This document shows positions 1 to 64,000 of a DNA stretch of 64,000 bases, one piece after another. The notes below the pieces were generated by a model. The model had not been told where the DNA came from. It worked only from the letters and a program-made list of their open reading frames with translations, and searched no databases. The translations under genes and the position numbers were made by a program. Numbering within the stretch: the first letter of the stretch is position 1; the number at the start of each line of letters is the position of its first letter. This stretch comes from Desulfovibrio legallii (lineage in GTDB: Bacteria; Desulfobacterota; Desulfovibrionia; Desulfovibrionales; Desulfovibrionaceae): NCBI RefSeq assembly GCF_004309735.1, contig NZ_SIXC01000001.1, positions 149,346 through 213,345 of the forward strand, in the 5' to 3' direction.

Positions 1-416
1 CCATGCTGGCCGACCCCTCCATCAACGTGGTCAACCTCATGGCTGAGATGGACACGCTGGAAGAATTTGAAGACCCCAACGAAGTCAAGGTGGTGGTGGA
101 CCGCAACAACGACGCTCTTTATTTTTCGCGCGAGCCCATCCCTTCGCGCAAAAAGGGCGCGGACAAGGTGCCCATGCGCAAGCAGGTCTGCATCATCCCC
201 TTCCGCCGCGACTATCTGCTCCGTTTTAATGAACTGCAGGAAAGCCCGCTGGAAATCTACGAATCCGTGGACATGCTGCGCATCCTTGAATACGGCGAAA
301 AAGTGCGTATGGTGCCTACCGATTGCCGCACTTGGAGCGTGGATACGCCGGAAGACCTGGCCCGTGTGGCCCGGCTGATGGAAGGCGACGACCTCATGCA
401 CGAGTACAGCAAATAA
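1..416 (+). CDS. kdsB: 3-deoxy-manno-octulosonate cytidylyltransferase, C-terminal part
   Basis: The reading frame enters from the left edge, so only the last 137 or so residues are visible. KdsB activates KDO as CMP-KDO in the cytoplasm for lipid A/LPS core assembly. The visible part carries family features: a DPNxVKVV strand, YFSREPIP, a FRRDYLLRF segment followed by ESVDMLRILE, and the closing VDTPEDL motif typical of KdsB C-termini. The stop TAA (414-416) is directly abutted by the ATG of the next gene, so the two are probably co-transcribed. Presence of KdsB implies an LPS-bearing Gram-negative cell. Confidence 0.93.
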   Translation, partial: MLADPSINVVNLMAEMDTLEEFEDPNEVKVVVDRNNDALYFSREPIPSRKKGADKVPMRKQVCIIPFRRDYLLRFNELQESPLEIYESVDMLRILEYGEKVRMVPTDCRTWSVDTPEDLARVARLMEGDDLMHEYSK

Positions 417-1199
417 ATGGCTGCGTCCTTGCCGCCGCGCGACTTTGGCCAGACTGCCCCAGGCCAGTCTGATCCTGGCCAATCTGATCCTGGCGAGAGC
501 GCCCCCGGCCTGTCTGGACCGGCTCCGTCCGATTGCTCTGCGTCCATGTCCCCGGCGGCGGCTGGGCACACTGGCCCGCCCGGCGCAAAGCAACGTCTGG
601 CCGCGGCCATGGAAGAGCTGTGGATAGCCCTGTTTGCCTGGGTGCCCACGCCCGTGGGGCTGGCCTTGCGGCTGCTGGCCTGGCGCTGGCTGTTCGCCCG
701 CTGCGGTTCCGTGCGTTTCGGCACCGGGCTTACCTTGGCGGGCTGCCGGCAGATGCGGCTGGGCGACAACGTGCGGCTGGGCCGAGGCTGCTTTGTTACT
801 GCCACGGATGGCACGCTGGTGCTGGACCACGATGTGGCCCTGTCGCCCTGCGTGCATGTGGGGGCGGACGCGGGACGCATCGAAATCGGGGCGCACACGG
901 CCGTAGGGCCCGGTACGGTCATCCGTGCGGCCAACCACCGCATTGCCAGGCAGGACGTGCCCATCATGCGTCAAGGCCATGTGCCGGGGCAGATCATTAT
1001 TGAAGAAGACGTCTGGATCGGGGCCAACTGCGTCATCACTCCGGACGTGCGCATCGGGCGCGGCGCCGTGGTGGGCGCGGGCGCGGTGGTCACCCGCAAC
1101 GTGGCCCCCTTTACCATTGTGGGCGGGGTGCCCGCCAAGGTCATCGGCATGCGCGGTACAGCCGCCCCCCAAGGCGGCGTGGCGCATCCGCAACATTGA
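417..1199 (+). CDS. Left-handed beta-helix (hexapeptide) O-acyltransferase
   Basis: A 260-aa protein whose residues from about 100 to 245 show hexapeptide-repeat acyltransferase features: IEIGAHTAVGPGTVI, an AANHRI segment, the VWIGANCVI and VRIGRGAVVGAGAVV coils, and the VGGVPAKVIG C-terminal signature of the WbbJ/LacA/NodL group. Such enzymes transfer acetyl or other acyl groups to sugars, consistent with the neighbouring kdsB. The first 60 or so residues are low complexity (repeated PGQSDPG) and unlike the family; ATG at 609 (MEELWIALF) could be the true start. The present start directly abuts the kdsB stop codon. The acceptor sugar cannot be told from sequence. Confidence 0.85.
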   Translation: MAASLPPRDFGQTAPGQSDPGQSDPGESAPGLSGPAPSDCSASMSPAAAGHTGPPGAKQRLAAAMEELWIALFAWVPTPVGLALRLLAWRWLFARCGSVRFGTGLTLAGCRQMRLGDNVRLGRGCFVTATDGTLVLDHDVALSPCVHVGADAGRIEIGAHTAVGPGTVIRAANHRIARQDVPIMRQGHVPGQIIIEEDVWIGANCVITPDVRIGRGAVVGAGAVVTRNVAPFTIVGGVPAKVIGMRGTAAPQGGVAHPQH

Positions 1200-1209
1200 G
1201 GATGAATAT

Positions 1210-1845
1210 ATGGCTTTGCAATGCCTTGTGTTCGACTGCGACGGCGTGCTGCTGGACAGCGTGCCCATCAAGACGCGGGCCTATGCCCGCATTGCCGAAC
1301 CCTTTGGCCCTGAGGCCAGGGACCGCATGGTGCTGTACCATACCCGGCACGGGGGCGTAAGCCGCTATAAAAAGTTCGCCTGGTTTTACCAGGAAGTGCT
1401 GGGCCGGGAGATCACGCCTGAGGAATCCGACGCGCTGGCCCGCCAGTTTGTGGACTATTCTCTGGAAGAGGTACGGCGCTGTCCGTTTATCCCTGGTGCG
1501 GAAGAAACCTTGCGGCGCTGGCGTGGCGTGCTGCCCATGTACGTTTGTTCCGGTGCGCCGGATGAGGAAGTCAAGGCCGTGCTGCGCGAACGTGGCTTAA
1601 AGGATTACTTTATTGGCATCCACGGTTCGCCGCCGGCCAAGGCCGAAGTTCTCAGGCACATTGTCGCGCCTCTGCCCCTGGCTCCGGAAGACGCGCTCAT
1701 GGTGGGCGACGCCCCCACGGACCGGGACGCCGCCGCACAGGTGGGCACGCTGTTTTATGGCGTGGGGCCGGAGCTGCAAGGCGGGGAACATCCTTGGGGG
1801 CCTGACCTCACGGGGCTCAATGAATGGATTGCGGCCCGGGTATGA
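1210..1845 (+). CDS. HAD-superfamily phosphatase
   Basis: A 211-aa haloacid dehalogenase-type hydrolase. Motif I is FDCDGVLLDS with the nucleophile/acid pair D9 and D11, motif II is VCSGAP, a PPAKAEVL lysine fits motif III, and motif IV is MVGDAPTDRDAA (D167, D171). An all-alpha cap between motifs I and II suggests a beta-phosphoglucomutase/phosphoglycolate phosphatase-like fold acting on a small phosphorylated metabolite. The start was chosen at ATG 1210 because GAGG lies 8 nt upstream and the ORF upstream of it only overlaps the acyltransferase. The substrate is unknown; context hints at sugar-phosphate metabolism. Confidence 0.85.
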   Translation: MALQCLVFDCDGVLLDSVPIKTRAYARIAEPFGPEARDRMVLYHTRHGGVSRYKKFAWFYQEVLGREITPEESDALARQFVDYSLEEVRRCPFIPGAEETLRRWRGVLPMYVCSGAPDEEVKAVLRERGLKDYFIGIHGSPPAKAEVLRHIVAPLPLAPEDALMVGDAPTDRDAAAQVGTLFYGVGPELQGGEHPWGPDLTGLNEWIAARV

Positions 1846-2930
1846 CGCGCAGAACCGCCGTATTTTTTCTCCGCAGCCGCAAGCCTGCGGCCCGTGCTCT
1901 GGCCCGACGGCTGCCCCGGCTGCTGGCCCCTGTGCTGGTGTATCCCCTGCTGGCCTTGGTGGCGCTGTCGCTCACGGCTTGCGACAATGACAGCAAAGAG
2001 ACGCCGACGACGTCAACAACGACTTCGGCGGCCCTCCAGCATGCCGCCAAGGGCCAAAATCAAACCGCCGACCAGCCGCAACCAGCTGACAGTGACCAAG
2101 CCCTTCCCTTGCCCACGGAGGTGGAGCGGGCAAAGGCCGACGCCGTGGTGGCCTTTTATAACGACGCGCTCAATGCGTTGGCTTCCGGCCGCTACGGGCA
2201 GGCCGATCTGCTCATGGTGCAGACCCGTTACTATCTGCAGGAATGGCAGTTGCTGCCTCGCCCTGAGGCTTCGGGCGACGAAGACCGCGCGCTGGCCCGG
2301 CAGCTGACGCCGCCCGCCGGGCTGCTGCCGGAAGCGGACGCGACGCTGCTGGTCCGCCAGGCGGAAATCATGGCCAAAACCGCGGCCAGCATCAGGGCGG
2401 ATTATCGTGCGTTGGAGCGCTACGTTAAGGACGTGGACATTCAGGACGACGGGGTCAAGGGTCGGGCCTTGGCGGCAAGCATGGAAAAAGCGCACGCGGA
2501 GTTTGCGGCGGCGCGGGAAAGTTATGTGCGCACGGTGGAGGCCCATGCCGTGACGGCCGAGGGCCTGCTTTTGCGCGGACACCCGTTGCGGCGGCAGATT
2601 CTGGCTGCGGAGCGGGTGTTTGCCGGCTGCGGCGCGGTTGCCCGGCTGCTCACGCCGCCCGTGCCGGACCATGCGGCCTTGCGCGCACAGCTGCATGATC
2701 TGCGGGCGGCTTTGGCCACGGCTGGCCGCCCGCCCTTTCTTGCTGCACCGGAGGTGGAGCGCCTGTTCCGCGCCTTTCTGAAAACGGCCGCAGGGTATGA
2801 AACCCTGTTGGCGCAAGGGGTGGAGGCACAGTTCTTCAGCGCGCCCCTGCGCCAGCGCATGAACGACGCCGTGCGCAACAGCCGCGCCGCCTACAATGCC
2901 TTTGTGCGCGCCGCCAACACGGAGCAATAA
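1842..2930 (+). CDS. Predicted lipoprotein of unknown function
   Basis: A 362-aa protein whose ATG overlaps the TGA of the HAD gene (ATGA), indicating translational coupling. After a long basic N-region, a hydrophobic stretch ends in a lipobox LTAC with Cys47, followed by a Thr/Ser-rich linker, so it is expected to be lipidated and anchored in the envelope. The rest is alpha-helical and Ala/Arg/Leu-rich with no motif I recognise. The n-region is unusually long for signal peptidase II substrates, so translation may begin further downstream. It ends 39 nt from the convergent activase gene. Confidence 0.75.
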   Translation: MTRRTAVFFLRSRKPAARALARRLPRLLAPVLVYPLLALVALSLTACDNDSKETPTTSTTTSAALQHAAKGQNQTADQPQPADSDQALPLPTEVERAKADAVVAFYNDALNALASGRYGQADLLMVQTRYYLQEWQLLPRPEASGDEDRALARQLTPPAGLLPEADATLLVRQAEIMAKTAASIRADYRALERYVKDVDIQDDGVKGRALAASMEKAHAEFAAARESYVRTVEAHAVTAEGLLLRGHPLRRQILAAERVFAGCGAVARLLTPPVPDHAALRAQLHDLRAALATAGRPPFLAAPEVERLFRAFLKTAAGYETLLAQGVEAQFFSAPLRQRMNDAVRNSRAAYNAFVRAANTEQ

Positions 2931-2969
2931 AAGAAAAGTTCCCTTCCCCCCATATTTTCCCCCATACAT

Positions 2970-5900
2970 CTACCCCGGCAGCAAGCCGGCCAGCTGTGGG
3001 AGCAGGGAGATGGCAGCCGAAAGGGTGCGGCGGGCGACCGCGCGGCGTTCCGCCACGGGCCGTGTGCGGGCCACGGGGCTTGCGGCGGGCTGCGGCGCTT
3101 CCTGTGTCTCTCGGCGTTCCTTGGCCAAGGCCATGAACAGGCGGATGCGGTTGAGCTGGTTGGCCTCGCTGCTGCCGGGGTCGTAGTCAATAGCCATGAT
3201 GTTGGCTTCTTCGTGCAGGCGGCGCACGGTCTTGAAGGAGCCGCGCCCCACCACATGGTTGGGCAGGCAGCCAAAGGGCTGCAGGCAGAGCACGTTGTTG
3301 ACGCCGTGGTGCATGAATTCCAGCATTTCTGCGGGCAGCAGCCAGCCTTCGCCAGCGGCGTTGCCCAGGGAGAGGGCCTGTTCGCCCAGCTGGGCCAGGC
3401 CGTCAATATGTGCCACGGGCATAATTTTGTCTGCCAGCGGGGAGCTCGCCAGCAGGGCACGCGGGCCCCGGCGCAGTTTTTCCACCCGGCGGATGGCCAG
3501 AGCGCTGCCCAGGGCCGCCAGGGTAGCGCCGCCCTGGGCCCGCCAGTCATAGATGGAATCCATCAGACAGTAGAGCATGAAGTTGGTCAGGTCCGGCAGG
3601 AGCGGTTCGCCGCCTTCCTGACGAATCTGGGACACGATATGTTTATTGGCGTCCTCGTGGTAGGTAAGGAGGATTTCGCCCACCACGGCCACGCGCGGAC
3701 GTGGGGCCACATCCAGAGGGATTTGTTCAAAATCGCGCAGCAGGCGGGGCATCTGCTTCTGAAAGGCGTCCACATCGCCTTTGCGAACGCTGGGGGCCAG
3801 GGTGCGCAGCCAGGCCTGGGTGCGGTCTTCGGTGTCGCCCTTATGGCGTTCGTGGGTGCCTGTGAACAGCGAGAGGCGCTGGAGCATATCGCCGCCCAGC
3901 ATGCCGAGAACCATGCGCCCCAGCAGGGCGCGGGAGGGTCTGAATCCGGGCTGGTTGTTTGCGCCGGAGGAGCTGAGCCGCAGAACGGGTACCTGTGGAA
4001 AGCCGCACTCCCGCAGCGCCTTGCGCAGCATGCCGGGGTAGTTGCTGGCCCGGCATGGGCCGCAGGTCTGGGAAAAGAGCAGGGCCGTACGCGCGGGGTC
4101 GCAATGCCCGTCGCAAAGGGCTTCCAGCAGCTGGCCGATGGCCACAATAGCCGGGTAGCAGGCGTCGTTGTTCACATAGGCCTGGCCCAGGTCCACGGCC
4201 CTGGCACTGACCTCAGGCAGCAATCGCACCTGGTGGCCTTCGCCCTCCAGGGCTTCCACCAGCAGGGGAAAGTGCAGGGGGGCCATTTGGGGCACCAGGA
4301 TGGTGTGGCTGGCGGCGTGGTGTCGGGTGAACGCGGTCGGAGCGGCCAGAAGTGCGGCTCGTTCCGCCGTTGCGGCTTCGGAACGGGAACGGGTCACGGC
4401 CAAGAGCGAACGGATGCGGATGCGGGCCGAGGCCAGGGCGTTGCCCTCGTCCATCTTGATCAGGGTATAGAGTTTGCCGCTGGCACGCAGCAGCTCACGC
4501 ACCTGATCCGTGGTGATGGCGTCCAGGCCGCAGCCGAAAGAGGTAATCTGCACCAGCTCCACCCGCGCGCCGGCGTGGTTCGCTTGCCCCACCCAGGCGG
4601 CCGCGCGGTACAGTCGGGCAGGGTAGGTCCACTGGTTGCGCACGCGCAGGCCCTGCAGCAGAGGGCTGTCCATGCCGCCATGGGGGATGGCGTCTTCGCT
4701 GATGACCGCCGCCCCCAGACCGGCAATGAACTCCGGCAGGCCGTGGTGCACCTGTGGATCCACATGGTAGGGCCGGCCGGCCAGCACCACCAGGGAGCCG
4801 TGGTTGCGCCGCACGTCGTCATAGATGCGGTTGGCTTCTGTGCGCAGTTCGTGCCAGTAGCGGCGTTGTTCTTGCGAGGCCAGGCGTACGGCGGCCCGCA
4901 CCTGGGCGCGGGGCAGGCCAAATTCTCGGCAGAGGTTGCGCACCAGGGAGGCCGTGTGGGTCAGGTTGACAAAAGGGGCGTGCAGCACGGCTCCGGCTTG
5001 GGCCAGTTCCGGCAGATTTTCGCGCACCACCTGCGGGTAACCGCAGGCCACAGGGCAGGAGAAGGTGTCGCAGAGTTCGGGAAATTCCTGCGCTTCGCGC
5101 GGGATGCAGGGGAAGAAGATGTGCTTTATGCCCCGGTCCAGCAGGGCCAGGACATGCCCATGGGCCAGTTTTGCCGGGTAGCAGACGCTCTGTGAAGGCA
5201 CGGAGGTCAGACCCGCCGCGAACAAGGCGCGGTTGGTGGGCGGGGAGACTTCTACCCGGTAGCCCAGGTTGGTAAAGAGGGTAAACCAGAAGGGGTAGTG
5301 CGTGTACATGTTGAGCACGCGCGGAATGCCCAGCCGTCCGCGGGGCGCGGCGTCCTCCGGCAGCGGTTCATAGCGGAAGAGGCGTTGGTTTTTCCAGGCA
5401 AACAGGTTGGGGGCGGGCGGCGCGGCCCCCCGGCGGGATTCGCTGAAGCGGTCGCAGCGGTTGCCCGCAATATGACGGGTGCCGTGGGAAAAACGCGTTT
5501 CGGTCAGCAGGCAGTGGTTGCCGCAGTCTCGGCAGCGGAAGCTGCGGGTACGCATGACCAGGCTCCGGATGAGCGCGCCGGAGAGCGGCGAGCGGGCCCT
5601 GGCGTCGGCCAAGGTCTCCTGGGCGGACAAGGCCGCGCCAAAGGCCCCCATGAGCCCGGAAAGGGCTGGTCGGTACACGGGGTGGCCCAAGGTGCGCTCC
5701 ATGGCGCAGAGCAGGGCGTCATTGAGAAAGGCCCCGCCCTGCACCACCACATGCTCGCCCAGTTCAGCCACACTTTTGATGCGCAGCACCTTGTCCAGGG
5801 CGTTGCGCACTACGGAATAACACAGCCCGGCCGCAATGTCCGAAACCTGCATGCCTTCTTTTTGTGCCTGGGTCACCTTGGAGTTCATGAAGACTGTGCA

Positions 5901-7364
5901 GCGCGAGCCAAGGTCTGCCGGGTGGGCGGCAAAGAGGGCCAGCCGGACAAATTCCTCCATGTCCAGGCCCAATCCGCGTGCGAAACTTTCCAAAAAAGCC
6001 CCACAGCCGGCGGAGCAGGCCTCGTTGAGGTTCACATCGCTGATGACGCCGTTTTCCACCTTCAGGCACTTCATGTCCTGGCCGCCGATGTCGATGACGT
6101 AGCTCACCTGGGGCGCCAGACGCAACGCCGCCTTGAAGTGCGCCAGAGTTTCCACCAGCACGCAGTCCACTCCCAGGGCGGATTCCGCCAGATGGGCCCC
6201 GTAGCCTGTCGCTCCGGCCCCGGCCAGCCATGCGCCTTCCGGAATTTTGTCCAGCATGTCGGCCAGGGCGGGCAGCAGGGTTTGCAGCGGGTTGCCGCCG
6301 TTGGAGGCGTAGCGCCAGTCCAGCGGGGTCTGCCCCGCGTCCATAAGCACGGCCTTGACGGTGGTGGAACCCAGGTCCAGCCCCAGATACAGGGGGCCTC
6401 TGGCGGCGGTGAGCAGCCCCTTTTGCGGCTGGGCCGGGGCCGGCTGGCGTTCCCTGAAGGTCGCATAGGCCTGCTCGTCGGCAAAAAGCTGGGGCAGGGC
6501 GCGAGCCGTGATCGGCAGGGGTTCGTCCACCAGGGCGGCGGCCCGCTCGGCCAGGCGGGACAAATCTACCGCCGTGTCGTTGCCGCGCACGCACAGGGCC
6601 GCCCCTATGGCGGCGGCGCATTGGGCGTGGGGCAGGGCCACTACGGCTTCCGGCTTCAGGTTGAGGGAGGCGATGAAGAGCTTTTTGAGCTCCGGCAGAA
6701 AATGCAAGGGGCCGCCCAAAAAGGCCACCTTGCCTGCAATGGGCCGGCCGCAGGCCAGACCGCCGATAGTCTGCTCCACCACAGCTTGCAAAATGGAGGC
6801 CGCAATGTCCTCGCGGGGCACGCCGCCATTGAGCAGGGGCACAATGTCCGTCTTGGCGAACACGCCGCAGCGCGAAGCAATGGGGTAGAGGGTTGTGTGA
6901 CGCGCGGCCAAGGCGTTGAGCCCTCCGGCGTCGGTATTGAGCAGACGGGCCATCTGGTCGATGAAGGCCCCTGTGCCGCCGGCACAGGATTCGTTCATGC
7001 GCAGTTCCACATCCTGCCCGAGGTAGAGCAGCTTGGCGTCCTCGCCGCCCAGCTCCACGGCCACTGTGGTGTCTGGTGCGGCGTGGCCCACGGCGCGGGC
7101 CGTGGCCAGCAGTTCCTGCATGAAGGGAAGGTCGAGCCGCGCGCCCAAATCAAGCGCGCCAGATCCGGTGATGGCGGCGACAACGCGCGTGCCGGGACGG
7201 CGGGTCGCCAGATCCGTCAGCAGACCGGCGAGGGTGGAGCGCACCGCAGTGCCGTGTCTGTTGTAACGAGTTTCCAGAACATGGCCGTCGGCGTCCAGCA
7301 AGGCCAGTTTTACTGTAGTGGAGCCGATATCCAGGCCCAGCAGAGCCGCAGAATTCGGTAACAC
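2970..7364 (-). CDS. Giant 2-hydroxyacyl-CoA dehydratase activase-like protein (two BcrA/BadF ATPase domains + DUF2229 + HgdB-like region)
   Basis: About 1464 aa. Domain 1 (residues 9-270) begins LGLDIGSTTVKL and has ESCAGGTGAF with C127. Domain 2 (about 325-600) repeats LGLDLGSTTVKAVL, then IGGQDMKCLK and NEACSAGCGAF (C450, C454), equivalent to the cluster-binding cysteine region of HgdC-type activators. From about 680 a DUF2229-like part (IPRVLNMYTHYPFW) leads into a region with TSFGCGLDA and QTCGPCRASNYPG, resembling the D component of 2-hydroxyglutaryl-CoA dehydratase. Family knowledge: activators use ATP to drive low-potential electron transfer from a [4Fe-4S] cluster. The reaction of these large fusions is unknown. 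The GTG start at 7364 is preceded by GAGGA at 7 nt; the TTG at 7439 has no ribosome binding site. Confidence 0.88.
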   Translation of the reverse strand: MLPNSAALLGLDIGSTTVKLALLDADGHVLETRYNRHGTAVRSTLAGLLTDLATRRPGTRVVAAITGSGALDLGARLDLPFMQELLATARAVGHAAPDTTVAVELGGEDAKLLYLGQDVELRMNESCAGGTGAFIDQMARLLNTDAGGLNALAARHTTLYPIASRCGVFAKTDIVPLLNGGVPREDIAASILQAVVEQTIGGLACGRPIAGKVAFLGGPLHFLPELKKLFIASLNLKPEAVVALPHAQCAAAIGAALCVRGNDTAVDLSRLAERAAALVDEPLPITARALPQLFADEQAYATFRERQPAPAQPQKGLLTAARGPLYLGLDLGSTTVKAVLMDAGQTPLDWRYASNGGNPLQTLLPALADMLDKIPEGAWLAGAGATGYGAHLAESALGVDCVLVETLAHFKAALRLAPQVSYVIDIGGQDMKCLKVENGVISDVNLNEACSAGCGAFLESFARGLGLDMEEFVRLALFAAHPADLGSRCTVFMNSKVTQAQKEGMQVSDIAAGLCYSVVRNALDKVLRIKSVAELGEHVVVQGGAFLNDALLCAMERTLGHPVYRPALSGLMGAFGAALSAQETLADARARSPLSGALIRSLVMRTRSFRCRDCGNHCLLTETRFSHGTRHIAGNRCDRFSESRRGAAPPAPNLFAWKNQRLFRYEPLPEDAAPRGRLGIPRVLNMYTHYPFWFTLFTNLGYRVEVSPPTNRALFAAGLTSVPSQSVCYPAKLAHGHVLALLDRGIKHIFFPCIPREAQEFPELCDTFSCPVACGYPQVVRENLPELAQAGAVLHAPFVNLTHTASLVRNLCREFGLPRAQVRAAVRLASQEQRRYWHELRTEANRIYDDVRRNHGSLVVLAGRPYHVDPQVHHGLPEFIAGLGAAVISEDAIPHGGMDSPLLQGLRVRNQWTYPARLYRAAAWVGQANHAGARVELVQITSFGCGLDAITTDQVRELLRASGKLYTLIKMDEGNALASARIRIRSLLAVTRSRSEAATAERAALLAAPTAFTRHHAASHTILVPQMAPLHFPLLVEALEGEGHQVRLLPEVSARAVDLGQAYVNNDACYPAIVAIGQLLEALCDGHCDPARTALLFSQTCGPCRASNYPGMLRKALRECGFPQVPVLRLSSSGANNQPGFRPSRALLGRMVLGMLGGDMLQRLSLFTGTHERHKGDTEDRTQAWLRTLAPSVRKGDVDAFQKQMPRLLRDFEQIPLDVAPRPRVAVVGEILLTYHEDANKHIVSQIRQEGGEPLLPDLTNFMLYCLMDSIYDWRAQGGATLAALGSALAIRRVEKLRRGPRALLASSPLADKIMPVAHIDGLAQLGEQALSLGNAAGEGWLLPAEMLEFMHHGVNNVLCLQPFGCLPNHVVGRGSFKTVRRLHEEANIMAIDYDPGSSEANQLNRIRLFMALAKERRETQEAPQPAASPVARTRPVAERRAVARRTLSAAISLLPQLAGLLPG

Positions 7365-7605
7365 GGGCAAGTCCTCATAGTGCCGAAGGGGTGTGGGCGA
7401 AGGCGGGCTTGCAAAGCAAAAAATGTGCGTAAGGCACAAGAAAGGCGCCGCCAGAGCCGCGGGCGAGCGCGCCGCCTTCCGATACGTTTTCAGGCTAGCG
7501 GATTGCCCAGAAATTACAAGGGGCCTGGTGAGTTTTTTTTCACTTACAATTTTTTGTCGTCGGTGGGCAGAAGGAAAACGCTTTTGTCAACGCTTCAGAC
7601 AAGAC

Positions 7606-7645
7606 GACAACGCGGCTCCCGTACTGCTGCGGGGGCCGCGTTGTC
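7606..7645 (-). terminator. Long hairpin after the M23 peptidase gene
   Basis: Arms 7606-7621 and 7630-7645 pair over 16 bp with a single G-T wobble (core GACAACGCGGC/GCCGCGTTGTC), closing an 8-nt loop. It begins 26 nt past the stop of the minus-strand M23 gene, where a transcription terminator is expected. No strong T-run follows on the minus strand, so it may act as an RNA 3'-end stabiliser rather than a classical intrinsic terminator. Confidence 0.6.
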
Positions 7646-7671
7646 ATGGTCTTTTACTGCAATAAGTTGCC

Positions 7672-8997
7672 CTATGGGGCATTGGAGGCGTCCAGACGGC
7701 CAGTGATGTTGTCGCGGATCCACTTGGGGTCCAGCCACTCCAAAGGAGTGACTTCCACACCGCCCACCAGAATACCGAAGTGCAGATGGTCGCCGAAGGC
7801 CAGGCCCGTGCTGCCCGTGTGGGCAATGGTTTGTCCTTTCTGTACCACATCGCCCACCTTGACCTGGATGTCGCTGAGGTGAGAGTAGAGCGACATGAGC
7901 CCCAAGCCGTGATCGATGACCACCAGGTTGCCGTAGATGCCCAGCTCGCCCGTAAAGACTACGCGCCCGCTGTTGGCCGCCGGCACCTCGGCGTTGCGGA
8001 CAGAAGCCAGGTCAAAGCCCAGGTGGTAGGATTCGCCCACCAGCTTGCCCTGGTAATTGTAAAATCGGTGGTCGGCAAAGCCCGCCCGGGCAGCGGAACG
8101 CGGCAGCCTGGCAAAAGCGCCGCTCCAGAGCATGGCGGCGGCGGTGTTTTTGCCGATTTCGCGCAGGGTCTGGGCATTGGCCGCACGCACATTGTTATTG
8201 ATATAGAGGTAGCAGTCCAGGGGGTTGGCAACCTGCGGGGCCAGGTGTTGCAGTTTGTTCTGCACGCTCATGAGGAAGTTGTCGCTGAGCTCCAGGCTGT
8301 CACTTTTGAAGGTGCGTTCGTAAGCCATGACTGTAAGACGGCTTTTGGTCACGTTGCCGGCCAGGTCTGTGGCGGTGATTTCTACGCTGTTTTTGTATTC
8401 GCGGGCGGGCATGGTGTAGGGATAGGGGAAAAAGCAGATGTAACTGCCGTCTTTTTGCTGGTAGCCGGGCACAAAATAGCCCGCCACCAGCACGCCGCTG
8501 TCGCTCACGTCTTCATCAACAGTATAGCGCACTACGGCGGCGCCGCCCCGTCGCACGTTGGGGGGCAGCGTTTTGACAGAAATGCGCGGCGGCTGGGTAT
8601 CCAGGCGCATGGCCATCTGTACGGTGCGGGTGTTGCCCTGGCCGAAACCGGCCAACGAGCCGTCAGTGGCGCGGATTTCCAGATCAAAAGCGCCTTCGTG
8701 CAGGTTGGCGCCGGCAAGGGGCACCTCCACCGTGCGTTCCGGCAGATATTTTTCAAAATGCTTGCTGAAGATGGTGTTCAGCGTATTGTTTTTACGCACG
8801 CCCACCGTGACGGCGCGGATGCCCGAAGCATCCTTCATGGCGATCTTGATCACGCTGGCGGGCGACACCCGGCCTGTCTGCGGCTGCACAACAACCTGCG
8901 GCCCGTCCAGATCTTTAAAAAAAACATATCCGCCGGCCGCCAGAACGGCCAGTACGATAAACCCCAGTATTGTCGAAAGCATGTTTCGTTTGCGCAT
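7672..8997 (-). CDS. M23 (LytM-type) metallopeptidase, membrane anchored
   Basis: A 441-aa protein with an N-terminal transmembrane segment (about residues 7-26) and a C-terminal peptidase domain exposed to the periplasm. The zinc-site motifs are intact: HLGFD (H325, D329) and HLH (H404, H406), which suggests an active peptidoglycan endopeptidase rather than a degenerate EnvC-type activator. The central 250 residues are beta-rich and not recognised. The start at 8997 (MRKRN) is supported by AGGAG 6 nt upstream; the longer ORF start at 9054 lacks this. It is divergent from pcm. Confidence 0.9.
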   Translation of the reverse strand: MRKRNMLSTILGFIVLAVLAAGGYVFFKDLDGPQVVVQPQTGRVSPASVIKIAMKDASGIRAVTVGVRKNNTLNTIFSKHFEKYLPERTVEVPLAGANLHEGAFDLEIRATDGSLAGFGQGNTRTVQMAMRLDTQPPRISVKTLPPNVRRGGAAVVRYTVDEDVSDSGVLVAGYFVPGYQQKDGSYICFFPYPYTMPAREYKNSVEITATDLAGNVTKSRLTVMAYERTFKSDSLELSDNFLMSVQNKLQHLAPQVANPLDCYLYINNNVRAANAQTLREIGKNTAAAMLWSGAFARLPRSAARAGFADHRFYNYQGKLVGESYHLGFDLASVRNAEVPAANSGRVVFTGELGIYGNLVVIDHGLGLMSLYSHLSDIQVKVGDVVQKGQTIAHTGSTGLAFGDHLHFGILVGGVEVTPLEWLDPKWIRDNITGRLDASNAP

Positions 8998-9131
8998 ATC
9001 TACTCCTGCTCTTGCTACCCCGGTAAGCCTTGCACAAAGCGAAGCTGTTTTCAAGGAAAAGTCTGGAAGTTTTCATAACACGCCCGTACCGCATTGACTT
9101 GCGGGACAAAATCTGGTTTCACTTCCGCCAT

Positions 9132-9821
9132 ATGAATGACGGTAGTTTTACAGGCGGTGAAAGGCGGGCTCCTCAAACCAGGGTGGACCCTCGACGCCTG
9201 CGTCAGCGCATGGTGCGTGAACAGCTGGAGGCTCGCGGCATTACGGATTGCGGCGTGCTTGCAGCCATGGGCAGCGTGCCGCGTCATCTTTTTGTGCAGG
9301 AGGCCCTGCGGGCCCAGGCCTATGAGGATACGCCCCTGCCCATAGGCTACGGCCAAACCATTTCGCAGCCCTATATTGTTGCGCTCATGAGCCAGCTGCT
9401 GGAGGCGCGCCGGGGCATGCGCGTGCTGGAAATAGGCACGGGTTCGGGCTATCAGGCGGCGGTGCTGGCCAGCATGGGCTGCGTGGTTTTTACAGTGGAG
9501 CGCCTGCGTGAGCTTTATCAAAGCACTGCGCCGCTCTTGCGGCAACTGGGGCTTCGCAGTATTCATATGCAAAGGCGCGACGGCACGCTGGGCGTGCCCG
9601 AAGCCGCGCCTTTTGACCGCATCATTGTTACAGCGGGCGGGCCCGAAGTGCCTCCGCCGCTGGTGGACCAGCTCGACGAGGGGGGCATTTTGCTCATCCC
9701 TGTGGGCTCCCGGCCCCGCACCCAACGCCTGCTGCGCCTGCGCAAAACGCAGGGCCGCGTAAGCCGTGAAGACCTGGGGCCGGTCATTTTTGTGGATCTG
9801 GTGGGCGACCACGGCTGGTAA
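9132..9821 (+). CDS. pcm: Protein-L-isoaspartate O-methyltransferase
   Basis: A 229-aa SAM-dependent methyltransferase that repairs isomerised aspartyl residues in aged proteins. Diagnostic features are the [12 protein letters not shown]-terminal helix, VPRHLFV, the substrate/SAM region [15 protein letters not shown], motif [17 protein letters not shown], and the [17 protein letters not shown] segment. Length is close to the usual 210 residues; ATG 9210 is an alternative start that would remove 26 non-conserved residues. It lies directly upstream of the Mrp ATPase gene with a 33-nt gap. Confidence 0.93.
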
Positions 9822-9854
9822 GCCTGCGCCGCCGCCGCAATAAGAGGAGACGTC

Positions 9855-10742
9855 ATGGCTTCGTGTGCATCCTGTTCCCAGGCGGGCGGCTGTTCCAGCG
9901 CCACGACCAAGGGAGGAGACGGCAACTGCGGCAACCCCATGGCCCAGCAGGACAAGGCCATCGCCGCACGGCTCGGCCACATCCGCCACAAGATTTTTGT
10001 TATGAGCGGCAAGGGCGGCGTGGGCAAAAGCTCCGTTACTGTCAATACGGCCGCAGCCCTGGCGCACAAGGGCTACAAGGTGGGCATTCTGGATGTGGAC
10101 ATCCACGGCCCCAGCGTGCCCAACCTGCTGGGCCTCACCAGCACCGTGGAGATGGACGAAACCACCCACGCACTGCTGCCCGCAGCCTATGACGAAAATC
10201 TTGCCGTCATTTCCATGGATACTCTGCTGCAGGACAAAGACCAGGCCGTTCTGTGGCGCGGACCCAAAAAAACCGCCGCTATCCGACAGTTTATCTCTGA
10301 CGTGCAGTGGGGCGAACTGGACTTTCTGCTGATTGATTCGCCCCCAGGCACCGGCGACGAGCACATGACCGTGCTGCAGTCCATTCCGGATGCGCTCTGC
10401 GTGGTGGTTACCACCCCGCAGGAGATTTCGCTGGCCGACGTGCGCAAGGCCATCAATTTTTTGCAGTATGCCAACGCCACGGTGCTGGGCGTGGTGGAAA
10501 ACATGAGCGGCCTTATCTGCCCCCACTGCCATCAGGAAATTGACCTGTTCAAAAAGGGCGGCGGGGAGGAACTGGCCAAGCGCTACGGGCTCCGTTTTCT
10601 GGGGGCCATTCCTCTGGACCCGGCCTCGGTGGTCTCTGCGGACAGGGGTGTGCCCGTGGTTTCTCTGGAAGGCGAATGCGCCGCCAAAACCGCCTTTGCT
10701 CACCTGGCCGACGCCATTGCCGCTGCGGCCGACGCCAAGTAG
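9855..10742 (+). CDS. mrp: Mrp/Nbp35-family Fe-S scaffold ATPase
   Basis: A 295-aa P-loop ATPase of the Mrp/ApbC/Nbp35 group, which binds and transfers [4Fe-4S] clusters to apoproteins in the cytoplasm. The deviant Walker A is SGKGGVGKSSV, followed by DVDIHGPSVPNLLG, a Walker B-like LLIDSPPGTGDEH, and the C-terminal CPHC pair that bridges the dimer cluster. The N-terminus is cysteine-rich (C4, C7, C13, C25), with a CxxC-x5-C pattern like that of Nbp35/NUBP1 proteins. GAGGAGA precedes the ATG. The DUF59 domain seen in many Mrp proteins is absent. Confidence 0.92.
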   Translation: MASCASCSQAGGCSSATTKGGDGNCGNPMAQQDKAIAARLGHIRHKIFVMSGKGGVGKSSVTVNTAAALAHKGYKVGILDVDIHGPSVPNLLGLTSTVEMDETTHALLPAAYDENLAVISMDTLLQDKDQAVLWRGPKKTAAIRQFISDVQWGELDFLLIDSPPGTGDEHMTVLQSIPDALCVVVTTPQEISLADVRKAINFLQYANATVLGVVENMSGLICPHCHQEIDLFKKGGGEELAKRYGLRFLGAIPLDPASVVSADRGVPVVSLEGECAAKTAFAHLADAIAAAADAK

Positions 10743-10817
10743 CGCCCGGCGATCTGCGCAGTTGCCGTTGTGAGCCCCCGGCAGTGGGCAGACGCATTGT
10801 CGCAGCATTCCTTGCAC

Positions 10818-10855
10818 GCCCCCGACGGACGTCCAGCCCGCGGGGGCATTTTTTT
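10818..10855 (+). terminator. Intrinsic terminator after mrp
   Basis: GCCCCCG (10818-10824) pairs with CGGGGGC (10841-10847) and is followed by A and seven Ts. It separates mrp from the pgsA operon. Confidence 0.8.
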
Positions 10856-10922
10856 CTTCTTTTCTCGCGCCCCGTTTTGTGCTACCCAGTAAAAAATCTG
10901 TTTGGACCGAATTCGAGGAATG

Positions 10923-11486
10923 ATGCTTAACCTCGCAAACAAAATCACGCTGTTACGAATCCTCATGGCCCCTCTGGTGGTCATCTTGCTTTATTTTGAA
11001 GGCCCGGTCACCTGCATACTGGCGGCCTTGGCTTTTATTTTTGCCTCGATCACCGACTGGGCCGACGGCTATATTGCCCGGCGCTCCAATACGGTCACCA
11101 GTATGGGCAAGTTTCTGGATCCGCTGGCAGACAAGGTGCTTATCTGTTCCATACTGATCATGTTTGTGAAGCTGGCTTGGGCGCCGGCCTGGGTGGTCAT
11201 CGTTATTGTCTGCCGCGAGCTGGTGGTCACCGGCCTTCGGGCCATTGCCATTGACGAAGGCATAGTGCTGGCGGCGGACTATCTGGGCAAGGTCAAGACC
11301 GTGCTGCAGATTCTGGCCGTGGTCCCGTTGACGCTGCACTATCCGCTCTGGGGCTATGATCTGCACATGGTGGGGCTTGTCCTGCTGTACGCGGCCATGT
11401 TGCTGGCTGTGGGCTCTGGCTTCAATTACTGTTACAATTTTTACCGCCGGGCCTGTGCCGGGCAGGCCGATGAAACACGTCTATGA
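10923..11486 (+). CDS. pgsA: CDP-diacylglycerol--glycerol-3-phosphate 3-phosphatidyltransferase
   Basis: A 187-aa integral membrane enzyme that makes phosphatidylglycerolphosphate, the committed step to PG and cardiolipin. The CDP-alcohol phosphotransferase signature DG-x2-AR-x8-G-x3-D-x3-D is complete (DGYIAR...GKFLDPLAD). Several hydrophobic segments flank it. ATG 10923 was preferred to the adjacent ATG 10920 because of GAGG spacing. It is the first gene of a run of four joined by ATGA overlaps. Confidence 0.95.
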   Translation: MLNLANKITLLRILMAPLVVILLYFEGPVTCILAALAFIFASITDWADGYIARRSNTVTSMGKFLDPLADKVLICSILIMFVKLAWAPAWVVIVIVCRELVVTGLRAIAIDEGIVLAADYLGKVKTVLQILAVVPLTLHYPLWGYDLHMVGLVLLYAAMLLAVGSGFNYCYNFYRRACAGQADETRL

Positions 11487-11737
11487 GCACCCTGCAGCTG
11501 CGTCTTAAAAATTGCCTGCAAACTATCCTGGAGCTGGAGCCGGATATGCGCTCGGGCCGCTGGGGGCGCTGCTTCGACGCAGAGCTGCGCACCTTGCGTC
11601 AATATCTGCGGCAGGTAGACCAGATGGACCTGGCCGAGGATGACGTGCGCCGCCTGGAAACCGCCACCACAACCCTGCTGGCGGAGTTGCGCCGCACCCG
11701 CCGCTGCCCGCCCAGAAACGGAAGGATACTGCAATGA
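11483..11737 (+). CDS. Small protein of unknown function in the pgsA-ftsB operon
   Basis: An 84-aa, charged, mostly helical protein with no membrane segment. It overlaps pgsA by 4 nt at its start and the FtsB-like gene by 4 nt at its end, which strongly supports it being translated. I do not recognise a family. The sequence has leucine/arginine-rich heptad-like spacing (LRTLRQYLRQVDQM), compatible with a short helical bundle. Confidence 0.7.
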   Translation: MSTLQLRLKNCLQTILELEPDMRSGRWGRCFDAELRTLRQYLRQVDQMDLAEDDVRRLETATTTLLAELRRTRRCPPRNGRILQ

Positions 11738-12045
11738 CCTTCTGGCGCACTGTTATTCTTGTGGTCCTGGCGCTTATCAATCTGGTGCTTTTCGGCCGTA
11801 TGGTCTGGGGCCCCACAGGGCTTCTGGAATACCGCGAACTGAAGCGCCAGTATGCGGATATGGAAAGGCGCATCGCTGATCTGGATGCCGGAAACATGGC
11901 CATCAGCCGTGAAATACGCCTGTTGCAGGCGGACAACCAGTATGTGGAAAAGGTCATCCGCCAACGCCTGCACTACGTGCGTGACAATGAAGTGCTCTAC
12001 CTTTTTGACGGCGCGGACAGGCCGGAGCAGGAGCCCAAGCCATGA
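11734..12045 (+). CDS. FtsB/DivIC-type septum formation initiator
   Basis: A 103-aa bitopic protein with one N-terminal transmembrane helix (FWRTVILVVLALINLVLF), then a coiled coil (YRELKRQYADMERRI) and the family's C-terminal motif, here VIRQRLHYVRDNEVLYLF. FtsB/DivIC proteins link FtsQ and FtsL to the division machinery in the inner membrane. Length fits FtsB. It overlaps both neighbours by 4 nt. Confidence 0.88.
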   Translation: MTFWRTVILVVLALINLVLFGRMVWGPTGLLEYRELKRQYADMERRIADLDAGNMAISREIRLLQADNQYVEKVIRQRLHYVRDNEVLYLFDGADRPEQEPKP

Positions 12046-13109
12046 CGGAAAAAATCGATTGGTATAAAGAAGTCTTGGAACTGGAGCCCAACTCCAAGGT
12101 CTTTTATCCTTTGTCCCGCCTGCTGGCCGAAGCCGGGCGCACGGACGAGGCCGTGGACACCCTGGAGCAGGGACTTGCCCGGCATGAAGAATTTCTTGAA
12201 GCGCGCCTTTTTTTGGTGGAGCTTCTGCATCAGCTCGGGCAGGACACGGCCTGCACGGCGCAACTGGACCGTCTGGGCCAGGTGTTTTCCGCCCATGCGG
12301 GCTTTTGGCGGGCTTTCGCGGCCTGCGCAGCTACCCGTGAGGCCGCCCCGGATACGGCGGCCGCTCTGCAGTTTCTGGCGCTCTATTTTGCGCACGGCCC
12401 CGTGCCGCTGCACCTGGTGGTGGAGCGCGGGGTGGCCAGCTACTGGGCCGAGGCGGACCAGCCTTCCACCGCCAGGCCCACGGCTCCGGCCGTTTCTTCT
12501 ACGGCGAAGGCCGCTGCCGGGCCTTCCCCCACCGCATCCCGGATGTCGGAGTGCGTGCCCAGTCCGACCGTCACCCCCACAGCAGCGGCCGTAGCCGAGG
12601 ACATCAGCGCGCCGGTGCCGTTGGAAGATGACAGCTTTGCCCGTTTTGACCCGGATGCGGCCATGGCGGACGAAAGCGAACTGCCGGGCCTCGATACCCT
12701 TGAGGCCGCCGCGCTTCCTTCTGCCGCATCTGCGCCCGAGGCCGCGGCAACGGATTCCGACGCCGCAGCCCCCCGGCCCCCGGTCGCTCCCGGGCCCACC
12801 GTGGAGCAGACTGCCGGCGGTGAAGAGGCTTTTTCGCTGCGCACCCGTTCCATGGCCGAAGTGCTGGCCGAACAGGGCGACATCAAGGGCGCGCTGGACA
12901 TTTATCACGAATTGGCCGCTGCGGCTGTGGACCCGGAGGAAATCGCCGACCTGCGCCAGCGCATATCCACGCTCAGCGCGCGCCTGGGCGGCGGCCCCAC
13001 AGCGTCCGCGCCGGCAGCTGATCCGGCTCCGAGCGCCGGCGGTAAAGAGAAACTTATCACCATGCTTGAGGCCCTGGCCGGGCGGGTGGAAGCCCGGGCG
13101 CACGGCTGA
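12042..13109 (+). CDS. TPR-domain protein with Ala/Pro-rich linker
   Basis: 355 aa. The N-terminal 120 residues contain TPR-like helices (WYKEVLELEPNSKVFYPLSRLL, AGRTDEAVDTLEQGLAR, EARLFLVELLHQLGQ). A low-complexity Ala/Pro/Ser linker follows (about 140-265), then another TPR-like pair (MAEVLAEQGDIKGALDIYHELA). No signal peptide, so it is probably cytoplasmic. Its place after the FtsB-like gene suggests a scaffolding role at the division site, which is inference only. The 4-nt overlap suggests coupling. Confidence 0.8.
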   Translation: MTEKIDWYKEVLELEPNSKVFYPLSRLLAEAGRTDEAVDTLEQGLARHEEFLEARLFLVELLHQLGQDTACTAQLDRLGQVFSAHAGFWRAFAACAATREAAPDTAAALQFLALYFAHGPVPLHLVVERGVASYWAEADQPSTARPTAPAVSSTAKAAAGPSPTASRMSECVPSPTVTPTAAAVAEDISAPVPLEDDSFARFDPDAAMADESELPGLDTLEAAALPSAASAPEAAATDSDAAAPRPPVAPGPTVEQTAGGEEAFSLRTRSMAEVLAEQGDIKGALDIYHELAAAAVDPEEIADLRQRISTLSARLGGGPTASAPAADPAPSAGGKEKLITMLEALAGRVEARAHG

Positions 13110-13258
13110 AAGGCTGTTGCCGCGAGGGCCGACCCTTTTGCGTGGCGGTCTGACGTGTTGCACTACGCACACAACCAGCGCGAGGTGACCATCGCGCCTC
13201 GGGTCCGCGTCTTTGCGTTGGCCCGTGCGTCATCTGTTCTTACCTGGGAGTAAACACG

Positions 13259-14800
13259 GTGTTGAAATCCTACGCGCGGTATTTTTCGCTGCTGCTGGTG
13301 GCGGTTCTGTACCTCACCGGGTGCAGCTCATACCAGCCTACCAAGAATATCTGGAAAAGCACCAAGGGCTTTTGGAATACCTATGTGAGCCCGCCGGCTT
13401 CGGTGGATTATAGTGAAAAAGGCACGCTTTCGCCTCAGGCTCTGGCCCTGACCCACAGCATGATGGGGCTGGACCTGGAGCTTTCCAAGTTGGAGCGGGT
13501 CATGATGAATGCCGACAAGCCCCCCACGCGGGAATGGGTGAACAACCTTTTTGCTTCTTTCCCCTGGCTGGACGGCTTTGCCGGCGTCAAATACGACGGC
13601 ACCATCCTGGGACAGGAACCGGCCACGCCGCTGAAGCAGGTGGATTTCATCCCTCTTCTGTATGAAGACAAGAAGCAGAGCACCAGAGCCCTGCGGGCTG
13701 ATGTGCAGAACACCCCGCTGGGACCGGAAGTGCTGCTGGCGGCCCCCCTGTACGACGGTACGGATTTCCTGGGCGTGGTGGCAGCCTATTTCGACATGCG
13801 CACCCTCCTGCAATACTCGCAAAGCCCGGAAGACATGGTCATCCTCTCGCCGCAGGCGCTGCTCTGGCCCGGCAAATACGATTTTGCCGCCACCCCCCTG
13901 GCCAGCGTCAACTGGGATGAAGTGGTCACCAAAAGCTCTTCCGGCACCTGCACCAACGCCACGGGCGTCTTCTATTACATGGTCCGCTACCTGGGGAACG
14001 TGCCTTTGGTGTTTGCCGTGCCCCAGTCAGGCAATTTCCCCAAGGGTTCCGGTGATGTGGGGCAGGGCTTGGCCTTCTTCCCCAAGGAGCGGGAGAAACT
14101 GCCGCCCCCGCCCATGCCGGAACGTAAAAATAAAACGGACCTGAGCCAGAGCTTGGCTTTGCCCAGCGCCGCCCAGCCCGCTCCGGACGGTGAACCGGCC
14201 GCCCAGCCCGAAGGCGCGTCCAGGGGCCAGTCCGCCAATACCAATGATATTCAGCCCGGCAGCCACGACAGCGTGCTGCTCAAAAAACAGCGCCAGGCAG
14301 AAAAAGCCAAGGTGCGCGAACGGCAGCTGGAAGGCGAAAATACGCCTGTGGAACGGGTGGAGCGGCCCAGAGTGCGGCCCGCGCCCAAGCCCCAACCCAA
14401 GCTGCCGCCAGCCAAGGGCCTGAACCTGGATGAAGACCTGGAGATGCCCACACTGCCCGGCGGACGCCCCAGCCCCTTTGGCCCGCATGACGACGCACCG
14501 CAGCCCGGCGAGGCCAGCCCGGCGGCCACAAGCGCAACGCCTGCAGGTCAGGACGCCGCCCCGGCCGCAGCATCCGCAAAAGCGGCGCCGCAAGGCGGCA
14601 CGACCACGCCACCGGCTGACAGTGCGGCCCCCGCAAGCCCGGCGACCGCAACGCAGAAAGCGGCTTCGGCAACTTCTGCCGCACCGCAGGCTCCGGCCAA
14701 GCAGGCGGAAACCGCCCCCGAAAACGATGCTTCCGCCGGCCAGGAGTCGCCGGCTATCTTGCCGGGTGGACGTCCCAGCCCCTTTGGTCCTAAGAACTGA
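13259..14800 (+). CDS. Lipoprotein with Cache/PDC-like sensor domain and Pro/Ala-rich tail
   Basis: 513 aa, GTG start with GGAG 8 nt upstream. A signal peptide ends in lipobox LTGC (Cys22). Residues about 60-250 resemble an extracytoplasmic PDC/Cache fold: a helix with LELSKLERVM, then WLDGFAGVKYDGTIL, FIPLLYEDKK, LLAAPLYDGTDFLGVVAAYFDM. The distal half is low complexity, rich in Pro, Ala and Lys, and carries the motif LPGGRPSPFGP twice (about residue 400 and at the C-terminus). Envelope location is well supported; ligand and partner are unknown. Confidence 0.75.
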   Translation: MLKSYARYFSLLLVAVLYLTGCSSYQPTKNIWKSTKGFWNTYVSPPASVDYSEKGTLSPQALALTHSMMGLDLELSKLERVMMNADKPPTREWVNNLFASFPWLDGFAGVKYDGTILGQEPATPLKQVDFIPLLYEDKKQSTRALRADVQNTPLGPEVLLAAPLYDGTDFLGVVAAYFDMRTLLQYSQSPEDMVILSPQALLWPGKYDFAATPLASVNWDEVVTKSSSGTCTNATGVFYYMVRYLGNVPLVFAVPQSGNFPKGSGDVGQGLAFFPKEREKLPPPPMPERKNKTDLSQSLALPSAAQPAPDGEPAAQPEGASRGQSANTNDIQPGSHDSVLLKKQRQAEKAKVRERQLEGENTPVERVERPRVRPAPKPQPKLPPAKGLNLDEDLEMPTLPGGRPSPFGPHDDAPQPGEASPAATSATPAGQDAAPAAASAKAAPQGGTTTPPADSAAPASPATATQKAASATSAAPQAPAKQAETAPENDASAGQESPAILPGGRPSPFGPKN

Positions 14801-14806
14801 TCCCGT

Positions 14807-14844
14807 GGCCCCGTCCCACGAGCACCGATTGGTGGGGCGGGGCC
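14807..14844 (+). terminator. Hairpin after the lipoprotein gene
   Basis: Arms 14807-14818 and 14833-14844 pair over 12 bp with one G-T wobble (core GGCCCCG/CGGGGCC). It starts 6 nt past the stop codon. No T-run follows. A second small inverted repeat, GCCTTT/AAAGGC, lies at about 14862-14882, between it and fbp. Confidence 0.55.
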
Positions 14845-14978
14845 GGTTGGGAAATCCATTTCGCCTTTGTTGCGGAAAGGCAAATTCCTGACGCAGGTTG
14901 GGCGCGGCCCACTGCAAATTTTTTCTCCGATCATTCTCTGCCCGTGTCTTCCACGGCTGTGAGAAAAAGGAGTCCTTT

Positions 14979-15986
14979 ATGGCCGATATTACGGTTACCG
15001 AGCATCTGCTGCTGCACCAGAAGCGCAGCCCGCAGGCCACGGGCCAGTTTACGGGCCTGCTTTACGACCTGATCCTTTCCGGCAAGAGCATTTCTCGCCG
15101 CATTAATAAGGCCGGGCTGCTGGATATTCTGGGCGGCACGGGCGAAGTGAACGTGCAGGGCGAAAACGTGCAAAAAATGGACGCCATCGCCAACCGCATT
15201 ATGCTCTACCGCATGGAGCGCTGCGGCGCGCTCTGCGCCATGAGTTCCGAGGAAGAAGCGGAGCTGGTCCGCGTGAGCCCGGAGTTTCCGCGCGGGGACT
15301 ATATTTTGATATTCGATCCCCTGGATGGTTCGTCCAATATCGACGTCAACATCAATGTGGGCACCATTTTTTCCATCCTGCGCAGGCCCGAAGGGCACAC
15401 TGGTGAAGTGACGCTTGAAGAAGTGCTGCAGCCCGGTTGTCAGCAGGTGGGGGCGGGCTATATTCTGTACGGTCCCTCTACCATGCTGGTGCTCAGCACG
15501 GGGCAGGGCGTGCACGGCTTTACCCTGGACCCCGGCGTGGGCGAATTTCTGCTTTCTCATCCCAATATGCGCATTCCCGAACAGGGTCGCATTTATTCTG
15601 TCAACGAAGGCAACTGGAAGAACTGGGATGAACCCACTCGCGAGGTGCTGCAGTGGTTCCACAACTGCGAAACCCCGGACGGCACCTCCTATTCCGCGCG
15701 TTATGTGGGCGCACTGGTGGCGGATTTTCACCGCACGCTGATCTATGGCGGCATCTACCTCTATCCTTCTGACCACAAAAAACCGCAAGGCAAGCTGCGC
15801 CTCATGTGTGAGGCAAATCCGCTGGCTTTTCTGGCGGAACAGGCCGGAGGCAAGGCCAGTGACGGCAAGGGGCGCATTCTGGAAAAACAGCCCGACCGGC
15901 TGCACGCGCGCACGCCGCTCTTCATCGGTTCCGCCAACGACGTCACCGCCGTGGAGCGCATCTACGCCCGGTACGCCCAGGGGTAG
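14979..15986 (+). CDS. fbp: Fructose-1,6-bisphosphatase, class I
   Basis: A 335-aa gluconeogenic phosphatase hydrolysing fructose-1,6-bisphosphate to fructose-6-phosphate. The metal-binding signature [12 protein letters not shown] is intact and followed by VGTIFSI, and the C-terminal substrate loop GGIYLYPSD and [16 protein letters not shown] match class I enzymes. The ATG is preceded by AAAGGAG 6 nt away. Its monocistronic position between two hairpins suggests its own transcript. Confidence 0.96.
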
Positions 15987-16008
15987 CAAAGGCCTTTCCC
16001 AAGGCAGA

Positions 16009-16033
16009 CAAGCGCCCCGCCCAGGGGCGCTTG
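16009..16033 (+). terminator. Hairpin after fbp
   Basis: CAAGCGCCCC (16009-16018) and GGGGCGCTTG (16024-16033) form a perfect 10-bp stem with a 5-nt loop, 22 nt past the fbp stop. The T-run is lacking. The remaining 230 bases before tsaD show no gene. Confidence 0.6.
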
Positions 16034-16263
16034 GTCACGCCAATAAACTGGCCTGTGCGGTGCAGGCTCTGCCGTGTTCTGTGTGCGCCAGCCGTGGAAT
16101 TGCAAAAAAAAAGCATAGTAAAGGGGGCGTGAAGGGACGGGAACTTTTGGCCAGCCTCGCCCGTTACGGCAAAGGATGGTATGGGCAACGGCAGCAGCGC
16201 CCTAAAAGTTCTTTCCCTGAGAAAAACGCGCCCTTCATTTTGTCTGTCGCCTGTGGAGGCTGC

Positions 16264-17340
16264 ATGTTGTGTCTTGGCATAGAGAGCTCGTGTGACGAAA
16301 CCGCTCTAGCCTTGGTGGAGGACGGCCGACTGTTGGACGCAGTGCTGGCCAGCCAAGCGGACGTGCACGCCCTGTTCGGGGGCGTGGTGCCGGAACTGGC
16401 CTCGCGGGAGCACTGCCGGTACATGGGGCCTTTGCTGGATGTGTTGCTGCGCCGCAGCGGACGGCAGGCCGCAGACCTGGATCTGGTGGCCGTGGCGCGG
16501 GGGCCGGGGCTTCTGGGCAGCCTGTTGGTGGGGGTGGCCTTTGCCAAGGGGTTGGCGCTGGGCTTGGGTTCGCGTTTTTTGGGCGTCAACCATCTGCATG
16601 CCCACCTGCTGGCAGCGGGACTGGAAGAGGCAATAGCCTTCCCTGCTCTGGGGCTTCTGGTTTCTGGCGGGCATACCCATTTATACCGCATGGAGGCCCC
16701 GTGGCGGCTGCGTCTGCTGGGGCGCACGTTGGACGACGCCGCCGGCGAAGCCTTTGACAAGGTAGGCAAAGTCTTGGGCCTGTCCTATCCCGGCGGGCGG
16801 CTGCTGGACGCCCTGGCCCGCGAGGGCAGGGCTGATCCGCGGCTTTTTCCCCGGCCGTATCTGGACAACGACAACCTTGATTTCAGTTTCAGCGGGCTGA
16901 AGACGGCCGTGGCCGTCCACGCGGCAGCGCATCTGGCAGGCATGGTCTGGCCGCGTCCGTTAACGCGCACGGAGGACGCGCCACAGGCGCTCAAGGACTG
17001 CTGCGCTTCCTTCAATCTTGCGGTGGTGGACACGCTCTGCGCCAAGGCCGAGCGCGCCCTGGACCGTCAGCCCGATCTGCGCACCCTGGTGCTGGCCGGC
17101 GGTGTGGCGGCCAACAGTCTGCTGCGGGAGCGGGTGTGCGCGCTGATGCAGCGGCGAGGGGGCAGGGCGCTTGTGCCGGGGCCGCAGCTCTGCACGGACA
17201 ACGCCGCCATGATTGCCCATGCGGGCTGGCTGTTGGGCCGGGAAGGCTTTTATCACGACCTGCGCATGGAGGCCATTCCTCGGGGCAAGGCCCTGCCCGA
17301 CGATATGTTGCAGACGGCGTGGGGCGCGTGTCCGCAGTAG
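16264..17340 (+). CDS. tsaD: tRNA N6-adenosine threonylcarbamoyltransferase
   Basis: A 358-aa Kae1/Qri7/YgjD-family protein that, with TsaB and TsaE, transfers threonylcarbamoyl to A37 of ANN-decoding tRNAs. It begins [14 protein letters not shown], contains [11 protein letters not shown], the metal-binding H-x3-H within [17 protein letters not shown], the [15 protein letters not shown] segment and the ATP-site [10 protein letters not shown] and CTDNAAMIA motifs. The start at ATG 16264 has GGAGG upstream; the long open frame upstream is not conserved. Confidence 0.95.
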
Positions 17341-17436
17341 GGCGGGGCAGCCGGCAGGGGAGGGGCGTCCCGCCTATAGACGAGTCGAACACTCCGAAAT
17401 GGTTGTCGTCCTGTTGTGCGGTTCTGTGAGATTGGC

Positions 17437-17465
17437 TTGACAGGTGGCACGTTGATATCTACTCT
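17437..17465 (+). promoter_or_regulatory. Predicted sigma70 promoter of trxA-trxB-bamD
   Basis: TTGACA (17437-17442), 17-bp spacer, TACTCT (17460-17465). It lies about 100 nt upstream of the trxA start, in the 222-nt gap after tsaD. Confidence 0.55.
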
Positions 17466-17562
17466 CACTCAGTACAAAAGCGCCCCCAAAGTTTCCGGGG
17501 CTCCGACCGGCGAACGGGCGCTTCTGGCGCCATGCGCCAAAAAACAACGTAAGGAGAATGTT

Positions 17563-17886
17563 ATGGCTGAACAGGTCACTGACGCCACCTTTGAAAGCGT
17601 TGTTCTTAAATCCGACCTGCCCGTGCTGTTGGATTTTTGGGCTCCCTGGTGCGGCCCCTGCCGTGCGGTAGGGCCCATCATTGATGAACTCGCTGGGGAA
17701 TACGCCGGCAAGGTGCGCATCGTTAAGATGAATGTGGACGAAAATCCCGCCACGCCCACCAAGTTCGGCATCCGGGCCATCCCCACGCTGGTCCTTTTCA
17801 AAAACGGCGAGACGCTGGAGCAGATCACCGGGGCCGTCACCAAGGCCGCCATGAAGGATCTGCTGGATACAAAGGCTCTGGCATGA
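17563..17886 (+). CDS. trxA: Thioredoxin
   Basis: A 107-aa classical thioredoxin with active site WCGPC in [14 protein letters not shown], the cis-proline loop [10 protein letters not shown] and [12 protein letters not shown] at the C-terminus. It reduces cytoplasmic disulphides and is itself reduced by TrxB, encoded immediately downstream with an ATGA overlap. AAGGAG precedes the ATG. Confidence 0.97.
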
Positions 17887-18809
17887 AGTCTTACGACGCC
17901 GTTGTCATCGGCGGTGGTCCCGCCGGCATAACTGCGGCCATGTATCTGGCGCGGTCCGGCTGCTCCGTGCTCATGCCGGAGCAGCTGGCCCCCGGCGGTC
18001 AGATTCTGCAGACGGAAGCCATGGACAATTATCCCGGCTTTCCCAAGGGCATCAAGGGCTACGAGCTGGCGGACCTGTTTGCCGCACATCTCGAAGGCCT
18101 GGCCATTGACCGGCCCGCCGCTGCGGTGGAATCCGTCAGTGGATCGGCAGGGCAGTTTGTGGTGCGGGCGGGCGGTGTGGAATACGGGGCCAGAACCGTT
18201 GTCGTCTGCTCCGGCGCACACCACCGGAAGCTGGGCCTGGAAGGCGAGGACCGCTTGCGCGGGCGTGGGGTTTCCTACTGCGCGTTGTGCGACGGCAACT
18301 TCTTTCGCAACCAGACTGTAGCCGTGGTGGGCGGCGGCAATGCCGCGCTGGAAGAATCCCTGTATCTGTCCAAACTGGTGAGCAAGCTCTATCTCATCCA
18401 CCGGCGCGACGAATTCCGGGCGCGTAAAATTTATCAGGACAAGCTGACCGAACAAAGCGACAAGATCACCCTCTTGCGCAGCAGTGTGGTCACCGCCCTG
18501 CACGGCGAAAAAGAGCTTACCGGCCTGACGGTTAAAAATCTCAAAAGCGGCGAAGAAACCCTGCTGCCCGTGAACGGCCTGTTTGTGTATGTGGGTTTTT
18601 CCCCGTCCACAGGCTTTTTGCCGGCAGATCTGGCCAAGGACGAGCAGGGCTTCATCATCACCGATACAGAAATGCGCACCAATATTCCTGGTATTTTCGC
18701 GGCGGGCGACATCCGTTCCAAACTTTGCCGTCAGGTGATCACCGCCGCCGGTGACGGTGCAACGGCCGCCCAGGCGGCGTTTGTTCTCATGGAACAACTC
18801 CATGCCTAA
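17883..18809 (+). CDS. trxB: Thioredoxin reductase
   Basis: A 308-aa low-molecular-weight flavoprotein transferring electrons from NADPH to thioredoxin. FAD-binding [15 protein letters not shown] at the N-terminus, redox disulphide CALC (C133, C136) instead of the common CATC, NAD(P)-binding [14 protein letters not shown], and the C-terminal FAD motif GIFAAGDIR. Overlaps trxA by 4 nt and bamD by 8 nt, forming a compact operon. Confidence 0.96.
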
Positions 18810-19533
18810 AAAACTGCTCCGCTCTTTTGTGTTGGCTGTCTGCATGTTCGCCGTTTCAGGTTGCGGCATCATAGACCTCATCTATCTGCCGCCGGCTGAA
18901 GACACCGCGCAGGAGATTTTTGAAGCCGCCAACGACGCCATGAGTGAAAAAAACTATGTGCGCGCCGTGGAACTGTACAACAAACTGCGCGATAACTACC
19001 CCTTTAGTCCCTATACTGTAGACGCTGAGCTTTCATTGGCAGACGCCTACTATCTGGACGAGGAGTATGCGCTCGCGTCAGAAACGTACAAGGATTTCGA
19101 ATCGTTGCACCCCCGGCATGAGGCCATACCCTATGTGCTCTACCAGACGGGCATGTCCCTCATGAAGCAGTTCCATTCCATCGATCGGGCCACCACAGAG
19201 CTGGAAGCCGCCTACGAATACTTCAACCGACTGTGTCAGACCTTCCCCGACTCGCCGTACGTCAAGAGTGCGCAGGAGAACATGATTGCCTGCCGCAAGC
19301 TCATGGCCGAACACGAGCTGTATATTGCGGACGTGTTCTGGCACATGAAGAAATATGGTCCTGCCTGGCGTCGCTACGACTACATCGTCAACAGCTTCAA
19401 AGATGTTCCGGAAGTAGCCGAGCACGCCAAGGAAAAAAGTTTGGCCGCCTACCACAACTATCGTGAAGACCAGGCCAGACTCACGCGGGAAAAACGCCAG
19501 GGCTCCTGGAAAGAATGGTTCACCTGGCTGTAG
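18802..19533 (+). CDS. bamD: Outer membrane assembly lipoprotein BamD
   Basis: 243 aa. Signal peptide with lipobox VSGC, then the BamD/YfiO fold of TPR-like helices: AANDAMSEKNYVRAVELYNKL, FSPYTVDAELSLADAYY, HEAIPYVLYQTGMS, FPDSPYVKSAQENM. BamD is the essential lipoprotein of the BAM complex that inserts beta-barrel proteins in the outer membrane. ATG 18802 lies inside the end of trxB, so translation is likely coupled. Confidence 0.93.
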   Translation: MPKKLLRSFVLAVCMFAVSGCGIIDLIYLPPAEDTAQEIFEAANDAMSEKNYVRAVELYNKLRDNYPFSPYTVDAELSLADAYYLDEEYALASETYKDFESLHPRHEAIPYVLYQTGMSLMKQFHSIDRATTELEAAYEYFNRLCQTFPDSPYVKSAQENMIACRKLMAEHELYIADVFWHMKKYGPAWRRYDYIVNSFKDVPEVAEHAKEKSLAAYHNYREDQARLTREKRQGSWKEWFTWL

Positions 19534-19587
19534 CGTTTTAGCACCCCGGCACGCACGGTCGTGGCTTGTGGGGCGCGTCTGAAAATC

Positions 19588-19634
19588 CGACCACCTTTTC
19601 CCGGCTGGGTGTGCCCGCCGGGAAAAGGTGGTCG
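19588..19634 (+). terminator. Perfect 18-bp hairpin after bamD
   Basis: Arms 19588-19605 and 19617-19634 (CGACCACCTTTTCCCGGC and its exact reverse complement) with an 11-nt loop. It is the strongest hairpin in the window and lies between bamD and the CDF gene. No T-run follows on either strand, so termination is inferred from position only. Confidence 0.55.
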
Positions 19635-19677
19635 CGCAACCGGGCCTGCACACGGACCGGAACAGTACGAGAGCGGC

Positions 19678-21144
19678 ATGGCAACCGCACCAGCCCCTGT
19701 ACCCACATCAGAAAGCAACGAAAAACAAAAAGCCGCAGTGGTTTCCCTGCTGGCCGCGCTGGGGCTTACCCTGCTCAAACTGGCCGTGGGCCTGACCACC
19801 AACAGCCTGGGCATTCTTTCCGAGGCCTTGCACAGCGGCCTGGATCTCCTGGCCGCAGCCATGACCCTGCTGGCCGTGCGTATTGCCGCCAAACCCGCGG
19901 ACCAGGGGCACCCCTACGGCCACGGCAAGGTGGAAAACCTCTCTGCTTTGGGTCAGACCTTGCTGCTTTTTCTGACCTGCGTCTGGGTGGTGCATGAAGG
20001 CGTGACGCGTCTGCTCGCCGGGGCCAGCCCTGTGACGCCCTCACTTTGGGGCGTGGGCGTCATGGCCGTTTCCATGGCCGTGGATATTAACCGCGTGCGC
20101 ATCCTGCGCCGGGTGGCCCGCCGCTATAAAAGTCAGGCCCTGGAGGCCGACGCCCTGCATTTTTCCACGGATATTCTGTCCTCGGCCGTGGTGCTGGCCG
20201 GCGTTCTGGCCGTCTGGCTGGCGGCGGCGCTGCGCCTGCCAGAGCCCCTGCACCGGATGCTGGCGCAGGCCGACACCGTGGCCGCGCTTCTGGTGGCGGT
20301 CATTATTTTCCGCGCCAGCCTGCACATGGCCGCCACGGCGGTAAACACGCTCATGGATTCCGGTTCAGCCGAAGCGCAGCAGGGCGTGATCCGGGCCGTA
20401 CAGGCCGTGCCGGGCATAGCTGAAGTGCGTCGCGCGCGGGTGCGCGTGAGCGGCCCGCAGAGTTTTGTGGACCTTACCGTGGGGGTTGCGCCCGGCCTGC
20501 GTGTGTCCGATGGGCACCGTCTGGCCCACGAGGCGGAAGTGGCCGTGGCTGGGGTGCTGCCCGGCGCGGACGTCACCGTACATGTGGAACCCGCCAAGGT
20601 GCGGGGTGCGGGCGATCCTTTTGCCCTGGTGCAGCGGCTGGCCTCAGAGCATGGCCTTGCCGTGCACAATGTGCACATTCTGCACGCAGATACGGGCGCA
20701 CGCATTGAGCTGCATGTGGAGTTGCCGGGCGACACGCCCTATGCCCAGGCCTACGCCCGCGTGGGGAACTTTGAAGCGGGCCTAGGCAAAGCCTTGCCCG
20801 GCGTGGAAGTGCTGAGCCACCTGGAGCCGGAAAATCCCGTTGCCGCACAGGAAGCCGGGGCCGCCGTGTCCGTGCCTCTGGCGGACATGGCCTGGGAGGA
20901 AATCCGCAAGGCCACGGCACAGGAGCCGCTGGTCAGCAACCCACACCGCTTTGCCACCTACACCCTGCCAGAGCAGGGCGTCTGTCTTTCCTTTCACTGC
21001 GGCGTCAATGGCACTCTCAGCGTAGAAGAGGCCCATACGGTCTGCAACCGTCTGGAGCAGCGCATCCGTGCGGCGGTGCCCTTGGTGGGGCGCATCGTCA
21101 TCCACATGGAGCCGGAAGCCCCTGCCGGAGGAGTCCGGGCCTGA
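19678..21144 (+). CDS. Cation diffusion facilitator (CDF) metal transporter with extended C-terminus
   Basis: 488 aa. The N-terminal CDF membrane domain has SLGILSEALHSGLDLLAA (metal-site His and Asp on TM2), the HPYGHGKVENLSAL loop, and ADALHFSTDILSS (second His/Asp pair on TM5). CDF proteins export Zn2+, Fe2+, Mn2+ or similar from the cytosol by proton antiport. The C-terminal cytosolic part is about 200 residues, twice the usual length, and looks like tandem dimerisation domains. ATG 19678 was chosen because the longer frame runs through the upstream hairpin. Confidence 0.9.
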   Translation: MATAPAPVPTSESNEKQKAAVVSLLAALGLTLLKLAVGLTTNSLGILSEALHSGLDLLAAAMTLLAVRIAAKPADQGHPYGHGKVENLSALGQTLLLFLTCVWVVHEGVTRLLAGASPVTPSLWGVGVMAVSMAVDINRVRILRRVARRYKSQALEADALHFSTDILSSAVVLAGVLAVWLAAALRLPEPLHRMLAQADTVAALLVAVIIFRASLHMAATAVNTLMDSGSAEAQQGVIRAVQAVPGIAEVRRARVRVSGPQSFVDLTVGVAPGLRVSDGHRLAHEAEVAVAGVLPGADVTVHVEPAKVRGAGDPFALVQRLASEHGLAVHNVHILHADTGARIELHVELPGDTPYAQAYARVGNFEAGLGKALPGVEVLSHLEPENPVAAQEAGAAVSVPLADMAWEEIRKATAQEPLVSNPHRFATYTLPEQGVCLSFHCGVNGTLSVEEAHTVCNRLEQRIRAAVPLVGRIVIHMEPEAPAGGVRA

Positions 21145-21163
21145 AGCCGGGAAGTTTAGCATC

Positions 21164-21290
21164 TAGAGCAGTTTACGAATGAAATGAGTTAATTGCTCTG
21201 CAAGGATTTTCTTGAAAATCCTTGCCACGAAATGCGAGAAGGCAGGCTTTGCCTGCCGTAAGCGAGCATTTCAAGTGTTTAAATATTCTA
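21164..21290 (+). repeat. Family A repeat, copy 1 (MITE-like)
   Basis: Nearly identical to 29712-29837. The element starts GAGCAGTTTACG and ends with an imperfect inverted copy of its first 21 bases (about 15 of 21 match in copy 2), with TA on both sides. Inside are three hairpins: AGAGCA/TGCTCT, GCAAGGATTTT/AAAATCCTTGC (21200-21225, 11 bp, 4-nt loop) and GGCAGGC/GCCTGCC (21241-21257). Confidence 0.85.
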
Positions 21291-21300
21291 GAGAAGATTG

Positions 21301-21326
21301 CCTTTGAGAATGTGTATTCTCAAAGG
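21301..21326 (+). other. 11-bp hairpin between family A and family B repeats
   Basis: CCTTTGAGAAT (21301-21311) and ATTCTCAAAGG (21316-21326) form a perfect stem with a GTGT loop. Confidence 0.6.
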
Positions 21327-21521
21327 TTACGGCACGCTCGTTCCGGCGCTTACCCGAGCAAATACATAGCGCTGCTGTCTTTGCCCGTAACTTCCTTTGT
21401 TGTAATGGGCCAAGCTCCTGCGTCGCACAACGGCTGCAGCTACGCTTGCGCGCCACGGCGGGCAGGCGGCGGTCGTCTGCTTACGCAACCGCCAGAGCAT
21501 GTTAACGTTGCAATGCCGCGA
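21327..21521 (+). repeat. Family B repeat, copy 1
   Basis: Shares with three other places the order TTACGGCACGCTCGTT, GCGCAAATA-like, CTGCTGTCTTTGCCCGTAAC, CGGCTGCAGCTACGCTTGCG, GTCTGCTTACRCAA and AACGTTGCAATGC. It directly follows family A copy 1. The 150 bases after it, up to the end of engB, hold nothing I recognise. Confidence 0.8.
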
Positions 21522-21670
21522 TGGAGATTGTGCAAAGAAAAGCCGCGTCTCTGCGGTTTGGTCGCGACGCTGCGCAACTGACGTGGGCCGGCATCCCCGT
21601 GGCGGGCGTTTCCGGCGGAAAGCATTCCCTGGTGGGCCTGCTCCGTGCAGTGCGGATAGCGCTCACTGCG

Positions 21671-22303
21671 TTATTCCAGACAGGCTTGTCTGCTCTCTTT
21701 TTCCACAGCTGCAGAGCCGTCCGCCGGGGATATGCCTGCCGCCGCACCAAGGCAGCGCCACAGTTCGTCCAGCCCCAGGCCTGTGGAGGCGGCCGTCAGC
21801 AGCGGGCGGCGGGGCAGCAGGGCTTCCCATTCCTTTTGGCGGGCGGCGCGTTCGCGCTGGTTGCATTTGTCGGCCTTGGTCAATATGGGCAGCAGGGGCA
21901 GGCCGTGGGTGCGGGCAAAATCCACCAGGTTTTTGTCCAGCTGCTGCGGGGGCAGGCGGCAGTCCAGCAACAGGGCCAGAGCACGCAGGGCCTGGCAGCC
22001 CAGAAAGTATTTTTCCATGAGGCGGGCCCACTTTTCTCGTTCAGCATGGCTGGCGCGGGCATAGCCGTAGCCCGGCAGATCCACCAGGTAAAAGCCCGTC
22101 GGCTCCACGCGGTAAAAATTGATGGAACGTGTCTTGCCCGGCGTGGCGCTGACCTTGGCCAGCTTGCGACGACCGGCCAGGGCGTTGAGCAGGGAGGATT
22201 TGCCCACATTGGAGCGGCCGGCCAAAGCGATCTGCGCCTCGGGACGGTCCATGAGCTGATCGGGAGTGTAGACCGTGGCTTCCAGAGCAAGGGTAGGGCG
22301 CAT
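21671..22303 (-). CDS. engB: Ribosome biogenesis GTPase EngB/YsxC
   Basis: A 210-aa TRAFAC GTPase involved in large-subunit ribosome assembly. G1 is [13 protein letters not shown], switch I region carries [12 protein letters not shown]3 is DLPGYGYA, and G4 is TKADK. Length fits the family. ATG 22303 is preceded by GAGG; the upstream in-frame ATG at 22375 adds 24 non-conserved residues. It is divergent from efp. Confidence 0.94.
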
Positions 22304-22335
22304 ACAAACCTCATGTGTTGCTTGAAGGCTGTGCC

Positions 22336-22363
22336 TTGACAAGCGCCTGATGTTGGATAAGAA
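22336..22363 (+). promoter_or_regulatory. Candidate promoter for efp
   Basis: TTGACA (22336-22341), 16-bp spacer, TAAGAA (22358-22363). A good -35 but a weak -10; it sits in the engB/efp divergent gap. Confidence 0.35.
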
Positions 22364-22540
22364 GTATGGATTCACAGCGCTGCCCTACGGCAAGCGCTCT
22401 TTACGGTAGCCGCTCTCGCTCCCCTTGGCAAATGCCGGCTGACCCGGCTGCCCGGCGGCGCAGGGTCCGAATGGGCCCGGTCGCGCGCCGGGAGTGTGCG
22501 CGATGCACCATCCCGAATCCGCTTTTATGGAGGAAAACCC

Positions 22541-23098
22541 ATGTATTCAACCACGGATTTCCGCAAGGGCCTGAAGATTGAAGTGGAGGGCACCCCTTAC
22601 GAAATTGTGGAGTTTCAGCACTTCAAGCCCGGCAAGGGCGGCGCGATGGTGCGCACCAAGCTGCGCAACATCCTCACTGGCCGTATGCAGGACATCACCT
22701 TTCGTTCCGGTGAAAAGGTGGAGAAGCCCGATCTGGAAACCCGCGACATGCAGTTTCTTTATCGTGAAGACGATAATCTCATTTTCATGGATATGACCTC
22801 CTACGAACAGATGCAGATGCACATCAACGCCACGGACGGCAAGGAAGGTTTCCTTAAGGATGGGCAGGAATGTCGCGTGCTGTTCTACAAGGGCAATCCG
22901 CTGGATGTGGATATTCCCCTGAGCCTAGTGCTGGAAGTGGTGGAAACCGAACCCGGCGCCAAGGGCGATACGGTGAGCAACGTCACCAAGGCCGCCAAGC
23001 TGGAAACCGGCATCTCGGTTCAGGTGCCCATTTTCGTCAATGAGGGCGACCGCATCAAGGTGGACACCCGTACCAAGGAATACCTGGGTCGGGAATAG
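22541..23098 (+). CDS. efp: Elongation factor P
   Basis: 185 aa, three-domain EF-P that relieves ribosome stalling at polyproline. The modification loop is KPGKGGA with K32 at the tip, followed by the EF-P signature [10 protein letters not shown] and the C-terminal [22 protein letters not shown] precedes the ATG. The ftsK gene follows at once. Confidence 0.97.
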
Positions 23099-23121
23099 TC
23101 CTGTCCAGGGAGGGTAGCCCT

Positions 23122-25632
23122 ACGGATTCCCACAAGTTCAGTCGCGAGCTTTTCGGCCTTTTTCTGCTGTTCTGGGCTTTACTGCTTCTGCTCAGCCTGG
23201 GCAGTTTTGACGCCAATGACCCCAGCCTCAACCATGTGGTCAGCGGCGCGGCAGTGGTGCACAACAAAGCGGGGCTGTTCGGCGCTTACGCTGCAGGTTT
23301 TCTTAACGACGTGTTTGGCGTGGTGGCCCTGCTTTGCCCGCTGGCTTTTGGGGCGCTGGGCGCTGCGTGCATTTCTCCCGCTTACAGTCTGCATTGGCTG
23401 CGCTGGTGCGGCTTTTTCCTTATGACGCTCTGCCTGCTGGTGCTGGCGGCGGCAGGGGATTTTTCCGTGGGCGACCTCTGGGGCGGCGGCATGGTGGGCA
23501 GCGCCCTGCACAATAACGCCAGCCACTATCTCAGCCCCGGCGGTTCAGCCCTGCTCTGGCTGTTTGTGGCCCTGGTGGGCACGCAGCTGGCGGGCAATAT
23601 CTCCTGGTTTACCCTGGCCGGCCGGCTGGGGCGCTGGCTGCACGCCCGCTGGCTGACCTGGCGGGAAAAGGCCGCGCAAAAAGAAAAAGCGTCCGCTTCC
23701 GAAGCTGTCAGCTTTGCCGAGCCGGAACCTGCGGCAGCAGGCGCGGAAGAGACTCCCGTGCTGGATCGCCTGCTGGCCCGTTGGCGCCTGCCCGCGCGTG
23801 ATCTCTGGACCAGGCTGCTGGATAAACTGGGCGACATCCGGCCCACTGCAGGGCGGCTGCCCAGGGTCTATGAGGACGGTAACCCCATAGATGCGCCTGG
23901 GTCGGGCAGTTTGGGGGCAGCTGACTCCGGCACGGAGCAGCCTGACGCGGACGCCCCACCCGTTAAAGGGGCGGATTCCGTGGCTCCGGGCACGGCGTCG
24001 GGCTTTGCGCTTGACGATGACCCCTTCCCCCGGGCTGAAGCCTTCGGGCCTGCGACGCCTTCTACGCCTGTCGCGCCTGCCGACGCGGCAAAGCCGCAAC
24101 CCGCTCCTGAAGAAGCGCCTGCCGCTCCCGCCCCTGAGGAGAAAGCCCCGCGCGGCGGTGGGGTGCGGGCCGCTTTGGCCCCCCTGCTGGGCAAAAAGGC
24201 CCCCATTCCTCTGCCTGGCCTGGACCTGCTGGCCCCCCCGACCAAAACGGCGGGCGGTCCGGCCCGGGAAGACCGGGAGGCCAGGGGCAAGGCCCTTATC
24301 GCCTGCCTCAAGGATTTTGACATTCAGGGCGAGCTGGTGCGCATTACACCCGGCCCCGTGGTCACCATGTATGAAGTGCGCCCGGCGCCCGGCATCCGGG
24401 TGAGCCGCATCGCCAATCTGAGCGACGACCTTTCCTTGGCCCTCAAAGCCATTGCCGTACGCATCCAGGCCCCCATACCCGGCACGGACACCGTCGGCAT
24501 AGAGATCCCCAATGAGAACCGTGAAACCGTCAATTTTCGCGAGCTGGCGGCCTGCGAGGCCTTCCGCAAGGGCTGCGGCCCTCTGACCATGATCCTCGGC
24601 AAGGACATTGCCGGGCAGCCCTACATGGCCGATCTGACCCGCATGCCGCACCTGCTGGTGGCCGGGGCTACTGGCGCGGGCAAAAGCGTCTGCCTCAACG
24701 GCATCCTCATCAGCCTGCTTTACCGCACGCAGCCGGAAGACCTGCAGCTTTTGCTGGTGGACCCCAAGCGCATCGAAATGGCCGTGTATGCCGACGAACC
24801 GCACCTGGTGCACCCCGTGGTCACGGAAATGAGCGAGGCCAAAAACGCCCTGGACTGGGCCGTGCACGAGATGGACCGCCGCTACGAAGCCATGGCCCGG
24901 CTGGGCGTGCGCAACGTGGCCGGCTTTAACCAGAAGCTGGCCGCCTACAAAAATGACCTGCCGTCCGACTTTGCCGACCTGGAGCCTTTGCCTTATCTGG
25001 TCATTGTCATCGACGAGCTGGCGGACCTTATGATGACCGCCGCCCGCGAGGTGGAAACCAGCATTGTGCGTCTGGCCCAGCTGGCCCGCGCGGCGGGCAT
25101 CCACATGATTCTGGCCACCCAGCGCCCCAGCGTGGATGTGGTCACGGGGCTGATCAAGGCCAATTTCCCCTGCCGCATTTCCTTCCAGGTCACTTCCAAG
25201 CACGATTCGCGCACCATTCTGGACCAGGTGGGCGCGGAACACCTGCTGGGCCGGGGCGACATGCTCTTCAAGCCCAGCGGCGGCCGTCTGCTGCGCCTGC
25301 ACGGCCCCTTCCTGAGCGACGAGGAGGTGCAGCGCGTGGTGGCCCACTGGAAGCGCCACCTGCGGCCTTCCTATAAGGTGGATTTTGCGCAGTGGAGCCC
25401 GGAAGCGGCCAACGGCGGTTCCGGCGGCGGTGGCGGCGGCGATGCGGCCCAGGATCCTCTGTATAGCGAAGTGCAGGTTTTTGTAAGCGAGCAGGGCAGG
25501 GCCTCCATATCCCTGGTGCAACGGCGTTTCAAAATCGGTTTCAACCGCGCCGCCCGCCTGGTAGAGCAACTGGAGCAGGACGGCATCATCGGCCCGGCCG
25601 ACGGCAGCAAACCCAGGGCGGTGGTGAAGTAA
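23122..25632 (+). CDS. ftsK: DNA translocase FtsK/SpoIIIE, probable ACG start
   Basis: About 836 aa. Four N-terminal membrane helices, of which TM1 (FGLFLLFWALLLLLSLGSF) lies upstream of the first standard start codon (GTG 23236). A Pro/Ala-rich linker follows (about residues 200-360), then the RecA-like motor with Walker A AGATGAGKSVCLNG and Walker B LVIVIDELADLMM, and a C-terminal winged-helix gamma domain (YSEVQVFVSEQGRASISLVQ) that reads polar KOPS-like sites. FtsK pumps DNA at the septum and activates dimer resolution. GGGAGGG at 23108-23114 sits 7 nt before ACG 23122; no ATG, GTG or TTG occurs in frame before 23236. Confidence 0.93.
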   Translation, partial: TDSHKFSRELFGLFLLFWALLLLLSLGSFDANDPSLNHVVSGAAVVHNKAGLFGAYAAGFLNDVFGVVALLCPLAFGALGAACISPAYSLHWLRWCGFFLMTLCLLVLAAAGDFSVGDLWGGGMVGSALHNNASHYLSPGGSALLWLFVALVGTQLAGNISWFTLAGRLGRWLHARWLTWREKAAQKEKASASEAVSFAEPEPAAAGAEETPVLDRLLARWRLPARDLWTRLLDKLGDIRPTAGRLPRVYEDGNPIDAPGSGSLGAADSGTEQPDADAPPVKGADSVAPGTASGFALDDDPFPRAEAFGPATPSTPVAPADAAKPQPAPEEAPAAPAPEEKAPRGGGVRAALAPLLGKKAPIPLPGLDLLAPPTKTAGGPAREDREARGKALIACLKDFDIQGELVRITPGPVVTMYEVRPAPGIRVSRIANLSDDLSLALKAIAVRIQAPIPGTDTVGIEIPNENRETVNFRELAACEAFRKGCGPLTMILGKDIAGQPYMADLTRMPHLLVAGATGAGKSVCLNGILISLLYRTQPEDLQLLLVDPKRIEMAVYADEPHLVHPVVTEMSEAKNALDWAVHEMDRRYEAMARLGVRNVAGFNQKLAAYKNDLPSDFADLEPLPYLVIVIDELADLMMTAAREVETSIVRLAQLARAAGIHMILATQRPSVDVVTGLIKANFPCRISFQVTSKHDSRTILDQVGAEHLLGRGDMLFKPSGGRLLRLHGPFLSDEEVQRVVAHWKRHLRPSYKVDFAQWSPEAANGGSGGGGGGDAAQDPLYSEVQVFVSEQGRASISLVQRRFKIGFNRAARLVEQLEQDGIIGPADGSKPRAVVK

Positions 25633-25729
25633 CCCTCGCCCCGCGGCGGCCCGGACGCCGGACCAGACACCTTTCGGCGACGCCCGGCTGCGCGCCGTCG
25701 GAAAAGGCGGCTTCGGCCGCGGAGGAAGT

Positions 25730-26401
25730 ATGCGCGCTCTTGTCCTGGCATTTCTGGCCCTGGCCCTGTGCGCTCCCGCCCCGGCGGCGAGCGCTGCCGA
25801 CCCTCTGACGCAGACCATTCAGGCCCGCTACGAAAAACTGCAGGCTTTTTCCGCCGGCTTCACCCAGACCCTCAGCCACAAGGAGAGCGGCTCGGTGGAG
25901 CAACGGCAGGGCACGCTGCTGTTCCAAAAGCCCCTGCGCATCCGCTGGCAGACGGCACGGCCCCATGAAGAAACGCTGGTGGTCACGGACAGGGAGATCT
26001 GGGACTATCTGCCCGACGAAGACGTGGCCTATCGCTACCCGCCGAGCCTGGTGCAGGATTCACGCAGCATTATCCAGGTCATCACCGGTCAGGCCGCCCT
26101 TACCAAAGACTTTGAAATCAAGAATGAAGGACAGGACGATGGTCTGGTCAGGCTGCGGCTCTACCCCAAAGACCCTTCGCCGCAGATGGTGGAGGCCGTC
26201 ATCTGGGTGGAGCGGAATACGGGCTATATCCGTCGGGCCGCCATCACGGATTTTTACGGCAACGGCAACGACGTGCGCCTCACCAGCTTTACGCCCGACG
26301 CCCGTCTGGAGGCCGGGGCCTTCAGCTTTACGCCGCCCAAGGGCATAGAGGTGGAAGACCGCATTGACCATAAGGTTCCCGAACGGGAACTGTTCAAATA
26401 A
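25730..26401 (+). CDS. lolA: Outer-membrane lipoprotein carrier LolA
   Basis: 223 aa with a cleavable signal peptide (APAASA then ADPL). The mature part matches LolA: IQARYEKLQAFSAGFTQ, GTLLFQKPLRIRWQ, and a late segment with NDVRLTSFTPDA and GAFSFTPPKGIEV. LolA ferries lipoproteins across the periplasm to the outer membrane, fitting the several lipoprotein genes nearby. It is about 100 nt downstream of ftsK, a frequent arrangement in proteobacteria. Confidence 0.93.
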   Translation: MRALVLAFLALALCAPAPAASAADPLTQTIQARYEKLQAFSAGFTQTLSHKESGSVEQRQGTLLFQKPLRIRWQTARPHEETLVVTDREIWDYLPDEDVAYRYPPSLVQDSRSIIQVITGQAALTKDFEIKNEGQDDGLVRLRLYPKDPSPQMVEAVIWVERNTGYIRRAAITDFYGNGNDVRLTSFTPDARLEAGAFSFTPPKGIEVEDRIDHKVPERELFK

Positions 26402-26540
26402 TTTTTTCGGCGCCTGCGGCCGCTTGTGCCGCCTGTCGCGTACGGCCGGGCAGCGGGTAAAAAATACCCAGCTGCGTAAAAGTCACCCACTTTTGCCGAC
26501 AAACAGGCGCAGCGTCGCTGCGGAACCCTGCCGGGCCGCA

Positions 26541-26569
26541 TTGTTTTTCTACCAGAGATAGCATAGAAT
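26541..26569 (+). promoter_or_regulatory. Predicted promoter of rpsA
   Basis: TTGTTT (26541-26546), 17-bp spacer, TAGAAT (26564-26569). A start near 26576 would give a leader of about 37 nt before ATG 26613. Confidence 0.5.
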
Positions 26570-26612
26570 TTATAACTCAAGTATGAAATCCGCTTGTGAA
26601 GGAGCAGGAAAG

Positions 26613-28097
26613 ATGATCGAGGAGAAAACCCCGGCCGTCGCGCCGGAGGAAGGCGTTGAAGATTTTGCCGCGCTGCTGGCGGCCCACGAGGCCACAGCAG
26701 GGCGTCTGCAGCCCGGCCAGAAGGTGGAAGGCACGGTCATCGCCATCAGCGGCGACAATGTCTTTGTGGATGTGGGCATCAAGGTGGACGGCATCCTAGA
26801 CCGCAAGGACATTCTGGACGCTGAGGGCAACGAAACCGTCAAGCCCGACGATAAGCTGGAAGCCTGGGTCATCGGCGTTTCTCCGCAGGAAATCCGCCTT
26901 TCCCGTTCCATGAGCGGTAGCGGCGTGGCGGCCATAGAAGAAGCCCGCGACAGCGGCGTGCCCGTGGAAGGTCGGGTGGCAGCCATCTGCAAGGGCGGCT
27001 ACACCGTTGAAGTACTGGGCAAAACTGCGTTCTGCCCCGGCAGCCAGATCGGCGCGTCCACGGCGGAAGCCGAAGGCCTGGTGGGCCGCACCCTGCAGTT
27101 CCTGGTCACACGGGTAGAAAATCGTGGGCGCAACATTGTGGTTTCGCGCCGCGCCCTGCTGGATCGTGAGCGGCAGGAAAATCTGGACGCTTTGCTCCAG
27201 ACCCTCAAGGTGGGCGATACGGTGGAAGGCACGGTCAGCCGCCTGGCCCCCTTTGGCGCTTTTGTGGAACTGGCCCCGGCCGTGGAGGGCATGATCCATA
27301 TTTCCGAGCTTTCCTGGTCCAGAGTCAGCGCCCCGGATGAGGCCGTGAGCCTCGGCGACGTGGTGCGCGCCAAGGTGCTCAACCTGGAAAAGGACAAAAA
27401 AGGGCAGGTGCGCATAGCCCTTTCGCGCAAGCAGGCCCAGGGCGACCCCTGGCAGGAAGTTTCCCAGCGCCTTACCCCCGGCGAAGTGGTGCCTGGCAAG
27501 GTGGTGCGCCTGGCGCCCTTCGGCGCTTTTGTGGAAATTCTGCCCGGTGTGGAAGGGCTGGTGCACATTTCTGAAATGTCCTGGGAACGGCGGGTGCTCA
27601 AGGCCGAGGACGTGGTGCAGCCTGGCGATGCCGTATCCGTAAAAATCAGGGACATCAATCCTGAAACCCGCCGCATATCTTTGAGCCTGCGTGAAGCCGA
27701 AGGCGACCCCTGGCAGGACGCGGCCCAACGCTTCCCCGTGGGCGCCAGCGTTGACGGCACGGTGGAAAGCCGCAGCCAGTACGGCCTGTTTGTTACGCTT
27801 GCTCCCGGCATCACCGGTCTGTTGCCCGCCGGGGTGCTCAAAAGCGCCAAAAACGCCGCCCAGTTCAGCAAATTGGACAAAGGCGACGCCGTGACCCTGG
27901 TGGTGCAAAATATGGACCCTGCGGCCCGACGCATCAGCCTGGCTCCCGAAGGCACCGAAGCCGCAGAAATGGCCGAGGATAAGGCCTGGCGGCAACATGC
28001 CAAAGCCGCAGCCGGCCACGGCGCCGGAAGCAATGGCGGCAGCATGGGAACAAGTATTATGGCACAGGCTTTGCAGAAGGCTTTGCAGAAAAAATAG
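26613..28097 (+). CDS. rpsA: 30S ribosomal protein S1
   Basis: 494 aa with five recognisable S1 OB-fold repeats starting GQKVEGTV, GVPVEGRV, GDTVEGTV, GEVVPGKV and GASVDGTV; repeats three and four carry the RNA-binding FGAFVE and GLVHISEMSW-type motifs. S1 binds mRNA leaders and brings them to the 30S subunit. E. coli S1 has six repeats, so this is a shorter version. ATG 26613 was chosen over 26583: it has GGAGCAGGA upstream and leaves a sensible leader after the predicted promoter. Confidence 0.93.
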   Translation: MIEEKTPAVAPEEGVEDFAALLAAHEATAGRLQPGQKVEGTVIAISGDNVFVDVGIKVDGILDRKDILDAEGNETVKPDDKLEAWVIGVSPQEIRLSRSMSGSGVAAIEEARDSGVPVEGRVAAICKGGYTVEVLGKTAFCPGSQIGASTAEAEGLVGRTLQFLVTRVENRGRNIVVSRRALLDRERQENLDALLQTLKVGDTVEGTVSRLAPFGAFVELAPAVEGMIHISELSWSRVSAPDEAVSLGDVVRAKVLNLEKDKKGQVRIALSRKQAQGDPWQEVSQRLTPGEVVPGKVVRLAPFGAFVEILPGVEGLVHISEMSWERRVLKAEDVVQPGDAVSVKIRDINPETRRISLSLREAEGDPWQDAAQRFPVGASVDGTVESRSQYGLFVTLAPGITGLLPAGVLKSAKNAAQFSKLDKGDAVTLVVQNMDPAARRISLAPEGTEAAEMAEDKAWRQHAKAAAGHGAGSNGGSMGTSIMAQALQKALQKK

Positions 28098-28110
28098 CAA
28101 GGAGCTTTCC

Positions 28111-29538
28111 ATGACTGTGCGCAAATACCTTTCCGCTTTGGTGGCTCTGGCGTTGCTGCTTTCCTGGCAGAGCGCCGGGGCCGCCGGACTGCCCGATTTC
28201 AGCGATCTGGCCGCCAAATGCGGCCCCGCCGTGGTCAATATTAATACAGAGCGCAAGGCCAGTGGCGGCGACCAGGACGACATCTTCGGTGAGATGTTCC
28301 GCAACATGCCTCCCGGTTTTGAAAAATTCTTTGACCAGTTCGGCATGCGCGGCGGCAAACGCCCGCAGATGCGCCAAAAATCCCTGGGGTCCGGCTTTAT
28401 CATCTCTGAAGACGGCTACATCGTCACCAACAACCATGTGGTGGCCGACGCGGACGTTATCCGGGTGACCCTGGACCAGAGCACGGGCAAGAGCGAAGCC
28501 ATCCCGGCCAAGCTCATCGGTGCGGACGAAGAGACGGACCTGGCCCTGCTCAAAGTGGACGTGAAAAAGCCGCTGCCCTTCCTCAGTTTTGGTGATTCCG
28601 CAGCCCTGCAGGTGGGTAATTGGGTGCTGGCCATCGGCAATCCTTTTGGTCTGGACCACACGGTAACGGCGGGCATCTTGTCGGCCAAAAACCGGAATAT
28701 CCACGCCGGGCCTTTTGACAACTTTTTGCAGACCGACGCCTCCATCAACCCTGGCAACAGCGGTGGCCCTCTGCTCAACCTTCAGGGGCAGGTTATCGGC
28801 ATTAACACGGCCATTATCGCCAGCGGGCAGGGCATTGGTTTTGCCATCCCCAGCAATATGGCCTCCAGCATCATTACCCAGATCAAAAGCGGCAAAAAAG
28901 TCAGCCGCGGCTGGATCGGCGTGACCATTCAGGACGTGGATGAAGGCACGGCCAAGGCCCTGGGTCTGGGCGAAGCCAAGGGCGCCCTGGTGGGCAGCGT
29001 CATGGAAGGCGAACCCGCCGCCAAGGCGGGCATGAAGGACGGCGACATCATCCTGAGCGTGGACGGCAAAAACATTGCCGACGCCGCAGCCCTGCTGCGG
29101 GCCATTGCGGACAAAGCCCCCGCCTCCAAGGCTGCCATCACCGTCTGGCGGGACGGCAAAACCCGTGACCTCACCGTAACCCTGGGCGAACGTAAGTCCT
29201 CCCTTACGGGCTTCAATGGCGGCAAGGCCGGCAAACACGGACAGAATGAAGGGCAGCTCGGCATCGCCGTGCGTCCCCTTACCCCAGAGGAACGCCGTGA
29301 ACTGAAGCTGGACGCCAACGAAGGCCTGCTCATTGTGGATGTGGACCAGAACAAACCCGCTGCTGAAGCGGACCTGCGTCCTGGCGACGTGATTCTCAAA
29401 GCCAACCTCAAGCCCGTCAGCAGCGCCCAGGATCTTTCCCGGATCGTCAACGACGAGGGCGTCAAACGCGGCGCCGTCATGCTGCAGATTTCCCGGCGCG
29501 GAGACGTTTACTTCCGCACGGTGACATTGGGCAAATAG
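28111..29538 (+). CDS. degP: Periplasmic serine protease DegP/HtrA (Do family)
   Basis: 475 aa. A signal peptide (to about GAAG) precedes a trypsin-like domain with catalytic H109 (NNHVVADAD), D143 (ETDLALLK) and S217 (NPGNSGGPLL), then two PDZ domains (GWIGVTIQDVD and GQLGIAVRPL). It degrades or refolds damaged envelope proteins. It starts 13 nt after rpsA, behind AAGGAG, so some read-through from rpsA is likely. Confidence 0.96.
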   Translation: MTVRKYLSALVALALLLSWQSAGAAGLPDFSDLAAKCGPAVVNINTERKASGGDQDDIFGEMFRNMPPGFEKFFDQFGMRGGKRPQMRQKSLGSGFIISEDGYIVTNNHVVADADVIRVTLDQSTGKSEAIPAKLIGADEETDLALLKVDVKKPLPFLSFGDSAALQVGNWVLAIGNPFGLDHTVTAGILSAKNRNIHAGPFDNFLQTDASINPGNSGGPLLNLQGQVIGINTAIIASGQGIGFAIPSNMASSIITQIKSGKKVSRGWIGVTIQDVDEGTAKALGLGEAKGALVGSVMEGEPAAKAGMKDGDIILSVDGKNIADAAALLRAIADKAPASKAAITVWRDGKTRDLTVTLGERKSSLTGFNGGKAGKHGQNEGQLGIAVRPLTPEERRELKLDANEGLLIVDVDQNKPAAEADLRPGDVILKANLKPVSSAQDLSRIVNDEGVKRGAVMLQISRRGDVYFRTVTLGK

Positions 29539-29577
29539 CACGAGCAGCGGCAGCGGGGTGGTCCGCACCGCATTTCC

Positions 29578-29612
29578 GGGGCGTCCCATTGACGGGACGC
29601 CCCGTTTTTTTT
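29578..29612 (+). terminator. Intrinsic terminator after degP
   Basis: GGGGCGTCCC (29578-29587) and GGGACGCCCC (29594-29603), 6-nt loop, followed by G and eight Ts. A textbook rho-independent terminator. Confidence 0.93.
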
Positions 29613-29711
29613 ACTATTTTGCAACGTTATTGGTAAAAACACTTCCAAGACAGAGCAGCCCGGCACTGCCTTGGCGACTGCACCCATATGCCGCACAAGA
29701 GCATGGGCGTT

Positions 29712-29837
29712 AGAGCAGTTTACGAATGAAATGAGTTAATTGCTCTGCAAGGATTTTCTTGAAAATCCTTGCCACGAAATGCGAGAAGGCAGGCTTTTGC
29801 CTGCCGTAAGCGAGCATTTCAAGTGTTAAATACTCTA
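29712..29837 (+). repeat. Family A repeat, copy 2 (MITE-like)
   Basis: Matches copy 1 almost base for base; the visible differences are one extra T in the loop of the GGCAGGC hairpin and small changes near the right end. TA dinucleotides flank it (29712-29713 and 29836-29837). The bases on to 29927 hold no gene. Confidence 0.85.
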
Positions 29838-29927
29838 GTCTGGCTCACTTGCATTGAAGGGAGTTGCGACCCCAGCTACCGTGCCAGTTACGTGCGCACA
29901 GGTGCAGTTTTTGCTTCTCTTTGAGGG

Positions 29928-31034
29928 ATGAACGAAATTCCAAAGGAAATCCGCTTACGACGGGCGGACGGTTCTGAGTGTGCGGAAAGACCATGGCAGT
30001 GGGGCAGGGACGTGGACGAGCGCATTCTAGTGTTTGGGGGTACATACCTCTGTGACGCCTTGAAAAAACTGGGATTCCAGGTGCTTCATATGGGCCCCGG
30101 GGCACACCAGGGCCTGGTGCTGGAACATCCGGTCACTGCGGCGCGGCTCTGGCAGTTGCTGGCCGCCCGCGGTTTTCTTCCGGATGCCTTCTTTTATGCC
30201 GACAACGGCAACCTGCCCCTGCTGCTGAATCCGGAAGACGTCCCGTGCCCCAGTGCCTTCTACTCCATAGACACGTATTGCAATCCCTGGCACATCCCCT
30301 ATGCCCGCGGCTTTGACTTGGCTCTGGCGGCGCAGAAGGACCACCTCCAGCTGTTCATGGGTGAAGGCCAGTCCTGTCGTTGGCTGCCCCTGTTCTATCC
30401 CGGAGAGCCGCCTTCAATGCCGCTTTGGGAGAGCAGGGATGTGCCTGTAGTTTTTGTGGGCACCCTGGGGCACAAAAACAATCCGGATCGGCAGCCCTTT
30501 CTACAAGGCTTCAAGCGTCGCCACCCCCTTGTCTGCCGCAGCGGCGACTACCGCCCCCTGTTTGCGCGCAGTCGCATTGTGCTTAACCAGACGGCTTTTT
30601 CCGAACTGAATTTCCGCGTTTTTGAAGCCATGGCCTGGGGCGCGGCATTACTTATGGAACAGTGCGCCAATGGCCTGACGGAGCTGTTCTGCCCCGGTGA
30701 AAATATTTTGCCCCCCTATCCCCGTAACGACGCCGACGCCGCAGCCGCTGCGGCCGCGACTGCCCTGGCCGACCCTGTGGGGCTGGCCGCAGTGGCCGCG
30801 GCGGGGCAAGCCCTGGTCGCCGCAAGGCACACCGCCCTGGTCCGGGCCCGCACCCTGGTGGGATTGCTGCGCTGGGTGCGAACTACAGAACAGTGGCAAA
30901 CGCGCCTTCAAGCGGAACATGAAGTCCGCCGACGGGCGGTGCATACGGCCTTCGGCATGCTGGCCGGGGAGCTGGTCGGGCCGGACTGGGGCTCCTATCG
31001 CGAATTTTTTGCCCGCGTCGCCTGCGGCGCGTGA
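29928..31034 (+). CDS. CgeB-like glycosyltransferase
   Basis: A 368-aa protein with a GT-B-like layout. The C-terminal half has the glycosyltransferase pattern RIVLNQTAFSELNFRVFEAMAWGAALL, as in CgeB/spore-maturation-type transferases, and VFVGTLGHKNNPDR just before it. The N-terminal part has FGGTYLCDALKKLGFQVLHMG. No membrane segment. Donor and acceptor are unknown; downstream pgm, which supplies glucose-1-phosphate, fits a polysaccharide or protein glycosylation role. GAGGG is only 1 nt from the ATG, so the start is uncertain. Confidence 0.75.
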   Translation: MNEIPKEIRLRRADGSECAERPWQWGRDVDERILVFGGTYLCDALKKLGFQVLHMGPGAHQGLVLEHPVTAARLWQLLAARGFLPDAFFYADNGNLPLLLNPEDVPCPSAFYSIDTYCNPWHIPYARGFDLALAAQKDHLQLFMGEGQSCRWLPLFYPGEPPSMPLWESRDVPVVFVGTLGHKNNPDRQPFLQGFKRRHPLVCRSGDYRPLFARSRIVLNQTAFSELNFRVFEAMAWGAALLMEQCANGLTELFCPGENILPPYPRNDADAAAAAAATALADPVGLAAVAAAGQALVAARHTALVRARTLVGLLRWVRTTEQWQTRLQAEHEVRRRAVHTAFGMLAGELVGPDWGSYREFFARVACGA

Positions 31035-31116
31035 GCGGCATTGCCGCCCGGCCCGTTCCGGCGTATGAGTCAGGGCAGGAGCAGCGGCAGCCCGCCACAC
31101 AACAAGGGAGATTGTC

Positions 31117-32766
31117 ATGCCTGTGGTCCATACGGATGCGGGGCAGCTTGCCCCCCCGGAAAAGCTGGAAAATATCCCCGCGCTCATGAGCGCGTACTAT
31201 ACCGAAGTTCCCGATCCCGGCCGACCGGAGCAGCGGGTGGCCTTCGGCACGTCCGGGCACCGGGGCACATCCCTGTTGTGCAGTTTTAATGAAGAGCACA
31301 TCTACGCCATCACCCAGGCCGTGTGCGACTACCGTAAGGCGCAGGGCATTGACGGCCCGCTTTTTCTGGGCGGCGACACCCACGCCCTCTCCGAAGCGGC
31401 CTTCCGCTCAGCTCTGGAAGTGCTGACGGCCAACAACGTGGCGGTGCGTGTGCCGCGCCATGGGGCGTACACGCCTACCCCGGCCGTTTCTCACGCCATT
31501 TTGCGCTGGAATGCGGGGCGCGCCACGGGCCTTGCGGACGGCATCGTCATCACGCCTTCCCATAATCCCCCGCGCGACGGCGGCTTCAAGTATAATCCGC
31601 CCCACGGCGGCCCGGCCGAGGCGGCGGTCACCAGGCAGATCCAAAGTCTGGCCAATGTCTGCCTTGAAAGCGGCAACCGCAGCGTGCGACTTGTGTCCCT
31701 GCGTACGGCCTTGGCCTCGCCCCTGGTGGAGGAATACGACTTTATTCGTCAGTATGTGGATGACCTGGCCCTGGTGCTGGACATGAAGGCCATCGCCGCC
31801 TCTGGCCTCAAGCTGGGCGCGGACCCCTTGGGCGGGGCCAGCCTGCCCCTGTGGGAACCCATTGCCGAAACTTACGGCCTGGACATTGCGGTGGTCAACA
31901 AGGTGGTGGACCCCACCTTTCGCTTTGTGCCCTGCGATAAGGACGGCAAAATCCGCATGGACTGCTCGTCGCCTTACGCCATGAGCCGTCTGCTGGAAAT
32001 GCGCGGGCGTTTTGACCTGGCTTTTGCCTGCGACCCCGATTCAGACCGGCACGGCATTGTCACGCGCGAAGAGCTCATGCCGCCCAACCACTACCTCAGC
32101 GTAGCGGCCTGGTATTTGTTCCGCACCCGGCGGCAGTGGCCCGCGCACAGCGGCATCGGCAAAACGCTGGTGACCAGCGCCATGCTGGACAGGGTGGGGC
32201 AGAGCCTGGGGCGTCCTGTGCTGGAGGTGCCCGTGGGTTTCAAGTGGTTTGTGCCCTATTTGCGCGACGGCAGCTGCGGCCTGGCCTGCGAAGAGAGCGC
32301 CGGGGCCTCCTTTCTTTGCTTTGACGGCAGCCCCTGGAGCACGGACAAGGACGGTCCCCTCATGTGCCTGCTGGCCGCCGAAATGATGGCCGTGGAGCAG
32401 GCTTCGCCTTCTGAACTTTACGAACGACTGGCCGAGCGCCTGGGCCGCCCCGTTTATCAGCGCCTGGACGCGCCTGCGGACGACGATGTGCGCGCCGCTC
32501 TGGCCGCTGTCAGGCCGGAGGATGTGCCCTTGCGCAGCCTGGGCGGATCGCCCGTAACCGCAGTGCTGACCCGCGCGCCGGGCAACGATGCGCCCATGGG
32601 CGGCGTTAAAGTGGTAAGTGAAGATGGCTGGTTTGCCGTGCGTCCTTCGGGCACCGAGCCCATTTGCAAGGTCTACACCGAAAGTTTTAAAGGAGAGGAG
32701 CACCTCTGCGCTCTGCAGAAGGATGCGCTGGGCTTTCTGGAGCGTCTGCTCAAAAGGGGCGCGTAG
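31117..32766 (+). CDS. pgm: Phosphoglucomutase (alpha-D-glucose phosphate-specific)
   Basis: 549 aa, alpha-D-phosphohexomutase superfamily. FGTSGHRGTS, catalytic serine loop TPSHNPPRDGG, metal-binding CDPDSDRHG, sugar-binding EESAGASF and phosphate-binding RPSGTEP are all present. It interconverts glucose-1-phosphate and glucose-6-phosphate for UDP-glucose and glycogen synthesis. AAGGGAG precedes the ATG. Confidence 0.96.
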   Translation: MPVVHTDAGQLAPPEKLENIPALMSAYYTEVPDPGRPEQRVAFGTSGHRGTSLLCSFNEEHIYAITQAVCDYRKAQGIDGPLFLGGDTHALSEAAFRSALEVLTANNVAVRVPRHGAYTPTPAVSHAILRWNAGRATGLADGIVITPSHNPPRDGGFKYNPPHGGPAEAAVTRQIQSLANVCLESGNRSVRLVSLRTALASPLVEEYDFIRQYVDDLALVLDMKAIAASGLKLGADPLGGASLPLWEPIAETYGLDIAVVNKVVDPTFRFVPCDKDGKIRMDCSSPYAMSRLLEMRGRFDLAFACDPDSDRHGIVTREELMPPNHYLSVAAWYLFRTRRQWPAHSGIGKTLVTSAMLDRVGQSLGRPVLEVPVGFKWFVPYLRDGSCGLACEESAGASFLCFDGSPWSTDKDGPLMCLLAAEMMAVEQASPSELYERLAERLGRPVYQRLDAPADDDVRAALAAVRPEDVPLRSLGGSPVTAVLTRAPGNDAPMGGVKVVSEDGWFAVRPSGTEPICKVYTESFKGEEHLCALQKDALGFLERLLKRGA

Positions 32767-32798
32767 GGAAAAAACTTTTGCAGAGCCGAGGGGAAGCC

Positions 32799-33614
32799 TC
32801 AAAGCCCCACACTGCGCCGCAGGGCTTCCACCTCGCGGCTGGTCAGAGCTCTGGCCACACCGGCGGGCAGATCTCCCAAGGCCAGAGGCCCTTGGGCCAC
32901 GCGGCACAAACGCAGGATAGTCAGAGCCAGGTCGCGGCACATGCGGCGGATCTGTCGGTTGAGCCCTTGGTGCAGCACCATGCGCAGCAACGTACCCCTG
33001 GCCTGAGGCACAGCCGATACCGTCACCGGGGCGAGCTGTTCCCCTTCGGCCAGGCGCATGCCCGCGCGCATGGCTTCCAGAGCTGCGGGCGGCACCGCGC
33101 CGCGCACCAGCACCTCATAGGTCTTGGGCTGGTGGTGGCTGGGGTGACACAGCCGCTGGGCCAGCGCGCCGTCATTGGTCAGCAGCAGCAATCCTTCAGA
33201 GAAATAGTCCAAGCGGCCCACCGGGTAGAGCCGCAGCTCGCGCAAAGCCTCAGGCAGGCAATCCAGCACGGTGGGTCGCCCTTCGGGGTCGTGCGCCGTG
33301 CAGACAACCCGCACGGGTTTGTGCAGCAGCACATAGGCGTAACTCTGGGGGGCCGCCAAGGGGCTTCCGTCCACGGCCAGCACATCCTGCGGCCTCACCT
33401 GACGGCCGGGGCTGGGTTCCGGCAGACCGTTGACAGAAACCCGGCCCGCCAGAATAAGCTCGTCCGCCTTGCGCCGGGAGCACAGACCACTGGCCGCAAT
33501 GGCCTTGTTCAGCCGCTGAGTTGCGGGCGCGTCCGGCCCGGTCATTTCTGCCTGTGCGGCCGTAGCGCCGACTCGTGTGCGCGCCGTGCGCTGCTGGTGC
33601 CCCTTCCCGTTCAT
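32799..33614 (-). CDS. rluB: RluB/RsuA-family rRNA pseudouridine synthase
   Basis: 271 aa. An N-terminal S4 RNA-binding domain (QRLNKAIAASGLCSRRKADELI) is followed by the catalytic GRLDYFSEGLLLLTND motif, whose Asp is the nucleophile, and LHQGLNRQIRRM near the C-terminus. It makes pseudouridine in 23S (RluB) or 16S (RsuA) rRNA; the exact site is not certain. ATG 33614 has AGGAG 8 nt upstream. The open frame up to 33767 is family B repeat sequence, not protein. Confidence 0.88.
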   Translation of the reverse strand: MNGKGHQQRTARTRVGATAAQAEMTGPDAPATQRLNKAIAASGLCSRRKADELILAGRVSVNGLPEPSPGRQVRPQDVLAVDGSPLAAPQSYAYVLLHKPVRVVCTAHDPEGRPTVLDCLPEALRELRLYPVGRLDYFSEGLLLLTNDGALAQRLCHPSHHQPKTYEVLVRGAVPPAALEAMRAGMRLAEGEQLAPVTVSAVPQARGTLLRMVLHQGLNRQIRRMCRDLALTILRLCRVAQGPLALGDLPAGVARALTSREVEALRRSVGL

Positions 33615-33627
33615 GTCCCAATCTCCT

Positions 33628-33667
33628 GAAAAAATACCCCAGGGCATTGCAACGTTGGAATGCCCTG
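33628..33667 (-). terminator. Terminator-like hairpin at the rluB leader (end of family B copy 2)
   Basis: On the minus strand CAGGGCATT (33667-33659) and AATGCCCTG (33648-33640) form a 9-bp stem with a 10-nt loop, then GGGTA and TTTTTT (33634-33629). The T-run runs directly into the rluB ribosome binding site. Confidence 0.6.
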
Positions 33668-33849
33668 ACGGTTGTGTAAGCAGACGCCCGCCGCGGAGGC
33701 GCCAGCGTAGCTTCAGCCGTTGCGCCGCGGGAGCCTGGCCCGTTACGACGAAAAAAGTTACGGGCAAAGACAGCAGTAGGGCTAGTTACAGATGAAGCAG
33801 CGCCGCCCTTTATTTGCGCGGTTACGTGCCGAAACGAGCGTGCCGTAAA
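33637..33849 (-). repeat. Family B repeat, copy 2
   Basis: Read on the minus strand it starts TTACGGCACGCTCGTT, contains CTGCTGTCTTTGCCCGTAAC (33776-33757), the GCCCGT/ACGGGC pair, and GTCTGCTTACACAACC, and ends in the CAGGGCATT hairpin. It is the longest and best kept of the four copies. Confidence 0.85.
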
Positions 33850-33869
33850 TTTCTTAATGTTACTATACG

Positions 33870-33886
33870 TTAAAGAAATACTTTAA
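33870..33886. promoter_or_regulatory. Palindrome TTAAAG-N5-CTTTAA
   Basis: TTAAAG, AAATA, CTTTAA in an AT-rich island that stands out from the GC-rich surroundings. The same palindrome with the same spacing is found at 37919-37935 upstream of recN. Confidence 0.5.
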
Positions 33887-33890
33887 TTGT

Positions 33891-34848
33891 ATGAAAGCCG
33901 GACACTCCACGCGGCGGCAAACCCCTGACAGCCGCGCGAAAAGACCTACCAACCATGCGACTACGCCATGCAGAGGGGAGAGCGGTGCGAGAACGCTCCC
34001 TTTTTCTTATGTGGAACCTTTTGAGAAGGGGTATCTCCCAAAGAGGAATAGAGGCCCAAGCACCACACCGAACCCTGTCCATGCATAAAAAGTCTGCGCG
34101 CGGGGATCCGCTTGAGCGCATGGTGCGCGAAGCGGGAGCCCGCGTCAAGACGCGGATTTTTGACGGCGCAGGTTTATTCGACGGAAGTCCATGTTGACGG
34201 CGTGGATTTGGGGCCGCCGTGGGTTCGGTAGGCTGTGCGACAGCCAAATCGAGCCAGATAAAAGCGCCAGGCCCGACGCTTGAAGCGTTTGGCCGGATGC
34301 GTACACGGGCCGTACAGACGGGCACAACGGGGCAAGCTCTGCGGGATGGCGGCCCTGGCTGCGTCCAAAGCGTTTACTGCAGGGACAACGCGGTTTTTTG
34401 TCTCAAAAGTTTACATAATTATCATTATGGGACATTTAAATCCGCGCCGGGGGAGCCTGCCCTTTGCCCCATCCCGCAGACCATACCTTGCCGCCAGAGA
34501 CCCCGGCGGGTTTGGACAAAAGCCAAAATCGCCGTACCGCAAGCCATCGCAAAGACAGACAAGACACAAGTACGCTGCAGCACCACAATTTTCCCCGGCT
34601 TCAGGTGGTTCAGCCCTCTGTTGTTGTGCCAGCCTTTGTGCGGCGGGACACAGCCATGCTGTCGTACGCATGCCCTCTGAACACAGTCCAGCCGTCCCCT
34701 TTGCCGGCACCGTCCGCATTGGTGGCGCATACGCCCCCCGTCCTGCCTGCGGCAACGGCCACACCCCAAGGGCCGCGCCACACTGGGCTTGCCCACGGCG
34801 CGGCTCTGACGTACAACACAGGCCAACGTCTTACGCCGAGGTATGTTC
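33891..34848. other. About 950 bases without a convincing gene
   Basis: Short overlapping frames exist on both strands but none has a good ribosome binding site, recognisable motif or steady coding pattern. Hairpins are visible: GGGAG...CTCCC followed by TTTTT at about 33976-34006, and CCGCGT/ACGCGG followed by ATTTTT at 34140-34161. A candidate promoter, TTGTCT-16-TATCAT, lies at 34398-34425. It may hold small RNAs or eroded genes. Confidence 0.5.
34398..34431 (+). promoter_or_regulatory. Weak promoter with Fur-like AT-rich site
   Basis: TTGTCT (34398-34403), 16-bp spacer, TATCAT (34420-34425), overlapping ATAATTATCATTAT (34414-34427), which resembles a degenerate Fur hexamer array. It is more than 400 nt from rdgC. 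Confidence 0.25.
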
Positions 34849-35472
34849 ATGGGCTTTGCCAACAGCGCCTGCAGTTTTACCCGTTTCCGCATTTTGGATC
34901 CCGTGCCCGCCGAGCTCTGGCCGCAGATTCCGGACAAGCTCAAGCAGTACGCCATGCAGGATATCGACAATATCCCGGAGCCGCAGGCTTGCGGCTGGGT
35001 CAGCTTTGAAGACATGCTGGACACCCAGTGGACCACGGCCACACCCCACAAGGGGGCGTACCTGGTCTTTTCTCTGCGGCTGGACACGCGCCGCATCCCT
35101 GCCGGAGTTGTCAAAAAGCACCTGGCCCTGGCCCTTAAAGAGGAAAAAAACCGGCTCCGCGACCAGGGCAAGACCTTTATTGCGCGTGAACGCAAAAAAG
35201 AACTCAAGGAACAGGTCATGCTGCGCCTGCGGCAGCGTTTTTTGCCTGTACCGGCGGAATTCAACGTACTTTGGGCCACGGACAAAAACGAAATCTGGTT
35301 CGCCTCCACCCAGGGCAAGATGATCGAATTGTTTATGGAAGAATTCCTCAAGACTTTTGATCTGCACCTGGAGCAGCTTACGCCCTACAATCTGGCGGCC
35401 AGCCTGCTGGACGAAGACAGCCTCATCCGCCTGGACCAGCTTGAAGCCACCCAGTTCGCCCCACAGGCGTAA
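34849..35472 (+). CDS. rdgC: RdgC-like recombination-associated protein
   Basis: A 207-aa protein matching the RdgC family: FTRFRILDPVP start, GWVSFEDMLD, YLVFSLRLDTRRIP, a charged helix with ALKEEKNRLRDQGK, and LWATDKNEIWFASTQGKMIELF. RdgC binds dsDNA as a ring and restrains RecA. The usual E. coli-type protein is about 300 aa, so this is a short version lacking the distal region. ATG 34849 (MGFANSA) was preferred to 34843 because GAGG lies 7 nt upstream. Confidence 0.85.
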   Translation: MGFANSACSFTRFRILDPVPAELWPQIPDKLKQYAMQDIDNIPEPQACGWVSFEDMLDTQWTTATPHKGAYLVFSLRLDTRRIPAGVVKKHLALALKEEKNRLRDQGKTFIARERKKELKEQVMLRLRQRFLPVPAEFNVLWATDKNEIWFASTQGKMIELFMEEFLKTFDLHLEQLTPYNLAASLLDEDSLIRLDQLEATQFAPQA

Positions 35473-35485
35473 AGGAAGACAGAAC

Positions 35486-36013
35486 ATGAGCACAGCCTAT
35501 TCCGCCGAATCCCCAGACAGCATCCTGGGTAGGGAATTTCTGACCTGGCTCTGGTATCAGAGCGACACGGCCCCTGGCGGCTTTACAGACGCCACGGGCG
35601 CGCCCTTTGCGGTTTCTATGGAGCAGCGCATCGTGGTGGAAGGCGGCGAAGGCGAAGCGCGGGAAACGGCAACGGTTTCCGGCTCGCTCTCTCCGCTGCG
35701 CGAGGCCCGTTTCGGCCTGGGCACGGGCAAGAAGGTCAGCCGCGCCCTGGTACGCCTGGAAAAGGACGAGCTGGCTTTTCAGCTCAGTCTCAAGGCTGAG
35801 GACTTTTGCTTAAACAGTCTGCGCACGCCCAAAATCGACACCAGTGATGCGGACGACGACCCCGACGCCCTGCTGTTGGAAAAGATCGCCCTGATGGAAA
35901 TCTGCACCGGCCTGCTGGATGCGCTCTATGCCCGCTTTCTGCGCCTGCGCCTTTCTCCGGACTGGCTCAAGGAAGTGACGGACATGCGCCAGTGGATGAC
36001 CCGCACGGAGTAA
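35486..36013 (+). CDS. Conserved-looking protein encoded with rdgC, function unknown
   Basis: 175 aa, acidic, no signal peptide or membrane segment. It starts 13 nt after rdgC behind AAGGAAG. Recognisable stretches include ILGREFLTWLWYQSD and LMEICTGLLDALYARFLRLRL. I know no function; the LGREFLTWLW opening followed by an RdgC-like beta region suggests it could supply the part missing from the short RdgC, which is inference. Confidence 0.75.
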   Translation: MSTAYSAESPDSILGREFLTWLWYQSDTAPGGFTDATGAPFAVSMEQRIVVEGGEGEARETATVSGSLSPLREARFGLGTGKKVSRALVRLEKDELAFQLSLKAEDFCLNSLRTPKIDTSDADDDPDALLLEKIALMEICTGLLDALYARFLRLRLSPDWLKEVTDMRQWMTRTE

Positions 36014-36022
36014 TCCAGATCC

Positions 36023-37060
36023 ATGAGCGCCCTGCCCTCCTCTCCCGTCCGCAGCCGTTCCGCCTGGGGCGATGTGGCCCGCAACACCCTGCGCAAAACC
36101 CTCTGGATGTTGCTGGTGCTTTGGGGCATTACCATCATCAGCTTCTGGGTCATCCACCTGGCCCCCGGTTCGCCCACGGATATGGAAACTACCCTCAACC
36201 CCCTGGCCGGCGCGGCTGCACGTCAGCGGCTGGAGGCCCTCTACGGGCTGGACCGCCCTCTGTACGTGCAGTACTGGGACTGGCTGGTGCGCCTGTTGCA
36301 CCTGGATTTCGGCAATTCCATGTCCGCCGATGGCAGGCCCGTGCTGACCAGAATTCTGGAGCGTCTGCCCCTTACCGTGGGCATGAACCTGGTTTCTCTG
36401 CTCCTTACCCTGGCCATCGCCATTCCCGTGGGCATTATTTCGGCCTGCCGCCGCAATTCCCTGCTGGACCGCACGGTGACCGTTCTGGTTTTTCTGGGTT
36501 TCGCCATGCCCTCTTTCTGGTTGGCCCTGCTGCTCATGCTCTTTTTCGGCATTGATCTGCAATGGCTGCCCATTTCCGGCCTCACTTCCATGAACTACGC
36601 CCAAATGGGCCCCTGGGAGCGCTTCTGCGACCTGGCCCGGCATCTGGCCCTGCCTATTACGGTCTATACTGTGGGCGGGCTTGCGGGCATGTCCCGGTAT
36701 ATGCGGGCCTGCATGCTGGAAGTGCTGCGGCAGGACTACATCCTTACCGCCAGGGCCAAAGGGCTGAGCGAAACCGCCGTGGTCCTGCGCCACGCTCTGC
36801 GCAACGCCCTTTTGCCGGTCATTACCCTGCTGGGTCTTTCCGTGCCGGGGCTCATCGGCGGCAGCGTCATCATCGAGTCCATCTTTGCCTTGCCCGGCCT
36901 GGGCCAGCTTTTTTATGCCGCCGTCATGGCCCGCGACTACACCATGATCATGGGCAACCTGGTGTTGGGCGCGGTGCTCACCCTGGCGGGCAATCTGCTG
37001 GCTGACGTTTGTTACGGCCTGGCCGATCCGCGCATCCGCAGCGCCGGGGAAGGCAGCTGA
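36023..37060 (+). CDS. ABC transporter permease, DppB/OppB family
   Basis: 345 aa with about six membrane helices. The N-terminus ([25 protein letters not shown]) and [15 protein letters not shown] are typical of dipeptide/oligopeptide/nickel permeases; the EAA loop is [20 protein letters not shown]. It forms a heterodimer with the DppC-type permease encoded 1 nt downstream. No binding protein or ATPase gene is adjacent, so the substrate is unknown. Confidence 0.9.
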
Positions 37061-37061
37061 C

Positions 37062-37898
37062 ATGTGCCCCGTCGTCCTGAAAAAACTGCTGGGCCGTAAC
37101 CTCATGCTGACGCTGGGGCTCATTTTGGTGCTGGGCATGTCCCTGGCCGCCCTGCTGGCCCCCTGGCTGGCCCCTTACAATCCCGATGCCCTGCACCTGG
37201 ACCATATTCTGGAGCCGCCTTCCGCCCTGTTCTGGCTGGGCACGGACCGGCTGGGGCGAGACGTTTTTTCCCGTCTGCTCTTCGGCGGGCGCATTTCCCT
37301 CTGGGTAGGCTTTGTGGCCGTGGGCATTTCGGTCAGCATCGGCACGGTGCTGGGTCTGGTGAGCGGTTATTTTCGCGGCTGGGTGGATGAGGTGGTCATG
37401 CGCGCCGTGGATATTATGCTCTGCTTCCCCTCCTTTTTTCTCATCCTGGCGGTCATTGCCTTTCTGGAACCAAGCCTTACCAATATAATGGTCGTTATCG
37501 GGCTCACCTCCTGGATGGGCGTCACCAGGCTGGTGCGGGCCGAGGCCCTCAGCCTGCGCCAAAGGGAGTTTGTGGATGCGGCCCGCCTGGCGGGTACGCC
37601 CGCCTGGCGCATATTGCTGCGGCATATCCTGCCCAACGCCTTGGCGCCCGTGCTCATCACGGCCACCCTGGGCGTGGCCGGGGCCATCCTGGTGGAATCC
37701 AGTCTGAGTTTTCTGGGCCTGGGCGTACAGCCGCCTACGGCCAGCTGGGGCAACATGCTCATGGACGGCAAATCCGTCATCGAAACCGCGCCCTGGCTTT
37801 CCGTCTATCCCGGGCTGGCTATTTTGGTCACGGTACTGGGCTATAATCTTTTGGGCGAAAGCCTGCGCGACCTTAGCGACCCGCGCCTGCGCCGCTGA
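37062..37898 (+). CDS. ABC transporter permease, DppC/OppC family
   Basis: 278 aa. An N-terminal helix, then APYNPDAL, FWLGTDRLGRDVFSRLLFGG (the DppC signature), the EAA loop AARLAGTPAWRILLRHILPN, and SLSFLGLGVQPPTASWGNM near the C-terminus. It pairs with the upstream DppB-type protein. The gene is followed by the AT-rich recN leader. Confidence 0.91.
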   Translation: MCPVVLKKLLGRNLMLTLGLILVLGMSLAALLAPWLAPYNPDALHLDHILEPPSALFWLGTDRLGRDVFSRLLFGGRISLWVGFVAVGISVSIGTVLGLVSGYFRGWVDEVVMRAVDIMLCFPSFFLILAVIAFLEPSLTNIMVVIGLTSWMGVTRLVRAEALSLRQREFVDAARLAGTPAWRILLRHILPNALAPVLITATLGVAGAILVESSLSFLGLGVQPPTASWGNMLMDGKSVIETAPWLSVYPGLAILVTVLGYNLLGESLRDLSDPRLRR

Positions 37899-37917
37899 AG
37901 AGCCTGTTGGTATAAAA

Positions 37918-37936
37918 TTTAAAGTTATACTTTAAA
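37918..37936. promoter_or_regulatory. Palindromic operator candidate upstream of recN
   Basis: TTTAAAGT (37918-37925), TAT, ACTTTAAA (37929-37936): perfect 8-bp arms, 22 nt before the recN ATG and overlapping a possible -10 TATACT. It contains TTAAAG-N5-CTTTAA, also present at 33870. Confidence 0.5.
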
Positions 37937-37958
37937 ATGTAAGCCCGCGGAACCTGCC

Positions 37959-39566
37959 ATGCTGGAATATCTGCGCATTCGCAACCTGGCCCTCATTGAG
38001 GACATGGAGCTGGAATTTGCCCCCGGCATGAACGTGCTGACTGGTGAAACCGGGGCCGGCAAGAGCTTTATTCTTAAAGCCTTGGGTTTTCTGCTGGGCG
38101 ACAGATTGGCGGCGGACATGGTGCGCCCAGGGGCCGAGCGCGCCCAGGTGGAAGCCCTGTTCAGTCAGCCGGAACAGGATCTGATCCTGCGCCGCGAACT
38201 TCTGGCCGAAAGCGGCCGCAGTCGGCTCTACATCAATGACAGTCTGCGCTCCCAGGAAAGCCTGCGTGACCTGCGCGACCGTCTGGTCAGCCACACCAGC
38301 CAGCACGCCCAGCAAAAACTTTTGCAGCCGGCCGTGCAGGCCCGCCTGTTGGAACACGGCCTTGCCGACCCCACCCTGCCCACCCAAAGGGACGCCCTTT
38401 TGGAAGACCTGCGCCGCTTGGCCGCGCAACGGGAAGCCCTGCGCCAAAAACAGGCCGGCCTGGCCGAGCGTCGCGAACTGCTGGAGATGCAGCAGCAGGA
38501 AATCGCCAAGGTGGCTCCGGAGCCCGGCGAGGAAGAGCGCCTGGAATCGCTGCGAGCCCAGGTCCGCCAGGCGGAACGGCGGCGTGAGGACCACGAACGG
38601 GCCCTTGCCCTGCTCCACGGCGACGAAGGGGAAGGTCTGCTGGACCAGCTTGTGCGGCTGGAAAAGTTGCTGGACCATCTAGCCGAAGGGGACGCAGGTT
38701 GTAAGGCCACGGCTGAAACCGCAGCGAGCCTGCGTGAACAATTGACGGAGCTGGCCCGACGTCTGCGACGCGGCCCCCTGGATGATGACCTGCCCGATCT
38801 GGATAAGGTGGAGGAACGCCTTTTTACCCTGGCTCAGCTCAAGCGCAAGTTGCACCGGACCTTGCCGGAAATCCTTGCCTTGCAAGATGAGATAGGCCAG
38901 AACCTTTCCTTTCTGGATGTCTGTGCCCTGGATCTGCACCGTCTGGATACGGAGGAGGCCGCTCTGGCCGTACGTCTGCACGGTGTGCTGGAGCGCCTGC
39001 GCCCCGCACGTCGCGCCGCCGCTGCAGCAACGGTGCGGCGGCTGGAAGAGGAGCTGCGCGGTCTGGGCTTTTCCGACCAGGTGCGCGTGCTGGCGGAATT
39101 TACGCCTCAGGAGGTCTGGCCCGGCCTTCATGATGAGCGCGGACGCATCCTCTGGGCCCCCAACCCCGGCCAACCGCCCCAGCCCCTGGACAAGATTGCC
39201 TCCGGCGGCGAACTTTCCCGGTTCTTGCTGGCGCTCGCCGGTGTGCGCGGCGAAGAGGCGGAAGGGGCCACCTTTATTTTTGATGAAGTAGACGCGGGCG
39301 TGGGCGGGCTTACCCTCAACAAGCTGGCGGAAAAACTTTCTGCTCTGGCCGCCAGTCGGCAAATGCTGCTGATCACCCACTGGCCGCAGCTGGCCGTCCG
39401 GGCCCGCAAGCATTTTCAGATCGTCAAAACCGTACGCGCAGGGGCCACCTTCACCCTCTGTGCGCCCCTGGACCCGGCGGCCCGCCACGCGGAGCTGGCC
39501 CGCATGGCCGGCGGCGGCCCTCAGGGGGAAGCCCTGGCCCGCAGCCTGGAAGCTGCGGCGGGATAA
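37959..39566 (+). CDS. recN: DNA repair protein RecN
   Basis: A 535-aa SMC-like ATPase acting in double-strand break repair. Walker A is LTGETGAGKSFILKAL (residues 27-42), the ABC signature SGGELSRFLLALA and Walker B ATFIFDEVDAGVGG follow a long coiled-coil middle (about 160-350). The order matches full-length RecN. The palindrome and AT-rich tract upstream suggest damage-type regulation, but no E. coli-type LexA box is visible. Confidence 0.95.
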   Translation: MLEYLRIRNLALIEDMELEFAPGMNVLTGETGAGKSFILKALGFLLGDRLAADMVRPGAERAQVEALFSQPEQDLILRRELLAESGRSRLYINDSLRSQESLRDLRDRLVSHTSQHAQQKLLQPAVQARLLEHGLADPTLPTQRDALLEDLRRLAAQREALRQKQAGLAERRELLEMQQQEIAKVAPEPGEEERLESLRAQVRQAERRREDHERALALLHGDEGEGLLDQLVRLEKLLDHLAEGDAGCKATAETAASLREQLTELARRLRRGPLDDDLPDLDKVEERLFTLAQLKRKLHRTLPEILALQDEIGQNLSFLDVCALDLHRLDTEEAALAVRLHGVLERLRPARRAAAAATVRRLEEELRGLGFSDQVRVLAEFTPQEVWPGLHDERGRILWAPNPGQPPQPLDKIASGGELSRFLLALAGVRGEEAEGATFIFDEVDAGVGGLTLNKLAEKLSALAASRQMLLITHWPQLAVRARKHFQIVKTVRAGATFTLCAPLDPAARHAELARMAGGGPQGEALARSLEAAAG

Positions 39567-39604
39567 GACAACTTCACTCTGCGATGGCGCTGCATGTCGC
39601 AAAA

Positions 39605-39652
39605 ATGCGGTCCGCTGCAGACCCCTTCATGGAGACCTGCGGCGGACCGCAT
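39605..39652. terminator. Convergent hairpin between recN and glmM
   Basis: ATGCGGTCCGC (39605-39615) and GCGGACCGCAT (39642-39652) form an 11-bp stem around a smaller GCAG/CTGC pair. Preceded by AAAA and followed by CAAAATT; it could end transcripts of both genes. Confidence 0.65.
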
Positions 39653-39670
39653 CAAAATTGCGTGACGGCT

Positions 39671-41023
39671 TCAGCGCAGTTCGCGTTCCACCACTGCGGC
39701 CAGATCCTGAGCATACTGCCGGACCTTGTCGGGATGCTCACCCTCCACCATGACACGACAAAGCGCTTCTGTGCCGGAATAACGCAGCAGCACCCGTCCC
39801 CGCCCCGCCAAATCCTGTTCCACTTGGGCTACGGCCGCGCCGATGGCCGGACGTTCCTCAAAGGGCAGACGTTTTTCCACCCGCACGTTGATGAGGGTTT
39901 GGGGCAGGGGCGTGAGCAGCCCGGCCAGCTGGGAAAGGGGCTTTTCCTTCTCGCGCATGATGCGCAGGATCTGCAGGGCGGCCAGCAGGCCGTCGCCGGT
40001 AGTGCTGTAACGGTGGAAAATCAGATGGCCGGACTGTTCGCCGCCCAGCATGGCGCCCTCGCGGCGCATGGCCTCCATGACGTAGCGGTCGCCCACCTTG
40101 GTGCGCAACAAGGTGCCGCCGTGCTCGCGCATAAAGATTTCCAAAGCCATATTGCTCATGGCCGTGGCCACCAGCAGGTTGCCCGGCAGTTCCCCCCTGG
40201 CCATCATGGCCTGGGCGCACATGGCCATAAGCTGATCGCCGTCCAGGATGGTTCCGTGCTCATCCACTACGATGAGTCGGTCAGCGTCGCCGTCCAGGGC
40301 AAGGCCCACGTCGGCGCGTACCTCGCGCACCTTGGCCGCCACCAATTCCGGATGCAGAGAGCCGCAGTGCTCATTGATGTTGGTGCCGTTGGGATTGGTG
40401 CCCAGGCGAAAAACCTCGGCCCCCAGCTCTTCCAGGGCCAGGGGGGCCACTTTGTAGCTGGCGCCGTTGGCGCAGTCCACCACAATACGCAGGCCGGAGA
40501 GGGTCAGCTGGGGCGGAAAGCAGCTTTTGGTGTACACGATGTAGCGGCCGCCCGCATCTTCTATCTTGCTGGCCCGCCCTACTCCACGCGCATCGGGGTA
40601 CGGCCAAGCGAAGTCGGGGGCAAGCACCATGCGGGCGATTTCGTCTTCGGTTTCATCGGGCAGTTTGTAGCCTTCTGCGTCAAAGAACTTGATGCCGTTG
40701 TCCTGAAAAGGATTGTGCGAAGCAGAAATGACCACGCCCAAATCTGCACGCATGCTGCGCGTAAGAAAGGATATGGCCGGCGTGGGCAGAGGACCGGTCA
40801 TGATCACATGCATGCCGGCGGCGCACAGCCCTGCCGTAAGCGCCGACTCAAACATATAGCCTGAAAGGCGCGTATCCTTGCCGATGACCACCTTGTGCTG
40901 ATGCTCCCCACGACGGAAACGTACGCCGGCGGCCAGGCCCAGGCGCAAAGCCACGTCCACGGTCATGGGGGCCGTGTTGACCGTACCGCGCAGACCATCC
41001 GTGCCAAAAAGACGTTCAGCCAT
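39671..41023 (-). CDS. glmM: Phosphoglucosamine mutase
   Basis: 450 aa. [10 protein letters not shown] at the start, catalytic serine in [13 protein letters not shown] (about residue 102), metal loop [18 protein letters not shown] and the phosphate-binding [12 protein letters not shown]. It converts glucosamine-6-phosphate to glucosamine-1-phosphate for UDP-GlcNAc, hence peptidoglycan and LPS. It is the last gene of the ftsH-folP-cdaA-cdaR-glmM block; in Firmicutes GlmM binds and inhibits CdaA. Confidence 0.96.
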
Positions 41024-41044
41024 ATTCTGCCTCTGGATTACTGT

Positions 41045-41995
41045 CTACTGTTTTTTCTTGTCGGCGGGATTGTTGCGGGTCACCGTTGCCGCTTCGGTGA
41101 CAGGATTAAGCAGGGTCATACCTTCAGGCAGGCGGAAGCGCAGTTCCACATCCTTGCTTTTGCCCGGATCCAGATCAGGCGGCGTGACGCTGACCTCCAA
41201 CTGTCCAAGATATTTGCTGCTTTTTGCCAGGGCTTCGGGCACTTCCACCATAACGGTCACTTCGTCGGGCGTGACGGTGTAAGCGCGACGGTTTTCTCCG
41301 GAAATTTCAATTCTGCAGCGGCGGCTCACCACTGTACGCCCGCTGGTAATGGTGTACTGCACCCGTACCGAGGAAGGATTGGCCGTGACCATGCCGGGCG
41401 TATCCAGAGGGATGGTCTGGTGCACGGTGGTGCCGGCAGCCTTGGGGTCCAGCATGATGGTCAGGGGCACATTGGCAATATCTTCCACTACGGCTTCCGG
41501 CCCGCGCAGAACCACAGTGGCAGGGGTTACGCTCACGTTTTCCACTGTAAGGGCGCCGCCCTTGAGGGGCGAATCCACAATGGCCCGCACGGGTACGCTA
41601 CGCTCCAGCAGGTTGTCCGCCTTGATGACAATGCGCGGGGGCTGCACGTCGATGAGCTCAAAGGCGCGGAAGCCCGGTCCCAGGTGTTCGGCTGTGAGGG
41701 GCACCACAGTCGTGCCTTTCTTGATGTTGGAGAGGTTTACGGCCTGGATGAGCTTGCGTTGGGTTACGGAGCGCAGCAGCGTTTCCGGCCCGCGCAGACG
41801 CACCGTGGCCTTGGTGATAAGGCCGTCGGTGATGACCAGATTGGCCGGGATACCGTAATAGTCCAGATTAACGTCAAACTGGGCTTCCAGCCTGTCCCGC
41901 ACGCTGACCATATACCACATGCCCACAGCAATAAGGACGGAAAGTAAAAATGAAAGCAAATGGGGCGGACGACGGGAAGGGTCAGACGATTTCAT
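41045..41995 (-). CDS. cdaR: YbbR-domain protein (CdaR-like regulator of diadenylate cyclase)
   Basis: 316 aa with one N-terminal membrane helix (LLSFLLSVLIAVGMWYMV) and a series of YbbR beta-domains outside the membrane (VTVRDRLEAQF-type start, RLRGPETLLRSV, TVVLRGPEAVVEDI). CdaR proteins bind CdaA and modulate c-di-AMP synthesis. The gene overlaps cdaA by 14 nt and ends 21 nt before glmM. The C-terminus has a charged tail, PADKKKQ. Confidence 0.88.
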   Translation of the reverse strand: MKSSDPSRRPPHLLSFLLSVLIAVGMWYMVSVRDRLEAQFDVNLDYYGIPANLVITDGLITKATVRLRGPETLLRSVTQRKLIQAVNLSNIKKGTTVVPLTAEHLGPGFRAFELIDVQPPRIVIKADNLLERSVPVRAIVDSPLKGGALTVENVSVTPATVVLRGPEAVVEDIANVPLTIMLDPKAAGTTVHQTIPLDTPGMVTANPSSVRVQYTITSGRTVVSRRCRIEISGENRRAYTVTPDEVTVMVEVPEALAKSSKYLGQLEVSVTPPDLDPGKSKDVELRFRLPEGMTLLNPVTEAATVTRNNPADKKKQ

Positions 41996-42719
41996 TGAGC
42001 ACCTGCCTCAGGCGGGCCGCGTCCAGGGCGCGCACCAGCTCGCCCTTCATGGCCAAAGAAATTTCGCCCCGCTCTTCAGAAACCACAATGGCCACGGCGT
42101 CGCTTTCTCTGGTAATGCCCAGGGCCGCGCGGTGGCGTGTGCCAAAGCTCTGCCCTTTGGCCACGGCTAAGGGCAGAATGCAGGCGGCCGCTGTGATCCT
42201 CCCGTGGCTCAAAATGACCGCGCCGTCGTGCAGCGGAGCCTTGGGGTAAAAAATATTCATGAGCAGACGGCGGGAAAGCTGGGCGTCCACCCGCACGCCC
42301 TCGCGTTCAATCATGTCACCCAGGCGCATGCTGCGCTCCACCACAATCAGCGCGCCTACGCGCAGGCGCGCCATTTCCACGCAGGCGGCTACCACCTCTT
42401 CCACCGCGTCCTGCTGCAGGCCCCGTTTGCGGAACAGACGGCTGGCCCCCATTTCGCCCAATGCCTGGCGAATGTCAGACTGAAAAATAACAACAATAAG
42501 GATAAACAGGGAACTAAAAATGTGCTGGAGCAGCCAAGTCAGGGTATAAAGACCCAGAATATTTGAAACAAAATAAAGGACCGTCAGCAGCCCAAGGCCC
42601 GTAAGTACAGCCAGAGCACGTGAGCTGCGCAGCATCTGAATGACCTGGTAGAGCAGCACGCTGACCACGGCAATGTCCATGGCATCGCGCCAGTCAAAGG
42701 CAATGTGCTCCAACCCCAT
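41982..42719 (-). CDS. cdaA: Diadenylate cyclase CdaA
   Basis: A 245-aa membrane protein with three N-terminal helices and a cytosolic DAC (DisA_N) domain. The catalytic motifs LHDGAVIL (DGA) and GTRHRAALG (RHR) are intact, so it should make c-di-AMP from two ATP. ATG 42719 (MGLEHIAFDW) has AAGGA 7 nt upstream; the in-frame codon at 42737 is less likely. Gene order with cdaR and glmM is the same as the Firmicute cda operon. Confidence 0.94.
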   Translation of the reverse strand: MGLEHIAFDWRDAMDIAVVSVLLYQVIQMLRSSRALAVLTGLGLLTVLYFVSNILGLYTLTWLLQHIFSSLFILIVVIFQSDIRQALGEMGASRLFRKRGLQQDAVEEVVAACVEMARLRVGALIVVERSMRLGDMIEREGVRVDAQLSRRLLMNIFYPKAPLHDGAVILSHGRITAAACILPLAVAKGQSFGTRHRAALGITRESDAVAIVVSEERGEISLAMKGELVRALDAARLRQVLNEIV

Positions 42720-42825
42720 AAATGTTCCTTGCTGCAAAAGTACGGGGACCGAAAGTCCCGTGGCTTGCCATACGCGCTCTGCGGGCCCGTGTCCAGAGGC
42801 CTGGGACGCAGTGCGCCGGCCAGGG

Positions 42826-43704
42826 TCAGCGCTGGCCGGTCAGGACGGCCGCCACGGCCAGACTCTGCCGGGCTGCTTCCACCCGGTGCACCCGGTGCCA
42901 GAAGACGCCACGGATCCGCAGCAGGGCTGTGGCCGTATCTGTGGCCGTGCCGCGAGCCGCAGGCTGCAGCCCCAGCAGGCCGCCGAATACGGATTTCATG
43001 GAAAGCCCCATGAGCACGGGCCGCCCCAGCGTGAGCCAGTCTTCAGGGTGGGCCAGCAAGGTCAGGTTATGCTCCAGGGTTTTGCCAAAGCCGATGCCAG
43101 GGTCCAGCACGATTCTGTCTTCCGGCAGACCGGCGCGCACCAGGCGGTTCATTTCGCGCTCAAAAAAGGCTCTTACGTCGCGCCGCACATCGTCGTAACG
43201 CGGATCGCGCTGCATGGTGTCTGGTCGACCCTGGCTGTGCATGAGCACATAGCCGGGCTTGTACTGCACCAGCACGTCCAGCAGGGCCGGATCAAAGGCA
43301 CAGGCAGAAATATCATTGATGATGGTCACACCTTGCGCGAGCACAGCGGCCGCAGTGGCGGCGTGGTAGGTATCTACAGAAAGCACGGCGGCCGGGGCCT
43401 GACGGCGCAGGCCAGCCAGTACCGGCAACAGGCGGGCCAGCTCCGCCTGCGGGTCCAAGGCGGCCGCGCCGGGACGGGAGGATTCCGCGCCCAGGTCCAG
43501 GATGTCTGCCCCCTGGGCATGCAGGCGCAGCGCATGAGCCAGGCCGAGGGGCCCGTCCGGGTGGCTGCCGCCGTCATAGAACGAATCGGGCGTGAGGTTG
43601 ACGATACCCATGACGCCAAAGGGGGCGGGCGTGGTCAGCGCCCTCCCCCCCAGAATATGCCAGGCCGAAGCCGTGGCGGCGGCAGCGCCGCTAGTGGTTG
43701 TCAT
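42826..43704 (-). CDS. folP: Dihydropteroate synthase
   Basis: 292 aa TIM-barrel enzyme joining p-aminobenzoate to dihydropterin pyrophosphate. Motifs: [37 protein letters not shown], and [14 protein letters not shown]. The ATG (43704) lies inside the 3' end of ftsH (14-nt overlap). The partner pathway gene folK is at 62001-62516. Confidence 0.95.
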
Positions 43705-45700
43705 TATCCCGTGAATCCTTGGAATCGACCGGCCGCGCGGGAGCGTCGGAATCCGGCTCCAGCGTGAAGTCCGCATTTTTGTCGGACGGAGCAGCGGCGC
43801 CCGTGCCATCAGTGGGGTCGGTTGCGACGGGGGCGGCGCCAGAGTCGCCGCCCTGCCCTTCGGGCGCAGCCGGTTTGACGGGTTTGCCGTTGCTGTCCAA
43901 AGGGGGCAGATCCTTGTTTTCCAGCAGCAGGTCGAGGTCGCTGCCCGTGATGGTTTCGCGTTCCAGCAGGGCCGCAGCAATGCGGTGGAGCACCTCCACG
44001 TTGTCCTGCAGCAGTTTAAGGCAACGGCTATGGGCCTCTTCCACAATCCGCTTGACTTCAGAATCCACCAGGCGGGCGGTGTCTTCACTGAAATTTTTGT
44101 TCTGCACCCATTCCCGGCCGATAAAGACTTCTTCGCCTGTCTCGCCGATGGAGAGCGTGCCCACGGCCTCGCTCATGCCCCATTCGCAGACCATTTTGCG
44201 GGCCAGCCGGGTGACGCGCTCAATGTCATTGGAAGCGCCGGTGGTGATGTCGTCAAAAATAATTTCTTCGGCTACGCGACCGCCCAGCAGCACTACAAGA
44301 TTGTTGCGCAAATAGGAGCGGGAATAGCCGTGGCGGTCTTCCTCCGGCAGCTGCATGGTCACGCCCAGAGCCCGCCCGCGCGGGATGATGGTGACCTTGT
44401 GCACCGGGTCAGATCCGGGCAGCAGGCGGGCGCACAGGGCGTGGCCGCCTTCATGGTAGGCGGTGATGCGCTTTTCTTCTTCAGAGAGGATCAGGCTGCG
44501 GCGCTCACGGCCCATGAGTACTTTGTCCTTGGCGTACTCAAAATCGCGCATGTCCAGACGGTCCTGATTGAGCTTGGCGGCCTGCAGGGCGGCCTCGTTG
44601 ACCAGGTTTTCCAGATCAGCGCCGGAAAAGCCCGGCGTGCCCCTGGCCAGGACTTCCAGATCCACATCGCCGGCCAGCGGCGTGCGTTTGGTGTGCACTT
44701 CAAGGATACGGCGACGGCCGCGCAGGTCGGGGGTGGGCACCACCACCTGACGGTCAAAACGGCCAGGCCGCAGCAGGGCCGGGTCCAGCACGTCCGGGCG
44801 GTTGGTGGCGGCAATAAGGATGACGCCCTCGTTGCTTTCAAACCCATCCATTTCCACCAGCAGCTGGTTCAGAGTCTGTTCCCGCTCGTCGTGGCCGCCG
44901 CCCAGGCCCGCACCGCGTTGCCGGCCCACAGCGTCAATTTCATCAATAAAAATAAGACACGGAGCGTTTTTCTTGCCCTGAACAAAGAGGTCGCGCACGC
45001 GCGAAGCGCCTACGCCCACAAACATCTCCACAAAATCAGAACCGGAAATGGAAAAAAACGGCACGCCCGCCTCACCCGCTACGGCGCGGGCCAGCAGGGT
45101 TTTGCCCGTACCGGGAGGGCCCACCAGCAATACACCCTTGGGAATACGACCACCCAGCCGCGTGAATTTTTTGGGGTTGGAGAGAAACTCCACCACTTCC
45201 TGCAGTTCTTCCTTGGCCTCATCCACCCCCGCCACATCGGCAAAGGTGACGCGCGCGCCTTCTTGGTTGAGCATGCGGGCGCGTGAGCGGCCAAAACTCA
45301 TGGCTTTGCCGCCGCCGCTCTGCATCTGACGCATAAAGAATATCCATACGCCCACCAGCAGCAGCATGGGGAACCAGGAAACCAGCAAGGTCATGTACCA
45401 GGGCTGTTCTTCCGGCGGCTCAGCCTTAACTTCAACTTTTTTCTCAATAAGGCGGTTGACCAGGCCCAGATCCTGAGGCGCATAGGTCTGCACGGTCTTG
45501 CCGTCCGCAGTTCTGCCAGTGAGGGTGTGCCCTTGAATGGTTACGGACATAACCTGCCCGTTGTCCACCTGACTGAGAAAGTCAGAGTACGGCACCCGCT
45601 GCATGACGCCTTGCGGTTGCTGGAACATATTGAAAAGCATGACCATAGCCAGGACGATAATCGCCCAGAGCATCAGGTTGCGGCTTATCTGGTTCAACAT
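43691..45700 (-). CDS. ftsH: ATP-dependent zinc metalloprotease FtsH
   Basis: 669 aa. Two membrane helices frame a periplasmic loop (residues 8-125). The AAA module has Walker [19 protein letters not shown] (near 197), Walker [12 protein letters not shown] and the second region of homology [19 protein letters not shown]. The protease domain has HEGGH near residue 417. The last 60 or so residues are a low-complexity acidic/Pro-rich tail not usual for the family. FtsH removes misassembled membrane proteins and regulators such as LpxC. GGAGG is only 2 nt from the ATG. Confidence 0.96.
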
Positions 45701-45769
45701 TGCCTCCGTAACGTTTTCCGTACGCGGGGGCGCACGGCCAAGGCCGGACAAACGGCCCGCACCCATACC

Positions 45770-45799
45770 GGAATACTACCTGTTCGCGCTCGGTGTCAA
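45770..45799 (-). promoter_or_regulatory. Predicted promoter of the ftsH operon
   Basis: On the minus strand TTGACA (45799-45794), 18-bp spacer, TATTCC (45775-45770), about 70 nt upstream of the ftsH ATG. Confidence 0.5.
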
Positions 45800-45962
45800 A
45801 TATCTTTAAAGGGGAACAGCCCCCAAGGGGCGTTGCCTGGGCTTATATAAGTCCGCAACAGCGTTTGGCAATGTGCCATCCTGCAAAAATCGGCCTGAGG
45901 CATCTTGGCCTCGGTACGCACTACCTCTACGACTGGGGCCACAGGCACAGTCTTTAATCCCC

Positions 45963-45991
45963 TTGCGCAGCAGCGTTTTTTTGCCTATGTT
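45963..45991 (+). promoter_or_regulatory. Predicted promoter of selC
   Basis: TTGCGC (45963-45968), 17-bp spacer, TATGTT (45986-45991), with transcription expected a few bases before the mature tRNA 5' end. The 160 bases between it and the ftsH promoter hold no gene. Confidence 0.5.
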
Positions 45992-46002
45992 GCCTTCAGC
46001 GC

Positions 46003-46096
46003 GGAGGCGTTTCGTCACCGGTGTGGCGCCCGGTCTTCAAAACCGGTGGCAGGCTTTACGGTCTGCGGTAGGTTCGACCCCTATGCGCCTCCGCCA
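46003..46096 (+). tRNA. selC: tRNA-Sec (anticodon TCA)
   Basis: 94 bases including an encoded CCA. The 8-bp acceptor stem pairs GGAGGCGT with GCGCCTCC (one G-T), the anticodon stem CCGGT/ACCGG encloses CTTCAAA with anticodon TCA at 46037-46039, the long variable arm follows, and the T-loop is GGTTCGACCCC. The layout matches E. coli selC. It decodes in-frame UGA as selenocysteine together with SelB and a SECIS element; selA, selB and selD are not in this window. Confidence 0.93.
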
Positions 46097-46138
46097 AGTT
46101 TGCTCAGTGCCGCCATTATCCAGGACGGTTTCAGCTAA

Positions 46139-46172
46139 CCCCTTTGAGGCCTTGCTGCAGAGGGGGCTTTTT
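46139..46172 (+). terminator. Intrinsic terminator of selC
   Basis: CCCCTTTG (46139-46146) and CAGAGGGG (46158-46165) pair with one G-T, then GC and TTTTT. Confidence 0.75.
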
Positions 46173-46292
46173 ATATTGCCGCTCTTTGCAACGCTTTTCG
46201 CTGCACTGTCGGCCGTCACAAGCGCGACCGCTTCTCTTTGAGGTTGGGGGAAATCGGTCCGCAGCTCTGTCGGAAAAACTGCCCGTTGAAGG

Positions 46293-46365
46293 GGCTTGCC
46301 CCCGTCTTTGGTGTAGAGCCGTCTTTGGTGTAGAGCCGGCTTGCCCCCGTCTTTGGTGTAGAGCC
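46293..46365 (+). repeat. Short tandem/direct repeats between two tRNA genes
   Basis: The 17-mer GTCTTTGGTGTAGAGCC occurs three times (46304, 46321, 46349). Two of these are part of a perfect 28-bp unit beginning GGCTTGCCCCC (46293-46320 and 46338-46365). Confidence 0.85.
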
Positions 46366-46385
46366 CCTACAGGCAGCACAAAAAA

Positions 46386-46426
46386 CAAAGAGCCCCAAGG
46401 CCTTTTAGACAACCTTGGGGCTCTTT
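46386..46426 (-). terminator. Intrinsic terminator of tRNA-Met
   Basis: AAGAGCCCCAAGG and CCTTGGGGCTCTT arms; on the minus strand the hairpin is followed by TTTGTTTTTTG. It starts about 11 nt after the tRNA 3' end. Confidence 0.85.
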
Positions 46427-46436
46427 GACAAATTTG

Positions 46437-46513
46437 TGGTAGCAAGGGAGGGATTTGAACCCCCGACACTGCGGGTATGAACCGCATGCTCTAACCAACT
46501 GAGCTACCTTGCC
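46437..46513 (-). tRNA. tRNA-Met (anticodon CAT)
   Basis: 77 bases including encoded CCA. Acceptor GGCAAGG/CCTTGCT, D-arm AGCTCAGTTGGTTAGAGC, anticodon loop TTCATAC with CAT at 46479-46477, T-arm GGGGGTTCAAATCCCTC. The first base pair is G-T rather than a mismatch, favouring the elongator over the initiator. A tRNA-Ile with lysidine-modified CAT is an alternative I cannot exclude. Confidence 0.9.
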
Positions 46514-46544
46514 ATGTCAGCCGCTGTTCAACGGCGCGACGCAT

Positions 46545-46573
46545 TCAATACAAAATTTGCGTGCCGCTGGCAA
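46545..46573 (-). promoter_or_regulatory. Predicted promoter of tRNA-Met
   Basis: On the minus strand TTGCCA (46573-46568), 17-bp spacer, TATTGA (46550-46545), giving a leader of about 25-30 nt before the tRNA. Confidence 0.55.
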
Positions 46574-46590
46574 GAATTTTTTTACAGAAA

Positions 46591-47388
46591 TCAGTAGACC
46601 ATGAAAAAATAAACCAGCGGGGCCAGCACCAGCCGGTATACGGCAAAGGGGATGAGGGTCATGCGCCCCACCAGGGCCACAAAGGCCTTTACGGCCACCA
46701 GGGCGGAAAGAAACGAACCGATCATGCCCACAGCAAAAAAAGGCAGGTCTGCCGCGGAAAACAGGCTCCAGCTTTTGAGCAGATCGTAGCCCGTGGCCGC
46801 CACCATGATGGGTACGGCCGCGATGAACGAATACTCCGCCGCCAACGGCCGCTTGGCCCCCAGCATCATGCCGCCCATGATGGTGGCCGCCGAGCGTGAA
46901 AAGCCCGGCCACAGGGCCAGACACTGGAAGCAGCCGATGCCCAGCGCCAGGCGCGGCGTCATATCGTCCAGGGTGATGCAGGTAGGCCGAAACTTGCGCC
47001 TTTCCACCAAGATCATGCAGAACGCGCCCACCACCAAGGCCAGCAGCACGGTGCCCGGACGGAACAGGTATTCCTTGATATAATCGTGCACAAGCAGCCC
47101 CATGACGCAGGCGGGCAGCGAAGTGAGCATCAGTAGGGCAATGCCGCGCATGCCGGCGAAGCGCATGTAGGGCTGTGGCCGCAGCAGCCCCCAGAAGCGC
47201 TGCCGGTACAGCACCGCTACAGCCAGAATGGCCCCCAACTGGATGACCACCTCAAAGGTAGCGGCCCTTTCGCCCACAAAATTGAGCAGATTTCCCACCA
47301 GAATGAGATGCCCGGAAGAGGACACGGGTAAAAATTCCGTAATGCCTTCCACAATACTCAGAATCAGCGCTGTAAGCAGGTTGTCCAT
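46591..47388 (-). CDS. uppP: Undecaprenyl-diphosphatase
   Basis: 265 aa, multi-spanning BacA/UppP family. The two catalytic motifs are intact: EGITEFLPVSSSGHL near the N-terminus and PGFSRSAATIMGG in the middle. It recycles the lipid carrier for peptidoglycan and O-antigen synthesis. ATG 47388 (MDNLLTALIL) follows AGGGAAAAT; the upstream frame to 47427 is not family-like. Confidence 0.95.
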   Translation of the reverse strand: MDNLLTALILSIVEGITEFLPVSSSGHLILVGNLLNFVGERAATFEVVIQLGAILAVAVLYRQRFWGLLRPQPYMRFAGMRGIALLMLTSLPACVMGLLVHDYIKEYLFRPGTVLLALVVGAFCMILVERRKFRPTCITLDDMTPRLALGIGCFQCLALWPGFSRSAATIMGGMMLGAKRPLAAEYSFIAAVPIMVAATGYDLLKSWSLFSAADLPFFAVGMIGSFLSALVAVKAFVALVGRMTLIPFAVYRLVLAPLVYFFMVY

Positions 47389-47469
47389 ATATATTTTCCC
47401 TGGTCGCGCCAGAGGGCGGCGCGACACGGTTCAGCGGTTTAGCAAAAAGACCGCAACCGGGAATCGGCA

Positions 47470-47498
47470 TTGCCAAATCCCGCTGCGGCGGCTATAGT
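47470..47498 (+). promoter_or_regulatory. Predicted promoter of the 63-aa gene
   Basis: TTGCCA (47470-47475), 17-bp spacer, TATAGT (47493-47498). It is one of the best promoter matches in the window, 23 nt upstream of the small gene's ATG. Confidence 0.6.
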
Positions 47499-47520
47499 CA
47501 GGGGAAAAAGGAAGTGTTCC

Positions 47521-47712
47521 ATGAGCAGCATCATGCCACAAGGCGAACTGGTTCGCAAAGCCGCCGCCTACCTGGCGGAGCAACGGGCCGCACATCCCGG
47601 CAAAAGCCTGGCCACGCTTCTGGATGAGGCGGGCATGCGTTTCAACCTCACCCCGCTGGACGCCGCCGCCCTGGAGCGGCTCTTTCGCCAGTCCTGTCAG
47701 GACAAAAGGTAG
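47521..47712 (+). CDS. Small protein of unknown function
   Basis: 63 aa with AAGGAAG 6 nt before the ATG and a strong predicted promoter just upstream. The sequence is soluble and helical (ELVRKAAAYLAEQRAAHPGK, TLLDEAGMRFNLTPLDAAAL, ERLFRQ), with the look of a small helix-turn-helix-like or regulatory protein, but no family is recognised. A hairpin CCGGGCTT/AAGCCCGG (47728-47748) lies 15 nt past the stop. The remaining bases up to metG hold nothing. Confidence 0.65.
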   Translation: MSSIMPQGELVRKAAAYLAEQRAAHPGKSLATLLDEAGMRFNLTPLDAAALERLFRQSCQDKR

Positions 47713-47923
47713 CAACGGCCGCTTCCACCGGGCTTATGTAAAGCCCGGCCCTGGTCAGACTGGGCCTGGTTGGCATAGTATAGGTCGGATCGCCGGGCCT
47801 GCTCCCTTTGGAATCCGTACAGCCGAGGCCGCCTTCGGCAATGCCCGTCAGGCTCCGGCGCACTCCATTTATTGGCCGTAAACGGCGCCCGGTCGCGGCA
47901 GGTTCGCACCGGGCGCACAGGCC

Positions 47924-49939
47924 TTACGCAATCCGCCCGCCGTTGGGCACGGGCTTATCCACGCTGAGCAGGGCCAGCGTCGCGTCGTCTCCAGCCGTCA
48001 GCACCATTCCCTGAGAAACCAGCCCACGGATGGTGCGCGGCGGCAGATTGAGGATGGCGCAGACCTGACGGCCCACCAAGGCTTCAGGCGCATAATGCGC
48101 CGCCAGGCCGGAGAGTATCTGCCGGGGCTCGGCTTCGCCGAAGTCTATTTCCAGTTTCAGGATGCGGTCGGCGTTGGGGTGTTTTTCCGCCCGCAGCACC
48201 GTGCCTACCCGCAGGTCCAGAGCCTGAAACCGGCTGAATTCCACCAGCTCTTTTCCCGCCCCGTCCGTTCCGGTCGCCACAGTGGCCGGAGTTTTTTTGT
48301 CGGCAGGCTTTTTAGTCTCCTGCACGGCTTTGGCTGTACTTTTTTTGTCGGTAGGCGCTTGCGCGTCCTTTTTGACCTCGATGCGCGGAAAGAGGTTGGA
48401 GGTCGCCGCCAGGGTTGTGCCCGGCGCGAGCCCGTCAAAAGTGTCCACCTCGTCTTCCAGCCGGGGCACGGGAGGCGCTTTGGGCGGCACCGTCTGCCCC
48501 AGCTGCTCCAGCATGCGGGCCGCAGCCGTGGGCATGACCGGCCAGAGGCAGAGGGCCGTCTTGCGCATGGCCGAAAGCAGCACATACATCACCGTACCGA
48601 GCCGCTCCATATTACCCTGCTTGTACAGAGTCCAGGGGGCCTGAACATCTACATATTTGTTCAAGGCGCGCACCAGTTCCCACAAGGATTCCAGCCCCTG
48701 CGCAAACTGCACGTTGCCGAAAAGCTGCGTAAAATTCCGCATGGCCGTGGCGCAGAGCTCCACAACGGCCAGATCCGCCTCCTGAAAAGCCGCGGGGCGG
48801 GGCACGACGCTGCCAAAATATTTGCCGCTCATGGACAGCACCCGGCTGAAGAGGTTGCCCAGGTCGTTGGCCAGGTCTGCATTGATACGGCCTGTAAGGG
48901 CCTCATCGCTGAAGCTGGCGTCGGAACCGAAGTGCATTTCACGCAGCAGAAAGTAGCGGAAAGCGTCTGCGCCGAAGCGTGCGCTCATGGCCTCCGGCTC
49001 CACCACATTGCCCAGGGATTTTGACATCTTGGTGTCGCGCACCAGCCAATAGCCGTGCACGTTGAGGTGGCGGTAGAGAGGCAGGCCGGCGGCCTTGAGC
49101 ATGGTGGGCCAGAACACGGCGTGGGGTTTGAGAATATCCTTGGCCACCAGATGTTCGCCGGGCCAGTAGCGGGGGTAGTCTGCGCCGTCGGGCCAGCCCA
49201 GAGCGCTGATGTAGTTGAGCAGGGCGTCAAACCAGACGTAACAGACGTAGTCCTTGTCAAAGGGCAGCTCTATGCCCCAGGTCAGGCGCGATTTGGGCCG
49301 CGAGATGCAAAGGTCTTCCAGCGCGCCTGATTCCAGCATGGCCAGCACTTCAGAGCGGTAGCGCTCCGGCCGGATAAAGGAGGGGTTCTCCTCAATGTGC
49401 TGTTTGAGCCAGGGCAGATACTTGGACATGCGGAAAAAATAATTTTTTTCGCTGATGTATTCCGGCTTGGTCAAATGCTGAGGACAGAGGCCGTTTTCCA
49501 GCTCTTTTTCCGTATAAAAGCGTTCGCAGCCGTAGCAGTAGTGCCCGCCGAACTCGCCGAAGTAAATGTCGCCCCGGTCGTAAACCCGTTGCAGAAAGGT
49601 CTGTACCGCAGCCATGTGCTGCGGGTCTGTGGTGCGCACAAAGCGGTCGTTGGCTATATCCAGGTGGGGCCAGAGGGCCTGGAAGCGGCCGCTGATGTCG
49701 TCTACAAACTCCTTGGGCGTTTTGCCCAGCTTTTCCGCCGCCTGCACGATCTTGTCGCCGTGCTCGTCTGTGCCGGTAAGAAAGAGCGTGTCCTCGCCCA
49801 GCAGTTTGTGGTAGCGGGCCATGGCGTCGGCCACCACCGTGGTATAGGCGTGCCCCAGATGGGGGCGGGCATTGACGTAGTAAATGGGCGTGGTGATGAA
49901 ATAGCTGTTCACGGGGGGCTCCGTTGCTTGTGACGTCAT
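47924..49939 (-). CDS. metG: Methionyl-tRNA synthetase
   Basis: 671 aa class I synthetase. HIGH motif HLGH (27-30), zinc knuckle CYGC with LCPQH, KMSKS near residue 303, anticodon-binding helices (about 370-520), then a Lys/Ala/Pro-rich linker and a C-terminal EMAPII/Trbp111-type tRNA-binding domain (about 565-671: FQALDLRVGTVL, HPNADRILKL). The start overlaps the ricT stop by 4 nt. Confidence 0.96.
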   Translation of the reverse strand: MTSQATEPPVNSYFITTPIYYVNARPHLGHAYTTVVADAMARYHKLLGEDTLFLTGTDEHGDKIVQAAEKLGKTPKEFVDDISGRFQALWPHLDIANDRFVRTTDPQHMAAVQTFLQRVYDRGDIYFGEFGGHYCYGCERFYTEKELENGLCPQHLTKPEYISEKNYFFRMSKYLPWLKQHIEENPSFIRPERYRSEVLAMLESGALEDLCISRPKSRLTWGIELPFDKDYVCYVWFDALLNYISALGWPDGADYPRYWPGEHLVAKDILKPHAVFWPTMLKAAGLPLYRHLNVHGYWLVRDTKMSKSLGNVVEPEAMSARFGADAFRYFLLREMHFGSDASFSDEALTGRINADLANDLGNLFSRVLSMSGKYFGSVVPRPAAFQEADLAVVELCATAMRNFTQLFGNVQFAQGLESLWELVRALNKYVDVQAPWTLYKQGNMERLGTVMYVLLSAMRKTALCLWPVMPTAAARMLEQLGQTVPPKAPPVPRLEDEVDTFDGLAPGTTLAATSNLFPRIEVKKDAQAPTDKKSTAKAVQETKKPADKKTPATVATGTDGAGKELVEFSRFQALDLRVGTVLRAEKHPNADRILKLEIDFGEAEPRQILSGLAAHYAPEALVGRQVCAILNLPPRTIRGLVSQGMVLTAGDDATLALLSVDKPVPNGGRIA

Positions 49940-51003
49940 TGATCTGCTTCAGAGGTTTGCGGTTTACGGCGGCGTTTGCGACGCGGCTTGCCGACCCCGG
50001 CCTGGGCCGGATCGCCTGCAGCGCTTGTGTCGCCCGTTGCGGCAGGGGCGCACTCCGCTCCTTCAGGCGCAAAGTCATGGTCCACGCTGTCCACAGTTTC
50101 CGGAGAAACGGAAACCACCAGCAAACCGTCGCCCTGCGGCGGCCTGGCGGGCTGTCGCCCCTGCGCGGCGGCATTCTGCGGCGCTTCGGGACGGAAAGGA
50201 GAAAGGGCCTGCCATTCATCCAGATGAATTTCCTGCTCCTCGCCGCTTTCTGTCAGCACCGCTATGGAATTGCGGAACAGGTTGGCCCGCAAGACCTTCA
50301 TGGGGCCCTTATCCGTCTGATAGCGTTTGCCCAGACGGGGACAATGGCGATGGAAATTGTCGTAATTTTCCTGCTCATAGGCCAGGCAGCAGAGCAGGCG
50401 ACCGCAGATCCCGGAAATTTTTGCGGGGTTCAGAAAAAGGTTTTGTTCCTTGGCCATACGGATAGTCACAGGGGCGAACTTGCGCAGGTAGCGGCGGCAG
50501 CAGCAGACCATGCCGCAGTTGCCCACGGCCCCCACCATCTGGGTTTCGTGGCGCACGCCGATCTGGCGCAGCTCAATACGCGCCCGGTATTCGCGCACCA
50601 GATCCTTGACCAGGTCGCGGAAGTCAATGCGGGCGGGCGCGGTGAAGTAAAAAATCAGCTTGCTGCGGTCAAAAAAAACTTCCACATCTACCAGCTTCAT
50701 ATCCATGCGGCGTTCACGGATACAGCGGCGGCAAAAGGCCGTGGCTTCAGCGGCCAGACGGTCATTCTCCTCCCCCTGGCAGATATCTTCCGGGCTGGCT
50801 TGACGCAGAATCTGCGGCAGATCTTCGTCGCTCCGCCCTTCCGGCAGTTCTGCCGGGCCGGAAACCACGCGGCCCAGAGCTGAACCCTGTTCCGCAGCAA
50901 CAAGCACGTAGTCTCCCGCCTTGAGCTCAAACGGCCCCTGATAGTAACTGGTCTGCCCCAAAGGGCGGGAGCGGACGCCATACACGGGCGAGGACATGGG
51001 CAC
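49936..51003 (-). CDS. ricT: PSP1-domain protein RicT/YaaT
   Basis: About 355 aa. The PSP1 core includes YYQGPFELKAGDYVLV, a conserved RRDMKLVDVEVFFDRSKLIF-like segment and the Cys cluster GNCGMVCCCRR and CGRLLCC. In B. subtilis RicT (YaaT) forms the Y-complex with RicA/RicF, binds Fe-S clusters and helps RNase Y processing. Here the C-terminal 80 residues are a Pro/Ala-rich, finally basic tail. GTG 51003 has AAAGG 6 nt upstream; ATG 50997 is the alternative start. Pairing with metG is also found in Firmicutes. Confidence 0.85.
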   Translation of the reverse strand: MPMSSPVYGVRSRPLGQTSYYQGPFELKAGDYVLVAAEQGSALGRVVSGPAELPEGRSDEDLPQILRQASPEDICQGEENDRLAAEATAFCRRCIRERRMDMKLVDVEVFFDRSKLIFYFTAPARIDFRDLVKDLVREYRARIELRQIGVRHETQMVGAVGNCGMVCCCRRYLRKFAPVTIRMAKEQNLFLNPAKISGICGRLLCCLAYEQENYDNFHRHCPRLGKRYQTDKGPMKVLRANLFRNSIAVLTESGEEQEIHLDEWQALSPFRPEAPQNAAAQGRQPARPPQGDGLLVVSVSPETVDSVDHDFAPEGAECAPAATGDTSAAGDPAQAGVGKPRRKRRRKPQTSEADQ

Positions 51004-51145
51004 GGCACACCTTTTATTAAAAGATTTCCAAAACAATTCTTTTCGGCCATTACCGCCCCGCTGTCAACTCCGCCCTCACGGCGCGGGCCGCGCCTTGCCT
51101 TCACCCCGCCCCTGCCGTACACTGGCAGGAGAGGAAGGTATAGCC

Positions 51146-51715
51146 ATGATCACACGCGATTCTGCCCTGCACTTGCTGGAGGAACACCGCACCCCGCCCG
51201 CCCTGCTGCAGCACGCCCTGGCCTCGGAGGCCATTTTGCGGGCCCTGGCGCGACATTTTGGGGAAGACGAAGAGCTCTGGGGCCTCACCGGTCTGCTCCA
51301 CGATCTGGACTACCCCGCCACGGTTGAAACCCCCGAACGGCACGGTCTGGACAGCGCGGAGCTTTTGCGCCACAGCCTGCCCGAACCCGCCCTTGCAGCT
51401 ATTCGCGCCCATAACGGCGAGATGAACGGCGTCGCCCCCCAAAGCCGCTTTGACTACGCCCTGCGCTGCGGCGAAACGGTCACCGGGCTTATCAGCGCCG
51501 CGGCGCTCATGCGACCCACGGGGCTGGAAGGCATGGAACCCAAGAGCATCAAAAAAAAGATGAAAGACAAAGCCTTTGCCGCCAGCGTCAGCCGTGACAA
51601 CATCCGCCAGTGCGCCGAAGCCGGGCTGGAACTGGACGCTTTTTTGAGCCTGGCTATTGAAGCCATGCGCGGCATTGCCCCGCAGCTGGGCCTGGTCAAG
51701 GAGGTGCGCCCATGA
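51146..51715 (+). CDS. HD-domain phosphohydrolase
   Basis: 189 aa. The HD motif is LLHDLDYP, preceded by HALASEAILRALARHFG and followed by LDSAELLRHSLP and AAIRAHNGEMNG, consistent with an HDIG-type metal-dependent phosphohydrolase. Substrate unknown. GAGAGGAAGG precedes the ATG. It overlaps pfk by 4 nt and heads a four-gene coupled operon. Confidence 0.85.
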   Translation: MITRDSALHLLEEHRTPPALLQHALASEAILRALARHFGEDEELWGLTGLLHDLDYPATVETPERHGLDSAELLRHSLPEPALAAIRAHNGEMNGVAPQSRFDYALRCGETVTGLISAAALMRPTGLEGMEPKSIKKKMKDKAFAASVSRDNIRQCAEAGLELDAFLSLAIEAMRGIAPQLGLVKEVRP

Positions 51716-53025
51716 CGTCCCCTGAAGCCGCCGTCCTGCAGACGGAAATCCGCACCCTGGGCCCCTGCAAACTGGATTCCGCCTTACCCTACCGCACCTG
51801 GGCCGATGACAAAATCGTGCGGATTTTTGTGGATGAGGAACTTTCCGATGAAGCCGCGACCCCTTTCGGCGTCTGTCTGGAGGCCGCAGGCCCGCGCAAA
51901 AAGCTCTACTTTGACCCCACCAGGGCAAAATGCGCCATCGTCACCTGCGGCGGTCTCTGTCCGGGCATCAACGACGTCATCCGGGCCATTGTTATGGAGG
52001 CCTTTCACGCCTACCATGTGCCCTCGGTGCTGGGCATTCCCTACGGGCTGGAGGGCTTTATCCCTAACTACGGCCACACTCCCCTGGAGCTGACCCCCGC
52101 CGTTGTGGCGGACATTCACCGTTTTGGCGGCACTATGCTGGGGTCTTCGCGCGGGCCGCAGGCGCCCGAAGAAATCGTGGACACTCTGGAACGCAGCAAC
52201 GTCAACGCATTGTTCGTCATCGGCGGCGACGGCACCATGAAGGCCGCCCAGGCCATCAGCGCCGAAGTGCAGACCCGCGGCCTCAGAATTGCCGTCATCG
52301 GCATCCCCAAAACCATTGACAACGACATTAACTTCATCCCCCAGTCCTTTGGCTTTGAAACCGCCGCCTTCAAGGCCACAGAGGCCATTGAATGCGCCCA
52401 TACTGAAGCCTGCGGCGTGCCCAACGGCATTGGTCTGGTCAAACTCATGGGGCGGGAGTCGGGCTTCATCGCCGCACGCGCGGCCCTTGCCCTGAAGGAA
52501 GTAAACTTCGTCCTCATCCCTGAAGCTCCCTTTGCCCTTGAAGGACAAGGCGGCCTGCTGCCCGCGCTGGAAGAACGCCTGCGTCGGCGCGGCCACGCCG
52601 TCATTGTGGCCGCCGAAGGGGCCGGGCAGCACCTGCTGGACCAGCAGTCCGGCACAGACGCCTCGGGCAACCCCGTGCTGGGCGACGTGGCCACCCTGCT
52701 GCGCGGCGCCATGACCAAATACCTGAACGCGCGCGGCCTGGAGCACTCCATCAAATACATTGACCCCAGCTACATTATCCGCTCCGTGCCGGCCAACGCC
52801 AACGACAAGGTCTACTGCGGCTTTTTGGGCCAGTACGCCGTGCACGCGGCCATGGCCGGCCGCACAGACATGGTGGTGGGCAAAATTCAGGACCGCTATG
52901 TGCATCTGCCGCTGGAGCTGGTCACCCGCAAGCGGCGCAAACTCAACATTTATTCCGATCTCTGGCGGGCCGTGCTGGAATCCACCGGGCAAGGCACGTT
53001 GGCGGGCATGCTGCCGCCCCTGTAA
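51712..53025 (+). CDS. pfk: 6-phosphofructokinase
   Basis: 437 aa PFK superfamily enzyme of the longer type. CGGLCPGINDVIRAIV, IPYGLEGF, GGDGTMKAA, PKTIDNDI, GRESGFIAA and VAAEGAGQ are present. GGDGT has Gly where PPi-dependent enzymes usually carry Asp, favouring ATP as donor, while PKTIDND has the Lys usual in PPi-type and plant-type proteins. It phosphorylates fructose-6-phosphate in glycolysis, opposing Fbp (14979-15986). It shares TAATG with addA. Confidence 0.92.
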   Translation: MTSPEAAVLQTEIRTLGPCKLDSALPYRTWADDKIVRIFVDEELSDEAATPFGVCLEAAGPRKKLYFDPTRAKCAIVTCGGLCPGINDVIRAIVMEAFHAYHVPSVLGIPYGLEGFIPNYGHTPLELTPAVVADIHRFGGTMLGSSRGPQAPEEIVDTLERSNVNALFVIGGDGTMKAAQAISAEVQTRGLRIAVIGIPKTIDNDINFIPQSFGFETAAFKATEAIECAHTEACGVPNGIGLVKLMGRESGFIAARAALALKEVNFVLIPEAPFALEGQGGLLPALEERLRRRGHAVIVAAEGAGQHLLDQQSGTDASGNPVLGDVATLLRGAMTKYLNARGLEHSIKYIDPSYIIRSVPANANDKVYCGFLGQYAVHAAMAGRTDMVVGKIQDRYVHLPLELVTRKRRKLNIYSDLWRAVLESTGQGTLAGMLPPL

Positions 53026-56000
53026 TGGACGTTCGGCCCCGTTCGCGGCAGTTACGCCAGATCAAGGCTTCGGCCGGGTCCGGCAAAACCTTTGAGCTGA
53101 CGCGCTGCTTTTTGCAGCACGTGGTGGCCTGCGGCGCGCCCGCACCCGCCACGGGCGTCTGCGCCCTGAGTGCGGCCGGCCCCACTGGCTGGGGCGACGT
53201 CCTGGCCGTCACCTTCACCAACGCCGCCGCCGCCGAAATGCGCGAGCGCGTGGTGCGCCAGTTAAAAAACGCCGCCCTGGGCCATCCGCCCGAAGGTCTG
53301 CCCCTGGCCGCGGACGAGGCCGGCCGCTGGGTCACAGCCATCATGCGGGACATGGGCGCGCTGCAGATACGCACTATCGACAGCCTGCTGCACAGCATTG
53401 TCCGCGCGGCGGCTCTGGACCTGGGCCTGCACCCGGAGTTTCAGCCCGTGTTCGCCAGCGAGGAGGCTCTGACGCCCTACCTGGACCTACTGCTGGAAGA
53501 AGCCCGGCGGCAGAACCCGGCCATGCTTGAGCTGCTGCGGCAGGTCTGTCACGCCCTGGTCTGGCACGGCAACAGCCGGGGTTTTCTGGCTGGAGAAAAA
53601 ATCCTGGGGCAACTGCGTCCCTTTATGGATAAAGCGCTTTTGGGCGAGCTGGAGGACGTTTCTCCACCGGCCGCGCTGGAACAGCGCTGGACCACCCTCC
53701 TGCTGGCGGCGCGCTCCGCCGGACAGGCCCTTCTGGAGGCGGCCGAGGCCGCAAGTCTGACCTGGAAAAAACAGGCCTATGCCGCTGTGGAAAGCATGGC
53801 CGCAGGCACTGTGAAGGATTCGGCTTTTTTTAAAAAGCCTGAAGCCGCCGATCTGTTCACCAAACATCAGACCGTTCCCGCCGCCGTGGCGGCATCCTTT
53901 ACCCGCTGCGCGGCCGCCGCCGGAACATGGCTGGAGGAGGCCCCTTTGCTGCAGCTGGGCCTGCGCTACGCCCCGGCCGTGGAACTGGCCCGTACCTTGG
54001 CCGAGGCCTTTCGCAGTAATCAGGCTGAAGAAGGCCATCTGCCCGGTCTGCTTATCCCCCATCTGGCGGCGGACCTGCTGCGCGCCGAGCACGGCGTGCC
54101 GGACGCCCTCTGCCGCCTGGGCGCGCGGCTCACCCATTTTTTGGTGGACGAATTTCAGGACACCAGCGCCGAGCAGTGGCGCGCCCTGCGCCCCTTGGTG
54201 CTGGAGGCGCTCTCGCGCGGCGGTTCGCTGACCTGGGTGGGCGACGTAAAGCAGTCCATCTACGGCTGGCGCGGGGGCGACCCGGACCTGTTCGACGCCG
54301 TGCTTGGCGATGCGTCCCTGACCGCCCTGGTCCCAGAGGGGGAACGCGTCACCCTGCCCCATAACTGGCGCAGTCGGCGGGAGGTGGTGCAGCACAATAA
54401 CCTGTTGTTCACCCCTCTGGAAAACCGCGAAACGGCCCTGCGCGTGCTCACGGCCCTGTTGCCCGGCACCTCGCCCACCGAGGGGCTGCCGCAGGCCGCC
54501 GCCAAACTGGCCCAGGCTTTTGCGGGCGCGGCGCAGCAAAGCCCGCCCCAGGGCAAGCCCGGCGGGCTGGTGCAAGTGGACGTGCTGGAGGCAGAAAACG
54601 TTGAGGCCCTCACAGCCGCGACCCTGGAACGCCTGGGCAACCTGCTGGAAGAAGACATCGGCCCGACGCGCCCTTGGTCGGACGTGCTGGTGCTGGTGCG
54701 CTCCAACCGCATGGCCGCCATTGTGGCGGATACCCTGCTGGGCCGGGGCATCCCGGTCATTACGGAAAACAGCCTGCGCCTCGCCGGGCATCCCCTGGTG
54801 GCGCAGACTGCGGCCCTGCTCAGCTTTCTGGACAATCCCGAAGACGATATTGCCTTCCTTACTGTTGTCACCGGCGTGCTGTTTCACGACCACCCTGAGG
54901 CCGCGCCCCTGGCGGAGGAAGATCTGCACGGCTGGTGCGCGGGCGGGCCGCGAGGCGGGCCTTTGTACCGCCTGTTCCGCCAGCGCTGGCCGCAGGTCTG
55001 GCAGGCCTTGCTGGAGCCCTTTTTTAACCAGTCCGGGCTCATGACTCCTTACGACCTGACCCAGGAATGGTTCTCCCGCCTGGAGGCGGCCCGACGCTTC
55101 CCCGAAGCCGAAGCCTTTTTGCGTCGTTTTATGGAAGTGCTGCACAGTGCCGAAGAAAAAGGCCTCTCCACCCTGCCTACCTTTCTGGAGCACTGGCGGG
55201 ATAAAGGCGACGCCGAGCGGGTGCCCATGCCCGAACAAATGGACGCCGTGCGCATCATGACCATCCATAAATCCAAGGGTCTGGAAGCCCCCGTGGTGGT
55301 GGTGCCCTGGACGGACTTCCGCCTGCGGGTCCACCCCGACCCCCGCACCGTCACCCTTGGCGGCCTGCGCTATGTGGTGGGCAACGCCAGGGCCCTCAAC
55401 GCTCCTTATTTTGCAGAGCTGGTCCGCCAGGCCCGCGAATGCCTGCATCTGCTCTATGTGGCCTTTACCCGCGCGCGGGATGCTCTGTACGTGTTTCGCG
55501 GCGCCCCCGTGGGCGGCCAGAAATCCGCCTGCGACGCCCTGGACGTGCTTTGGGAGGCGGCCGGTCTGCAGCCCCCCTATACCCTGGGCGCACTGCCGGA
55601 GCCCCTTGTCGACGCACCCGTAGCCGCCCAGACCGACATGACAACGGCCGATGTGGCCCCCACTGCAGGGGGCTACGCGCAGGCAACAGCGTCCTCCCCC
55701 ACGTCCGACTCGGAGGCAGACGCGGTGGACCACAGGCCCCGCGCCGGCGCCGGTGCAAAGGACGGGCCCGCAATGGACAGATTTGCTGCGGGCAAGGGCC
55801 CATCCGTACCCGCCGCACAGCCTGCGGCTTCGCACAGCGCGGATCCCGACGCCGCGCCCTGGCGGCCCATGCAGTGGCTGCCGCGCCTGAAGATTTACCG
55901 CAACCCGCTGGCGGGCATGGCCTTTCGTGCGGAAGACCGGGGCACCTTGCTGCACGCCTGCCTGGAGCGTCTGCGCCCCACGGGGCAGCCGGAGGCGGAC

Positions 56001-56438
56001 GCTCGCGCGGCCCTGGAATACGGCCTGCGCCAGTACGCCCTGCCCGTGCCCCAGGACGCGGGCTTTCGGGAGGAGCTTGCCGCCTCTCTGGCCTGGCTGG
56101 CAGCGCAACCGCAGGCTGCGAGCTGGCTTGCGCACGGTCTGCCGGAGCATTCTCTGCTGGACGGCCAGGGCAACCTGCTGCGTGTGGACCTGCTGGTGCC
56201 CGAAGCCTGGGGCAGCCTGGTCCTCGACTACAAAAGCGGTCAGGCCAGGGAAGAGCACGTGGCGCAGGTGCGCACCTATCTGCGCTGTCTGCACGCGCCG
56301 GGGACAACAAGCCGGGAAGCGCGCGCGCTGCTGGTCTATCTGGATCTGCGCCGCTTCCGCCTGGTCACGGATACGGTCGTTTCCCCTTTGCAGGAACACT
56401 GCGACGGCCTGTTGCCCCCGGAGGATGCCTTGGCATGA
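53025..56438 (+). CDS. addA: AddA/RecB-like UvrD-family helicase-nuclease
   Basis: 1137 aa. Walker A KASAGSGKTFELT (14-26), motif Ia AVTFTNAAAAEM, motif II VDEFQDTS, motif III GDVKQSIYGWRGGDPD, motif IV LPHNWRS, motif V MTIHKSKGLEAPV and motif VI LLYVAFTRARDALY are all intact. A low-complexity linker (about 860-945) precedes a RecB-type nuclease with GTLLHACLERL, VDLLVP and LDYKSGQ (about 1067). It unwinds and resects broken DNA ends with AddB, encoded next with an ATGA overlap. Confidence 0.92.
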   Translation: MDVRPRSRQLRQIKASAGSGKTFELTRCFLQHVVACGAPAPATGVCALSAAGPTGWGDVLAVTFTNAAAAEMRERVVRQLKNAALGHPPEGLPLAADEAGRWVTAIMRDMGALQIRTIDSLLHSIVRAAALDLGLHPEFQPVFASEEALTPYLDLLLEEARRQNPAMLELLRQVCHALVWHGNSRGFLAGEKILGQLRPFMDKALLGELEDVSPPAALEQRWTTLLLAARSAGQALLEAAEAASLTWKKQAYAAVESMAAGTVKDSAFFKKPEAADLFTKHQTVPAAVAASFTRCAAAAGTWLEEAPLLQLGLRYAPAVELARTLAEAFRSNQAEEGHLPGLLIPHLAADLLRAEHGVPDALCRLGARLTHFLVDEFQDTSAEQWRALRPLVLEALSRGGSLTWVGDVKQSIYGWRGGDPDLFDAVLGDASLTALVPEGERVTLPHNWRSRREVVQHNNLLFTPLENRETALRVLTALLPGTSPTEGLPQAAAKLAQAFAGAAQQSPPQGKPGGLVQVDVLEAENVEALTAATLERLGNLLEEDIGPTRPWSDVLVLVRSNRMAAIVADTLLGRGIPVITENSLRLAGHPLVAQTAALLSFLDNPEDDIAFLTVVTGVLFHDHPEAAPLAEEDLHGWCAGGPRGGPLYRLFRQRWPQVWQALLEPFFNQSGLMTPYDLTQEWFSRLEAARRFPEAEAFLRRFMEVLHSAEEKGLSTLPTFLEHWRDKGDAERVPMPEQMDAVRIMTIHKSKGLEAPVVVVPWTDFRLRVHPDPRTVTLGGLRYVVGNARALNAPYFAELVRQARECLHLLYVAFTRARDALYVFRGAPVGGQKSACDALDVLWEAAGLQPPYTLGALPEPLVDAPVAAQTDMTTADVAPTAGGYAQATASSPTSDSEADAVDHRPRAGAGAKDGPAMDRFAAGKGPSVPAAQPAASHSADPDAAPWRPMQWLPRLKIYRNPLAGMAFRAEDRGTLLHACLERLRPTGQPEADARAALEYGLRQYALPVPQDAGFREELAASLAWLAAQPQAASWLAHGLPEHSLLDGQGNLLRVDLLVPEAWGSLVLDYKSGQAREEHVAQVRTYLRCLHAPGTTSREARALLVYLDLRRFRLVTDTVVSPLQEHCDGLLPPEDALA

Positions 56439-59400
56439 GCGGCGCGCCCTTTCTGGTTTTTCCCTGGCAACATCCCTTTTTGGCGGACCTCAAGGCCCAC
56501 CTGGACCGGCTCTGCGGCGATATGCCTGGCCAGGCCCTGGTGGTGGTGCCCCACCACCGGCCCTGGCGCTACCTGGCGCGGCTTTATGCGGCTTCCGGCC
56601 ATGTGGGGCCCCTGCCGCGCGTTCTGCCCCTCACGGATCTGACGGCCCAATGGCGGGCGCGCCTGGCTCAGGCCCCTTTGTACACGGCGGGCGACCTGGA
56701 CCGTGTGGCGGCATTGCAGCAGGCTGTGGCTGCCGTTGCCCAGGAAGACAGCGCCCTGGCCGCGCGCTTCGCCCATATGGACGTAGGCCGCTTTTTGCCC
56801 TGGGGCCTGCGCCTGGCCCAGGTTTTTGAAGACATGTTCCAGCAGCAGGTGGCGGCCGTGGATCTGACCCACATGGAGCAGGAGGTGGCCGCACCGGCTG
56901 CGGCCCTGCTGGGCGCACTGGGGCGCATCGGCAAGGCCTATGCGGCGGAACTGCGGGCCAGAGGCTGGACTACGCCGGGCCTGGATACGGCCAGCGTGGC
57001 TGCAGACGCCACAGACATCCCGGTCCTGTTCCGCCCCACAGAACGCCGCCCCGTACTGCTTGCGGGCTTTTCTCTGCTGACGCGCGGGGAGGAAGCCGTG
57101 CTGCGGCGGCTGTGGGAGGCCGGGGCGCAGGTCTGCCTGCACGCGGACCCGGCCCTGGCGCAAGGGGGCACGCCCCACTGGTCCTGTGAGCCTCTGGCTG
57201 CCTGGATCCGCCGCTGGCGCGCCACGGCCCTTCCGGCAACGCCGCGTTTTGCCGCACAGAATTTGCCGCAGGCCGCTGATCAGGACACGGCCTGTCCGTC
57301 CCCGCGCCCGGACTATCATTTTTTTGCCGGGTACGACCTGCATTCACAACTTAAAGAACTGCGTGAAGTTTTAACAAACGCGCCGGACCCGCCCCCCAGT
57401 CCGGAGCAGGCTGTTGCCACAGACGCCGCCACGGCCGTGGTACTGACGGACAGCGCCCTGCTTATGCCGGTGCTGCACCACTTGCCGCACAAGGATGTGA
57501 ACGTCTCCATGGGCTATCCGCTGGAGCGCTCCCCCCTCTACCACTTGCTGGATGCCCTGCTGCGCCTGCAGGAAACCCGCGATGCGGATGGCCGCTACTA
57601 CTGGCGAGCCCTGCTGCGGTGTCTGCGCCACCCCTACCTTAATCTGCTGCGCGCCGCCCCCCGCACGCCGCAAGCTGGCCCTGACGCCGCTGTCGGGGGC
57701 GATGGCGCTCCTGTGGCGGTCGCGGGGCCGCCCCTGCGCGAGGCCCTGCGCCGTCTGGAGCACCACATCCGCACGGGCGCGCGCTTTGTGGACTTGTCTG
57801 CCATAGTCCCGGCCTGCGCCGCCGAGATCCCCGCAGATCAGGCGGCTCTGCTGCACGAAACCCTGACCCTGTGCACCACAGGCTTCGGCACGGCTACCAC
57901 TCTGGAAGACACCGCCCGCGGTCTGTTGCGGATCTGTGACTTTCTGCTGCTGCACGGCGGGGACATCTGGCGGCGCTTTCCGCTGGACGCCGAAGCCCTC
58001 TACCGCCTGAGCCGTCATGTGGCCCCGCGGCTGCGCGACAATTGCCTGGCGCAGACCCCCTTGCAGCCTGCAGTGTTGCACGCGGTACTGCGTGGCATGC
58101 TGGAGCAGGAGCGCGTGCCCTTTGAGGCTGAACCGCTCACGGGCCTGCAGGTCTTGGGCATGCTGGAAACCCGCCTGCTGCACTTTGACCGTGTGCTCAT
58201 TGTGGACGCCACGGACGACAAGCTGCCGGGCGCGCCCGCCCCGGACCCGCTGCTGCCCGATGCCCTGCGCCGCGTGTTGGGCCTGCCCGACGCCCGTGGG
58301 CGCGAAAAGGCCGCCGCCTATACCCTTTACCGCCTTTGCGCCGGGGCGCGGGAAGTACGTTTTTTCTGGCAGGAGGGCATCACCCGCTCCGAACTTTTTG
58401 ATGGGAAGAAAAGTCGCAGCCGTTTTGTGGAACAACTGCTTTGGGAGGAGGAGCAAAGTCGGGGGGCCCTGCTCGAACCCGGCCAGGGGCCGCTCACGGC
58501 GGCCCGCTGCACCCTGCGCGCCTTTGCCGCGCACCCCCAAAGCCTGCCACGTCAGGGCGGGCTGGATACGGCTTTGAGGCGACTTTTACGCCGTCCCCTT
58601 TCCGCCACTCTGTTGGACGTCTATCTGGAATGTCCCTTGCGCTTTGTCCGCCAGTATCTTTGCGCCCTGGAACCACCGCAGGAGGTCAACGAGGGCGACG
58701 ACCCGGCTGCGGTGGGCATTTGCGTTCATGAAACCCTGCGCGCGCTGTATGCCCCGTACCTGCAGCGCAGCGTCCGGCGCAGCGCTTTGGGCCCCGCCGC
58801 CGTACAGGCCGCCTTTGTTCAGGCTCTCGCCTCTTCCGGGCTGGAAGCGCAACTGCCGCCGGACAGTCTGCTTATTCTTAAGGAAGCCGTGCCCATGCGG
58901 CTGCAGCGCTTTCTGGACAACCAGCCCGAAACCACCCTGATCGACGCTCTGGAAACGCCTCTGGACGCCACTTTACGCCTGGCCGGGGCCGACTATGCCT
59001 TTAAGGGCGTCTGCGACCGTCTGGACCGACGGGACGGCCTGCTCCATGTGCTGGACTACAAGACCGGCCGCATCAAACTGCCAGATGGCGACCTATGGAC
59101 AGACGTACGCTTTTTCCGTCAGGCCGGGCAGCTTTGTGACCGCCTGAATGGCCAGACCGGCGAAGCCGCCTCCCCTGCGGAAGCCCTGGAGGATCTGGAC
59201 GCCCTGTTCTGCCGACTTTGCGAGCGGCTCCGCAGCCTGCAGCTGCCCGTCTATCTGCTCATGGCCCAGGCCGCGGGCCTGGGCCCCCTTGGCGACGCGG
59301 CCCTGGTGGACCTTGGCGACACGGGCCGGGAGGCCCCCCTGTTCGGCGGCCTTGTGGGTGAGGACGTGCAGGCCGCCCTGGGCTACTGCCGCACGGCCCT

Positions 59401-59500
59401 GGAGCTCACTCTCCTGCACCTGACGCGCGCCCCGCACTTTGCGGCCCGGCCCGACAAGCACTGTCGCTACTGCCCTTACGCAGGCCTCTGCACCGTTTAG
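56435..59500 (+). CDS. addB: AddB-like nuclease subunit with Fe-S cluster motif
   Basis: 1021 aa. The N-terminus (FLVFPWQHPFLADL) lacks a Walker A, so the helicase-like part is likely inactive. C-terminal PD-(D/E)XK nuclease: GICVHETLRAL, GVCDRLDRRDG and LDYKTGR (about 873). Four cysteines match the AddB iron-sulphur staple: C in YLECPLRF (about 733) and C1010, C1013, C1019 in CRYCPYAGLC. Order and partner gene support an AddAB-type complex over RecBCD; no recD is adjacent. Confidence 0.88.
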   Translation: MSGAPFLVFPWQHPFLADLKAHLDRLCGDMPGQALVVVPHHRPWRYLARLYAASGHVGPLPRVLPLTDLTAQWRARLAQAPLYTAGDLDRVAALQQAVAAVAQEDSALAARFAHMDVGRFLPWGLRLAQVFEDMFQQQVAAVDLTHMEQEVAAPAAALLGALGRIGKAYAAELRARGWTTPGLDTASVAADATDIPVLFRPTERRPVLLAGFSLLTRGEEAVLRRLWEAGAQVCLHADPALAQGGTPHWSCEPLAAWIRRWRATALPATPRFAAQNLPQAADQDTACPSPRPDYHFFAGYDLHSQLKELREVLTNAPDPPPSPEQAVATDAATAVVLTDSALLMPVLHHLPHKDVNVSMGYPLERSPLYHLLDALLRLQETRDADGRYYWRALLRCLRHPYLNLLRAAPRTPQAGPDAAVGGDGAPVAVAGPPLREALRRLEHHIRTGARFVDLSAIVPACAAEIPADQAALLHETLTLCTTGFGTATTLEDTARGLLRICDFLLLHGGDIWRRFPLDAEALYRLSRHVAPRLRDNCLAQTPLQPAVLHAVLRGMLEQERVPFEAEPLTGLQVLGMLETRLLHFDRVLIVDATDDKLPGAPAPDPLLPDALRRVLGLPDARGREKAAAYTLYRLCAGAREVRFFWQEGITRSELFDGKKSRSRFVEQLLWEEEQSRGALLEPGQGPLTAARCTLRAFAAHPQSLPRQGGLDTALRRLLRRPLSATLLDVYLECPLRFVRQYLCALEPPQEVNEGDDPAAVGICVHETLRALYAPYLQRSVRRSALGPAAVQAAFVQALASSGLEAQLPPDSLLILKEAVPMRLQRFLDNQPETTLIDALETPLDATLRLAGADYAFKGVCDRLDRRDGLLHVLDYKTGRIKLPDGDLWTDVRFFRQAGQLCDRLNGQTGEAASPAEALEDLDALFCRLCERLRSLQLPVYLLMAQAAGLGPLGDAALVDLGDTGREAPLFGGLVGEDVQAALGYCRTALELTLLHLTRAPHFAARPDKHCRYCPYAGLCTV

Positions 59501-59523
59501 ATAAGAAAATGTATTTTTAACAG

Positions 59524-59711
59524 CTACGGCATGCCCGTTGCGTCGCTTACCCGCGCAAATACAGAGGCTGTGCTGTCTGTATCTGTAGCCAGCGCTGCTG
59601 TCTTTGCCCGTAACTTTCCGCGTCGTTACGGCTGCAGCTACGCTTGCGCCTCCACAGCGGACGTCTGCTTACACAAGCGCCAGGGCCCTGTAACGTTGCA
59701 ATGCTCTGGCC
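59524..59711 (+). repeat. Family B repeat, copy 3
   Basis: Carries TACGGCATGCCCGTT, GCGCAAATACAGA, the core GCTGCTGTCTTTGCCCGTAAC (59594-59614), CGGCTGCAGCTACGCTTGCG, GTCTGCTTACACAA and AACGTTGCAATGC. The end forms a CCAGGGC/GCTCTGG hairpin with wobbles. The following 200 bases contain only the promoter at 59914. Confidence 0.8.
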
Positions 59712-59913
59712 CGGACATTGGTTGTTGCGGCAGAAGCCTTTGGCGGTTCAGGGGCATGGCCCCGTGAAATTTCTTTTTTCGTCCGGCATCTCCGGCAGCA
59801 GCATAACATAAGACGAATACGGTTCTGACCGTCCTGCCCGGCTGCCGTATCATAAAAAATCTGAATACCCGCGCCCGGTTGGCGTTCTGACAACAATTCC
59901 CTGTTGCGCCCCG

Positions 59914-59942
59914 TAAGAAATGCGCTTATATTTATTCCAAAA
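59914..59942 (+). promoter_or_regulatory. Predicted promoter of the nitronate monooxygenase gene
   Basis: TTGCGC (59914-59919), 17-bp spacer, TATATT (59937-59942), leaving a leader of about 70 nt. Confidence 0.55.
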
Positions 59943-60018
59943 ATCACCGGGGAACGATCTGGTCGTCAATCCGCGGCCCTGCCCGCTTTCCCGTTTCCGT
60001 CAGGACGGAGGTCTTGTC

Positions 60019-61176
60019 ATGCCTTTCCCCGCGCTTCGCATAGGTAATCTCACGGCCCGCATCCCTGTTATTCAGGGCGGCATGGGCGTGGGCATCTCAC
60101 TTTCCGGTCTGGCGTCGGCCGTGGCCAATCAGGGCGGCATCGGCGTCATTGCCGGAGCCATGATCGGCATGAAAGAACCCGATGTGGCCAAAGACCCGCT
60201 CACCGCCAACCTGCGCGCCCTGAGCACTGAAATACTCAAAGCCCGCCAGATGACGGACGGCATCATCGGCGTCAACCTCATGGTGGCTCTCACCACTTTT
60301 ACGCAGATGGTGCGTACGGCCATTGAAAACAGGGCGGACATCATCTTTTCCGGCGCAGGACTGCCTTTGGATATGCCCCGGCACCTGCTCCAGATGTGTG
60401 AAGAAAAGAAAGAAGAATTCAAGACCAAGCTGGTGCCCATCGTGTCTTCGGCCAGGGCAGCCACGGTCATTGCCAAAAAATGGGTGACCCATTTCGGCTA
60501 CACCCCGGACGCCTTTGTGGTGGAAGGCCCCAAGGCCGGCGGCCACCTGGGTTTTAAGCCGGAAGAGCTGCACGACCCCGCCCACGCCCTGGAAGTGCTG
60601 GTGCCCCAGGTGGTGGACGCCGTCAAACCCATGGAAGACAAGTGCGGCCGGTCCGTGCCCGTCATCGCCGCAGGCGGCGTCTATTCCGGCGCGGACATCA
60701 TGAAGTTTCTGAACCTCGGCGCTTCCGGCGTGCAGATGGGCACCCGCTTTGTGGCCACCCACGAATGCGATGCCGACGAACGCTTCAAACAGTCCTACCT
60801 GGCGGCCCGCCCCGAAGACGTGACCATTATCAAAAGCCCGGTGGGCATGCCCGGACGCGCTCTGGAAAACGAATTTATCCAGGAATCCCGCGCGGGCAAC
60901 AAAAAGCCCTTCAAATGCATCTTCCACTGCGTCAAAACCTGCGAGCAGGAAAAAACGCCCTACTGCATCGCTCAGGCCCTGATCAACGCCATGCGCGGCA
61001 ATCTGGAACGCGGCTTCGCCTTCTGTGGGGCCAATGTGGCGCGCGTCAACGCTATTATTTCCGTACGCGAGCTCATGGACAGCCTGCAGAAAGAATTTGA
61101 CGAGGCCAAAAGCAGCCTCAGCAAAAGCGTGCAGAACGTTCAGAGTATGCTGGGCCGCGTGGCCGGCATGAAATAA
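60019..61176 (+). CDS. Nitronate monooxygenase-like (2-nitropropane dioxygenase / FabK-related) flavoprotein
   Basis: 385 aa FMN TIM barrel. IPVIQGGMGVGISLSGLASAV, GGIGVIAG, GVNLMVAL, VVEGPKAGGHLG, VIAAGGVYSGADIMKFL and GASGVQMGTRFVATHE follow the NMO/FabK pattern, including the His near GGHLG. A C-terminal Cys-rich portion (CIFHCVKTCEQEKTPYC) is additional. It could oxidise nitronates or act as an enoyl reductase; the exact substrate is uncertain. ACGGAGG lies upstream of the ATG. Confidence 0.85.
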   Translation: MPFPALRIGNLTARIPVIQGGMGVGISLSGLASAVANQGGIGVIAGAMIGMKEPDVAKDPLTANLRALSTEILKARQMTDGIIGVNLMVALTTFTQMVRTAIENRADIIFSGAGLPLDMPRHLLQMCEEKKEEFKTKLVPIVSSARAATVIAKKWVTHFGYTPDAFVVEGPKAGGHLGFKPEELHDPAHALEVLVPQVVDAVKPMEDKCGRSVPVIAAGGVYSGADIMKFLNLGASGVQMGTRFVATHECDADERFKQSYLAARPEDVTIIKSPVGMPGRALENEFIQESRAGNKKPFKCIFHCVKTCEQEKTPYCIAQALINAMRGNLERGFAFCGANVARVNAIISVRELMDSLQKEFDEAKSSLSKSVQNVQSMLGRVAGMK

Positions 61177-61197
61177 GCGCGATCCCGACTGCCGAAA

Positions 61198-61236
61198 AAA
61201 TCCCCCTTGGCCGATCTGCATAGCCAAGGGGGATTT
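61198..61236. terminator. Bidirectional terminator
   Basis: AAATCCCCCTTGGC and GCCAAGGGGGATTT form a 14-bp stem with an 11-nt loop. The A-run before it and T-rich stretch after it let it serve both the gene ending at 61176 and the convergent gene ending at 61576. Confidence 0.85.
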
Positions 61237-61326
61237 GTTACGTTTTTCGAAACTGCGTATTCGTAAATTTCTCTATGTACGGCTGCGCAGGTTGCCCGCT
61301 CAGCGCTGCACCGCGCATCCGCACCA

Positions 61327-61405
61327 CTGACGTTGCTCCGTAACCAGCGCTGCTGTCTTTGCCCGTAACGTCCTTCGTCGCAAACGGGCCAATAAGGAGC
61401 AAACG
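61327..61405 (+). repeat. Family B repeat, copy 4 (partial, divergent)
   Basis: The core GCGCTGCTGTCTTTGCCCGTAAC (61348-61369) and the GCCCGT/ACGGGC pair are kept; the flanks have diverged. The sequence from here to 61575 holds no gene. Confidence 0.6.
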
Positions 61406-61575
61406 ACGCCTGTTCCTTTGCGACGAGCGGCCGCCTGCGCGTCCACAGCCTGCTGCAAGCCTATCCATGCCCACGCGCCAAGGGCTGTTTTTTCCCGTGA
61501 CCTGCCGCGACCGCGAAGATATGGCGTCCTGTGCGCCAGGGGCTGGTCCTTGCCGTCCCGGCGCGTATGGCCGCC

Positions 61576-61884
61576 CTATTCTTCTGTATCCTTATCCCTG
61601 GGCGGCAGTTCGCGGCCCCCTTCCTGCAGGCGCTGCAAAAATTTGTCTCGACACTCGTAACTGCAAAAACGGTAAATCTTTTCGCCGTCCCGTACGGAGA
61701 TATTGCCCTCGGTAGAAACATAGGCCCCGCATTCCGGGTCTTTGACCATCTCGCCGGCGGCCACTTTACGCTCTACTTCGGCGGCGCTGTCTTCTTTGTG
61801 TTCTTTTTTCTTTTTGAGCAGGTCATTGGCAAACAGGCGGTACAGCACATAGCCCGCCACAATAAGAATCAGCCATTTCCACAT
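61576..61884 (-). CDS. Small membrane-anchored YHS/TRASH-type metal-binding protein
   Basis: 102 aa. One N-terminal membrane helix (WKWLILIVAGYVLYRLF), a Lys/Glu-rich linker, then KDPECGAYVS and YRFCSYECRDKFL: a C-x21-C-x3-C arrangement typical of YHS/TRASH metal-binding domains. Such domains sense or deliver heavy metals, here presumably facing the cytoplasm or periplasm at the inner membrane. GGAGG lies 8 nt before ATG 61884. Partner unknown. Confidence 0.8.
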   Translation of the reverse strand: MWKWLILIVAGYVLYRLFANDLLKKKKEHKEDSAAEVERKVAAGEMVKDPECGAYVSTEGNISVRDGEKIYRFCSYECRDKFLQRLQEGGRELPPRDKDTEE

Positions 61885-62000
61885 GCAACGCTCCTCCAAC
61901 CCAAACTGCGGCCGCAGGGACCGCGCCGGGGGCTTGACAAAAAATGACGCGCGGCGCGCTGGCCGCTGCCGAGCATTTGTAGCACAGGGGCCGCGCCCCG

Positions 62001-62516
62001 TCACTGAAAAATTCTGTGCCCTTCCAGCCGCCAGGGCAAACGCGCCAGCCACTGGCGGCCAGGCAGACCGCAGATGCGGATCTGCGGGGCCACCTCCAGC
62101 AGGGGCACCAGCACAAAGGCCCGCCGCGTCAGGCGCGGATGGGGCAAAAGACAGTGTGGGTGTGTGCTCTGCACATCTCCAAAAAGCAGCAAATCCAGGT
62201 CAATGACGCGCGGTCCGTAGCGCAGGGCCGGGTCCGGGCTGCGCACCCGTCCCTGGGCCGCCTCAATCTGCAGCAGCGCATCCATCAGGGCGTGGGGTTC
62301 CCAGTCCGCTCCGGGCAAGAGCTCCGCCGCCCGGTTCAGAAACCAGGGCTGGTCCGCATAGTCCTGCGGCTCCGTGGCGTAGACGGACGAAACCACGCCC
62401 AGCCGCATATCCGGCAGGGCCGCCAAAGCCGCAAGCGCCTGCTCCAGATGCTCCGCAGCCCCGGCCGCGTTGGATCCCAGCCCCACATAGGCCCGTAAAG
62501 CCTCGTCAGACCGCAT
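62001..62516 (-). CDS. folK: 2-amino-4-hydroxy-6-hydroxymethyldihydropteridine diphosphokinase
   Basis: 171 aa HPPK, which pyrophosphorylates the pterin before FolP acts. AYVGLGSNAAG, the FLNRAAELLPGA strand, RYGPRVIDLDLLLFGD (signature) and LPHPRLTRRAFVLVPLLEV are present. AAGGAGG lies 4 nt before ATG 62516. It is 116 nt upstream of the YHS gene on the same strand and divergent from xer. Confidence 0.94.
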   Translation of the reverse strand: MRSDEALRAYVGLGSNAAGAAEHLEQALAALAALPDMRLGVVSSVYATEPQDYADQPWFLNRAAELLPGADWEPHALMDALLQIEAAQGRVRSPDPALRYGPRVIDLDLLLFGDVQSTHPHCLLPHPRLTRRAFVLVPLLEVAPQIRICGLPGRQWLARLPWRLEGHRIFQ

Positions 62517-62673
62517 AACGCCTCCTTCTGCGGATTTCCGGCAGCAGAATTGCAGGGCACTGCAACAAAACCGCGCTTGAACGTGTGCCGCCGACACGGC
62601 ATAGCACAGCTTTGCCCGACGGAAAAGCCGCGGCCACCCCCGCCCCTTGCCCCCCGGAGGCAAGACGGCTAGC

Positions 62674-63609
62674 ATGGAGTCCATGACGCAAAGCCCGCCC
62701 TTTTCTTCGCCTCTGGCGCCGCTGCTGCCGCAGTGGTGCGACCATCTGCTGGCCGAGCGCGGTTTGGCCGTCCGTACCGTGGAGGCCTACCGCCAAGACC
62801 TGGAAAATTTTTTTCTGTTTCAGGAAGAACTGGCCCTGAGCGGCGGCCGCCTTCCGGCCACGCCGGACGAGCAGGAAATTTTCCTCTACCTCTCCTGGCT
62901 GCGGGCGCACCAGAACACGGGGCGCACCCTGGCGCGGCGGCTTTCGGCCTTGCGGGCTTTTTTTGCCTTTGCCCTGGACGCGGGCGCGGTGACCAAGAAC
63001 CCCGCTCTGCTGCTGGAAAATCCCAAGCTCCCCCTGCATTTGCCGGAGGTGCTGCGCAAGGATGAAATGGAGGCTTTGCTGGCCCAGCCAGACTGCGGCG
63101 TTAAAACAGGCGCGCGCGACCGCTGTATGCTGGAGATGCTGTACGCGGCGGGGCTGCGCGTCTCCGAGCTGTGCAATCTGGACGTCCTGGATCTGGACCT
63201 GCAGCGGGGGCTGGTGCGCGTTTTCGGCAAGGGCGCCAAGGAACGCCTTGTCCCTTTGCACGACGCCATGCAGCAGATGCTTGCCACCTATCTTAAGGAC
63301 TGGCGGCCCGCCTTCAGCCCCACGGGCGGGCAGCTCTTCGTCAACCGTTCGGGCCGGGCTCTGAGCCGCCAATACGTCTGGAAGATGGTCAAAAACTACG
63401 CCCTGCAGGCCGGCATCCGCCGCGCCATTTCACCGCACACCTTCCGCCATTCCTTTGCCACACACCTTTTGGAAGGCGGCGCGGATCTGCGCTCCGTGCA
63501 GCTGCTCCTGGGCCACGCGGACATCAGCGCCACAGAAATCTACACCCATGTGCAGGCCGAGCGGTTGCGCGCCCTGCACCACCAGTTTCACCCCCGGAGC
63601 CGCGTGTGA
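62674..63609 (+). CDS. Site-specific tyrosine recombinase XerC/XerD
   Basis: 311 aa. N-terminal core-binding domain (WCDHLLAERGLAVRTVEAYRQ) and C-terminal catalytic domain with all residues: R162 in AGLRVSEL, K in GKGAKERL, H and R in SPHTFRHSFATHLL, H in LGHADISA, and nucleophile Y in TEIYTHV. It resolves chromosome dimers at dif with FtsK. Length fits XerD/XerC; which of the two is not decided here. ATG 62674 or 62683 may be the start. Confidence 0.93.
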   Translation: MESMTQSPPFSSPLAPLLPQWCDHLLAERGLAVRTVEAYRQDLENFFLFQEELALSGGRLPATPDEQEIFLYLSWLRAHQNTGRTLARRLSALRAFFAFALDAGAVTKNPALLLENPKLPLHLPEVLRKDEMEALLAQPDCGVKTGARDRCMLEMLYAAGLRVSELCNLDVLDLDLQRGLVRVFGKGAKERLVPLHDAMQQMLATYLKDWRPAFSPTGGQLFVNRSGRALSRQYVWKMVKNYALQAGIRRAISPHTFRHSFATHLLEGGADLRSVQLLLGHADISATEIYTHVQAERLRALHHQFHPRSRV

Positions 63610-64000
63610 GCCCCGCCACCCTCGTCACCTGCCACGCCAACGCGGATTTCGACGCTTTTGCGGCCATGCTGGCGGCCCGTCGGCTTTATGCTCCCTGCGT
63701 GCTGCTCTTTCCCGGCACGCAGGAACGCGGCCTGCAAAAACTTTATGCCCGCCTGGACGCCCAGACCTACGACTTCGTCACCGCCGACAGCCTGGACTGG
63801 GCCGCCTTTGACCGTCTGGTGCTGGTAGACACCCGTCAGCGCGGCCGCGTGCGGCATGTGGCCCCCCTGCTGGACCGCCCAGGTTTGCGGCTGGAAGTCT
63901 GGGACCACCACCCCGACGCTGCCGACGACGTGACGGCGGACGCGGCCTACACGGCCCGCGTGGGCGCGCTGACCAGCCTGATGGTGCGCCACCTGCGTGA
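63606..64000 (+). CDS. DHH-family phosphoesterase, N-terminal part
   Basis: 131 codons visible, running off the right edge. The GTG start overlaps the xer stop (GTGA). Motifs of the DHH superfamily: CHANADFDAFAAM (motif I), LVLVDTRQ (motif II) and VWDHHPD (motif III with DHH). Known relatives are NrnA-type oligoribonucleases and, in many deltaproteobacteria, DHH-CBS-poly(A) polymerase fusions for tRNA 3' ends; the missing C-terminus would decide. Confidence 0.85.
   Translation, partial: MSPATLVTCHANADFDAFAAMLAARRLYAPCVLLFPGTQERGLQKLYARLDAQTYDFVTADSLDWAAFDRLVLVDTRQRGRVRHVAPLLDRPGLRLEVWDHHPDAADDVTADAAYTARVGALTSLMVRHLR

Follow-up and report, generated by a model that had tools for sequence, protein, structure and literature searches.

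The stretch of DNA analyzed here (64 kb, referred to as the window) carries a structured intergenic repeat, repeat B, one copy of which lies in the leader region of an rluB-type gene. Paired base changes among four proposed copies had been read as a sign of RNA structure, and the question that this locus raises is whether repeat B is a new regulatory RNA or an element of another kind. Our analysis points to a non-autonomous miniature transposable element (MITE) of the genus Desulfovibrio, a reading to which we assign a probability of about 0.86. Repeat B has features by which MITEs are recognized, being short, non-coding, dispersed in many copies, and bounded by precise ends with terminal inverted repeats. 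Among gene-less mobile elements of this well-known type it represents a new family, as opposed to a new regulatory RNA.

Copy number and distribution of repeat B

The original prediction held that the copies share an ordered set of sequence blocks, which was borne out by alignment. The three long copies in the window are collinear over their whole length, and the copy at 33.6 kb matches tens of other loci in its own genome, with a best E value of 4e-49 (self excluded). Given the full-length ordered alignment and these matches, repeat B is real and beyond chance. The elements are longer than first given (Table 1). The supposed fourth copy is the internal CTGCTGTCTTTGCCCGTAAC...ACGGGC module alone, with neither end, and is not a full copy; a second solo internal module, on the minus strand, had been missed. 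Copy 1 directly follows an element of another repeat, family A, with which it has its left TA in common, and the right end of copy 2 lies ∼25 bp ahead of the rluB start codon. Elsewhere in the window, a tRNA-Sec gene (46003-46092, 78 bits) marks the organism as one that makes selenoproteins.

Table 1. Copies and modules of repeat B in the window, with the adjoining genes
Feature	Position	Strand	Basis or remark
Copy 1, long form, 231 bp	21290..21520	+	covariance model, 89.6 bits, E 2e-25
Copy 1, 5' terminal palindrome GCCTTTGAGAATGTGTATTCTCAAAGGT	21300..21327	+	helix 1; two-sided changes across copies in 12/12 pairs
Copy 2 (the assigned copy), long form, 5' hairpin degenerate	33640..33885	-	alignment, covariance model
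Copy 2, 3' terminal palindrome CAGGGCATTCCAACGTTGCAATGCCCTG	33641..33666	-	helix 5
Copy 2, internal variable module(s), including imperfect hairpin CTGCTGTCTTTGCCCGTAAC...GTAACGGGCC	33706..33801	-	module number varies among genomic copies
Copy 3, long form, internal module shortened	59487..59708	+	covariance model
Solo internal module, no ends	61337..61392 (approx.)	+	search with repeat queries
Second solo internal module	16153..16201	-	search with repeat queries
rluB-type pseudouridine synthase (S4 + PseudoU_synth_2)	32799..33614	-	leader region holds copy 2
PD-(D/E)XK nuclease gene	56435..59500	+	TAG end inside the left end of copy 3

Searches of the 2.68-Mb genome with whole, 5', 3', and middle queries found at least 76 (76-78) copies or fragments of repeat B, a count that is a lower bound. 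With a covariance model of the 148-bp core, 25 of the 61 Desulfovibrio genomes searched gave matches, at no fewer than 51 places in many of these, and many of the 61 gave none. The distribution within the genus is patchy and amplified, and repeat B is a high-copy repeat in many Desulfovibrio genomes. The mean identity among sampled copies was 0.91 in the relative G068, 0.84 in G017, and 0.79 in the own genome; since the latter copies are only ∼79% identical on average, activity here is old.

That this is a dispersed, structured, non-coding intergenic family outside the described ones had been proposed at the outset, and it agrees with our searches. No Rfam family matched at its gathering score within the repeat over the 64-kb window, and nothing convincing for repeat B appeared at an E value of 0.1. 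The phage and plasmid collections gave no match to the repeat, and a literature search that covered few subscription journals returned no paper on a Desulfovibrio MITE. Across Rfam, these collections, and the Desulfovibrio literature searched, we found no described family with the sequence of repeat B.

Anatomy of the element and its insertion target

Repeat B occurs as a 148-bp core and in long forms of ∼194, 218, 240, and up to 293 bp. The core begins with AGAGCAGATTACC and follows the order TA[GAGCAG, 5' palindrome, GCGC stem, GGCGG stem, 3' palindrome, TGCYC]TA. It contains two 12-bp palindromes, the second of which ends in TGCCCTA, and a near-perfect palindrome stands at either end of the element. 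In the long forms the middle is extended by further copies of an imperfect-hairpin module (CTGCTGTCTTTGCCCGTAAC-loop-GTAACGGGCC or CTTCATCCGTAGC-loop-GCAACGGCTGAAG). Across genomic copies the number of these modules runs from zero to several, which makes the family modular in the manner of the pneumococcal BOX element. The pairing of GCCCGT with ACGGGC that was said to persist with a wobble in copy 1 can indeed be read there (ATGGGC). Because the internal module also occurs solo in other species, the repeat B family is a mosaic. As a separate observation, the internal hairpin module alone, sometimes in tandem, forms a small repeat family of its own in species without a detected two-ended element (e.g., G006:C1:1882177-1882280), and at G017:C4:156976 the loop of a 3' terminal palindrome has received an internal-type hairpin module.

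Neither the ends nor the target site nor the copy number had been recognized in the original prediction. At the ends of 86 copies we found a terminal inverted repeat, GAGCA / TGC[TC]C, which is short and weak, with a fainter likeness continuing inward. The left flank of these copies reads Y (93%), T (88%), and then A directly before GAGCA; on the right, TGC[TC]C is followed by T (84%), A, and a base that is R in 89%. Sequence outside this YTAR context is near random. Repeat B inserts at the TA of YTAR sites and has a TA to its left and to its right, an arrangement which suggests that TA is duplicated upon insertion.

Traces of mobility

Several arrangements are those of an element that has moved. 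Two 149-nt copies in G017 are 100% identical, and their flanks share no 10-mers. Tandem copies with a common end dinucleotide are present in the own genome (G000:C7:157627) and in G078:C4. At G000:C1:68864-69202, also in the own genome, a family-A element interrupts a copy of repeat B at GC-TA-GC; the nested element has the same ends as repeat B, TA[GAGCA...TGCTC]TA, and the nesting fits a TA duplication. Family A itself is present in the window at 21164-21289 and from 29711 onwards, as a unit of ∼127 bp of the form TA[GAGCAGTTTACG...TTAAATGCTC]TA with a hairpin at each end. Its window copies are identical at 87/87 bases, its ends and target are as in repeat B, and it often abuts copies of the latter. 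We take family A to be a probable second MITE of this system, one with more recent activity.

Orthologous sites without the element were found for two of the window copies. The rluB leader of ∼10 relatives is short and free of the element, with a decayed trace only in the closest relative; in these ∼10 relatives the leader carries a conserved TGTCCCATAATGATAATTATGTAAACTTTTG motif, in place of which the own genome has the 33.6-kb copy. The TGTCCCATAATGATAATTATGTAAACTTTTG motif upstream of rluB is palindromic and resembles an operator; it was not seen in the own genome. Likewise, the gap between the nuclease gene and a nitronate monooxygenase gene holds no element in the named relatives with that gene order, and nuclease orthologues without the element end at about the same residue. 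This lack of conserved sites between species argues against a competing explanation, namely a structured RNA family (a cis-acting 3'-UTR stabilizer, processing site, or terminator) under selection at gene ends.

Placement relative to genes

All copies had been described as lying at gene edges, and this holds genome-wide. With genes called by a simple home-made codon-usage gene finder, none of 78 pieces reaches more than 14 bp into a predicted gene, in DNA that is 88% coding across the window. Convergent gaps contain 31/71 pieces and divergent gaps 2/71. A stop codon coincides exactly with an end of the element in 23 of the 66 full copies (35%), as compared to 15% of non-coding YTAR sites drawn from the stretches around the copies (p = 3e-5); in the window, the nuclease gene upstream of copy 3 has its TAG stop within the left end of that copy. 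In tandem gaps, the orientation of the element relative to the adjacent genes is unbiased (22:16).

Enrichment at 3' ends and in convergent gaps is what a structured RNA would show as well, but TA targeting combined with purging would yield the same enrichment, and the 22:16 orientation is not that of an RNA read from one strand. Under the MITE reading, copies that land in genes or in divergent promoter gaps would be purged. The base next to TA is G at both ends of the element. An insertion at the TA of a stop codon, be it TAA or TAG, therefore yields TAG again, which makes gene ends tolerated landing sites. Such stop-codon-rebuilding ends provide a simple, testable account of the build-up of the element at gene ends, as has been noted for BOX.

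A second layer, added to the MITE reading, would be that the host has recruited some copies as two-way mRNA 3' ends or as cleavage sites for RNase III. The abutment to stop codons, the enrichment in convergent gaps, and hairpins that are stable on both strands would fit such a role, and ERIC and Correia transcripts show RNase-related effects (PMC2229807, PMC3049150). Depletion in genes and promoters accounts for the placement, and we regard co-option as unlikely.

Covariation in the terminal palindromes

The original prediction rested its case for RNA on compensatory changes among the window copies. The four window copies alone do not demonstrate covariation. The change in the terminal CAGGGC/GCTCTG hairpin of copy 3, described as two-sided, is one-sided (G-C to G-T), and in copy 1 this hairpin is broken (CAGAGC/GCCGCG). 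Covariation does emerge from 85 distinct copies of several species. In an alignment of 93 distinct copies, two-sided changes occur at 29 of the 42 pairs as compared to 15 in shuffles, with 12/12 pairs in the 5' palindrome, 10/12 in the 3' palindrome, and few elsewhere. Because the structure guided the alignment, these counts are biased toward it, but they stand well apart from those of shuffled and slid controls. A home-made R-scape-like test gave eight pairs at E<0.05, four of them in the structure and all four within the terminal palindromes. The power comes from other species, one pair passing this test (E=0.03) with own-genome copies alone. RNAalifold on the full gapped alignment was uninformative because of the variable middle.

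If the paired changes reflected RNA, the terminal hairpins should tolerate G-T mismatches over A-C mismatches on one strand. The two classes are balanced, at 28:25 and 23:30 in the two terminal palindromes (pooled 51:55, p=0.77), a balance that fits a DNA palindrome, or both strands, being what matters and not one RNA. In the inner helices A-C is more frequent than G-T overall, which is further evidence against an element-strand RNA, with the caveat that these cells are not independent. The terminal hairpins fold far more strongly than shuffles (z ∼ -5) and they covary, both of which are consistent with structured RNA; the folding energy of the whole copy, against this, is ordinary (z -0.67). 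Neither hairpin is followed by a U-tract, and scans for terminators were at chance level, on which grounds an intrinsic terminator was rejected. Taken together, the step from paired changes to RNA is not supported, given the clustering of these changes in the terminal palindromes, the mismatch balance, the unbiased orientation, the transposon-like ends, the TA target, the nested and tandem insertions, and the lineage-specific occurrence of the element. Structured RNA as the main explanation was rejected on strand symmetry, orientation, and the lack of conserved sites, and we consider it quite improbable.

A further possibility joins the two themes. It has a genus-wide MITE remake TAG by landing at the TA of stop codons and put a stable two-way hairpin directly downstream, with the host using many copies as mRNA 3' ends, so that covariation arises because RNA matters on both strands. 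We consider this version distinctly unlikely. For the MITE itself, we favor recognition of both arms by a transposase, or correction of the palindrome during replication, over RNA as the source of the paired changes, which would then reflect events at the DNA level. Repeat B offers a clear example of compensatory changes, usually counted as evidence for RNA, that accompany a mobile DNA element and have no strand preference.

Search for the mobilizing transposase

A transposase acting in trans probably mobilized repeat B, cutting and pasting it with duplication of the TA. The enzyme would be a TA-targeting DDE transposase, either IS630/Tc1-mariner like that of ISY100 or of the IS5-type group, and would by now be gone from the own genome or else belong to another family than those searched. 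The IS5-type group includes members with TA targets. MITEs commonly lose their partner transposase, and a matching transposase supports membership but is not required for it.

The own genome has no match to Y1_Tnp, DDE_Tnp_1, DDE_3, or DUF4096, and PF13358 (DDE_3) is likewise without a match in G017, G068, G078, G079, and G082. At the PF01609/PF13340 loci inspected in relatives, no IS has ends matching those of repeat B (e.g., CCTGTTAACACTA in G079 and GTCACGAGAT in G068). IS5-type (PF01609/PF13340) and IS630 (PF13358) partners were accordingly set aside, being absent from the own genome and, where inspected in relatives, different in their ends. In G079, we also observed an IS5-type IS (terminal inverted repeat CCTGTTAACACTA) between two solo 28-bp palindromes, TA[GAGCATT..]TA and TA[GGGCATTCC..]TA, the whole spanning 879 bp. 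Either the IS has landed in the TA that separates two solo hairpins, or the arrangement points toward the autonomous partner.

A REP/BIME or IS200/IS605-derived palindromic element, mobilized in single-stranded form by a Y1 (HUH) transposase, would also account for hairpins at both ends, and the imperfect hairpins of the internal modules resemble REPs in that their mismatches and loop are conserved. The ends of Y1 elements are asymmetric and their insertion does not duplicate the target; repeat B, unlike them, has GAGCA and TA at both ends. With PF01797 (Y1_Tnp) unmatched in the own genome, REP/RAYT and IS200/IS605 were rejected, and an origin of this kind is highly improbable.

Comparison with known systems

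The kinds of element closest to repeat B are BOX, RUP, ERIC, and Correia. ERIC/RU-1 of enterobacteria and Correia/NEMIS of Neisseria have TA termini, a terminal inverted repeat (7 bp in ERIC), a target site duplication, and a stem-loop (PMC2229807). TA at the termini, the terminal inverted repeat, and the stem-loop structure are their likeness to repeat B, for which no sequence relation is claimed. Neither ERIC/RU-1 nor Correia/NEMIS is known to have a modular internal array. RUP of S. pneumoniae is a 107-bp intergenic MITE at TA with a short terminal inverted repeat, for which IS630-Spn1 has been proposed as the mover (PMC2229807); an IS with matching terminal inverted repeats is thus known for RUP, whereas none was found for repeat B. 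ISY100 (IS630/Tc1-mariner) has a TA target with TA duplication (PMC2170065), and the title of a reference cited in that paper states that IS630 prefers TA in CTAG. IS630/Tc1-mariner differs from the present case in that the own genome and several copy-rich relatives have no DDE_3 transposase.

BrickBuilt of Porphyromonas gingivalis is a MITE with a leader and a tail around an internal tandem array (PMC4596501). Its array is a 23-nt minisatellite and it has 19 copies in one species, whereas repeat B has hairpin modules, at least 76 places, and many host species. BOX of Streptococcus pneumoniae, with the organization boxA-(boxB)n-boxC, supplies the stop codon in 36 annotated genes (PMC3049150). 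Like repeat B, it consists of two end modules around variable internal hairpin modules and is intergenic, dispersed, and enriched in convergent gaps (PMC3049150). It differs in belonging to another phylum, and in repeat B the bare 148-bp two-end form is common across species and the YTAR/TA target is clear. The likeness is one of architecture and carries no claim of sequence relation or membership; among the systems compared, BOX comes nearest to repeat B in architecture and in the supply of stop codons.

Follow-up and report, generated by a model that had tools for sequence, protein, structure and literature searches.

The window, which is the whole stretch of 64,000 nucleotides of Desulfovibrio DNA analysed here, contains a gene for the DNA repair protein RecN that is preceded by two permease genes and, further upstream, by a gene-poor gap (33615-34842) bounded by a pseudouridine synthase gene and an rdgC-like gene. 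The features are as follows.

32799-33614, minus strand: pseudouridine synthase gene (called rluB), border of the gap (PF00849, E = 4.2e-21; S4 domain)
33640-33852, plus strand: one copy of a dispersed intergenic repeat of about 210 bp (similarity search, 79 genomes of the genus)
33870-33886, no strand assigned: other exact copy of the palindrome, where the dispersed repeat ends in worn form; without conservation among the relatives compared
34408-34435, minus strand: dif, the XerCD site for chromosome dimer resolution at the replication terminus, ATGTCCCATAATGATAATTATGTAAACT (25 of 28 bases as in D. vulgaris dif)
34788-34828, plus strand: second conserved noncoding stretch, just 5' of the rdgC-like gene (84-91% in at least six relatives: G005, G013, G023, G044, G051 and G065)
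34843-35472, plus strand: rdgC-like gene (recombination-associated protein RdgC family), border of the gap (PF04381, E = 7.2e-7, 29.2 bits against a cut-off of 25)
36023-37898, plus strand: two ABC transporter permease genes, of the oppB/dppB and oppC/dppC types, immediately 5' of recN (PF00528, PF19300, PF12911)
37919-37935, no strand assigned: operator-like inverted repeat of 17 bp, TTAAAG-N5-CTTTAA, between the dppC stop and the recN start
37959-39566, plus strand: recN (TIGR00634, E = 8.7e-101, 338.6 bits, below the curated cut-off of 407.85)

The NCBIfam models for RdgC match the rdgC-like gene far under their cut-offs.

A scan of the window confirmed that the palindrome TTAAAG-N5-CTTTAA, as claimed in a preliminary description of this DNA, is present in exact form at two places, 33870-33886 (TTAAAGAAATACTTTAA) and 37919-37935 (TTAAAGTTATACTTTAA), the latter ahead of recN. 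When up to two mismatches are allowed, the window has 4 matches against 0.64 expected, a number reached in none of 100 shuffles. The whole genome of the host (2,675,015 bases in 35 contigs) has these two exact copies and no third, and each of its four copies with one mismatch lies within a mechanically listed ORF; in this list of host sites with at most one mismatch, no copy stands ahead of any regulator gene. Neither of the two exact copies falls inside a recognised gene. The one at 33870 overlaps just the final codons of a mechanical minus-strand ORF of 151 aa, for which no homologue was found among the relatives' loci searched. Judged by sequence comparison, the two palindromes are different in kind: the copy at recN is real and conserved, the copy at 33870 lacks conservation in the relatives compared.

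For the comparison, 79 Desulfovibrio genomes including the host were searched. recN was above threshold in 62 of them and the loci were taken from the best 30 matches, those of more distant members of the genus coming from a separate recN search; gene order around recN was also compared in relatives. Most recN matches come from Desulfovibrio or Desulfovibrionaceae. The DNA ahead of recN was read in 96 loci, which represent 78 distinct recN N-termini, 77 of them without N in the last 90 bases. In these 77 distinct upstream regions the best match to the palindrome has no mismatch in 10, one in 5 and two in 5. At most one mismatch is thus seen in 15 of 77 regions, against 0.045 expected from shuffles of the same DNA; for at most two mismatches the expectation is 0.53. 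The recN palindrome is conserved far above chance, and therefore withstands the doubt, voiced with the first description, that it might occur at chance frequency and without conservation ahead of recN. The remaining 57 regions have no palindrome even at two mismatches, and many palindrome-less regions have almost zero intergenic space. Two of the one-mismatch cases (L045 and L051) straddle or adjoin the end of the upstream gene, lie outside the main clade described below and may be due to chance.

What is conserved are the arms. An alignment of 16 sites with at most two mismatches (L017, L045, L051 and L180 left out) gave 1.80 bits per column in the arms, a value that is partly due to construction since the rows were selected for at most two mismatches, compared to 0.97 in the spacer, 0.39 in the left flank and 0.54 in the right flank. 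Because these rows had been selected for having the motif, the 14 members of the main clade were also aligned blind to it, the motif-less member included. The mean majority share was then 0.92 in the 12 arm columns and 0.57 in the 58 other columns, and the four sub-lineages of this clade are just 32-46% identical to each other over the whole 75 nt. This is the pattern of an operator: two arms kept at one gene, with drifting flanks. The common extended form of the site is TTAAAGTNNNACTTTAA.

In a RecN tree built on 180 aa, 11 of the 15 carriers fall into one supported clade (98/99) of 14 rows, which in addition contains two rows with a worn palindrome and one without. The host and G033 carry the palindrome, yet they are outside this clade. 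The carrier label takes 6 changes on the tree, compared to 14.0 when it is shuffled; since the carriers share kinship, they do not represent 15 independent cases. In G048, the closest relative of the host (recN 91% over 180 aa), the palindrome is reduced to a worn form, TTAAAGCAATACTTGAG.

From these sequence comparisons we consider it probable that 37919-37935 is an operator-like repeat through which recN is controlled in one Desulfovibrio lineage. The regulator would be a dimeric protein that holds the DNA by both TTAAAG arms. The palindrome ends 23 nt ahead of the recN ATG and the arms lie 11-34 nt ahead of it, a position that should fall on the promoter or on the very start of the transcript. 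The bound protein would then repress recN, activation being less likely, and a signal would presumably act through it.

This conservation could have another cause. The arms may be kept as an AT-rich -10 region with its flanking tracts, that is, as a core promoter to which no dimeric protein binds. Indeed, TATACT spans the spacer and the right arm in the window, and four motif-negative species have a promoter motif like that of recA (see below) in place of the palindrome. On the other hand, one simple scan detected no consensus sigma-70 site at the palindrome, and the spacers of the relatives do not keep TATAAT-like letters whereas both mirror arms are kept, which makes this explanation unlikely. 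A sigma-28 promoter at recN was discarded because, by eye, the spacing is unfit. The palindrome could also work in the RNA, as a leader hairpin that tunes translation or decay. Its distance from the start codon and a possible short stem with a 3-nt loop would suit such a function, but by themselves the six motifs tried have folding energies of -1.1 to -2.0 kcal/mol, the 65-nt leader is not stabler than its shuffles (z = -0.88; 35 of 200 were as good) and the arm changes are uncompensated, with CATTAA facing TTAAAG in G041 and G043 and CTTTAG in G013. We regard the hairpin as quite unlikely.

The second palindrome lies in the gene-poor gap, which also holds dif. The dif site of D. vulgaris Hildenborough is a 28-mer, ATGTCCCATAATGTAAATTATGTTAACT, as given in the accessible text of PMC2731167, and 34408-34435 shares 25 of its 28 bases; the window site differs in three bases and lies between the pseudouridine synthase and rdgC-like genes. 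The next best match in 789 kb of the host genome has 18 of 28. The same number, 18 of 28, is found with dif of E. coli, which equals chance matches in the same DNA. The stretch from about 34403 to 34438 is nearly invariant in at least 50 other genomes of the genus (79 searched). Of 46 loci scanned for dif, 21 match at all 28 bases and 37 at 25 or more; several of these loci come from one genome twice, 13 were chosen because they match this stretch, and the 9 others include some that may not reach the place. On the contig that carries the window (C1), most of the DNA left of dif has positive GC skew and most of that to its right negative skew. The polarity of KOPS (GGGNAGGG) flips at the same point (left +61/-24, right +4/-32). 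With a single 28-mer like that of a near relative at the switch of both GC skew and KOPS, 34408-34435 is the XerCD dif site of the host genome. Among the relatives, 11 loci cover the gap, and in these dif precedes the rdgC-like gene by 189-487 bp. It fixes the replication terminus of the host and explains the gene-poor gap better than a hidden transcript. A Fur-type operator had been considered for the AT-rich stretch near 34415; this stretch is dif.

As the two palindromes are near dif, we tested whether TTAAAG-N5-CTTTAA labels the surroundings of dif as a target for a terminus organiser. Such a system with a short palindrome is matS/MatP of E. coli, and in the host alone the likeness extends to clustering near dif. 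Five of the six host sites with at most one mismatch are on the dif-bearing contig, which makes up 10.8% of the genome, as are 7 of 8 sites of a 14-base form with at most two mismatches. The full palindrome with at most two mismatches has 13 matches on this contig (289 kb) compared to 3 in 500 kb sampled elsewhere, ranking first of 60 permuted palindromes (P = 7e-4), but the host counts include both founding sites. In a second species, G042, the enrichment does not go beyond base composition: 16 sites compared to 4, with 496 compared to 254 for permuted palindromes (P = 0.14, rank 5 of 60), in a terminus that is AT-richer (58.0 versus 60.8% GC). Furthermore, 7 of 60 half-sites outscore that of the palindrome in the terminus of G021, the palindrome ranks only 176 of 21,084 when terminus-enriched palindromes are ranked de novo, and MatP is present in 0 of 79 genomes, with a positive E. 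coli control. Over the whole genome, sites with at most two mismatches number 92 in G021 and 65 in G042. A matS-like role is therefore very improbable: it looked strong in the host and failed in G042 and in the de novo ranking.

The palindrome at 33870 stands at the end of the dispersed repeat. At least four further long copies of this repeat, at 78-80%, are found in the host on C2, C3 and C5 (two), and partial copies are present in the host and in relatives as well, so that 33640-33852 is one of several similar copies. Many of the other copies end in a hairpin, CCTTTGAGAATAC..TATTCTCAAAGG, followed by TAATCTGCTC (17 rows, not all so). At about the place of this terminal hairpin the copy in the window has TTTCTTAATG..CGTTAAAGAAA, and the predicted fold pairs the two (z = -1.04, not significant). 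From this pairing, half of the 33870 palindrome probably belongs to what is left of the hairpin at the end of the repeat. No palindrome with at most two mismatches was found in the 140 bases examined at each of 17 other repeat ends; of 69 rows, these 17 extend that far, and they come from host and relatives, some from the same place. Nor is the palindrome present in the gaps of 11 relatives, including the closest one, G048; the best match has 3 mismatches in one of them and 4-5 in the rest. A twelfth locus (L207) ends short of the gap, so that the comparison comprises 11 gaps. The 33870 palindrome stands outside recN control and most likely arose at a worn repeat end about 0.5 kb from dif; its match to the palindrome at recN looks like a coincidence.

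The idea of an operator shared by both sites, marking an unannotated regulated transcript at 33890, is not supported by these results, as the relatives' gaps compared have no counterpart of the 33870 site, which stands at a worn repeat end. In accordance, a search of the whole window with Rfam at the gathering threshold yielded two tRNAs only and nothing at 33890, and the 65-aa ORF at 33891 has no homologue in the relatives' loci searched; we reject both the shared operator and the transcript. A tRNA-Sec gene (selenocysteine) is at 46003-46096 of the window.

The least probable of the explanations considered is that both palindromes are LexA/SOS boxes, that is, operators of the host LexA homologue that mark a DNA-damage regulon. 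recN belongs to the classic SOS genes, the paired arms are of the type bound by dimers and the host encodes a LexA with both domains. A LexA box ahead of recN would likewise be an inverted repeat beside the start of the gene; known LexA boxes have a sequence unlike the recN palindrome. In a profile search of 41 genomes of the genus with LexA_DNA_bind (PF01726), 11 had any match, 5 had one above the cut-off and only the host had a strong one (on C12, E = 8.9e-15); there was no strong match in the 40 relatives searched. This bears out the notion of a LexA-poor lineage. The matches in the ten other genomes are weak (E = 3.5e-5 to 9.7e-4, in ORFs of 94 to 534 aa) and probably represent other winged-helix proteins. 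Five other carriers of the recN palindrome (G013, G017, G021, G023 and G033) were part of this search, and none of the five exceeds the cut-off: the matches in G017 and G021 stay below it, and the other three have none.

Moreover, the same box is not found ahead of recA and lexA. In the 150 bp ahead of recA in 30 loci, from 39 genomes with RecA, the closest match has 3 mismatches (2 loci with 3, 7 with 4, 12 with 5, 8 with 6 and 1 with 7); the host recA has 4, and the 300 bp ahead of the host lexA come no closer than 5. With recA unmarked and all other host sites with at most one mismatch in ORFs (uvr and ruv genes being covered through this genome-wide list), a DNA-damage regulon as proposed in the preliminary description finds no support. 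Nor does the proposed binding of a LexA homologue, the sole clear LexA being that of the host. LexA is thus unlikely to be the owner of the recN palindrome. The host lexA (L085, C12:83661-84245) is adjoined by a DUF2924 gene, and by eye a recombinase-like ORF starts beside it (Pfam gave nothing in 48 residues).

If LexA does not bind the putative recN operator, another repressor may do so. The host genome also encodes three repressors, one on C7 and two on C8, that combine a CI/XRE-type HTH with Peptidase_S24. In the 300 bp ahead of their genes the closest palindromes have 5, 4 and 2 mismatches, the copy with 2 mismatches being an AT-rich stretch at -293. According to the accessible text of PMC13148647, Francisella, which lacks LexA, uses the S24 phage-type repressor FddR on the palindrome GTG-N11-CAC; UmuDAb of Acinetobacter is described in the accessible part of PMC3978071 as an S24 phage-like repressor in a LexA-less bacterium. 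The likeness to these systems, as far as described there, consists in the LexA-poor lineage, the three CI/XRE-S24 genes of the host and the palindromic target, but FddR marks its own promoter region whereas the S24 genes of the host are unlinked to the motif. In view of FddR in a LexA-less host, we take the S24 class as a lead and nothing beyond; a candidate for the protein that would bind at recN is, as such systems in other LexA-less bacteria suggest, a phage-like repressor of the S24 type.

Inspection of the 30 recA upstream regions revealed a different, promoter-like motif. TTGCCTTG-N8..12-TTTGCTA is present in 10 of them, in 11 if one base is left free at two places, and loosely in 21. 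The pattern TTGCC[AT]TG-N8..12-TTTG[CG]TA, which was defined after these genes had been inspected, has 16 matches in 3,163,509 bases, in which recA and recN loci are over-represented by construction and about 2 Mb are bulk genome: 11 are at recA, 5 at recN and none elsewhere. The five recN matches correspond to three distinct genomes, G002, G028 and G025. The motif is at recA in L127, L128, L130-L132, L143, L150-L152, L155 and L156, and at recN in L010, L013 and L015. A slightly looser form adds a fourth recN (G044); together they make up a single clade (96/87). Either inheritance of a strong extended -10 promoter from a common ancestor or genuine co-regulation through this element may account for the motif.

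It is tempting to combine both observations, although this is a tentative proposal that we hold to be possible at best: a lineage-specific damage or stress repressor acting on TTAAAGTNNNACTTTAA at recN, and a shared non-LexA promoter element, TTGCCTTG-N8..12-TTTGCTA, at recA and at the recN of a sister clade, could together form a LexA-independent repair circuit in sulfate reducers. How DNA-repair genes are controlled in bacteria without LexA is an open question, for which the recN site gives a testable handle that is direct in both gut and environmental Desulfovibrio; a 60-bp fragment may serve to fish out the regulator. The recA/recN motif of the sister clade is a second handle on repair-gene control without LexA. 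In the literature covered, which left subscription papers mostly outside and included the accessible parts of PMC4672049, PMC2731167, PMC3025954, PMC3840689 and PMC13148647, neither this recN palindrome nor the absence of LexA in Desulfovibrio is reported.

It should be mentioned that the palindrome also occurs at other places in relatives. It lies inside a HIT gene in the host (L004, 1 mismatch) and, in exact form, in G021 (L100), L091 and L103; the HIT domain was recognised by Pfam in L004 and L100, which are 32 kb (G000, the host) and 35 kb (G021) from dif. This copy is coding and was found through selection for the motif, and is therefore not counted as evidence. Exact palindromes were looked for in 17 relatives, of which 11 have copies, 18 sites altogether: 4 are at recN, 10 fall within ORFs or at their ends, and the remaining 4 (L096, L101, L104 and L158) are intergenic at other places. 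In L104 (G017, exact) and in L107 (G013, 1 mismatch) the palindrome is, by eye, flanked by a stop codon on one side and a terminator-like hairpin on the other. In L101 it is located 12 bases 3' of the recN stop of G006, a genome without an upstream copy. For L096, L101, L104, L107 and L158, AT-rich DNA, the only account offered, may be the explanation. L158, from the same genome G006, has its exact copy at 1568-1584 between gatB and phoH, 68 bp ahead of the phoH start, and is the sole one of the four other intergenic copies that is placed like an operator.
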